A stretch of 64,000 nucleotides of DNA from Cristatella mucedo. Taxonomy: Eukaryota > Bryozoa > Phylactolaemata > Cristatellidae. The notes below the pieces were generated by a model. The model made no database searches, was not told the origin of the DNA, and saw only the letters and a program-made list of their open reading frames with translations. Location of the stretch: assembly GCA_009760855.2 (NCBI GenBank), contig WPIO01000005.1, positions 6,060,001-6,124,000 of the forward strand. Reading direction: 5' to 3'. A program made the position numbers and the translations under genes. This document shows positions 1 through 64,000 of this stretch, piece by piece (position 1 is the stretch's first letter; each line of letters starts with the position of its first letter).

Positions 1-405
1 CCAAACATGCCCCACATTGTGCTCACCACCGGCGCTCCCTTGGTGGCCACACGAGGTGTGCACAGATACACTGGCACTTAGCATGCCCTTTTCCTCATCA
101 AACTAACAGATGAAGCCCTACCAGCCGACAGCCAGCTCTCCACTGGTAAGCCATTCGGATATGAGTCTTTGTTTTGCCTTTAGGACTTCCGGACTCCAGT
201 TTGGAGCCACAGACTGCAGAATCCTTGCCCATAATTGTGCACTTTACTGTGATCGAACTCTCTGGCTCTTGGGTTTATATAATGACCTCTGGAGGGTGTA
301 CCTTCATCCCGGCTGTGCCCCTCCTTCCAGAGTTTAGGTAATGCATGTTCCATGTGAACAGCTGTAATTATGACATCGTTTTTGTTTACGAGAGTGATCA
401 TTGGG

Positions 406-575
406 TGCGTTAGCCCAGGGCCGAAAGGCTTGCATTCGACGATCTGGGTCATTCATAGGTTTGAGTCATATTTCAGGCAATCCTTTACTTGTTGCTGCAA
501 GCGGGATGAAGCTGCTAAGGCTCTTCTACTGCTGTACATGGCTAAATGAGGCTGTTGAATCAGCTGTTTACTTTA
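406..575 (+). mobile_element. SINE-B copy, degraded
   Basis: The tail AGGCTCTTCTACTGCTGTAC...AGGCTGTTGAATCAGCTG and the inner CAATCCTTTACTTGTTGCTG match the other SINE-B copies; the tRNA-like head is worn. Confidence 0.6.
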
Positions 576-2299
576 TTAAGCCTCATGTTGCATCAATTCA
601 AATTACAGGCTCATGTTTGCGTACACGCTTGCCCGGAATTCTGTTCCTACTGACCCATCTCCATTCTCTCATGCTCTGCCTCTTCGATCCCTCTCTCCTC
701 CGATCTCTGTTTGTCGTTGGCAAAACAAATATTAATGAAGTAAATGATGTCAGGCACAGCTCTCCTCCTTTGCTTTGCTCAAGGCTACGTCACTCGACAA
801 TATGGTTACTGTGCTTTGTTGCATGAAGATTGCTGCGTGCAGTATACGATGCACTCGCGTACAACAGTGGCGGTAAACCGTTAATCATCGTGAGTAGTAG
901 GGATTCGACCGCGAGCCATTAAACCAAAGCAAAAAGAACAAATTCGCCCAATCAAAATAGTACCTTTCACGATGGCTTCTCCATAAACCAGTGTATAAAA
1001 CAAATCAATGGTGGGAGAATGCACTGCCGACCCTTTAAATTCATTTACAAATGTTAGATTCCCACATTTTAATCAGACCCTGGAAAAGATTGCATTGTTT
1101 GTTTGTAGGGGAGAGTACTTAAGCGTGCAGTAATGTGAAGGCTATGGTGCCCAGAACGGTATGAATTAATAACATAACGCTGTCGTCATTCGGCATGCCT
1201 AAGATCAGTGAGTTGACTACATTTGACAAAGGGCCAATGGTACGTGTTGCATCAAATGAGACTTGCAACATTACAATAGCTAAAGATTTGCAAACTGATG
1301 AGACCACGGCGAGGTACAGCCTGAAGGAGAATGCTTCGGCCCAAACCGTAGTTAAAATGCAGAGACCTGGCCACCTTTACTAAACCCGAAGCAGACTAAC
1401 AAAGAGCAAAGCTTGAGGCATCGTTGCACCCCTTCCAAGTTTTCATGCTCAAAGCGTGCAGGCTGCTACTGGGAAGCTAGTTGTTAGGGATACAATTAGG
1501 CTGCGATTAGAGGAACAAGGCTTGCTTGCTTGAATCACAAAAAGAAGCCGCTTCTTCTTTCGTCAGGCACAAATGGCTGGTTGGTAGTGGTCTAGGTGCA
1601 CAAGCACACAGGACACACGTAGATCGGAGCCAAGTCCCGTGGATTAGGGAGAGTTAAATTCACGATTTGTGGTAGCTACAAACGTATGCAGTATGTGTGT
1701 CGTTGCCCCAATGAATTATTTCATGATAATTGTCAGGAGAAGATGGCAAACTTTGACGGCAATGGGGCTATGGCCTGGGAACGCTCCTGTAGTAATGGGC
1801 TAGGCAGGCTGCATCGGATATCTGATTCAAGATCATGATGCAAGACGTTCATTTAGAGCTACTTAAGATCGTTAAAGTACCTAAGGCAGTGAGGCTTCGT
1901 GGAAATAATTTTTTTTTCCTACAGGACGATGACCCTAAGCACATGGCAGAGTTCAGTATTTTTTCTGCAGAACTTTTGGATTCGGTTTAGGCTCAATGAT
2001 GCTATGGGAGTGGCCTACTTAATCTGTCGACCTTACTCCCTTTGGTAATGGCTGTGATGAAGTTATAGGATGTGCAGAGCGCAGGGGGGTCATATGCATC
2101 TGAAGACTGTTCTCAAGTTTACAGAACGTTTGAAGAGAGATAACATTTGATGTTAGCAATGCTCAGTTTGCCTTAAGTCCTAGCCCTGCAGACAGATGAC
2201 TACTACTCTTGTGATGCAACTTCATTGTAGCATGACAAATTAATAAAATTCTACGGTTGCTTAGTTAGGCTTAGTTAGGCTATGTTAGTTAGTCTTATT
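576..2299. other. No feature recognised
   Basis: Single-copy-looking, AT-rich DNA, possibly upstream intron of the P3H gene. No exon could be supported. Confidence 0.5.
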
Positions 2300-2975
2300 T
2301 TATTTATCGTGCATGATAACAGCACTGTCCACCTTTAAAAAAAATTCAGAACCTTTACGGCCCCACGGCCATTTTAGTTGGCATCGACCACACTTTTGCG
2401 CTTCAGTGTATGTACAGTGGCATTGCCCGTGATGATGTGGACTGCAGGTGACTTGGTTTGTCTGCCAGCTGAGAAGATATGGCTTTTTTCCAGGAACTCT
2501 GTCGTGGGCCTTTAGGCACCACATCAATCTCATACAATAGACTTTCTGTCACCCCAGTGTTGCTACACACATACAAAGCATTACAGCACTGTGGGTAAGC
2601 AAATATTTCTACTTGCGACTCCCACATCAGTAATCATGCTTGACATAATTCATTAAACTTTGCAGTATGTCCTCTTCAATATACACATTACTCTATAGCA
2701 AGTTGTGTGACTAGGCATAGTCATCAGGCTGGTAGCATTGCCTGAATTAGTTGTGATAATTCAATGTGAAATATAGCTTTGGTGGTTGTTCAATCTTGTA
2801 GCCCATAGCAAGTCTTATGGGTTTGTGGCACCATAAATCTTGAGTTCCGGTTCCAGTTGGTGTGCCTTCAATGCTGGCTATTTCTAAGCTCTTCTCTTGG
2901 CTACCGTATGGGCAGTGGAAGCTGTTTAGGCTTTGAATAGGCCATACGAAAATATCCAGGGTTACATCCACTTAG
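2300..2975 (-). pseudogene. Possible degraded coding segment
   Basis: Three protein-like - strand frames lie close together (2747-2971, 2403-2627, 2300-2533). The last two overlap as if joined by a frameshift. One reads IEGTPTGTGTQDLWCHKP, another is Cys-rich (CHCTYTEAQKCGRCQLKWPW). I recognise no family. It could be a decayed retrocopy or chance. Confidence 0.2.
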
Positions 2976-3134
2976 TGGTGGCTTTGTGAAGTTATAGATC
3001 ATAAAGACAACAAATACATGTTCATCCTTCGAGGTTGATGCCTGACCTTGTGAATTATAGTCATGTTAATCTTTGCTAAAGTTTTATGGATTGTGGGAAG
3101 CACACTGATCAATAAAATTTTGTCTACGAGGTTT

Positions 3135-3300
3135 CATAGTAGTTGGCTAAGGTGTTTGCTATCCCTGACCGAGGTCTTGGGTTCGAATTCTGCAGTGGGT
3201 GATCCTTTATTGCCAACTGCAAGAGGAGGCAGTAAAATCCGTTAAGGCTCTTCTACCGATATATATGGGCTGCTAAATCAGCTAATATTTTTTTATTGGT
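3135..3300 (+). mobile_element. SINE-B copy
   Basis: Head with box B-like GGGTTCGAATTCTG, body GATCCTTTATTGCCAACTGC, tail GGGCTGCTAAATCAGCTAA. Confidence 0.8.
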
Positions 3301-4385
3301 CAACTGGTATTTTAATTCCGTTGTGCTATACCGGCAGTCATACCTTGGCAGTTGCAGCAGCTACTGCTACTTCCATCCACTCAGTAGGTCTGTGCATACT
3401 ATTCTTGCAGGAATCTGATAAAGTGGGGATCGGTCGGTAAGAGTAATACATAGCTGTAGTTGATCTTTGTAGTTCCCACATTAGGAGCCCAAAATTGCTT
3501 ATTTCTCAAATGGGTTTGGATATTTCATTTCATTCTATTTTGCACTCAGCGAGGCATCAAGACCTGTAATGAAAGATTAGCTGCTTAATTTTTATTATTT
3601 GCGTTCTTGTCTGAATTGTTGGCACCAACCGTGTGCAGCAGGCATAGACCTCACAGAGCTACCGCCTTGCATATTGACAAGCATTATGACATTGCCTGAT
3701 TACTCACAACTGTCGCTCATCCAGCTCTCAGACATGCTGTTTGTTTAATGTCAGCATTCGTTAACTGTTTGATATGTACTGCCCGATCTCACGGTTTGTG
3801 AATCTCATGAGTTGGGTGGCACCGGTTTTGACCGGAGTTTGTATAATAGCCTGTTGATATCTTTTGAGTTAGTCATGGTACACTACTCAGCAATTGCATG
3901 TCTATGCTTTGCCGACAGCTGTCAGCTGCCTGCCACTATTAGGATGGATTTTGAGCTTTTCATTAATCGGTGCTTGTCAGTTTTAGCCAGCAGGTTTTTA
4001 TGCAATAAGCGATGAGCATTGCCTGTTTCGATATTAGGTACCTTAGGAATTTATGAGACGGATTTTACTAGTGGAAATTTACAGTAGTTAAACCATTATG
4101 ATGGCTTGGTGTAAGGTATCAGAACCTTAGGAGGCTAAGCTCGAATGATCCCTCCCACACAGAGATGTTTGCACACCGGAAAAGTCAATGGAGTCGTCAG
4201 AAAGATACTCAGTAAGCTTAGAAAATGCATGGTAATTTTGCAGAAGTACCCAATCAACGTAAAAGATCACAGAAGGGTGTGTGTGGGTCGGGTCTTGTAA
4301 GCCGAAAATGTGCTCATCCGGCCGAAATTTTCTAATGTTTGTGTGGTAAGAATTTGGCCTGTGCACTTTTAGAAGCCATAAGTGT

Positions 4386-4516
4386 GTTGGCTACCGAATG
4401 CATACCGAAAGCAGCTTAGGCTGTGAGTGCGCTCAACAAAACTCTCCTACTTAACACCCACATAGTCTTTATGACTTTGTGGAGTTACAGATGGAGATGC
4501 ATTACATTACATCGGC
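4386..4516 (+). mobile_element. Second LINE family, 3' UTR copy
   Basis: About 125 bp closely matching 41308-41435 (GGCTACCGAATGCATACCGA to the GACTTTGTGGAGTTACAG motif), ending ATTACATTACAT. It is directly followed by a SINE-A copy. Confidence 0.8.
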
Positions 4517-4533
4517 AGTATTGCAGCCAACGT

Positions 4534-4668
4534 CGAGCCGGTGTGGCCCAGTGGTTAAGGTGCTTGCTTCAACCAAGGTCTGGCCAAGGTCGCAGGCTCG
4601 AGTCCCGTGGCATATGTGAAGCTTAAGGCGCTATATACATGAGTTATATTTATATTTTATATTATTTA
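4534..4668 (+). mobile_element. SINE-A copy (tRNA-like head, LINE-like tail)
   Basis: Box A-like TGGCCCAGTGG and box B-like GGCTCGAGTCC are present. The tail GGCGCTATATACATGAG is followed by AT-rich sequence; the hairpin part is partly deleted. No anticodon-loop structure or CCA-end supports a working tRNA. Confidence 0.8.
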
Positions 4669-4921
4669 AGCACCGACTCAATGAATGTGACATGCTTTAT
4701 TAATTTTAGCCGTCAGTGCCTCCTTAAGAGTTATGCATGGAGTTGCAATTCAAAATTGAAAGTTCCAGTGTACCTAGAGTGCTTACAATCTGCTCTATAC
4801 ATACACCGTGTGAATAATCTCCATGAAGTAATGAAGTACCATTGAGAGAGGTGAACGGCCATTACTTACAACCTTGCTTGCTACCTTGATCGTGATGACC
4901 TGGCTGTTTGTCCGGGTCAAG

Positions 4922-25103
<20,182 letters not shown>

Positions 25104-28100
25104 CCATCCGTTATGTGGTCGGATTCAGTAGCATTGCCGGAGGAAGCCCTCGCATTGCAGAGAGGGTGGTGTAGCTGCAACAAATGCAGTAGCAGAATGC
25201 TGTTTTTTTAGTCCTTTTTTATATCCGGGGAGTTGTGCGCTTCTCAAATGACCATCGCTCGAGCAAAGCACAGCCTAGGCCGGGCACCGTTCATTGCTGA
25301 TGCCGTGCCGAGGAGCTTTTTCTTCTTATCATTTGATGACCTTCCCATTTTGCTCCCTGTATGTCTTGCTTGCTTTTGGCCGATAATTGAGCCTACTTTA
25401 ACCCTACCTGGGCATCCGTTTGCGTACGGGTGTACCTAATGATCCACCAAAGCCCTAAGCTCAGGAATATAATGCTGGCCTGATACCGTGTGCGTCAGCT
25501 TTGTCTTTTTCGCCTCCTGTTTTTCCCGTTGTCCATCTATGGGCTGTTCTCATCCTGTCGTGCTCGTACGTCTATTCTCAAATGTCGTCAGTGCTGCTCG
25601 GAACTCACACTGAGCATGGGAGAACCAGTCAAACCCATTACTACTGCTTTACAACTGCACCCTGTTTGCCTAGGGCCTGGTTGCTAAGCTGAACACGAGT
25701 GCACTGCCAGGTCAACCACAAAGAAGGGCAAGGAAGCAAACGTCTCTTCAGGGGCTACACATTGTTAGTCAACGATGCTTTGAATACTGGTGGCTATCGT
25801 TTAAACGTAGCGTTTTCGGTCGGGGCTAATGAGGCAGCTTATCAAATCTTTTTACTTCAGCTTGTGCATAAATTTTCGGGCACAACGCAGTCTGCATGCC
25901 CACAGGAGGCAGACTTGAGGAGTAGGAATGAAAGCATATTAAATGCTGATAGTATAGTACTCCAGGTGGCTTGCTGCATTCGACCCTATAATTCAACTCT
26001 GCTTTAATAAGCTGGGATGACGAAGTAGCTGCCATGGTGGAGGCTCCCAATGATGATCAAAAATGAGACAAATAGAAAGGAAGTAGAACAATCAACTGGA
26101 GGACCGCGGTCAGCATCCCTGTGTGAGAATTGTGTGAATTATAGTCGGGGATTTCCAGCGTATCTGTCCTCGATTTTTAGGTGAAAATAATTTACCTGTA
26201 CGCAAACTGGACCGAAGGGCACGAGGATACTGCCGAAGCAATTTAATTTAGTTAATGCAGTCGATCTAAGCCTCGGCAAACCTTGAAAGTGTTGCAAATA
26301 TGCTGTTCGGCTTCTGGACTAATGTCATTCGGCCACAACCACAGTGCTCGTAACTCCTTGTCGACATTCAACAAATACCGCCCAAGCTTGACCCTTGATA
26401 TAGGGCTAGCGACTTATAGGTGGGTTGTTAGCTGGGTAGCGGGTCGGTTTCGTCAGGGTCACTAATATGATGTCCCTCTTTGGTCACCAAGCATGACCTG
26501 GTTAGTAGACGTGGATATTGTCAAATCGCATGCGGTCGGCGTTCGCGGTTTCGGAAGGGCACGAGAGCAAGCGAAAACTCAACGGTAAGCAGAAGGTATA
26601 TTAGACCGGCTGTAGTAGAGCAGTAAAACTAACACACCTGCTCGTTCTGCTCCGTACCACCATGTCGCCGCGAATTGGCAAGGCGGTCCTTAAAAATGCC
26701 GACGGTGAGGCGATGGTCACTTGCTTTCGCCGAGAAGTATTCTCTGTGCATCGTGGTCATGTCAGGACCAATCGGACTGCCGAGCTCGAGATTGAAATCA
26801 AAAGTCCGATCAACCGATCGAGGTACGTGGTACAATTAACCAGCTCTATTCAAGCACCAAAACTACATGCACTTTGGCGCAACAGTTTGGCGAGGCTTTT
26901 CGAATTCGAGGGACGGCCGACGCGTGTCCCTACACCCTTCAAAAGTTGGTCGGAAACCATGCCGCCAACAAAGGAGGCAATTAGGCAATCCTTAATGATA
27001 GTGTCGCTGCTAGAGCTTCATGGGCTCCAACTATGGGACTAGGGTTCGCCGTGAATTAATGCAAGTGCAGTTTTAACCTCAGCTGCTTTTGACTGATTAA
27101 ATGACAATACAATCTGGATTTCGTTGCTCTTCTTGCTTTCGTTGCTCAGCGACAAGTGCTGAGGCTCGTAGTGTGCTCATCGCCATCTGCAAAACGGAGA
27201 AGAGATGGACCGAGGTAAGGCCTTTGTGGAACATGACGGCCGCAGCGAAGAGGCAGCTGCCATTTTGTGGAATGGATTTTTATCTGTCAGAATGGTACGA
27301 TTCAATCACCTGAGAGCTCATGAGTGCATTAAAAAGACTAGTATCTTCATTCAGAATCATTTGGCTAGCAATAGCTTCAAGGGCTGCTAGAGAATGAGAC
27401 GGCTTGTTTCCGTTTTCGTAACTCGGGATGTATCCAGTAGCTCGGGATAAACAGCGAAAGCAAATATACCTGTGGTAGACATTTTGAGTTCGCACCGGGG
27501 GCTGGCAGCCTGATGCACTGACCAGAGCCACTTTGACTTCACGAGAAAAACGTTGTGTCTTCTATGTGGTCATTTGGGATCAACTTATGTGGTGACGTTT
27601 CCGAGTATCTACACGAGATTCCTTTATTTATGGGTCGTGCTACTTTACAGATTGGAAAATTTGTTTTTGAGCCTCGATAGGGTAATGCATTCTCACTTTT
27701 TTCACGCCTTAGATGCGTGCCGCATTCGAGAAATTCATATGTCACAAGATCTTCTGACCTTGTCCAGCTGATTCGATTGGGTAATAGCGGGTGGTGTTTG
27801 AAGGCAATTGGTTCAAATTGAGTTATGCCCCGATATGATGATGCTACATCTCAACTGCTAACTGCTCGCTGTACCTTGCTATGCTTGGCTAGTGCTTTCG
27901 CTAGCACGAATGCGAGCCCAGTGAAGCATGGAGCAACGAAACGCGCCCGAAGAAACAAATCTGTACGACGTCCACGAAGGTCAAAAGTATATTTCGAATG
28001 CCCTCTCACTCGGGCCGGCCAGCTATAACTTGCGGCTGGAGTACGACTACCTCGGCCCTTAATATACTAGATCCTCAGAGAAAACCCAAGCCATACATAC

Positions 28101-29699
28101 ATATCACAGGGCCGCGTCCTATGCAGATATCAATGGGCAGTTGCCAAAATCAAAGGCCTTCTTTCAACCAAAACAGATATTGAAGAGCTACAAAATACCC
28201 AAAGCATGAACATCAAGCCATACTTTCTACTTGAGCTTTTTTCATTTGAAATGTAAGCGATTGGCGAGAAAGATTGTTACAGAAGACGCGGAGCCATTGA
28301 CTATACGCTATTTAAGTTTTGGCTATAACATTCATAAACAATTTTCATATCTTGTATGAGCTGCTGGTAAGACAACTACGAAAGCGTACTGTCGCTTATC
28401 CATGACGCCTCCAATGCCCAGTTTTAATCAGCACCGTTAGAACACGGAGGGTGCCGGCGCTAAGCCAGCCGACACCCTCGGGGTCAGTATGTGCTAGCAG
28501 AAGTCGTCCGTACCTAAGTATGGCAACTTGGGATCGCAATGCCGAGCGTGTTTCTCGCATTTGCGTTCGTGTATGCATGGCTAAGTAGCGAAGCAGCCGG
28601 TTCGCGTATGGTACCCGACCTTTGTAGAATTGTTGCTGGCAGTGCCTGAGTGCGACTTCTTCCGATTGCCTGTCTCATAAGTAGCATCTAATCGCAGTCA
28701 AAATCCTATGTAATATCAATCAGACCTGTTGTGATATGTGTAGTTTGACAGCCGATGCCCAACACCTACAGTTTATTAAGGCGCACGGAGCCGAAGGGCG
28801 CACGGATCCCTTCGGCCCCCGCTCGACTGCCTCTCATCGACTCCTCGGCTCCCCTGGTCGACCCCGATGATTCATCGAGGACCACAACTGTGCACACACC
28901 GACCCTGATGGTGAATCCACCATCTGTCCACCAGCGGGTTACCAGCCTGTGTCCACGCCACATCACAGGCGGACTACGCTCCTAACAGCTGTTCACCAGA
29001 GGCTTATCAGAGGAGCCTGCATACCATACATACATACATACATATGAACTACAATATGTGTTGCAGATATTATACGCTAAGAGATGAGGTTTCGATGGTC
29101 AAGTGCTTTTTCGGGAATATTTTGCTTTTTAAATAGTTGCGAGCCGAAATGCGATGAGATCACAAGTAAGCGAAAAAGACATGAACGCAAAGGCATTCGT
29201 ACTGTTAATGTGCGTTATTTATTCATCTGCAAACGAGAATTTCAACAATGCCTAGCTCCAAGACGCAGATATATCTGATAAGCAGCACGAGCTTCACTGG
29301 AGCTTGAGCGATGTGCTTTAGTTTTTTAAGAGTATTTTTTGTCCTTAAACAAAGGGTCGCTTCTTTTTGTGAGACCTGGCTGCATGCAAAGAAATCTAAT
29401 TCGCATCAACACCGCGGTGAGACCGATCGAGGAATGAAGCATGAGGGTCATGGTCAGAGGTATGAGAAACTTATGAAAGACTTAGGAGCAGGAGTCCAGA
29501 GCTTTGATCAGGAATGGGCCAACCGACAGGCACCGGCTCTCCATCAACGAGCATTTCGACTTCTAGGTTCGGTCACACACTTTGCGCTTCCTTAATTCTC
29601 TCGCTCGGACTGCACGATTATAATTCTTCCCAATCAGGCTTTCTATAGTTCTACCTGGTCTTCTGACTCAAGTCGTTTAGTTATGCCTCTCAACAGCCT
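25104..29699. other. Intergenic or P3H 3' UTR, no named gene
   Basis: Contains the P3H 3' UTR start. A 9-bp stem (GCCGAAGGG / CCCTTCGGC) lies at 28790-28816, and (CATA)n runs at about 28090 and 29025 look like tails of an unidentified retroelement. No gene was recognised. Confidence 0.5.
26662..27042 (+). CDS. Unrecognised open frame with good start context
   Basis: 126 codons starting CACCATGTCG, a favourable Kozak context, with mixed-charge protein-like composition (MSPRIGKAVLKNADGEAM...). No family was recognised and no neighbouring exon found. A shorter - strand frame overlaps. It may be a chance frame. Confidence 0.2.
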   Translation: MSPRIGKAVLKNADGEAMVTCFRREVFSVHRGHVRTNRTAELEIEIKSPINRSRYVVQLTSSIQAPKLHALWRNSLARLFEFEGRPTRVPTPFKSWSETMPPTKEAIRQSLMIVSLLELHGLQLWD

Positions 29700-29968
29700 C
29701 CTATTCTTTGGAGACCGTGTCTTCAATTCGTATGGTCTCGAAGTCTGGAACTAATCCCCGACTGAAATCACAGTATAATCTGGCTTGATAGTTAAAAAGA
29801 AATAATAATACACTTGATAAAGCGCCTTCAGATAACCCAATCTCTTTCTAGGCGCTTTGCATTTGCTGCAAAGGAAACACGATCGAATGGTGAGTGGTAT
29901 CATGCTTGATAAAAAAACATGAATAACATAGTTAGGGGTGACATGCACAGGGTCAGCATGCAAGTGTG
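29700..29968. mobile_element. Two L2-like LINE pieces, head-on
   Basis: 29706-29765 on + resembles the GGAGACCGTG...CTGGAACT segment of the C-terminal domain. 29802-29966 on - is a clean 3' end with ATT repeat, hairpin and 3' UTR. Together they form a small inverted join. Confidence 0.75.
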
Positions 29969-30284
29969 AAGAAGCTTGAAGTTCACCTGCTCCTTACAGC
30001 ATTTGCCTGTTCATGTCTCTTGTACGGTAGATATGCTGAAATTGGGCATGCAAGCACTAATCAATTGCTATGGTTCCTTCCCAGTGAATGTATAAAGTTC
30101 CTAGACGGAGATTTAGCTATCTTTAGGTGCTACATAAATGTTTTGTTATTTCTCAGTGCTATAACAGACATTGAAGAGAAGAAAGGAGGTTCTTCTAAGT
30201 CAAATGAGGGGAAAGATCGCAGAGGTGACACACACTTTGGAGACACTGGACTATCGGCACCCAGGCGCTGGCTTGCTTGCATCC

Positions 30285-31226
30285 CTCTACCTACCTCAGA
30301 CCTCATGCTGGTACCGACTTGTGCAATCGGGCGCTTACAGCTAATGCAAAAACCTGCCTCTAGGCTTGTCTGTCATGAGCATCGCAGTTGCCATCTCACC
30401 ACTTCTCGCCGACCTGCACTGGCTTCCAGTCAAGCAACGCAACGACTTCAAGGTTTTGTCACTCACTTTCAGTTCTCTTCATTATTTGGCTCCAGCCTAC
30501 CTATCAGATCTACTCCCACACCGGGATAGCATCGTATCACCTGCTTTTCAAAATCTAATTGTTTACCTATACATCGTACACACCTTAAATCCATTGGAGA
30601 CCGTGCCTTTACTTCGTATGCTCCCAAAGTCTGGAACTCACTACCGACTTGCGATCACGATATCTCCTGACTTGACCGCATTTAAAAAAGAAATTAAAAA
30701 CGCATCATATTGTGGGTCCCTGAGATACGTCCTTTATGTGCTTTTTCGTGCTGACACTGTGCAAGTGTTGCGTGTGTCTGCGGCTTCTTCTTTTGTAATT
30801 AGCGAAGCGCCTTGACACTAATGTACATGCCTCACCTGTGGCCAATAGTTAAGCCATTGACGAAGCGAAGCGGCAGGCCACTAATGCAGGTCATGTGTCT
30901 TGTCGTCTCCTGCGATTCACCAAGCTCTCGTATATGTACGCGTTAAGAGTAGTAAGAGAGAGTTTCGTTTACCGTTCATGTATGCGCTATGTCTCCGTGA
31001 GACTTCCACTAGAACGCCGCCGCCGGAGCCACTGTTATACAACTCATGCTGCCACTAACCATACCTGCATGCTGAACCTGTGCATGTCACTCCTAACGAT
31101 GTTATTCCTATTGTTTATTGAGCATGCTACCAGTAACCATTCGATTGTGCTTGCTTTGCAGCAAATGTAAAGCACCTAGAAAGAGATTGAGTTCTCTGAG
31201 GGCGCTATATCAAATGAATTATTATT
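30285..31226 (+). mobile_element. L2-like LINE 3' portion interrupted by about 250 bp
   Basis: Broken C-terminal coding sequence (CHEHRSCHLTTS, then shifted [20 protein letters not shown]). The 3' UTR resumes at about 31045 after an unrelated segment (about 30775-31044), followed by hairpin and tail at 31160-31226. The inserted segment is not recognised. Confidence 0.85.
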
Positions 31227-31609
31227 ACAGAATTAGGAATGCCATTAGAACCGAGTGTAAACATAGGACTAATCTTAGCTTGATCTTTTGAATGCATGCG
31301 ACTCGGTCCCTACCAGGCAATTCAGGCTGCCCTAATTCATTTTGGGTACCCGAGAAAGTTAGCAATAAACATCATATCTGAATGATACAGGAAGTTTCAA
31401 ATGACATTCGTGATAGCCATTTCACAGTTCTCACGCTTGGCATAATTTCAGAGCTAATGACCTGGTAGGCTGTGCTACCTTTTCTACTCTTTGTGCTAGA
31501 TATGAGGACCTGATCCTCCGAAGCGCTGCACCTGTAGTCTTAAGAATAGTTGAGAGTCAGATCCTGTATGGGCATTCATTGATGGCGGTACTATCGTTTC
31601 CCGAGTACC

Positions 31610-31668
31610 GAACAGGTAAGCCTTGAGAGAGATTAAGTTCTCCGAGGGCGCGTTCGGAAGAGTTATTT
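31610..31668 (+). repeat. Hairpin-tail remnant of the L2/SINE-A type
   Basis: The AGAGATTAAGTTCTC core with an adjoining GGGCGC half-stem is recognisable; nothing else of the element is left. Confidence 0.5.
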
Positions 31669-32999
31669 ACTTGGCACCGTATGATTGTTATTGAGTTGAC
31701 CATGCCGAGGGAGAAAAATATGAAAGTGGCGCAAGAAAAGAAAATTAACTGCTACGAGGACTTAGCTGCCCAGTGCATGAGTAAGAGGAAGAAAAGTTAG
31801 CTATTTGCAGCGGAAGTGAGTGCTCAAGATTATGTTGCTGGCTCGACCACCTCTTTCCTTGGTTGCATCAGTTTTCGGGGTATGGACCTGCAGCAAGCTG
31901 TCAAAGAAGTAGCCGAGTGCAGTGAAGCAGTTATTGCATGGATTTGATAAAAAAAAATTTAAGATTATAGCGTAGAGGATTAGTGAGGGGTTCTAATCGG
32001 CAGCCAGCGAATACATGAGAAATGTGAACCTTCTATGTCGGGAGGAGGCGGAGCCAGCTGAATGAGTACAGTCTCTACTAAAGCAGCGATCTGTCGCGGA
32101 CAGATCAGCGGTGGCTTTTACCAGTACAACGTCACATCCCACGGGACGCGGCCGCCCGTCAGCATCGGTTTTTTGCCTCAACTGCCAAGCTCTGGCTTTC
32201 CTTTGGCTTTTCTCTGGCTTCTGGCTTTTCTCTGGCTTTCCGTGCCTTTGCTCCCTGCTGCCATGCAGTTTGTCGCTCTGGTTCTTCGCAGCAGCCGTAC
32301 GCTAGACAGGCGCCGTTTCTCCTGGGTTTCGCCGGTTAATCAGGGTGCTGGCGAGGCGCGGTTGGGGAGTGTTGCAGCTAATAAGGCCGAAACTTCACTT
32401 GTAGCCTTTTCATGCAGGGTGATTACTCATACAGTGGCAAAATGCCCCGACTGAGCTGCGGTAGCAGACAAACTTCTAACGCTGACGTCACAAAAGAGGT
32501 CCAACATCCGACCGCGCCATGTCAATTTCTTGTGTTACTTAACCACCACCACCACTGAAAGATTCAAAAAGAACCACTCTTCAACTAAAGATTTCCCCTC
32601 AAAAATGGTTTTCGGCTGCGGTAGAACGGTTCGTTATCAATGGCTGCCAGCGCCTCCGCGAGTGCTCGTGCAGCTTCCGAAAACCGACCGCTTACCATGT
32701 CCTAGGGAAAAACAAGGCAGTCTGCAGTAAACGGGGTGAAGGATTCGTTTACATAAACCAGGTTGTCCATTATGCATTGATGGATAAAAATTCGTTTCCT
32801 AAGTGCTCTTACGGTATCATTTTTACCGCTGGGTGGCCCACGGCTGCGAAGGGTTTTTAATTAAAAGGGCTCGCCATCAGCAGATCGCTTCCAGCACCTC
32901 TCATGCACCCGTTAGTCAGGAGCAGATTAACCGCCGCCCGGCTTTGAACAATTCATCCAATTAAGACGATACTGGGAAGTTTAGATCGAGGTCAAGAGA

Positions 33000-33085
33000 A
33001 AGAGAGAGAGATAGAAGAGAAAGAGAGAGATAGAAGAGAGAGAGAGGGAGAGGGAGAGAGAAAGAGAGACAGCAAGAGAGCCTGG
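33000..33085 (+). repeat. (GA)n-rich tract
   Basis: AGAGAGAGATAGAAGAGAAA-type units. Confidence 0.9.
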
Positions 33086-33565
33086 GCTTCGTTCCGAAGT
33101 CCTGTATGATCGCAGGTGCCGTCTCGTCTGTCTAACTGGGAGTACCGCCGCAGTAAGACTTTTTCCTTTGTTATTTAATCTATTTAGAAAATATGTTGTT
33201 AGATACTCGCGGAGCAAAAGAAAGTATCGTCTGGAAATTTTTGTGTTCAGTATTAGTCGGTGAGAAAAAAAGATCTGGCGTGCATATACTGGATTTACAC
33301 TCGGATTCCACGCCGTTTCATTTCGCTAACGGAGCAGAGCTAAAAGGGTTCACGCTTTAAATTTTGTGCGTACCCAGTCGCGTGAACTTAAAACGTTCTG
33401 CGAACAGATCTGTCTAACCGTTGACGGATCGTCCGGGTGGGCAAGCAGGGCCACGCAGACGCACCGGATGAAACACCGCAGACGCAACATCCCGATCTCA
33501 GTGACCTTTCTCCAATAGCACCTCCGGGCCCTCAAGGTTAATTCGTTAACCCACCCCATTGCCTG

Positions 33566-33643
33566 TGCATGCCACATTCATAATTGCCGAGTATGCTGGC
33601 CTCATGCATGCCACATCACTTTTTGCCGAGCCGGCTGGCCGCA
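33566..33643 (+). repeat. Two tandem units of 39 bp
   Basis: 33566-33604 and 33605-33643 both begin TGCATGCCACAT and contain TTGCCGAG and GCTGGCC, differing at several sites. Confidence 0.75.
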
Positions 33644-33945
33644 TGGAAAAACGACCGATGGAGCGGCACCAGCAGTCCAACTTCGAGTAGAGAGCCGCTC
33701 CATCAGTAAAACAGCGAGACCACACACGTGTCGACTCCGTCTCCAAAAATCTCGGGGGTTCGGTTGTAAAAGCTCTGTAGAAAAACTCTCTCCACGGCTT
33801 AATTAGTAAGGCGCTGGACTTTCGGAAGGAAGCCAGCCTCCCTGTCGGGAATAATATGTATGTAAAAAGCTTTTTCTTCGTGATATTTAAAGCTATACCA
33901 TTTCATGAAAAACCAACCATTCGATGTCTATACTTTGTAATTAGT

Positions 33946-33991
33946 GGTCTTTATGACTTTGCGGAGTTACAGACGGAGATGCATTACAATG
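33946..33991 (+). mobile_element. Second LINE family, tail fragment
   Basis: The last about 45 bp of the family (TCTTTATGACTTTGCGGAGT to ATTACAAT). Confidence 0.65.
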
Positions 33992-34571
33992 CACGCTAAT
34001 GTTCTTACCGAGTCGAAGTTTGCCGAAACTGGACATGCTCAAATCTGCTGAAAGTGTGAGCGCTTACTCTACTTGGCCACAGTCAAGAAAACACATACAC
34101 GCACACGCACACGCACATGCACACAGAATGATTAAAAGACGTGATAAGGAGCCCATACGTTTACCAAATTTTTGACCAGCCCACTGCCTGCTGCTAACGC
34201 TCGGTAGGATGAACTGACTGGTAAACTCTTGGCGACTGTTCAAAATGACGACTTGGGTTTTCTGCGCGTTATTTTCCAATGGCGATAATTGTAATTGCGA
34301 TTCCACAGCGATTTTGCCAGGTGGTAACTGAATAGCACCAAGTTAAAAGCTTCTAAATTAGTAATTGTTGAGAAATCTGTCATCCAATCTGCTGAATAAG
34401 CATTCACGTGCTTGCCAAATGTAGAGATCCGATCTGCAGATATCGCTCAGAGATAAGTTATTACGGAGCGATAACCTTGAGCATGACAGATCTCAAAGGC
34501 TGTACCCAAGTATTTCTAATATTCTTCTCGGCATTGTAGCACATTAAGTAAGCTCTCGCTTTCTTTCTCTC

Positions 34572-34623
34572 CCCGTGTATAGACACGTCATAGGTAGTGA
34601 CCTATGACGTGTCTATACACGGG
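34572..34623. repeat. Perfect 24-bp inverted repeat with 4-nt loop
   Basis: Arms 34572-34595 and 34600-34623 are exact reverse complements (CCCGTGTATAGACACGTCAT... ) around the loop AGTG. No flanking direct repeat was found. It could be a foldback element, a recent palindromic join, or a small-RNA precursor. Confidence 0.95.
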
Positions 34624-35412
34624 AGGTAGGTACGATAGGTACCTGAGTAGTACGATTGTAATTTTTTTTAATTTAGAATCTTAATCACTTGAAACTATGT
34701 GACGCACCTATAAAAACTTACAAAACGAACGACTTGTACGACTGGGGAAAGCACTGTGTGTTAGTTAACTTGCAAGCATGCCTGCGGGCTTAGATTATAG
34801 TTGCTTATTGCATTACCGTGTATACTTGGATGCAGAGAACGACGTACATTAATTACCGCCAGTTGAAACGGAATCTCTTAGCGTAAGCAATAAATAGAGC
34901 TAGCTATCTTGTGATTTCGCATAGTCCTCACTTCAGATCTGCCCGACTAACGTCTGACTGCTTGCTCAACATCTGACTGCATGCTCAATTGCCAGTCACT
35001 ATTAGTGCATTCACTCCTGCAGTCGATGCTTGAGCGTTTGCCATAGTTTTCTCAGCCGACAACCCCAACTAACTAAATTTCTATAGAATGACGCGATTAT
35101 CGAGACGCTGTCCGACATGAGGGTAGGTATGCAAATCACGAAGTTGTGAGCAATTATTGCACTGGCCAACCTCAGTCAGGGAAGGGGTCCTAAATATGCC
35201 CACTAAGACGCTTCGGCTAGTCTTTCTCCTGGTTGCAACTCAAAAATGGGCCTCGGCTTTTGCTCGTGCTCCGAGCAACGCAGAAGACATGGGATGAGTG
35301 ACGAACAATGCGGCTTGCAACAGCTAGTGAGCCAATCGTCAGCGCCTACTGAGCGGGCGCTCAGACGTAACAGTCACGTGACTAGCCTACGTGCGGCTGT
35401 CGAGTTAGATCG

Positions 35413-35607
35413 GTTAGTTCTCAACCTTCCTAATGCCGCGACCCTTTAATACAGTTCCTAATGTTTTGGCGACCCCCAACCATAAAATTATTGTGTGCGA
35501 AATTTGAAAATGCGTGTTTTCCGATGGTCTTAGGGGACCCCTGTGAAAGAGTCGTGCGACCCCCCCCCCAAAAAGGGTTTCGACCCACAGGTTGAGAACC
35601 ACTGTAC
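35413..35607. mobile_element. SPIN-like hAT miniature transposon (MITE)
   Basis: About 195 bp. The right end reads CAGGTTGAGAACCACTG and the left end has TTCTCAACCTTCCTAATGCC then GCGACCCTTTAATACAGTTC. Internal matches include GACCCCCAACCATAAAATTA and TGTTTTCCGATGGTCTTAGG. From memory this is the layout of the SPIN ('Space Invaders') hAT MITEs, with the middle deleted. GTTAGATCG flanks both ends (35404-35412 and 35608-35616), consistent with a target duplication, although the first bases of the left end are altered. Confidence 0.85.
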
Positions 35608-36278
35608 GTTAGATCGTCGTGTGGCGGGGGTGGGGTGGGTGCGGGGCGATGTAATTGCAAAGACTGCAAGCCGTGCTCGCAAGAATGCTAGCAAGCGATG
35701 GCCGTCGATGTACGATTGATTCAACGCTGCAGCGGCTCGTTTTCCGGCGGCGCGGTTCTGCGAGTAAAGCGGACGCAGGCTCGCTTAAGCCAGTCGGCGG
35801 TCCATTAGCAGGCCGCGAGTTGGTCCGCCCCACCGCCGCGCTTGCTCAGCTGGTGCCGTAGCGCATTGCCGTCGAAGGTGCGACCGCTCAGCGAGCGCCT
35901 TTCTTATGAGTACGCGACCTCAAAAATGTCTCAGCGAAAGCATTCCAAGCTTTCTCAGCAGAGGCTCGTTCACGCGTGAACGGTCGAGAAAACTTCGTGA
36001 GCGATCGATGGCAGGACAGGGTAGTACATTTTTTTTTGGGCCGCTTGCTGGGAGTGAGAGGTTAGCGGTTCGCGCCAACGGCGTATTGAGCAGCAATCGC
36101 GCCAGTGGCAGCACTTCCGCACCGCGTAAGACCGCGACTGCAGCGTCGGTCTCGCTTGGCGCGTCGCAACCCTGAGGAGAATTTCAAAAGCTCTAGCTGG
36201 CGGTGGTAGAGCTTTTAGAGCGTGGAATGCGCTCACAAAATTTTTTGGAGCTGAATTCTGCCGCGCGGCCGCCCCTCC

Positions 36279-36591
36279 ATGGGAGAGCGCGGCTCGGTAG
36301 CGAGAGCTGGCTGGCGAGCGAACGCGCGCAGCAGTTCCGCTCGAGCGAGCTCAGAAGCCAAGCTGCTCCTTCAGATTCTGGCGTCGGACGACGAAGTCAG
36401 CTCGGCTAGCAACGGCAGCGCCCGGCCTGCCTCTATCGGAGGCGCCTGCGATCCGCGGTTTAGCGAACCTCACTACTGCAGCGACGAATCGGCTGCCATG
36501 GATGCCGACGGCTACCGACGAGAATATGCGGCGACCAAGTTCGGTGCATGCATGCTGTGCAACTCGTGCCTGGAGAACCGGATACTCCGCT
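36279..36591 (+). CDS. Possible first exon with a Cys cluster, unrecognised
   Basis: This open frame ends at a consensus GTAAGT donor at 36592. The last part reads YAATKFGACMLCNSCLENRI, a Cys-X2-Cys-X2-Cys cluster. The downstream acceptor was not found. It is supported only by the open frame and donor in a CpG-rich block. Confidence 0.25.
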
Positions 36592-36687
36592 GTAAGTGCG
36601 CGCAGCTGCGCCGGGGGCGCGCCTCATCGTCCGTCGGGCGCCGCTATGCTGCTGGCGACCGGCGCGGCGGCTCGTTGAGCCGACGCC

Positions 36688-37293
36688 ATGCGGCGCACCC
36701 TGGCGCCCGCCGGTCGCACTCGCGCCTGTCGTTCCCGCCCAGCGCCGCAAGCAGACCGGCTGCTAGCTCGCACCGCCGCCGGAGTCGGAGCGGCCAGCGA
36801 CAGCTCGGCGGCTGCGACGGCGTCGTCGGGACGCGAGCCTAACGCCATGCAGCTAGAAGATGACGACGATTGCAGCAGCGACAGCGGCGGCCGCGAGCGC
36901 CGCGCTCGCGGCACGTCGATCGGCACGTCGCTCGCGCAGTCCGACCACGCGCTACCAGCCGCCGCCGGCGCGACGCGCGGCGTCGCCGCCGCCGGCGCTC
37001 GTCAGCAGTCGACGGCAGCGGCTATGGAGATCGCGCCGATCGCCGTCAGGCCGCCGGCCCGTCGCAGCCGCAGCCGCAGCCGTTCGGCGTCGACCCGTCG
37101 CCGAGGTCGGCGCCGCTCGAAATCGCGAAGCCGCTCTAAGGGCAGCGGCGGCAGCTTGGCCGGCGCCGGAAGCTGGGTCAGAGTGCGCCAGCACTATCGG
37201 CGGCGGCGCGGTCGGCGAGGGGCGGCGCTCGGCGCCGACGCGCACGCTGCCTCGGCAGCCGACGACGAGGACGACGACGACGAGTGCTACTAG
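36688..37293 (+). CDS. Arginine/serine-rich open frame in CpG-rich DNA, unrecognised
   Basis: 201 codons to a TAG stop at 37291. An RS-type stretch (RRSRSRSRSAS, then KSRSRSKG) is followed by a basic Arg-rich part and an acidic end (DDEDDDDECY). A better-placed start may be the ATG at 36847 (MQLEDDDDCSSDSGG). Synonymous codon variation within the Arg/Ser run is more like real coding than a simple repeat. Overlapping long frames exist (36279-36842 +, 36952-37461 -), and no domain beyond the RS pattern is seen. RS stretches occur in splicing factors, but I do not assign a function. The frame lies tail to tail with DNAAF1. Confidence 0.35.
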   Translation: MRRTLAPAGRTRACRSRPAPQADRLLARTAAGVGAASDSSAAATASSGREPNAMQLEDDDDCSSDSGGRERRARGTSIGTSLAQSDHALPAAAGATRGVAAAGARQQSTAAAMEIAPIAVRPPARRSRSRSRSASTRRRGRRRSKSRSRSKGSGGSLAGAGSWVRVRQHYRRRRGRRGAALGADAHAASAADDEDDDDECY

Positions 37294-37769
37294 CCGAAAG
37301 CCTTGCCGCCACGCTGGTCGCGCGGTGGCAGCCGCCGAGCGTCTGGATGACCGGCGCGACACTCGTCCGCCGCTGCAACAGCCGCAATGAGGCAGCATTT
37401 GAGCGAGGGATTCCCGGAAGTTCTCTCGCGACCGGATCGGCGCCGCCCAGTCGGCTAGCACCGCAGAGGCCAGCCAGAATGAGGCGACGGGGAAATGTCT
37501 ATTTTTTCAACGCTAAATCACGGTCGCTACATCTCGCTTCGTACTGCGCCGCCGCAGCAGCGCTCAATGCAGACGTCGCAGCGGCCCGTTTCAGCTCGCC
37601 CGCAGTACGCTTGGCCGCCGGACGATATCTGAGCGGGTACGAAAATTACCGCTAGCACGTTACCGACGAATCTTAACATTCAGCAGTTTCTGGTTGCACT
37701 AGGCAGTAAATGCCAAAGGCGTCTTACTAAGCCTCGCCATTTAGAGGCAATTTCTATACGTCATTGAGA

Positions 37770-38066
37770 TGTTTGGGGTCTCTTTCTCATTCAGTCTCTA
37801 CCGCTCTTTATCACGCTCTATTGTCCCTCTTTTTTCTTGCCAGTTCACCATTTTGATCTCTCGCCTTTTCTATTTTTCTTCTCATTTGTTTCTCCTCCCG
37901 ATAGCTGTCTCACCTTGTTGTCACTCACTAACTCTCTCCCACCCACTTACCTCTCTTTCTTCGTCCTCTCAATCTCTCTCCTTTCTGTCTTCCCTTTTGT
38001 CTCGCTTCTTTTCTCAGCTTTCTCTCTTCCTTTACTTCTCTCTCGCTCTTTCTTTATCTCTCAGGG
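37770..38066 (+). repeat. Long pyrimidine tract (CT-rich), 300 bp
   Basis: Almost unbroken T/C with CTCTTTCT motifs, between the CpG-rich block and the DNAAF1 stop. It reads as a purine tract in the DNAAF1 transcript direction. Confidence 0.9.
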
Positions 38067-38203
38067 ACGTGTTTGAGGGACTTGTGCTGCCTTCAAGTGC
38101 ACCAGTTTTAATGACTGAGAAGTATACATGCAAAGGACTGTATTTCTGTAGTAACAATGTACATACAAGAAAACAAAGTACAAAATGTATTTAAGGCTAA
38201 GTT

Positions 38204-38353
38204 CTAGTCGACATCATCAAAATTCGTTTCACGAATAGCTGAGACAGCAGCAGACACTGCCTGTTCCGTACTTATCGGTGTATCGGTAGTCGTCGTGACT
38301 GACTTTCTTAGTGCCACTTGTTCACTTGTTTCTTTGGCTGGAGTTGCCGAGAG
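38204..38353 (-). CDS. DNAAF1: DNAAF1 terminal exon
   Basis: 150 nt including TAG stop at 38204-38206, phase 0, acceptor TTTTTTTAG after a run of T. It encodes 49 residues starting [12 protein letters not shown], Thr/Ser/Ala-rich, ending NFDDVD. Family similarity is low, as expected for the variable C-terminus. I saw no clean AATAAA just downstream. Confidence 0.72.
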   Translation of the reverse strand, partial: LSATPAKETSEQVALRKSVTTTTDTPISTEQAVSAAVSAIRETNFDDVD

Positions 38354-41300
38354 CTAAAAAAAAATTAATGAACAAAGCATGGCTGTCAACATAACCCAAA
38401 ACAGCATAGCATTCTATAATCATAACGCTCCTACGTGCAAGCCAATCACCGTGTCCCTTTTATAATAATAATAATAATAATTCACTACGCTGCCTATAAT
38501 TAGCAACAGCACGGACCAGGAGTGTACAAGATCTCTTCGATGATCGCGGTACCAATGCTAAGCCTTGTTAAAGATAAGCCAAGAATCGAAATAATTTTGG
38601 TCAGAATCGTCGGTTGTCTAAGAATGCATACATTTGTCGGCCGAAGCGGCATATTTTTCTTTCCGTATCACCCACATGTCCATCGCGTTCTTTATATTTA
38701 GATGCACCATTTGTAGGACATACGTTTCAAAGTTCTCCCGGAAAGCCTTGATTAATTTATGTCTTTTGCACAATTTTTTCAGGTGCTTCTGGCTAGTTAA
38801 ATGTGGAAGAACGCTATTTTAAAACATTGGCCATCCATAAACTGATTGGAAAAACTAGCAATATATCCGACACAAACTTTATACTCTAGCGTTAAAGGTT
38901 GAATTCGTTTTTTAGATAACATTCCCACATTGCTTGCAGCTGCATTTAACATAGAGCTATTGTCAATATTTCTTTTAGCTAATAGAATTCTTGCGAATGA
39001 CATATTGCATGCTGAAGCAGATACCTACAAGCCAAGCTCGTATTTAATGATATATAATCTTGTAAGCTATGAGGCATAGCATATCATAACCCGCGATAAA
39101 ATATATATATTTCGTTCCCATAAATGAATAAATAAATAAATACACATCTAGTTTTAAATCTCTAAAAAGTTCAGTGGAGCTCTATCGTCATTGTCAATTG
39201 TTGTGTACCGGTGTGAACAGATTCAGGTGCCTGCGGCGAGTAACTCTCATGTACAAGGAGTGCCTCCACTCCTAAATTACATCAGCTTCTTTTGTTCGGA
39301 ATATAAATTAAATTTAGGCTCAGTTACTGACGATTATCAATACTGTGACTGCTCAGATATAGCAACTTGACTAACAACAACACACACTGTCCCACCTCTG
39401 AGATGACACGTGGAGATGATATCCCGTCATTTTCAACATCCTCAATGTCTTCCAATTCTGGCATATCCTGTTAAATAGATTAACTATTGTACATAAAAAT
39501 ATCAACATACTGTGACACAATTAATTAAATAAAATAAAAATTATATTGCCGAGGCCTACATATACCAACAACGGCGGCAACCCTTAAGATAACGCGTCAG
39601 CAACCCTCACTGTTTTTGCTCTGCGGTTTTACTCGTTTTCTAACGCTACTCCTTCAATTTGCCCTATCTTGGCATGTCTCAATCTCTTGTCAAACGCTTA
39701 ATAAATAAATGCCAAATAGCAGGGTCTTTCAATAGGAGTTTTCTAAGCAGCACTCATACAGCTTTGTGTTTGAGATTTATCCAACTTTGCAATCCTGCAG
39801 TAAATTATGTTATCTGATTTGATTTCGAGGAAAAGCCTTGTGTGATACACCAGTTAATATTAGTATTAATAATGCACCTGATAAAGCGCCCTCAGAGAAC
39901 TCAATCTCGTTCTAGGGGCTTTATATTTTCTGCTAAGGGAACCGCGATTGAAGAGCATCAAGCCTTAGCATTACAGGTTTAATCACTCCGTCAGGGGAAA
40001 TCTACATCGCAGGCAGCAATACCACTCAGTGCAGAATGTTTTTCACAGGACACAAGTTAGTTGGGACCACGAAGGCTTACAATAAAATGAATGGCACTGT
40101 GGACCACGTTAAGATTCAGAGCGCTTGGGGTCTGTATGAACCAGCACTAATGTGTATGAAGGAGTGCTTGAATCATTCGAGTACAGGTATGGCAAAGGAG
40201 CAGAGGACAGGTTGCAGCAATAATGTTACTTAACAGCATTTTCATTGATCAATATTGCCAGCGATTTGCAGACAGTCGCATACAAAACAAAATAACGGTT
40301 ATGTTTGCCACATAACATGTACATGCCTCGTAGCCTTCCTCGGCAGCAGGTTTTCCGGCTGCCTCGTCGGAAGAGGAGATCTCTGTAATTAGGACCCTGT
40401 TTCTTCGTGAGCTGCCGCTCAAGCTAGCCGCCCACTTATCACCTATTAAAGATAAAGAGACATGTGCAGAATATGGAAATTTTGACTTCGCATTTTTTTA
40501 CTTTGCATACCTTGAGTTACAACAGTATGCAATGTTCAAGAGGCAAGCTCAAGGCAATCATCTCAAACGATCAGGAATCCCGAGTTGCTGCTTTGTGATA
40601 ATGCTCAAAAAAGCCACATATAAGCCAAAGCAGAAGCACCACCGTCGATCCCTATCAGGATTCCGACTGAGATTACGTCTACAGGCCGTGCAGCATCCAC
40701 GATACTATAGCAGCAGAATCCTAAGCATAGCTCACTTTAGAAGTAATCAGCTTGCTCATGGAATTATCCATTGGCCAGTGGCTGATATTGTGGATTTGGT
40801 ATTTGACGTTGCAAATGTCACGGACTTTGAGCTTGAGTAATTTCGATTAACAGCAAAAAGTCACAGTGCACATGATGTTTCTCTATACAATCGAGATCTG
40901 TGTGCTAAAAAGAGCAGTGCATCATCGAGTGTTGAGCAATCAAAGACACAAATTCTAGATACCAGGAAATCGCATGCAAATCATTCTGGCAGCACGCAAG
41001 ACCTTTACTAATCACGGGGCATCACACACAATTTGAGGGGTTAAATAAATCTATATAATACCAAATTAGCTGTCCCATTCCTCCGCTTAAAGACAGTTGG
41101 CGACAGAAGCTTTAGCTCTGCAGGTCCTAGACTGTGGAACTCGCTTCCACAATTCTTACGCAACGACATCTACTCTCCAACTGCCGACTATGGCACATCT
41201 TTTTTAGCGGTCCTGAACTGCTACTTCTATGCTACTCACTACCTCAACTGCTCTCCTAACTCTGCTATGCTTCCCACTTTCTCCTTGTTGCGTGAGACGA

Positions 41301-44300
41301 AGTCTGTTGGCTACCAAATGCGTACCGAAAGCCGCTTAGGCTGTGAGTGCGCTATACAAAACTCTCCTGCGTAACGCCCACATGGTCTTTATGACTTTGT
41401 GGAGTTACTGACGGAGATACATTACATTACATTACAAGGGGCAATGAAGAAATCGCATTTAATGCCATCAAAGTGTAGAGCACTTGGTGCATGCAGCTAA
41501 TACTGGAAATACTAAATCCTTAGGTACCAAGGTTCAAATTCTGCTAGTACCATGACTATAGCTAGATTTCAAGTGTCATATAAAAGCCGGGCCACCTGAT
41601 GCTACTTCTGAGATATTACACAGCTAGTACAAAAAACTCAGGTGCACATAGATAAGGGTACACAAAAGTTAGAATAAACTGCTACTTTACAGCATTGCTC
41701 CAATCTGGCAGGCAAATAAACAAGTAGCGCATCGACTTCGATGCCCTGTTGCTTACTTTTATTCGAACCGGCTCCTTTCCCGCTCCCGGCGTCCCATCCG
41801 AGATTTTCACTTGGCGGGCCTCCACTAGCTTCTCTAACTCTGGTCGCTCGGCTATGCCTCAAACCATCTTCATATGCTCTGCAACCTATAGCACCTCTGG
41901 CTTCTATATCCCTACAGCCTTGAGCTGACATCACGACATAGTCTGACTTGAAGTTATGTAAAGCCAAACCCAAAATAAATCACTTGCTCCTCGCAGCAGC
42001 ATACACTTCGTCCACCAGGGAACATCTCCTTAAATACTTGAATTATTCACATCAATAATAAATAAATAAATGTTAGCTGATTTAACAGCTCCTTTTATAT
42101 AGCGGCAGAAGAGCCTTCATGGCTATCATCACCATTTGCCGTGGTCAATGAAGGATCGCAGTATGCAGGGCTCGAAACAGCGACTTGGGTCGCAAAGACT
42201 AAGCACCAGACCCCTAGGCTAAGACTCAGGGGTGCTCTTCACGACTGGTTTGTGGATTCGAGTCCTGCAGCAGTCGATCCTTTATTGACTACTGCAAATG
42301 GTGACGATAGCCATGAAGGCTCCCTGCTGCTATATAAAAGGGGCTGTTAAATCAGCTTACAAAGTTTGCCACCTTATATTCACTCTTCACTGGTCAGTTT
42401 ATAGACTTATTTTCAAGCCTAAATTCAGTCATTCAGTGTTTATAAATAAATAAATTAATTAATCAAATTTATTTGTATAGCGCCCAAAGAGAACTGAATC
42501 TCTACCCGGGCGCTTCATATTTGCTGCAGGGCTTTAGCTCACGACCTCGGTCATCAAATGCATTTACTTCGACCTCGGTCATCAAAGGCGAGCACCTTAA
42601 CCCCTGGCCTAAACCGGGCGAGATTTATTTCTCTAGGGGTGCTGTCAAAGAAATGCTTATCTATGATTAGGGTTAAGACAGCAGCGACTTGATTTAATGA
42701 ACGCTTACTTCTAATGTAGTATCCTGTTAATCATAGTGTGAGAGCAGTCATGATTGCAACATGAGTGCAAATTAAATATTCACACTAACTCTTGTTACTA
42801 AGAAAATGTGCTGAGGCAACAGTACATATGCAGCTTCGAATTGTCGAGAAATGCCGAATTGCCATTTTACTAATCTTGAGGGTAAGAATCCCAGACATGA
42901 TCGTACTAGCATGTGGTTCGTTTTTGCTCATTTGAGTCAGTGCTAGCTACCCTTCTAACGACTCATGGCTCTATCCAGTCGCCTAGCGACTGCATTTAAA
43001 ATCCGATTTATTCTTTTAAACTGACAAAAGATGACTGAAAAATGTATTATAGAATTCCATTAGTATAGCCAAATATTTCCCACTAAGACATTAATCTGCG
43101 ATATTTTGATGTGACCAGCTTCAATAAATGCGATAAAAGCAAGCAGTGGATGCTCCCACGTCGACTTCGGCTTGTCAATGTCCAGTTTTTGGCTGTTGGT
43201 TGCGACCGTGTTAGGCTAAGGACAGGATTTCAATATACTAATCTAATCACGGCCATTATATCTTACCCAGAGACCTCAACAAGGGTGTACTCCGAGAAAA
43301 AAGATGCAATAGCTCTTAGAGATTCAAACAGCAATTATGAGTCAGGCCGTCGATATTTCGGTGTTGGCATAAGCACCTAAAGTGGCAACAGCCACAAAAC
43401 ATTTGAAAATCAATTAGTCAGTGCTGGATTTAATTTTTAAAAGCTAGCATTAGCAAATTGAGGTGCCTGAGCACGTCAAGAGAACCCAAGTGGACTGAAT
43501 AATCATTAGCTTGGCTAGCTGCCATTCTAACCGCCGAAGTGCCCCAGGCATGCAGCAGAAGTGCTCTCAGTACGGATGCAATTGATTAGATTACAATGCC
43601 ACATTTAGCGTCTACCTGTATTTCAGGTCTTAAAGGAGTGTCCCCTGCTGAGCGGGTTAATAAGGAGGCATCAACGTGGACCAGTGTACTAAATCAATAG
43701 TACCAAGGTTCTTCTAGCTCTGTATATCAATGTGGCTGTTAATTCAACTACCCTTTACTTTTTACTGTTTTTTAACCTGGCCTTAGTGCTAGTTTGGCCG
43801 TTACATGACATCTACCAAGAGACCACGTGTGAGAAGAACACCTACAGAGGCAATAAAGCTCGCAATCTTATGAATAACATTAATGTAAAAAATTTTTAAT
43901 TCATTTGTATAGCACCCCAAGAGAACTTAATCTATATTCAGGGGCTTCACATGTGCCTTTGGGGCTCGAGCCTATGACCTCAGCCAGACCTTGGTCTGGG
44001 TAAGCACCCGCTGGACAAAACCAACATTATGCATTATGTAATTACCTGAAAACAATATTATTTCTCTAATTATACGATGCACAATTCCACAGACACCCAA
44101 TGAAAGTTAGTGAGACAGTAGCTGGAAAACTCACCACTGATGCTTCCACTTGAATCTTCTATGAGGAGGTCAAGCTTGCTTTCGGCCGGTTTTCTATTGG
44201 AAGTTGAAAATATCCCACTTTCACCCTTAAAAGCACCAGATCCGATGTATGGCATATCAACAACCGCCTCTTTTTCCTGCAACTGACCAAGGAGGCAATG

Positions 44301-47300
44301 CATACCTTGTGCAATGCTCGATCAATATCATGTAATCATACAATGCTCGATCAATTTCAATGTGACTCTGTCGTTGATCTTAGCACAACTTTCCGACATG
44401 TTCCAGCTTCCAATGTAGCTGGCACCCACTGACAATGCATTGCCACGAATGGCTGAGCCCTAACGTAGTGCACAGCAAAAGAATCATCAGCAAAGTCTTA
44501 CATTTATTTCCTCATTACAGTCGACACTAGTCTTGCCATCAAACAGTAGGCTGCTCTCGTGTAGTTGAATGATCTCTCCTGTATCACTCCGCTTGCCCGT
44601 ACTAAACAGCCAGTCCACACTGTCAGGCTGCACCTCAGGTGGCTCAGTGCTGACATCGCTGCTGCCACGATCCAAAGACGGATCCAATCTTTCCAGGCTG
44701 GATTCGTGCTCCTTCTGCAGCTGCACGTTCAGGCGGCTAGCTTCATTGCGTTTCCTCACTTCCAGCAGGGCTACAAAGGTGTCGTAATTTCTCGGGTCAC
44801 TGTTTGCCACATTTAAAAATCAAAGGCACAAAATCATTATTTCATAACACTAAAAACCGACCGTTGAACTTGGAAAGATTATTGACCTTCAACGTGATAA
44901 AAGCAATTATTAACTATTACAAAAGCAGTGGTGCCTTACCCTATTTTACCAGAAAATGTGTAGCAAAGGGTAACCTCCTGAAACATCAGCCAATGACCTG
45001 CTGAGTAGGCAGGAGGTTCTGTTTAAATGAACATTATTTTCAAGAGAGACAAAAGGATAGTGCATGCACATTTAAGCATGTGTATATGTGTGTGCATCCT
45101 TATGTAATGATATCAGGACGATATAAATGCATTCCCAATACATTGATGCACGCAGTCCACAAAATACACTCCACACCAACTGTGCAAGAATGTCACTGGA
45201 TGGGGATGAACAAAAACAGGCCATGATATGCAAGAAGGCCTGCACAAGTGTACCGGCTTCTACAAGAATAGTCTTAGCAGAAGCATTTTGATAATAGAAT
45301 AAGCTTTTAGATTAATGCAGCAAGGCATACATCTGAAACATGCTGTTGTAGTTTCATATTCTGGAAGACTTCATTGATTGCTTAGATTTGAGCACTGCAA
45401 AACTATGTCACGTGTTTGCATTATTCTTTAGAGACCTGTAATGAGCTATAAGTTGAAATGCGAGCTAAAAAACACAGAAGTAAACAATTCCCAGAAAATA
45501 AAAAAACACGGGTTTTTTCTGTGACTCTATCGCCTATGCTAATTGAGAAATCGCTTCATGAATTGTGTACGGGTTTAGAAGTTTATAGTGTGACCAATGA
45601 GTACACTGGCTTTTATATAGTTCATATAGTTATTTAAGTTGGTGGACGAAAGAAGAGTGTGTGCCACGGTATCCTCATTGGTATGATTATTTTAAGTCTT
45701 GATTTTAGCCACATAAATTATGAGTTATTTGATTCGATCAAATTTGATTTTGAGCCTCATTATATAGCAAATGAGGTTAGTAATTTCACTAACGAATACA
45801 CAGTTTGCTTGCTCTATCGAATGAATCCTTTGTTAAGCTCTACTTGCTGATGTTGCAGTGAGATCGTACACAGAATGTCCGAGGCCTGACTAGCGATGGA
45901 TTTGAATGGTGCTGAAGTGGCCGAGGGTCCGTCAAATCATCATCCATAGTATCGACACAGGTAGTGTCATATGTCGTCTAGTGAATTCTCATAATGCACC
46001 TGACAAGTGGTATATAAACGTTTATTCAGCTCCCCTAAAATAAAGCTCTGAGTGTGGCAGGCGATGCAATAAGTACACGATGCAAGAAAACGTCAATGCG
46101 GTTTCACTATCGTGGGCAATTTGTTCAAGGCTAAGGAGACCATCTTGTCACTTATTCGGCTACTTAGAAATGCTTTGACTACTATTATCCATCACAAGTT
46201 TAGATTAGAAGGAAAAGCAGTGGTTAAGGAAACCGTCGTGGCTAAATTCTACTGTCTTGCATCGAGGTGGTTAAAACAACCACTCGAATTCATAACAGGC
46301 TGCAGATACAGCTGCCATTACTGCCATGCAAAAACTGAACAGCTTTGATGGAGAAACAGTTATTGCAACGGATTCTCAATTCTGAAGGCTTTTATTCGAA
46401 TCCGGATAACAATAATTAGATGCTTGGGTGGAAACCTTAAGAAAACCGGATCTCTTTCTAAGTATTTTGAAGATGGAATATTTTGCTAAACGATTGTAGA
46501 ACCTTTCCCATCGATTGAAACCAAGTGACTAGAAGCAGCATTTATGCCAAACGTTAGTATAGTGCCACGCCTTGTATGTGCAATGGCTGCCAATGACTGC
46601 AGATGAGATGCCAGCAAAGATCAAGCTACAAAAGCATACCATCAACACTATCCTTGATTTTCTTGTTTTCACGTTCCTGCCACAGGCGACGCTCCAGCTG
46701 TTCAGCCTCCACTCCTCCTCGTGCCCAGGCCTCGGCACAAGCACGGTCCTTTGGAAATACTGGCCGATCATCAAGGAACTGTAGATCTTTCTGAAAGCAT
46801 GAAGAAACATCCCCAATGAAACAAAATAATCCACGTTCACAAATACTGCGAGCAGCTAGATGCATATCCGGTGCTATGAACTTAAATTTGAAACCGGAAT
46901 AGACTTGTTGCCACTGCGAAACAAACTCATTGAAGAGACATCTGACATGGCTGCCAGCATGCAGCTTATTAATCCCATGAAAATTCCTTGAAAATGCATT
47001 ATGGAAACTGACCTCCAACCACTCTTTGGGAACTTACAATTCTGATTGTTGCCGTTTTCCTGTAGTTTGGTATTAGCTTAATGAAAGGGTTTCCTGCTGT
47101 ATTCAGCACTCTCTAGAAAAAAAATTGCACAGGCTTAGCACATACACTAAAACATCTGACAATGTTGAACAGAGACTGAATGCAATTTAAAAAAATTAAT
47201 GTGAAAGATCCAACTATACTTGGGCTGGAATAGCCACCAACTGAACCTTTCACTGGCTAGATACTACTTTATGAATCGTATAATGTAAGACTCAAACCCA

Positions 47301-47653
47301 CGACTTGCATCATCACGTTCGGGCACCTTACTCCTAAGCTAACTTTGGTGTTGGTGACAAGAAGTGATCCAGGCAAAGTACTCCTGTAAAAACCAATTGT
47401 TACAGCATCCACGTGCGAATAAGTTGATTAAATTGCACAAATTCGACAAAGAGCAAGGGCATCGGACTGGAGCACCTGGTTTCGTCAAGTCGCCGAAGTG
47501 TCAAAATATAACAAAAAATAAAATATAATTCATCTGGATAGCACCCGAAGAGAACTTAATCTCTCCCAAGGCATATGCTGCAGGGGTCGAGCATGCGAGC
47601 GTGGTTGATAAAGGTGAGCACCTCTCCCCTGGGCATAATTAGGGCAAAGCTGC

Positions 47654-47749
<96 letters not shown>

Positions 47750-50700
47750 TCTGTGTGTGTGTCTCTGTGTGTGTCTGTGTGTGTGTGCGTGCGTGTGGGA
47801 TCTAGGGAAGAAGGGAGAGTAGGCTGATGGGATTTGCTGATGGGTGCTCGGCCATGCCGAAGTCCTGCTTTGCGTATTTATGTGTTTTGAGGCTTGCACT
47901 CACCCGAATGAAGAACATTTGTATCATTCGCGCTTGTATAACGCTGCATGACCTCATTTCTAATTTCAGTGGGCATTTGGAGAAGTTTCACAATACAAGT
48001 CCATGATTGGAGAAAATGCAGTCTATTGACGTCTGATGACGTGCATACCAAAACGAATCCGACCGATATAAGAAACTAATGCTAACAGTGATATGCAAAC
48101 AGAGCTGAACTAGCATCTGAAATTTCACATTGATCCGTCGAGTACTAGCCGAGTTATATAATTTACAAGGCACAAAGCTACACTGTAAATGAAGCTGTTT
48201 GAAAGTCACAAGCATGTACCTCAACAAGCTGCAAACACATACCTCAATATATGACGGTTCAACAAGTTGGGACACAATTCGTATATAAAGCAGATATCAG
48301 TAAATATTTTGTTTGTAGATATCTTACTTCTAGTTTAGTTTCAGGTTAGACGTAGCTTGCCTACTCGTTTCTTAATGCATTCTTTCCATGTGGAAATCTT
48401 CAAAACTTCAGATCCCATTTCTAACATGTTCGTCTTTTGAAAGATACCCTATACAATTATTCGATTGTTAGACTTCTCAGTCTTTTCTCGACATTAGCCC
48501 TTAATTCAATAGGACATGAGACTTCATTATAAGCTATTGATTTGTACGATACAGAAATCGACAAAGTTGGTAATATCTATATCAAGACTATCGTACTGAC
48601 GCTAGCATCCTTTATATCAGGTCGTTCCTGCTACCGCACTAGAAAAGCTCAGCTTACTATCGACAACGAACATTTCCTGGTCGGTTTGATGGTACAATCC
48701 TTGGCGACATAAATCAGAGATATTCATCTGCTTGTACACATCCATCCACGGACGCTAGCTGCTCAGGGCATTGCATTTCTTGTTTGTGCTGACTCATGCT
48801 TCTCAATTAGCATGCTATAGATGTTGAGGGTGGCAAGGAGAGGCACAATGGGCAAACCTTGACCTTACTCGGGCCAGACAATCATAGGTGAGCAAGCCGG
48901 CATGTATTTTACTTCGTCTTCGTCCAAGAGGGCCTCAGTAGAAAAGGGCTGCTGATTGGCACCATTCGGTGCAGCTAGCAGACGACAGTCCATTGCTGCT
49001 AGCTAGAACACGCTTTGCTTTTTCTTGAGTACACCTAGCTTCAGCATTCTAGAAAGTCGACGGGGTTTGGCAGAAAAATAAACAATTCGCATCTAAAAAT
49101 TGTGAGCACCATAAATTCTCTGCTGCGAAAGGATGCTATTTCTTTTATGTGTGCCAATACATCATAGCTAGCACCATAGCTTGCACGGCCGTGCAGCTAT
49201 CAAGCTTTCAAAAAGAGCAGTGCAACCATAAAACTACTTGCCGAACATAGGTGCGGCTTAATCAAGTCTTGGTTATCTTATCCGTGTCCCTACTAATTGT
49301 CGAGAATGTCTTGCAAGACCCGTATGCAGAAATGCATCGATGCTGATGCCTCTGGTGTCCTCACAGATCAGAGTGACCTGTCATGACACCAGGGGACCGT
49401 GTTATCATTCATTGTTCATGTCGTGTTTTACATACAGTAAATAGCACTCTGTCTGCTGAATGAGTCTCGGCCAGTTGCTCGTACGACCGTGTTCAACGTA
49501 GATGCTCAATGTGACTACGCTGTTTGCAGCCACTGCATGAACACACATTGCACACAAGTTAGGCATACACTCGGACAGGGGTGGCAGGTTGTAAAAATTA
49601 CATTGGCCTGCCTGTGGACAGGTTAAACTCCCATCCGTCAAAATCATCTCATGAGACCGGCAAGACACGGTGCTCCATTGTCGAAAGGTAAGCACGATGA
49701 AAGCCCAGACTGCTTCGATCACGCTACACAAGACCGATTCTGTACACTCAGCACTAGTGACCCACTCGGTATCACTTACGAGGGCAGGCATGTCAGCAAA
49801 GACGGTCAGAACTTCTTCATCCTCTAATTTGTTGTGCGATATATCAAGACAAGACAGCTTCTGGCAGCCGACAAGGTGCCGGATGTCTGTAGCTGATGTC
49901 AGGTGATTGTGCGATATCTGCAGAGTGCTCAGCAGCGGTAGACAGTCTACAACCATTTTACGCAGCATAGTACCAGTAGTATACCAGGGGTGGCAGGTAT
50001 CAACACGCATCCGGGCATCACTTACCGATGTTCTCGATGACACGAATGAGATTGTTACAGAGGTTGAGTGTACACAGGTTCTGCAGAGGCTCGAGGTTCT
50101 GGATCTTCTGGATGAGGTTCTGCTGAAGGTACAAGCAGCGCAACTGGGTCTGAGCATGCAGATTCTTAATCTCCTTTATGCCATTGCATTCAAGCCAGAG
50201 GCACTTGAGGCCTGTGTACTCGTCCAGGTTCTCTATCTCGTAGAGGCCTGCAAGACACGAAACCGTGGCTGGGCACACTGGGGCACACACGAAAAGTGTC
50301 GATTGCTCGTTTTAGGATGTTTAGAGGAAGTAGCAATCTGCTGGATGCACACAGTTATGGGAGTGTGTGTGCACGTACGTGTGTGTGTGTGTGTGTGTTT
50401 GTTGTAAGAAGAGACGCATAGCACACATAAGAAACAGGCAGCAACAAAACACACCACAAGAACCGCTCTGCCACAAATCCACACGCCTATGAAGGCCTCA
50501 AGGGTGTATTTCGATTGTGCCCTTACTTGGGCCTACACCCTATAGCCAACTCTACAGCCAGCTTCCTTAACACTCTTCCCTCTGCCATTAAATACATGCA
50601 GTGCAAAAAATTCTCACACTATGGCCACAGCTGTTGTTGCAGTAAACTCGTTTGGGTAATAAGTGGATGCAAAGCATGTGAAAATACTTATTTGCAACCC

Positions 50701-50768
50701 CAAAAAAAAACATATATGCCGTTGGTGTGTTTGTGTGTGTGTGTGTGCATGCGCATGCATGCGTGCGT

Positions 50769-50815
<47 letters not shown>

Positions 50816-53800
50816 TTTAGTGCTACCTCATCTCATATCTCATCGCAATTATTTATGACCTCCCATGCCTGGCCAGCTTTTGTGCAGTCGTAAATTGTAG
50901 CACATTCCAAAGAGCCCAAGTTTTACTGGACAGTTCGGCTACTGGTGTAGGCTGAACACACGGCCTCGGCCACCTGTCGATATTGCTCGTAGTTTTATAA
51001 GATTCAAATCAGGCCTCTGTCTGAGCCACTGCACCTGCACCAAATAAGGATTCGTCAAAGCGTACTTTACTCAAGTCATTGTTGATCAAGAAAAGAGGAT
51101 TTCACGGCTCATATACTCTATTTGGGGGTCGCTACATTTGGCAGCAAAGTAACGACCCTAAGAAAACTGCGTAGCAGGTGAAGTAAATTTTGACAAATCC
51201 TTGTTTGGTCTGGTGCAGCGGCTCAGTCAGCTGCCTAATTGGCAAGTGTATGTAGGCCCCGTGTCCTGGTGGCCCACTTGCGATTCTGAATCTCCAGTCG
51301 ATTAGTTCGAAAAAGTGGCAAAAGGCTTTCGAAGAAAGGTTTGCTACAAAAAGTCCTCTGTAAATGCCCCAAAGCGCCCAAGTGCCACAGTGCTTATCTT
51401 GAAGGTGTGGAGTGACGTTTCGGTTGAAGAAATGTACATGTTTGCATTAGGCTTTACAGGAATAGGGAAGATATGGCTTCTGGGATACAGCATAAACAAT
51501 AACACTGGTTAACTACATCTTCAGCTTGATGATTAGCAAGCCAAGCCTGTATGCTGTGATCAGCACATCAGGTTACGAACGAACTACACAGGCTACTCAT
51601 GGAGCCTCGGTAAATGAGTGTGGTCAATTGGCTGCTGACTGAGGCCCAATGAGATAATTACCTTTGTAGTGTAGATAGAGTACATCATTGAGTGCTGGCG
51701 TCATATATAGCTTCAGCTGTTTGCAGTGGTCTCGGAGAAACGCTTTGGTAATGCTGCAATTCAGCAGGGCACAGGAATGTCATACTTGTTGGCAAAACCG
51801 TCTCAGCATGCGGTTAGGCTTACTGTCAGCTCCTGGGCACACCACTCAGGTTCAGGACAAGAGACAGGCAGCAGAGTGAACAAGGCCAGTGTCGGCTGAC
51901 AGGGGTGACTGGTAGCTGTGGTATAGAGAAAACAACCGTGAGACTTTAAAGTGCATATCTGTACGTAAGTGTACGCTACACTATGTATAATTGCCTCTGG
52001 GTCTTACTCCAGGAGCTAAGGTGCTCACTCTTCATGACCCGGGTCGTAGGTTCGAGTCCTGAAGTGGACAATCCTTTATTGTTCACTGCAAGCGATGGTG
52101 ATAGCCGTTAAGGCTCTTCGGCCACTACATAAATGAGGCTGTTAAATAAGCTAAGCTTAGGAAAGGTAGGGAGCATAGTTATTTGAGGGAATAATAATAA
52201 TGATAATAATAATGCACTTGATAAAGCACCCTCAGAGAACTCAATCTCTCTCTAGGCGCTTTACAATTGCTGCAAAGGGAAATGCAATTGAATGGTGTGT
52301 AATATCATGCTTGATAAACAAACAAAATGAATAATATGGCTAGGGGTGACATGCACAGGGTCAGCATGCAAATGTGGTTAGTGCAAGCATGCACAGTGTC
52401 AGTACGCATAAGCACATGAAGGACGAATCACAGGGACCCACCAAATGCTGTCCTAAATAGGTGTGTTTTTAAACTCTTTTTAAGTGTGATTAAGTTAGGG
52501 GATGTTGTGACGCAAAACAGGAGTGAGTTCCAGGCTTTAGGAGCATACGAAATAAAGGCACGGTCTCCAAAGGATTTAAGGTTTGTACGAAGTATTGGTA
52601 AACTGTTGGATTCCGAAAAACGGGTGGTACGATGCTTGGCCTAGTGGTGGAGTAGATCTGAGAGATAGGCTGGAGCCAAAGAATGAAGTGACCTAAAAGT
52701 GAGCGACAAAACCTTGAAGTCGATCCGTTGCTTGACTGGTAGCCAGTGCTGGTCGGCAAGAAGTGGTGTAATGTGTCAACTGCGACGCTCACGACAGACA
52801 AGCCAAGCTGCCGAGTTTTGCACCAGCTGCAATCGCCTAATTGCACATGCCGGTAAGCCAGCAAGCAGTGAGTTACAGAAGTCAAGACGGAATGTCACAA
52901 ATGCATGGACCAACTTGGACGTGGTATCCTTATCTAAACAAGCCCGAATTTTAGCAATGGTATGTAGCTGAAAATAGGCTGATTAGACTGTGGAGCTGAT
53001 ATGGTCGTCTAACGAGAGGTCACTTTGGAATATGACACGTAGATTTCGAGCTGATTCAACAGGAGATATGCTGGAAGAGCCAATTTTGAGTGTCAGCCTT
53101 TCCAATTTGTGAATCACACTGGATTTGCTCATAACTAGTAAGTTAGTTTTGTCATCGTTTAGTTTTAGAAAATTTGCTGCCATCCATGTGCGGCTGTCAT
53201 CAATACATGCAGCAAGTGAGTTGAGAGAATTTGAGGAGCTCGAAGGCTGGGAGGGATCAAAGCAAAGGTACAACTGAGTGTCATCAGCATAGAAGTGAAA
53301 GCCTAGATTGTGCTTGGCAATCACATCAGCAAGAGGCAGAGTATAAACCGTGAAAAGAACCAGACCTAGCACGGAGCCCTGAGGTACCCCATATTTCATA
53401 GGTACCTCGGATGATCTTTGTCCATTCACATCAATACTCTGGAGTCTCCCACTGAGATAGGATCTGAACCACTGCAGAGCAGTGCCAGTGATGCCCAGGC
53501 GAGATGAGAGGCGCTCTTGAAGAACTTTGTGATCAATGGTATCAAAAGCTGCCGAAAGATCGAGCAAAACAAGCAGAGACACTCTACCTATGTCTGCATT
53601 CCTAAGTAGGTCGTTGTATATGCTAAGCAATGCTGACTCTGTGGAGTGACTAGCTCTAAAGCCAGACTGGAACTTACTAGCAAGGTGTGAGGTTTCGATA
53701 TATGTGTTCAGCTGGTCCGCCACGACCCGTTCCACTGTCATTGATAAGAATGGTAGAAGGGAGACTGGGCGGTAGTTGCTTAAGTTCTCTTGGTCTAGTG

Positions 53801-56800
53801 TAGCTTTCTTGAGAAGTGGCATGACTACAGCTTTTTTGAAAGGTGCTGGGACATGACCTGAGGCTAATGACATATTAATGATGTTAGTTATGCATGGCAG
53901 CAGCAGATCAATGCAACGTAGGAGCAGGACAGTGAGAATAGGGTCCAGAGGACTTGTTGTCTTCTTTGATTGAGATACAAACTTCAGGACTAGATCACTA
54001 GTTACCTGCTTAAATGTAGACATCGAGGTGCAGCCAGGAATCGGGGAACAGCATTCTAGTGGGGATGTTGTCATCGCAGGGATGGATTCCCCGATCTTGT
54101 CTATCTTCTGCACAAAGAATCGAGAGAAGCAATCGGCTAGATCATCACAAGGATCATCCGGTAAGGAGCTAATCTGGGAGCGGTTGAGGAGATGGTTGAT
54201 CGTCGACATCAGCATTTTTGGATTGTGCATCTGTGATTCAACAATGTTTCTATAGAAGCTAGACTTGGCCTTGGCTAGGATCGATTGGTAGGACCTACAG
54301 TAGTTTTCACATGCCTGTCGATGGACAGTCAGCCCAGATCTTTTGTATGCTTTTTCAAGCTTTCGCTTAGTAGACCTGGCTAGTTTAATGTCTGTGGCAA
54401 ACCATAGGCCGTCTGGGCGCCTCCCCCCCCCACAGTGCGCTTTGTCAGAGGTGCAAACTCGTCGAGCGTGTCAGCTAGTGTCGTGCTGTAGCTGGCCGTG
54501 ATGGCACACTAGGTAAGGCGCCAGCTTTCACGACCTCGGTCCCGAGGTCGTGGGTTCGATTCCTGCGGTGGGCGATCCTTTATCGCCACTGCAAGCAGTA
54601 GTGATAGCTGTAAAGGCTCTTCTGTCGCAATACAAAAAGAGGCTGTTTAATCAGCTAGGATTTATTTATTATTATTTACCAATGATGACAGATCGGAGGG
54701 AGGACTGAGCAGCAGAGGTGAAACAGATATTCTTGCAAGGACAGCATCGATGTCAAAGGTCTTGAGGTTTCGTGATTCACAGGTTATTTTAGAGGAGGAG
54801 GTGGGCACACACTGTAGATTGAATGAGTTCTGCAGGGAAGCTTTTTTTATTGGGCTTTGCCCTATATGTTGTCTGAATGGCGCACCTCTTCGTAAGCCAT
54901 GATTAGCACTAGTCCCATTCAAGAAGCGCTGCCCATGAGGACACTGCGATACTGAATGCTCGAGGCCGGACGGGATGTTCGCATGCATAGGGACAGCGAA
55001 GCACTAGGATGCAAAGCGCCTGCTACTTGCCTCCGTCCATAATTGTATTCAGCCATCAAGACCAAGCAGCCATTATGCTGACGGCTATTTAACTACTGCA
55101 CTCATAACCAAAGTGACTCTTGGGGTGCGACTGGTAGCTCCCATACCGAGTTCATTTCGTGCGATAGAGAACAACTCGAGGAGCTCAGATAGGTTGGTCG
55201 ATGAAGTACGTCGAAGAGCTCAGTCACTAACAATCTTATCATGCTGACCCTGTGGATGTCACCTGTAGCCATGTTATCCTTGTTGACATTGTGCATGCTA
55301 TTACTAACCATCGTTAGTGCTTGCTGGCATACTGGCCTTCAATCTCAGACGCTTACAGCTGGTAAAATTAATATGTCATTAGCCTCAGGTCAGGTCCCAG
55401 CACCTTTCAAAAAAGCTGTAGTCAGGCCACTTCTCAAGAAAGCTACACTAGACCAAGAGAACTTAAGCAACTACCGCCCAGTCTCCCTTCTACCATTCCC
55501 ATCAAAGACACTGGAACGGGTCGTGGCGGACCAGCTGAACTCGTATATCGAAACCTCACACCTTGCTAGTAAGTTCCAGTCTGGCTTTAGAGCTAATCAC
55601 TCCACAGAGTCAGCATTGCTTCGGGTATACAACGACCTACTTAGGAATGCAGACATGGGTAGAGTGTCTCTTCTTGTTTTGCTCGATCTTTCGGCAGCTT
55701 TTGATACCATCGATCACAAAGTACTTCTAGAGCGCCTCTCATCTCGCCTGGGCATCACTGGCACTGCTCTGCAGTGGTTCAGGTCCTATCTCAGTGGGAG
55801 ACTCTAGAGTGTTGACGTGAATGGACAAAGATCATCTGAAGTACCTCTAAAATATGGAGTACCTCAGGGCTCTGTGCTAGGTCCGGTCCTTTTCACCGTT
55901 TATACTCTCCCTCTCGCTGATGTGATTGATAAGCACAATCTAGGCTTTCACTTCTATGCGGATGACACTCAGTTGTACCTTTGCTTTGATCCCTCCCAGC
56001 CTTCGAGCACCTCAAATTCTCTCAACTCACTTGCTGCATGCATTGATGACATCCGATTATGGATGGCAGCAAATTTTCTAAAACTAAACGATGATAAAAC
56101 TAACTTACTAGTTATGGGCAAACCTAGTGTTATTCAGAAATTGGAAAGGCTGACTTTCAAAATTGGCTCTGCCAGCATATCTCCAGTTGCATCAGCTCGA
56201 AATCTAGGTGTCATATTCCAAAGCGACCTCTCGTTAAACGACCACATCAGCTCCACAGTCAAATCAGCCTATTTTCAGCTTCATAACATTGCTAAAATTA
56301 GGGCTTGTTTAGATAAGGATACCACGTCCAAGTTGGTCCATGCATTCGTGACATCTCGTCTCGACTTCTGCAACTCACTGCTTACTGGCCTACCAGCATG
56401 TGCGATCAGGCGATTGCAGCTGGTGCAAAACTCGGCAGCTAGGCTTGTCTGTCGTGAGCGTCGCAGTTGCCACATTACTCCACTTCTCGCCGACCTGCAC
56501 TGGTTACCAGTCAAGCAACGTATTGACTTCAAGGTTTTGTCGCTCACTTTTAGGTCTCTTCATTCTATGGCTCCAGCCTATCTTTCAGATATACTACCCC
56601 ATCAGGCAAAGCATCGTACCACTCGCTTTTCGGAATCCAACAGTCTAGAAATACCTCGTACAAACCTTAAATCCTTTGGAGACCGTGCATTTAGCTCGTA
56701 TGCTCCCACAGCCTGGAACTCCTTCCCGACCTGCATCAGAACATCCCCTGACCTGATCACATTTAAAAGAAACTTAAAAACATACCTATTTAGGACAGCA

Positions 56801-58660
56801 TTTGGTGGGTCCCTGTGATTCGTCCTCGATGTGCTTATGCGTGCTGACACTGTTCATGCTGCCACTAACCACATTTGCATGCTGACCCAGTGCATGTAAC
56901 CCCTAACCATGTTATTCATTTTGTTTGTTTTTCAAGCATGATTTTACTTACTATTCTATTGCGTATCACTTTGCAGCAAATGTAAAGCGCCTAGAAAGAG
57001 ATTAAGTTCTCTGAGGGCGCTTTATCAAGTGCAATATTATTATTATTATTATTAAAAAACTCTGCAGCTAGGCTTGTCTCTCGTGAGGGTCGCAGTTGCC
57101 ACATCACACCACTTCTTGCTGACCTGCAGTGGCTCCCAGTCCAGCAACGCATCGACTTCAAGGTTTTTCCACTCACTTTCAGGTCCCTTCATTCTTTGGC
57201 TCCAGCCGACCTATCAGATTTACTCCCCCACCAGAGTAAGCATCGTACCACCTGGTTTTCGGAACCTAACTGTATACCTATACTTTTGGAGATCGTGCCT
57301 TTTGTTCGCATGTTCCTAAAGCCTGGAACTCACTCCCGACTTGCATCACGACATCTCCTGACTTGACAACATTTAAAAAGAAACTAAAAACGCACCTATT
57401 TATGTCAGCATTTGGTGGGTCCCTGTGATTCGTCCTTTATGTGCCTATGCGTGCTGACACTGTGCTTGCTGCCACTAATCATACTTGCATGCTGACCCTG
57501 CACATGTCACCCCTAATAATGCTATTCTTATTGTTTATTAAGCATGCTACCACTAACCATTCCATCGTTCTTTCTTTGCAGCAATTTTAAAGTACCTAGA
57601 TATTGATTGAGCTTTCTGAGGGTGCTTTATCAAATGTATTATTATTATTATTAGTATCTGATCATGCTGATCATGCTTCCTTTACAGCATACATAAAGTG
57701 CCTAGAAAGAGATTAAGTTCTCTGAGGGAGCTACACAAGTTTATTATTATTATTATTAAGAAGAAGAAACATCAGCTAATGACGACACTGCAGAGAAAAT
57801 AGATAGAGAGGGTGACACGAGAAAAATGTACCACTATCGCACATTAATCGAAGCAGTGCATTTCACAGTTTGGGATACACAGAGCGATAGCACCCCGTGG
57901 TTCGAACTCGAAAAGAAAGGGCAGCTAATTCCTTACCACAAGAAAACCAGTGGGTATGAGAAGGCTAATAGCGTTGTAACAACTCGGTTAGCAGGAGCTA
58001 GGGAGGCGTGACAGGAGTGCATGAGGAGGGTAAGAACTTGGGCTCATATCCACAGTTCAATCGGCCAGCCACTACCACCACAGCCTCTTTAACAAAGAGG
58101 ATGCGTAGCTTACTATTGATTTAAAGATTGGCCTAGTGGTCACACTTAGGACGGCCAATGGGGGATTTTCGGCAGCCTAACAAAAAAAGAGAGTTAAAAC
58201 AGCCGAGCCCAGAGAGAACCTGAGCAAGTGTAAGCTAGTGAACAAGCAAAAAGCACAGGGCTCACCGTGGATAATCAGCTTTTTTGGAGCTGCTGTCCGG
58301 CTCACCGCTTGCCTGGCCTGCCTCGGTTTTCGGCTGTAATTCGCCATAGATACCAGTTTGATCAGCTTTCTCAGTTGGTACTGTCGAGTTGTCTGCCTTT
58401 TCCCCTTCGGTCACCACTGGTTCAGAGCCTTCCGGGCTTGGTTCTTGGAGAGATGCAGTCGTTTCTATGGCGACGGGGCTGCTGCTGGTCTCATCAATAG
58501 CCTTAGTGTCATCGCACAGTAAAGCATTTACCGAGCTCTTGCCTGTATCGATTTCCATATCGTCGGAGCAAAACTCGGGGGCCTCTGTATAGAGCCGTTG
58601 GTCGTTGTAGGTGATGACGAGTGAGTTGCTATTATTTTCATTAGCAATCCTTTCTTCCAT
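38204..58660 (-). CDS. DNAAF1: Dynein axonemal assembly factor 1 (LRRC50), multi-exon gene
   Basis: Gene span on the - strand; exons are listed separately. DNAAF1 is a cytoplasmic LRR protein needed to preassemble outer and inner dynein arms before import into cilia. The exons encode, in order, an acidic low-complexity N-terminus, [23 protein letters not shown]22-like LRRs, an LRR cap with [11 protein letters not shown], and the near-invariant [20 protein letters not shown] signature. A charged helical linker, a [10 protein letters not shown] motif and a Ser/Thr-rich C-terminus follow. About 588 residues are visible, against 725 in human. Two phase mismatches (46640 to 44799, and 44135 to 39467) show that one small exon is missing at each place. 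Intron 1 (6.5 kb) holds L2-like LINEs in both orientations and SINE-B copies. Confidence 0.95.
39396..39467 (-). CDS. DNAAF1: DNAAF1 exon, [10 protein letters not shown] motif
   Basis: 72 nt, 24 codons, acceptor TTTAACAG and donor GAG|GTGGGA. It encodes [15 protein letters not shown] and ends RVISE, resembling vertebrate DDLPDLEDDDE in the acidic C-terminal region. It needs phase 0 input, so another exon (length 3n+2) must lie between it and 44135. Confidence 0.75.
39866..39955 (-). mobile_element. L2-like LINE 3' tail
   Basis: Hairpin-forming 3' end with a short ATT repeat, in the DNAAF1 intron next to the exon at 39396-39467. Confidence 0.8.
41060..41440 (+). mobile_element. Second LINE family, 3' end with (ATTAC)n tail
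   Basis: The coding end reads [20 protein letters not shown] and then [11 protein letters not shown]. This is the usual C-terminal end of CR1/L2-superfamily ORF2 proteins, but it differs from the main family here. The 3' UTR ends ATTACATTACATTACA. The same 3' UTR recurs at 4386 and 33946. Confidence 0.7.
42072..42160 (-). mobile_element. SINE-B 3' half, inverted partner
   Basis: Reverse-strand 3' half of SINE-B. It matches 42266-42358 in the opposite orientation, so the two form an inverted repeat. Confidence 0.82.
42195..42360 (+). mobile_element. SINE-B copy
   Basis: Box B-like GGATTCGAGTCCTG, body CGATCCTTTATTGACTACTG, tail GGGGCTGTTAAATCAGCTTA. Confidence 0.85.
42462..42622 (-). mobile_element. 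SINE-A copy with internal duplication
   Basis: Hairpin tail next to ATTTATTTGTATAGCGC. The CGACCTCGGTCATCAAA segment of the head is present twice (about 42542 and 42571). Confidence 0.8.
43892..44032 (-). mobile_element. SINE-A copy next to a DNAAF1 exon
   Basis: Reverse strand copy with all parts recognisable. It lies about 100 bp from the DNAAF1 exon at 44135-44276, on the gene's sense strand. Confidence 0.85.
44135..44276 (-). CDS. DNAAF1: DNAAF1 exon, C-terminal linker
   Basis: 142 nt, entered in phase 0 and left in phase 1, acceptor CAGTTGCAG and donor CAGTG|GTGAGT. It encodes [20 protein letters not shown] and later [14 protein letters not shown]. The phase agrees with the exon at 44502. 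There is no strong family match; assignment rests on position, splice sites and open frame. Confidence 0.65.
44502..44799 (-). CDS. DNAAF1: DNAAF1 exon, charged linker
   Basis: 298 nt between acceptor GGCAAACAG and donor AAT|GTAAGA. It is open in one frame, with [20 protein letters not shown], then acidic and Ser-rich sequence ending SVDCNEEIN. The charged helical character suits the region after the DDRPVF signature, but sequence similarity is low. It needs phase 2 input while the preceding known exon gives phase 1, so a small exon (length 3n+1) lies between them. Confidence 0.75.
44800..46639. other. DNAAF1 intron(s), missing small exon expected
   Basis: AT-rich. Phase arithmetic requires a small exon of length 3n+1 on the - strand here; I could not identify it. 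No transposon was recognised. Confidence 0.5.
46640..46790 (-). CDS. DNAAF1: DNAAF1 exon, [21 protein letters not shown] signature
   Basis: 151 nt, entered in phase 0 and left in phase 1, acceptor GCTTTCAG and donor GATG|GTATGC. It carries [20 protein letters not shown], essentially identical to vertebrate DNAAF1, then a charged helix ([18 protein letters not shown]). This is the most diagnostic exon of the gene. Confidence 0.98.
47038..47112 (-). CDS. DNAAF1: DNAAF1 exon, last LRR and cap start
   Basis: 75 nt, 25 codons, phase 0/0, acceptor TTTTTCTAG and donor ATT|GTAAGT. It encodes [20 protein letters not shown] followed by ATIRI, the equivalent of vertebrate [25 protein letters not shown]. 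Confidence 0.95.
47262..47348 (-). mobile_element. tRNA-like SINE head fragment
   Basis: The reverse strand shows an AGGTGCCCGAACG... head and box B-like GGGTTTGAGTC. It cannot be assigned to SINE-A or SINE-B. Confidence 0.45.
47518..47642 (-). mobile_element. SINE-A copy bordered by a compound microsatellite
   Basis: Degraded reverse-strand copy; its head abuts the (GA)n(GT)n repeat at 47658. It lies in a DNAAF1 intron. Confidence 0.7.
47658..47800 (+). repeat. (GA)n(GT)n compound microsatellite
   Basis: About 27 GA units joined to about 20 GT units, then GTCTCTGTGT variants, in the DNAAF1 intron. Confidence 0.97.
47801..49779. other. DNAAF1 intron, nothing recognised
   Basis: No repeat family or open frame of note. 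Confidence 0.5.
49780..49946 (-). CDS. DNAAF1: DNAAF1 exon, LRRs 5-6
   Basis: 167 nt, entered in phase 1 (G+AC makes Asp) and left in phase 0, acceptor TGGTTGTAG and donor CTC|GTAAGT. It encodes [20 protein letters not shown] and later [17 protein letters not shown], ending ADMPAL. These continue the LRR register of the previous exon. The larger open frame around it (49405-50157) is mostly intron read-through. Confidence 0.97.
50026..50247 (-). CDS. DNAAF1: DNAAF1 exon, LRRs 1-4
   Basis: 222 nt, entered and left in phase 1, acceptor GTCTTGCAG and donor ATCG|GTAAGT. It encodes four SDS22-type 22-residue repeats, beginning [20 protein letters not shown] and including [20 protein letters not shown]. 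It is very close to vertebrate DNAAF1 [20 protein letters not shown]. Confidence 0.98.
50376..50403 (+). repeat. (GT)n microsatellite
   Basis: Short run in the DNAAF1 intron. Confidence 0.9.
50725..50815 (+). repeat. (GT)n microsatellite with GCATGC core
   Basis: GT runs flank GCATGCGCATGCATGCGTGC, an alternating purine-pyrimidine tract of about 90 bp. Confidence 0.95.
51662..51753 (-). CDS. DNAAF1: DNAAF1 exon, [11 protein letters not shown] / [11 protein letters not shown]
   Basis: 92 nt, entered in phase 2 and left in phase 1, acceptor AATTGCAG and donor AAAG|GTAATT. It encodes [20 protein letters not shown] followed by [10 protein letters not shown]. Vertebrate DNAAF1 has [31 protein letters not shown] at this place. 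Confidence 0.96.
52000..52160 (+). mobile_element. SINE-B copy
   Basis: Head with AGGTTCGAGTCCTG, body CAATCCTTTATTGTTCACTG, tail AGGCTGTTAAATAAGCTAA. It lies beside the 3' end of the LINE at 52190. Confidence 0.82.
52190..54480 (-). mobile_element. L2/CR1-like LINE copy, longest, 5'-truncated and disabled
   Basis: The - strand carries the linker between endonuclease and reverse transcriptase (54250-54480, including [20 protein letters not shown]). A 415-codon reverse transcriptase frame follows (52983-54230) with [29 protein letters not shown] and the catalytic [13 protein letters not shown] stop at 52983 replaces a Lys codon seen in sister copies. The C-terminal domain (52490-52885) is shifted to another frame. 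The 3' hairpin and (ATT)n tail lie at 52190-52265. The copy sits in DNAAF1 intron 1 on the same strand as the gene. Confidence 0.93.
54490..54675 (+). mobile_element. SINE-B copy at the 5' break of a LINE
   Basis: Best-preserved SINE-B: box A-like TGGCCGTGATGGCACACTAGG, box B-like GGGTTCGATTCCTG, body CGATCCTTTATCGCCACTGC, tail GAGGCTGTTTAATCAGCTAG. An ACGACCTCGGTCCCGAGGTCGT palindrome sits in the head. It lies where the LINE at 52190-54480 stops. Confidence 0.88.
55366..57053 (+). mobile_element. L2/CR1-like LINE copy, 5'-truncated, one in-frame stop
   Basis: It starts abruptly inside the reverse transcriptase ([19 protein letters not shown]) and runs to the (ATT)n tail. It is open except for one TAG near 55806, a Gln codon in sister copies, which splits it into frames of 188 and 333 codons. 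It contains [20 protein letters not shown], the YADD motif and a C-terminal domain ending FRTAFGGSL. The 3' UTR ends in the GCGCC...AGAGA...TCTCT...GGCGC hairpin. It is the most intact RT region in the window. It lies in DNAAF1 intron 1, opposite to the gene. Confidence 0.95.
57054..57651 (+). mobile_element. L2-like LINE 3' fragment joined to the tail of the previous copy
   Basis: It starts with the coding part equivalent to [19 protein letters not shown] right after the (ATT)n tail of the copy at 55366-57053. It continues through the frameshifted C-terminal domain and 3' UTR to another ATT repeat. It is more diverged than its neighbour. Confidence 0.88.
57652..57759 (+). mobile_element. L2-like LINE 3' tail, third in series
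   Basis: A short 3' end only (TTTACAGCATACATAAAGTG onwards, hairpin, then ATT repeats), placed directly after the (ATT)n of the preceding fragment. Confidence 0.8.
58266..58660 (-). CDS. DNAAF1: DNAAF1 exon with start codon, acidic N-terminus
   Basis: 395 nt from ATG at 58660 to donor CCACG|GTGAGC, leaving phase 2. It encodes [14 protein letters not shown] and then an acidic, Ser/Glu-rich, probably disordered stretch ending KKADYPR. The vertebrate protein also has an acidic variable N-terminus just before the conserved R-MTK-L-LC segment, and the next exon continues exactly there. A possible acceptor (ACCTTAACAG) lies about 20 nt upstream of the ATG, suggesting a separate non-coding first exon. 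Confidence 0.85.
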
Positions 58661-58684
58661 TACCGAATTCTACAAGCCCTGTTA
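58661..58684 (-). promoter_or_regulatory. Possible 5'-UTR splice acceptor before the DNAAF1 ATG
   Basis: Reading the - strand, a pyrimidine-containing stretch ends in CTTAACAG about 20 nt before the ATG at 58660. If used, the leader would come from an upstream non-coding exon beyond the LINE copy at 58716-60210, and the LINE would then be intronic. Confidence 0.3.
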
Positions 58685-58715
58685 AGGTTGAGTTGTAGTG
58701 AATGAGTTAACAGCA

Positions 58716-60210
58716 AAATAATAATAATAATAATAATAATAACAATGCACTTGATAAAGCGCCCTCAGAGAACTTAATCTCTTTCTAGGCGCTTTACATT
58801 TGCTGCAAAGAAAAATGCAATTGAATGGTAAGTAAAATCATGCTTGAAAAATAAATACCATGAATAATAGGGGTGACATGTTAGGTTAGGGGTGACATGC
58901 ACAAGGTCAGCATGCAAATGTGGTTAGTGGCAGCATGCACAGTGTCAGCATGCATAAGCACATGAAGGACGAATCATAGGGACCCACTGTATGCTGTCCT
59001 AAATAGGTGTGTTTTCAAGTTCCCTTTAAATGTGGTCAGGTCAGGGGATGTTCTGACGCAGGTCGGGAGGGAGTTCCAGGCTTTGGGAGCATACGAACTA
59101 AATGCACGGTCTCCGAAGGATTTAAGGTTTGTACGAGGTATTTGTATACTGTTGGATTCCGAAAAGCGGGTGGTACGATGCTTGGCCTGATGGGGTAGTA
59201 TATCTGAGAGATAGGCTGGAGCCATAGAATGAAGAGACCTAAAAGTGAGCGGCAAAACCTTGAAGTCAATCCGTTGCTTGACTGGTAGCCAGTGCCGGTC
59301 GGCAAGAAGTGGTGTAATGAGTCAACTGCGACGCTCACGACAGACAAGCCTACCTGCGGAGTTTTGCACCAGCTGCAATCGCCTGATCGCACATGCTGGT
59401 AGGCCAGTAAGCAGTGAGTTGCAGAAGTCGAGACGGGATGTCACGAATGCATGGACCAACTTGGACAAGGTATCCTTATCTAAACAAGCCCGAATTTAAG
59501 CAATGTTATGGAGCTGAAAATAGGCAGCTTTGACTGTAGAGCTGATATGGTCGTCTAACGAGAGGTCGCTTTGGAATATGACACGTAGATTTCGAGCTGA
59601 TGCAACAGGAGATATGCTGGCAGAGCCAATTTTGAGAGACAGCCTTTCCAATCTCTGAATCACAGTGGGTTTTCCCATAACTAGTAAGTTAGTTTTGTCA
59701 TCGTTTAGTTTAAGAAAATTTGCTGCCATCCATGTGCGGATGTCATCAATACATGCAGCAAGTGAGTTGAGAGAATTTGAGGTGCTCGAAGGCTGGGAGG
59801 GATCAAAGCAAAGGTACAATTGAGTGTCATCCGCATAGAAGTGAAAGCCTAGATTGTGCTTGGAAATCACATCAGCAAGAGTGAGAGTATAAACCGTGAA
59901 AAGAACCGGACCTAGCACGGAGCCCTGAGGTACTCCATATTTCAGAGGTACTTCAGATGATCTTTGTCCATTCACGTCAAAACTCTGGAGTCTCCCACTG
60001 AGATAGGACTTGAACCACTGCAGAGCAGTGCCAGTGATGCCCAGGCGAGATGAGAGGCACTCTAGAAGAACTTTGTGATCGATGGTATCAAAAGCTGCCG
60101 AAAGATCGAGCAAAACAAGCAGAGACACTCTACCCATGTCTACATTCCTAAGTAGGTCGTTGTATACCCCAAGCAATGCTGACTCTGTGGAGTGATTAGC
60201 TCTAAAAGTG
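58716..60210 (-). mobile_element. L2/CR1-like LINE copy immediately upstream of the DNAAF1 coding start
   Basis: Truncated at 60210 within the RT (the STESAL-GVYNDL region). The 226-codon frame 59496-60176 has [27 protein letters not shown] and the YADD motif; a second frame (58974-59392) holds the C-terminal domain. The (ATT)n tail reads 58716-58742. The element runs in the same direction as DNAAF1 and ends about 55 bp before its ATG. Confidence 0.94.
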
Positions 60211-62704
60211 GCAGATGCAGCACGGCACGAATTCTTGTCTTCCTAACACGGGGTTGGATTTGCAAGATTGTATGATATGCCTCTCATGACCACAGCAGTT
60301 ATACAGAAATCACCTACATCTCACCACACATCCAAACGCCAAACTGATTACTGCATCTCCAAAAGTGCTTGTCTCACACAAGCAATGTTGGTAGATTGAC
60401 GTGCACCAAAAGACATGCAATACTCATGCCATTTAAAATATAAGTACAGCACTTGCTGATCATATTTGATCAAGGTCCTGTAAGTGAACCTATGGAGTGG
60501 CACAACCTGATTTGGCATCCGAGCGATACGTGACACTGACATCTTGTCCGGTAATAGCTGCATTTTAAATATCATATTTTGGCCTGATCAATAATGAAAA
60601 TGCAAAAGCGATCACGGCCTTCAAAGGCGGAAGAAATAAGGAAGGAAGGATTAGTCAGAAGTGTGCAAAACCACCTATGGATTTCTTAGTGACCTAGCTA
60701 GAACAGGCATAGACAAAGAAGGAAATGTTTATGACTGATTTTGATGCTATTAAGCCATTTCCGCAATCCAACAAAAGCCCAATCGAGCCCACTACTGCAA
60801 GAGATTTCAGAGGCGAGATTGACACTAGACTTTCCAACTCCAGTATGCCTTTCTCTACGGCCCCGTCTTGTCGAGTTAATCAAGTGGGGCTTGTGAGTCG
60901 CACTAACTTTTGTGTGAACACCACCTTCAATCCCGCAAGACTATTTAATTCATTAAGAAACCTCTTTATGTTTGCATTAAATACAGAAATCAAATTTGAG
61001 CAGACCGTCAAAGGCGAGGACAGCCGCACTGTCGAGTCGTAGCTGATAGGAGGAAAGTGAGAGGCAGGCATGGATCGTGCGACGGGAAAATGTAAAAAAA
61101 ACTACGGTGAAACAACCATGACGCTCAACCAACAACCATGACATGTAACAACCATGACGCTCCGACATGCTTTCCTTAGAGGCCACCAACGGGCGCAGGC
61201 TGCCATTAACTCTCACTTTAGCGTCAAAAACTAAAGAGTAGCAGTAGAGAAGCTCTACAGCTGGGCGCCTATAGGTCTGCAGAGAGGAATAGAACAGCCG
61301 GTATATAAAAAATGGCAAAAAATTGTATATGTGTTCTTTATGCGTCCGTATATTTTGCCTGTTGGCTCCTTACGGAGGTATGGAACGGTTGGGGCTGCTC
61401 CTGCTGGCTATCCCTTACCACCGATTATAAGACCAGGACCGATTGACTTGTACTAGGCTCATAGTCAGGATGTTATAAGTGCTTCCACCAGATATCCAGT
61501 AATACTACATACCGCAGATTAGCCGATATTTCTATCAGAGCTTCCTTACGAGAGAGAAGACGCAGTATCGTCAAACAGCAGGCTGCAGAGGCATGGCATA
61601 AGATGGGCGTCTTCGCTATAGCAACGGTTCTACCGATAGTATGAATGTTCTCTTGTAGATATAGAAATGTTCAAACTTATTGAAAATAAAATTCAAATTC
61701 AGCATATATATTTTGATTTCATTCAATAGATCAATGTTTTGCAGCGAAATACGTTTGCCTTTCCTTACTTCCGCTTTTCATCGAACGCCCCCGTGCTCCG
61801 CTACCGCTGTTTACCCGGGGTTTGCGTTGGTGGGTCGGTGTAGCCTCCGGATAAACACATGAATGGCTAGCGGCCATTCTAATCACACCAGGCACCTCTC
61901 GTAAGTAATACAGACGAGCGTCTGCGCGTGTCTTTGCTGAAGCTCGCGCTCTCCCGGCGTCCAATCGGTCGACCGGTTGCCCGTCGGCGGTCGCGCCTGA
62001 CGGCGCGCTTCTGCGTGCCAGGCTTCGGACCGCTCGCGACACTCGCTGTGGTGCATACTGTAGCCTGCTTATCTACTGGTGTTCATTTTGATTCGGTAAG
62101 ATGAGAACAAGGGTGACATGGATGGTGTCGTAGCGGTCGGTTTCCCTGACCTCGGCGAAGACATATTGACCTGTAGCTTAGATCGAAGCTAATTTTATTG
62201 ACCTGCGTGACTCGCCGAAAAGTGATCGCCGTCTGTTCCCCATCTCATTTCGCGCAAACTCGCATGAAAGATCATACCTTAGGATGGTCATAATCCATTC
62301 TGAGAGTTACTCGAAGCGTCAATATGGTTTCGCACTTCCTAAAATGCTACTTTCTTGTCGACACGATATCAATTAGGCGGTGTGCTTTCTGATTGTTTGT
62401 GATAAGATCTGGCGTGCCAGAAAATTAGGCAGTCATTAAGCTATCCTTGCCGACTTTCAGGACTTGGTCGTGGGTAAGCACATCCTTCCATCGGCGAGAC
62501 CTTCCTTTTTAACTTCACGACAGGCGAAGCTACTCCACCGACGACTTGGGACATCCACGTGATATGTAGATGTGATCCTCTATGAAATACCTCACGTTAT
62601 AAGATCACAGTAGTTTGTCCTGAAACCGCCTGTTTTTGCACAATCTATCTTATGGTAATTGTGGTCTCGCGAAAAGGGATTACTACTGTGCTCCCCTGTA
62701 GCTA
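60211..62704. other. Upstream of DNAAF1, GC-rich patch at 61.75-62.08 kb
   Basis: Mostly AT-rich DNA with a CpG-rich patch. On the - strand this patch ends in a donor-like CGGAA|GTAAGG (about 61768). It is a candidate promoter and leader exon for DNAAF1; on the + strand GATTCG|GTAAGA at 62096 is an alternative donor. Confidence 0.4.
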
Positions 62705-63060
62705 TACATGAAAAAAGGAGGGAATGGCAGTGAGAGAGACAGAGTGTGATAGATGTGGACCGACACACATAGAGAAATGCATGCTCGTATACAAACCCAG
62801 TTTACGGGGAGAGACAAAGAGAGGGAGGCAGAGACAGAGTAGCGGAGTGGGAGGTAGACCGAGACAAAGCACTGAGACAGGCTGACACTTCGAGTGACAG
62901 AGGGTTAGATGGGCTAGCTGAAAAATATACGAACAGATCAAGACAAAGAGAGGCAGACAACGGCAACGACATATGGGAGAGAGGGAAGAGATGGCTCTAT
63001 GAAGAGATATAGGGGATCGCTCGTGATAGAGGGGTGAGAGTGAGAGAGGCAGACGGTCAT
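62705..63060 (+). repeat. Purine-rich GAGAGACAGAG tract
   Basis: 350 bp of diverged GA/GACA units. It explains the 183-codon - strand frame here. Confidence 0.85.
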
Positions 63061-63749
63061 GCAAAGACAGATGCACAGCTTTATTAAAGCAGGCAGTCAG
63101 AAATTGATCAAGTACTTTGAAACAGAAGGTTGTGGGCTCGTTGGAAAACATCGGCGATGGTATGTGAAATTGGCAATCAGCCCCTGCTTCATGGGTGGGA
63201 GGGCAGCTAAAGCTCCACTGATCCATCGTGTGTGCCATGTTCCAGGCGTCCATAATTGACTTTTTCCACTAGGATGACCACTCTCTCGGCTTGTTTTTGT
63301 GTAGCAAATCGCATTGGCTTACTCATTCCTCTCTGATAACCACTCCACTTGCATGCAGTGTTTTCGGTTATATAGATAGTACTATCCTTTTTTTGGTTTT
63401 CTATCTCCTCCATCATTCACGGGGAGGCTTATGCTGTTACCTTATATGTGGTTGTTTTGATCTTGATATCCGGTTATATATGTGATGTGCCCTGCCACTT
63501 CCGATGATGATGTGAAGTGATCTCAGGTGCATATTGCTGTGCTTCTGCAACTGGAGGACTGGCATCAACAGCGGGGCTTCTAAAGGCAGCCTGGAGGTTA
63601 AAGCTAGAGTAGAGGCTCGTTTCAGTCTAGCAGAATCCTAGAACCATTGATCTAAGCATATATTCCCAGCTGCTTATAACCAAAAGGAGGGAGTAGTGAC
63701 TCCTTAAAGCCCACGAAAAAGATTTCCTGTACTGTAGGAAGAAAAGGAT

Positions 63750-63773
63750 ATATATATATATATATATATATAT
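63750..63773. repeat. (TA)n microsatellite
   Basis: About 12 TA units. Confidence 0.95.
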
Positions 63774-63825
63774 TAGTTTCTAATATTTGTATGCAATCCA
63801 GTACTATGCAGCGGTTCGTCTAAGC

Positions 63826-64000
63826 CAGAGGTCGGCAAAGGTTTTGGACTACTAGGCCATTTCAGGAGGTCAAGAAGGCATACTAGGCCTGAAGAAACTG
63901 CACCCACTCCAGTGGATTGGCCGTGGCAAGACGAACAAACAAACAAAAAGCCACAACTGACATACAGACACCCACGGCAATTATGGGCTTCTGTTCATAC
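63826..64000 (+). mobile_element. Start of a hAT-like element, cut by the window edge
   Basis: CAGAGGTCGGCAAAGGTTTT followed by ACTAGGCC resembles the CAGRGGTCGGCAAAC...GGCC ends of several hAT families. The other end lies outside the window. Confidence 0.45.

What the first reader, a model, noticed from the sequence alone, without database searches (positions are those of the whole stretch)
35413..35607. SPIN-like hAT miniature element in an invertebrate-looking genome
Ends and internal blocks match, from memory, the SPIN family. SPIN was reported as horizontally transferred among tetrapods and also found in a triatomine bug and a pond snail. Close similarity to vertebrate copies would mean lateral transfer into this lineage. 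The middle is deleted, leaving about 195 bp.
Basis: partly seen in the sequence, partly recalled or inferred. Interest (0 to 1): 0.8.

Follow-up and report, generated by a model that had tools for sequence, protein, structure and literature searches.

The report
SPIN jumping-gene remnant in an invertebrate
This is a short, dead copy of SPIN, a jumping gene known for hopping between very different animals, sitting in the genome of an unnamed invertebrate that carries more than a thousand such copies.

Summary
The finding is real. The window holds a ~196-bp hAT MITE (about 35411-35606) with degraded inverted ends and a Buster-type 8-bp target duplication (AGTTAGAT/CGTTAGAT). It belongs to a large host family: a 25-bp left-end word occurs, with up to 3 mismatches, at 1,330 genome sites, the reversed word at 0. 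The window copy is 91% identical to a 187-bp consensus of 39 other copies. Against a 15-copy host consensus it agrees at 80/81 (left), 125/129 (non-coding middle) and 84/84 (right) positions, with one replaced block. Four of five fetched loci with a Buster-type transposase motif carry SPIN end sequence on both sides; no whole close transposase was found. The mitochondrial COX1 frame is broken in the vertebrate code, open in invertebrate codes. Such non-coding identity across phyla means horizontal transfer, if the recalled reference is vertebrate SPIN; no vertebrate sequence could be fetched. SPIN in invertebrates is already in print. New host, known kind.

The parts
35403..35410 (.). left target-site duplication AGTTAGAT (nnnTAnnn phase)
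   Evidence: read from sequence; 9-bp direct repeat D4 overlapping it; TSD phase of family copies
35411..35606 (+). SPIN-like non-autonomous hAT (Buster-type) element, short subfamily, ends degraded
   Evidence: alignment to the 187-bp host consensus: 171 matches, 16 mismatches, 6 gap columns; 260 bits
35417..35427 (+). preserved left part of the terminal inverted repeat (GTTCTCAACCT)
   Evidence: inverted repeat I1
35417..35492 (+). SPIN left-end block, 97.4% identical to long-form host consensus positions 6-81
35493..35507 (+). junction: long-form positions 82-230 are missing, 15 bp of different sequence instead
   Evidence: alignments to short and long consensus
35508..35604 (+). SPIN right-end block, 86.6% identical to long-form consensus positions 231-321; contains an expanded C run
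35589..35599 (+). preserved right part of the terminal inverted repeat (AGGTTGAGAAC)
   Evidence: inverted repeat I1
35607..35614 (.). right target-site duplication CGTTAGAT (7 of 8 identical to the left one)
   Evidence: read from sequence; direct repeat D4

Best explanation
The feature is one dead copy of a short non-autonomous SPIN element (SPACE INVADERS, hAT superfamily, Buster family). SPIN entered this invertebrate lineage by horizontal transfer. An autonomous ~3-kb element supplied a Buster-type transposase, which cut and pasted internally deleted 321-bp and 187-bp derivatives into nnnTAnnn targets, leaving 8-bp duplications. The element later died out: a few broken autonomous relics remain beside more than a thousand short copies. 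Shown: copies, ends, duplications, long form, broken coding relics between SPIN ends, host not a vertebrate by mitochondrial code. Inferred: transposase action, horizontal transfer as the cause of the identity, loss of activity. Not known: donor, direction, date, host species.
For: Flanking 8-mers identical at 7 or more positions in 33 of 52 copies, against 42 of 2,652 flank pairs from different copies; TA at positions 4-5 in 83 of 104 flanks (54 copies in, 2 dropped because an end was too degraded). nnnTAnnn 8-bp duplications are reported for TcBuster, and SPIN is placed in the Buster family (passages of PMC3499496). Recalled 311-bp SPIN_NA matches host copies nearly end to end in 35 of 43 rows; consensus identities 80/81, 125/129, 84/84. 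1,330 left-end sites, reversed control 0. Of the best 5 of 40 transposase-motif places, fetched, 4 carry SPIN end sequence on both sides (in L099 and L101 the outermost 46-50 bp of one end lie beyond the fetched stretch); L103 is whole at 3,110 bp with ATTTAGAT on both sides. The N-terminal search scored 138 of 138 candidates and found close relatives at 5 places, all broken or fragments. The COX1 frame is 201 residues in the vertebrate code but 517 in code 5, and the contig is tied to the nuclear assembly by a 96-97% identical copy on a 5.6-Mb contig.
Against: The vertebrate SPIN reference is recalled, not fetched. Scans for SPIN words in viral contigs and genome contigs, for the 311 bp in plasmids and phages, and for SPIN words in paper text found nothing to anchor it. 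Of 4 relic protein pieces scanned, the only hAT match in Pfam is E 0.13, below cut-off, and it comes from L100, the one locus without SPIN ends in the fetched stretch; pieces of L103 (two) and L099 gave none. Two pieces found no PDB chain. So the Buster assignment of the transposase rests on a typed motif and on position. One block differs from recalled SPIN_NA (14 bp there, 27 bp in the host). 19 of 52 copies lack duplications of 7 of 8 or better.
Confidence: 0.9

Rival explanations
1. A host-specific hAT/Charlie MITE that shares only the short conserved ends with SPIN, with no horizontal transfer.
For: Termini of vertebrate Charlie-type elements resemble each other (recalled); the only SPIN reference here is recalled.
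Against: The non-terminal AT-rich middle of recalled SPIN_NA matches the host consensus at 125 of 129 positions, score 229 against at most 32 in 500 shuffles.
Confidence: 0.04
2. The SPIN copies are vertebrate contamination of the assembly.
For: None found; contamination is a common cause of apparent transfer.
Against: 1,330 left-end sites, the first 100 listed lying on many contigs, and copies on the window's own 13.6-Mb contig. The copies form a short subfamily and are 3-9% (short form) and 6-13% (long form) diverged from their consensus. The relics L099, L101 and L103 lie on contigs of 12.8, 24.8 and 5.8 Mb.
Confidence: 0.01
3. Transfer ran the other way or through a third party: an invertebrate lineage such as this one was the reservoir and vertebrates were infected later. 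(This overlaps the best explanation, which leaves direction open.)
For: Relic autonomous copies are 77-85% identical to each other, so SPIN is not recent here; a snail has a SPIN-like hAT too (passage of PMC5440852).
Against: No tree of SPIN sequences could be built without other species' copies, so there is no positive evidence for this direction.
Confidence: 0.25

Closest known systems
SPIN / SPIN_NA (SPACE INVADERS), hAT superfamily, Buster family
   Same: Inverted ends CAGTGGTTCTCAACC..GGTTGAGAACCGCTG, 8-bp nnnTAnnn duplications, subterminal blocks and middle of SPIN_NA (SPIN reference recalled), non-autonomous amplification to more than a thousand copies.
   Different: A 187-bp short subfamily with its own junction; one block of the long form differs from recalled SPIN_NA (14 bp there, 27 bp here); no whole transposase found.
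SPIN-like hAT of the snail Biomphalaria glabrata (~1,000 copies)
   Same: Invertebrate host, similar copy number, no intact transposases in that assembly (passage of PMC5440852).
   Different: No sequence was available for comparison; host species here unknown.
SPIN_NA_12_RP / SPIN_NA_13_RP of Rhodnius prolixus
   Same: SPIN in an arthropod, attributed to transfer from tetrapods (passages of PMC11614815).
   Different: Rhodnius feeds on vertebrate blood; the habits of the present host are unknown because its species is unknown.
TcBuster
   Same: Same hAT family and TSD consensus nnnTAnnn (passages of PMC3499496).
   Different: TcBuster is an active element from a beetle; the relics here are broken.

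Membership tests
SPIN | Terminal inverted repeats of SPIN type | tested here: met
   Consensus ends CAGTGGTTCTCAACCT / AGGTTGAGAACCGCTG; the window copy keeps 11 nt of each. SPIN reference recalled.
SPIN | 8-bp target duplication with central TA (nnnTAnnn) | tested here: met
   33 of 52 copies at 7/8 or better, TA in 83 of 104 flanks; window copy 7 of 8 (read).
SPIN | High DNA identity to SPIN_NA beyond the ends, including the non-coding middle | tested here: met
SPIN | Autonomous partner encoding a Buster-type hAT transposase between the same ends | tested here: inconclusive
   4 of 5 fetched motif loci carry SPIN end sequence on both sides, frames broken; Pfam hAT dimerisation only E 0.13, below cut-off, and from the fifth locus.
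SPIN | Identity to vertebrate copies exceeding vertical expectation | not testable with these tools
   No vertebrate DNA collection is available; scans for stray vertebrate copies were empty.
hAT MITE | Short, TIR plus 8-bp TSD, many copies | tested here: met
   187-bp and 321-bp consensus, TSDs, 1,330 left-end sites.

The most novel reading that the evidence does not exclude
SPIN invaded a lophotrochozoan lineage outside the snails, in a phylum or class where it is unreported, at ~98% identity (289 of 294 positions) to mammalian SPIN_NA outside one replaced block; this would be a new cross-phylum jump without an obvious blood-feeding or parasite link, and the host could be a relay or source rather than an end point.
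Probability: 0.35. Interest if true: 0.6.

Novelty: new member of a known kind. Interest (0 to 1): 0.4.

Why it matters
SPIN is a standard example of DNA transposons crossing phyla. Each further non-vertebrate host narrows the possible routes. This host carries long non-autonomous copies, a short subfamily and autonomous relics, so it could be placed on a SPIN tree to test who infected whom.

Tried and rejected
Looked for an in-session vertebrate SPIN reference: exact SPIN words in viral contigs and genome contigs, the recalled 311 bp against plasmids and phages, SPIN words in paper text; all empty. The original SPIN papers are not held, so what they say is recalled or taken from citing papers. 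The abundant hAT family found through Pfam PF05699 (138 matches, 150 of 766 candidates scored) was considered as the SPIN partner and set aside: none of its 30 fetched loci matched the SPIN ends at E 0.01. Those loci reach 1.5 kb past the domain on the 3' side, but on the 5' side they stop inside the long frames, so only one end was really tested. Molluscan haemocyanin (PF14830) gave no match in the host, but no control rang either, so this says nothing firm. Haemerythrin (PF01814) was asked for and not answered. No Rfam family at gathering score and no tRNA in the window. Passages in PMC3621081, PMC10711439, PMC5791352 and PMC3513734 added nothing on SPIN hosts. Contamination and a host-private hAT MITE were considered and set aside as told under rivals.

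Full report
What is there. It has an 11-nt perfect inverted repeat near its ends and a 9-bp direct repeat outside them. Read in the phase of the host family (TA at positions 4-5), the target duplication is AGTTAGAT at 35403-35410 and CGTTAGAT at 35607-35614 (7 of 8), which makes the element about 35411-35606. Its outermost left bases are degraded (CGGTTAGTTCTC instead of CAGTGGTTCTC), and two extra bases follow CACTG on the right. The 187-bp family consensus scores 260 bits here; its hits elsewhere in the window reach at most 24.7 bits, and the best of 200 shuffles 31 bits.

The family in the host. The window is part of a 13.6-Mb contig of a 572-Mb genome in 688 contigs. Searching it with the element gave 40 matches, the window included; 40 of 2,220 first-look candidates were scored. 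I fetched the 39 others with flanks. Their majority consensus is 187 bp with ends CAGTGGTTCTCAACCT / AGGTTGAGAACCGCTG; the copies are 91.4-96.8% identical to it and the window copy 91.4%. These copies were chosen by likeness to the window copy, so they are not a fair sample of divergence. A 25-bp word of the left end occurs, with up to 3 mismatches, at 659 + 671 = 1,330 sites; the same word read backwards occurs at 0. Of 54 copies (39 short, 15 long) two (L046, L094) were dropped because an end was too degraded. Of the remaining 52, 33 have flanking 8-mers identical at 7 or more positions (13 perfectly), against 42 of 2,652 flank pairs taken from different copies, and TA stands at positions 4-5 in 83 of 104 flanks. 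Published work gives nnnTAnnn 8-bp duplications for TcBuster and puts SPIN with the Buster elements (passages of PMC3499496).

Is it SPIN? Thirty-five of the 43 rows returned span nearly the whole 311 bp, at 80-87% identity for single copies; the other 8 rows are partial; 40 of 2,285 first-look candidates were scored. A majority consensus of the best 15 is 321 bp. Against the recalled sequence it is identical at 80 of 81 left-end positions, 125 of 129 middle positions (with one 3-bp gap) and 84 of 84 right-end positions; the middle scores 229 where 500 shuffles gave at most 32. Over all aligned columns, including one replaced block (14 bp in the recalled sequence, 27 bp in the host), identity is 295 of 308, 95.8%, plus 16 gap columns. 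Two cautions. The 15 copies were chosen by likeness to the recalled sequence, which leans the consensus towards it; the short consensus, chosen without it, gives the same 80/81 and 84/84. An invented middle could not match unseen host DNA in this way; what rests on memory alone is the label 'mammalian SPIN_NA'.

The autonomous element. I fetched the best five. Four (L099, L101, L102, L103) carry SPIN end sequence on both sides; in L099 and L101 the outermost 46-50 bp of one end lie beyond the fetched stretch; in L100 no SPIN end lies within the fetched 3.3 kb. L103 is 3,110 bp with the perfect duplication ATTTAGAT; L102 is a 1,123-bp internally deleted form with ATTTAGTG on both sides. Their coding remains are cut by stops and frame changes; the longest open piece in the transposase region is 192 residues, in L103. 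A search with that piece scored 138 of 138 candidates and found close relatives at five places (C133, C676, C111, C658, C332 near 4.2 Mb), all broken or fragments; the remaining matches are distant, 27-38% identical. The relics are 77-85% identical to each other. So an autonomous element was once here, amplified its short derivatives, and decayed. The protein itself could not be confirmed: of four relic pieces scanned, only the piece of L100 reached the Pfam hAT dimerisation model, at E 0.13 and below its cut-off, and two pieces found no PDB chain.

The host. COX1 lies on a 21-kb contig. In the vertebrate code its longest frame is 201 residues; in codes 5, 9, 13, 21 and 24 it is 517. AGR as serine, in the conserved stretch NNMSFWLLPP (recalled), and AAA as lysine fit code 5 best; that choice is my reading. 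The contig belongs to this genome: a nuclear copy on a 5.6-Mb contig is 96-97% identical to it. Naming the frames by recall, the order ND1-ND6-CYTB-ND4L-ND4-ND5 on one strand is a lophotrochozoan (mollusc-like) arrangement. Molluscan haemocyanin was not found, but that search had no positive control. Species and phylum remain unknown.

How it got there. Non-coding DNA at 97-100% per block between a mammalian reference and an invertebrate cannot be vertical descent over more than 500 million years (established knowledge of neutral divergence), so horizontal transfer follows if the recalled label is right. SPIN is reported to have moved between vertebrates and the bug Rhodnius (passages of PMC11614815), to have colonised squamates (passage of PMC11008031), to be in a turtle at 385 copies (passage of PMC4054807), and to resemble a ~1,000-copy hAT of the snail Biomphalaria (passage of PMC5440852). 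The original SPIN papers are not held; the pond-snail report is recalled. My searches for SPIN in print cover open-licence papers only; I opened passages of nine listed papers and saw no further invertebrate host in them, which does not show that none is in print.

Verdict. It is a further host of a known, famous traveller: interesting, not categorically new.

Noticed in passing
window 46626-47033 (-) and 49405-50175 (-): Stretches that by recall resemble exons of dynein axonemal assembly factor 1; Pfam gives only weak leucine-rich-repeat matches below cut-off for the second and nothing telling for the first.
   Followed up: partly
window 52983-54470 (-), 55205-56818 (+), 59496-60242 (-), 7892-8302 (-): Frames of similar sequence that look like copies of one non-LTR retrotransposon; the first matches reverse transcriptase RVT_1 at E 8.8e-28, the others were not scanned.
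   Followed up: partly
L054-L083 (G000, many contigs): A hAT family with more than 50 places of equal or nearly equal Pfam Dimer_Tnp_hAT score, a number of them in open frames of 635-642 aa, so perhaps recently active; no SPIN ends in the stretches fetched.
   Followed up: partly
L051-L053 (G000 contig C688, 21 kb): Mitochondrial contig with repeated blocks: the same 96-residue frame recurs at 11632-11919 and 13747-14034 (+) and 3078-3365 (-); the frames named ND2 and COX2 by recall lie on the strand opposite to the other genes.
   Followed up: partly
L049 (G000 contig C166 near 4.375 Mb): A long nuclear copy of mitochondrial DNA, 96-97% identical to the mitochondrial contig over two stretches.
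   Followed up: partly
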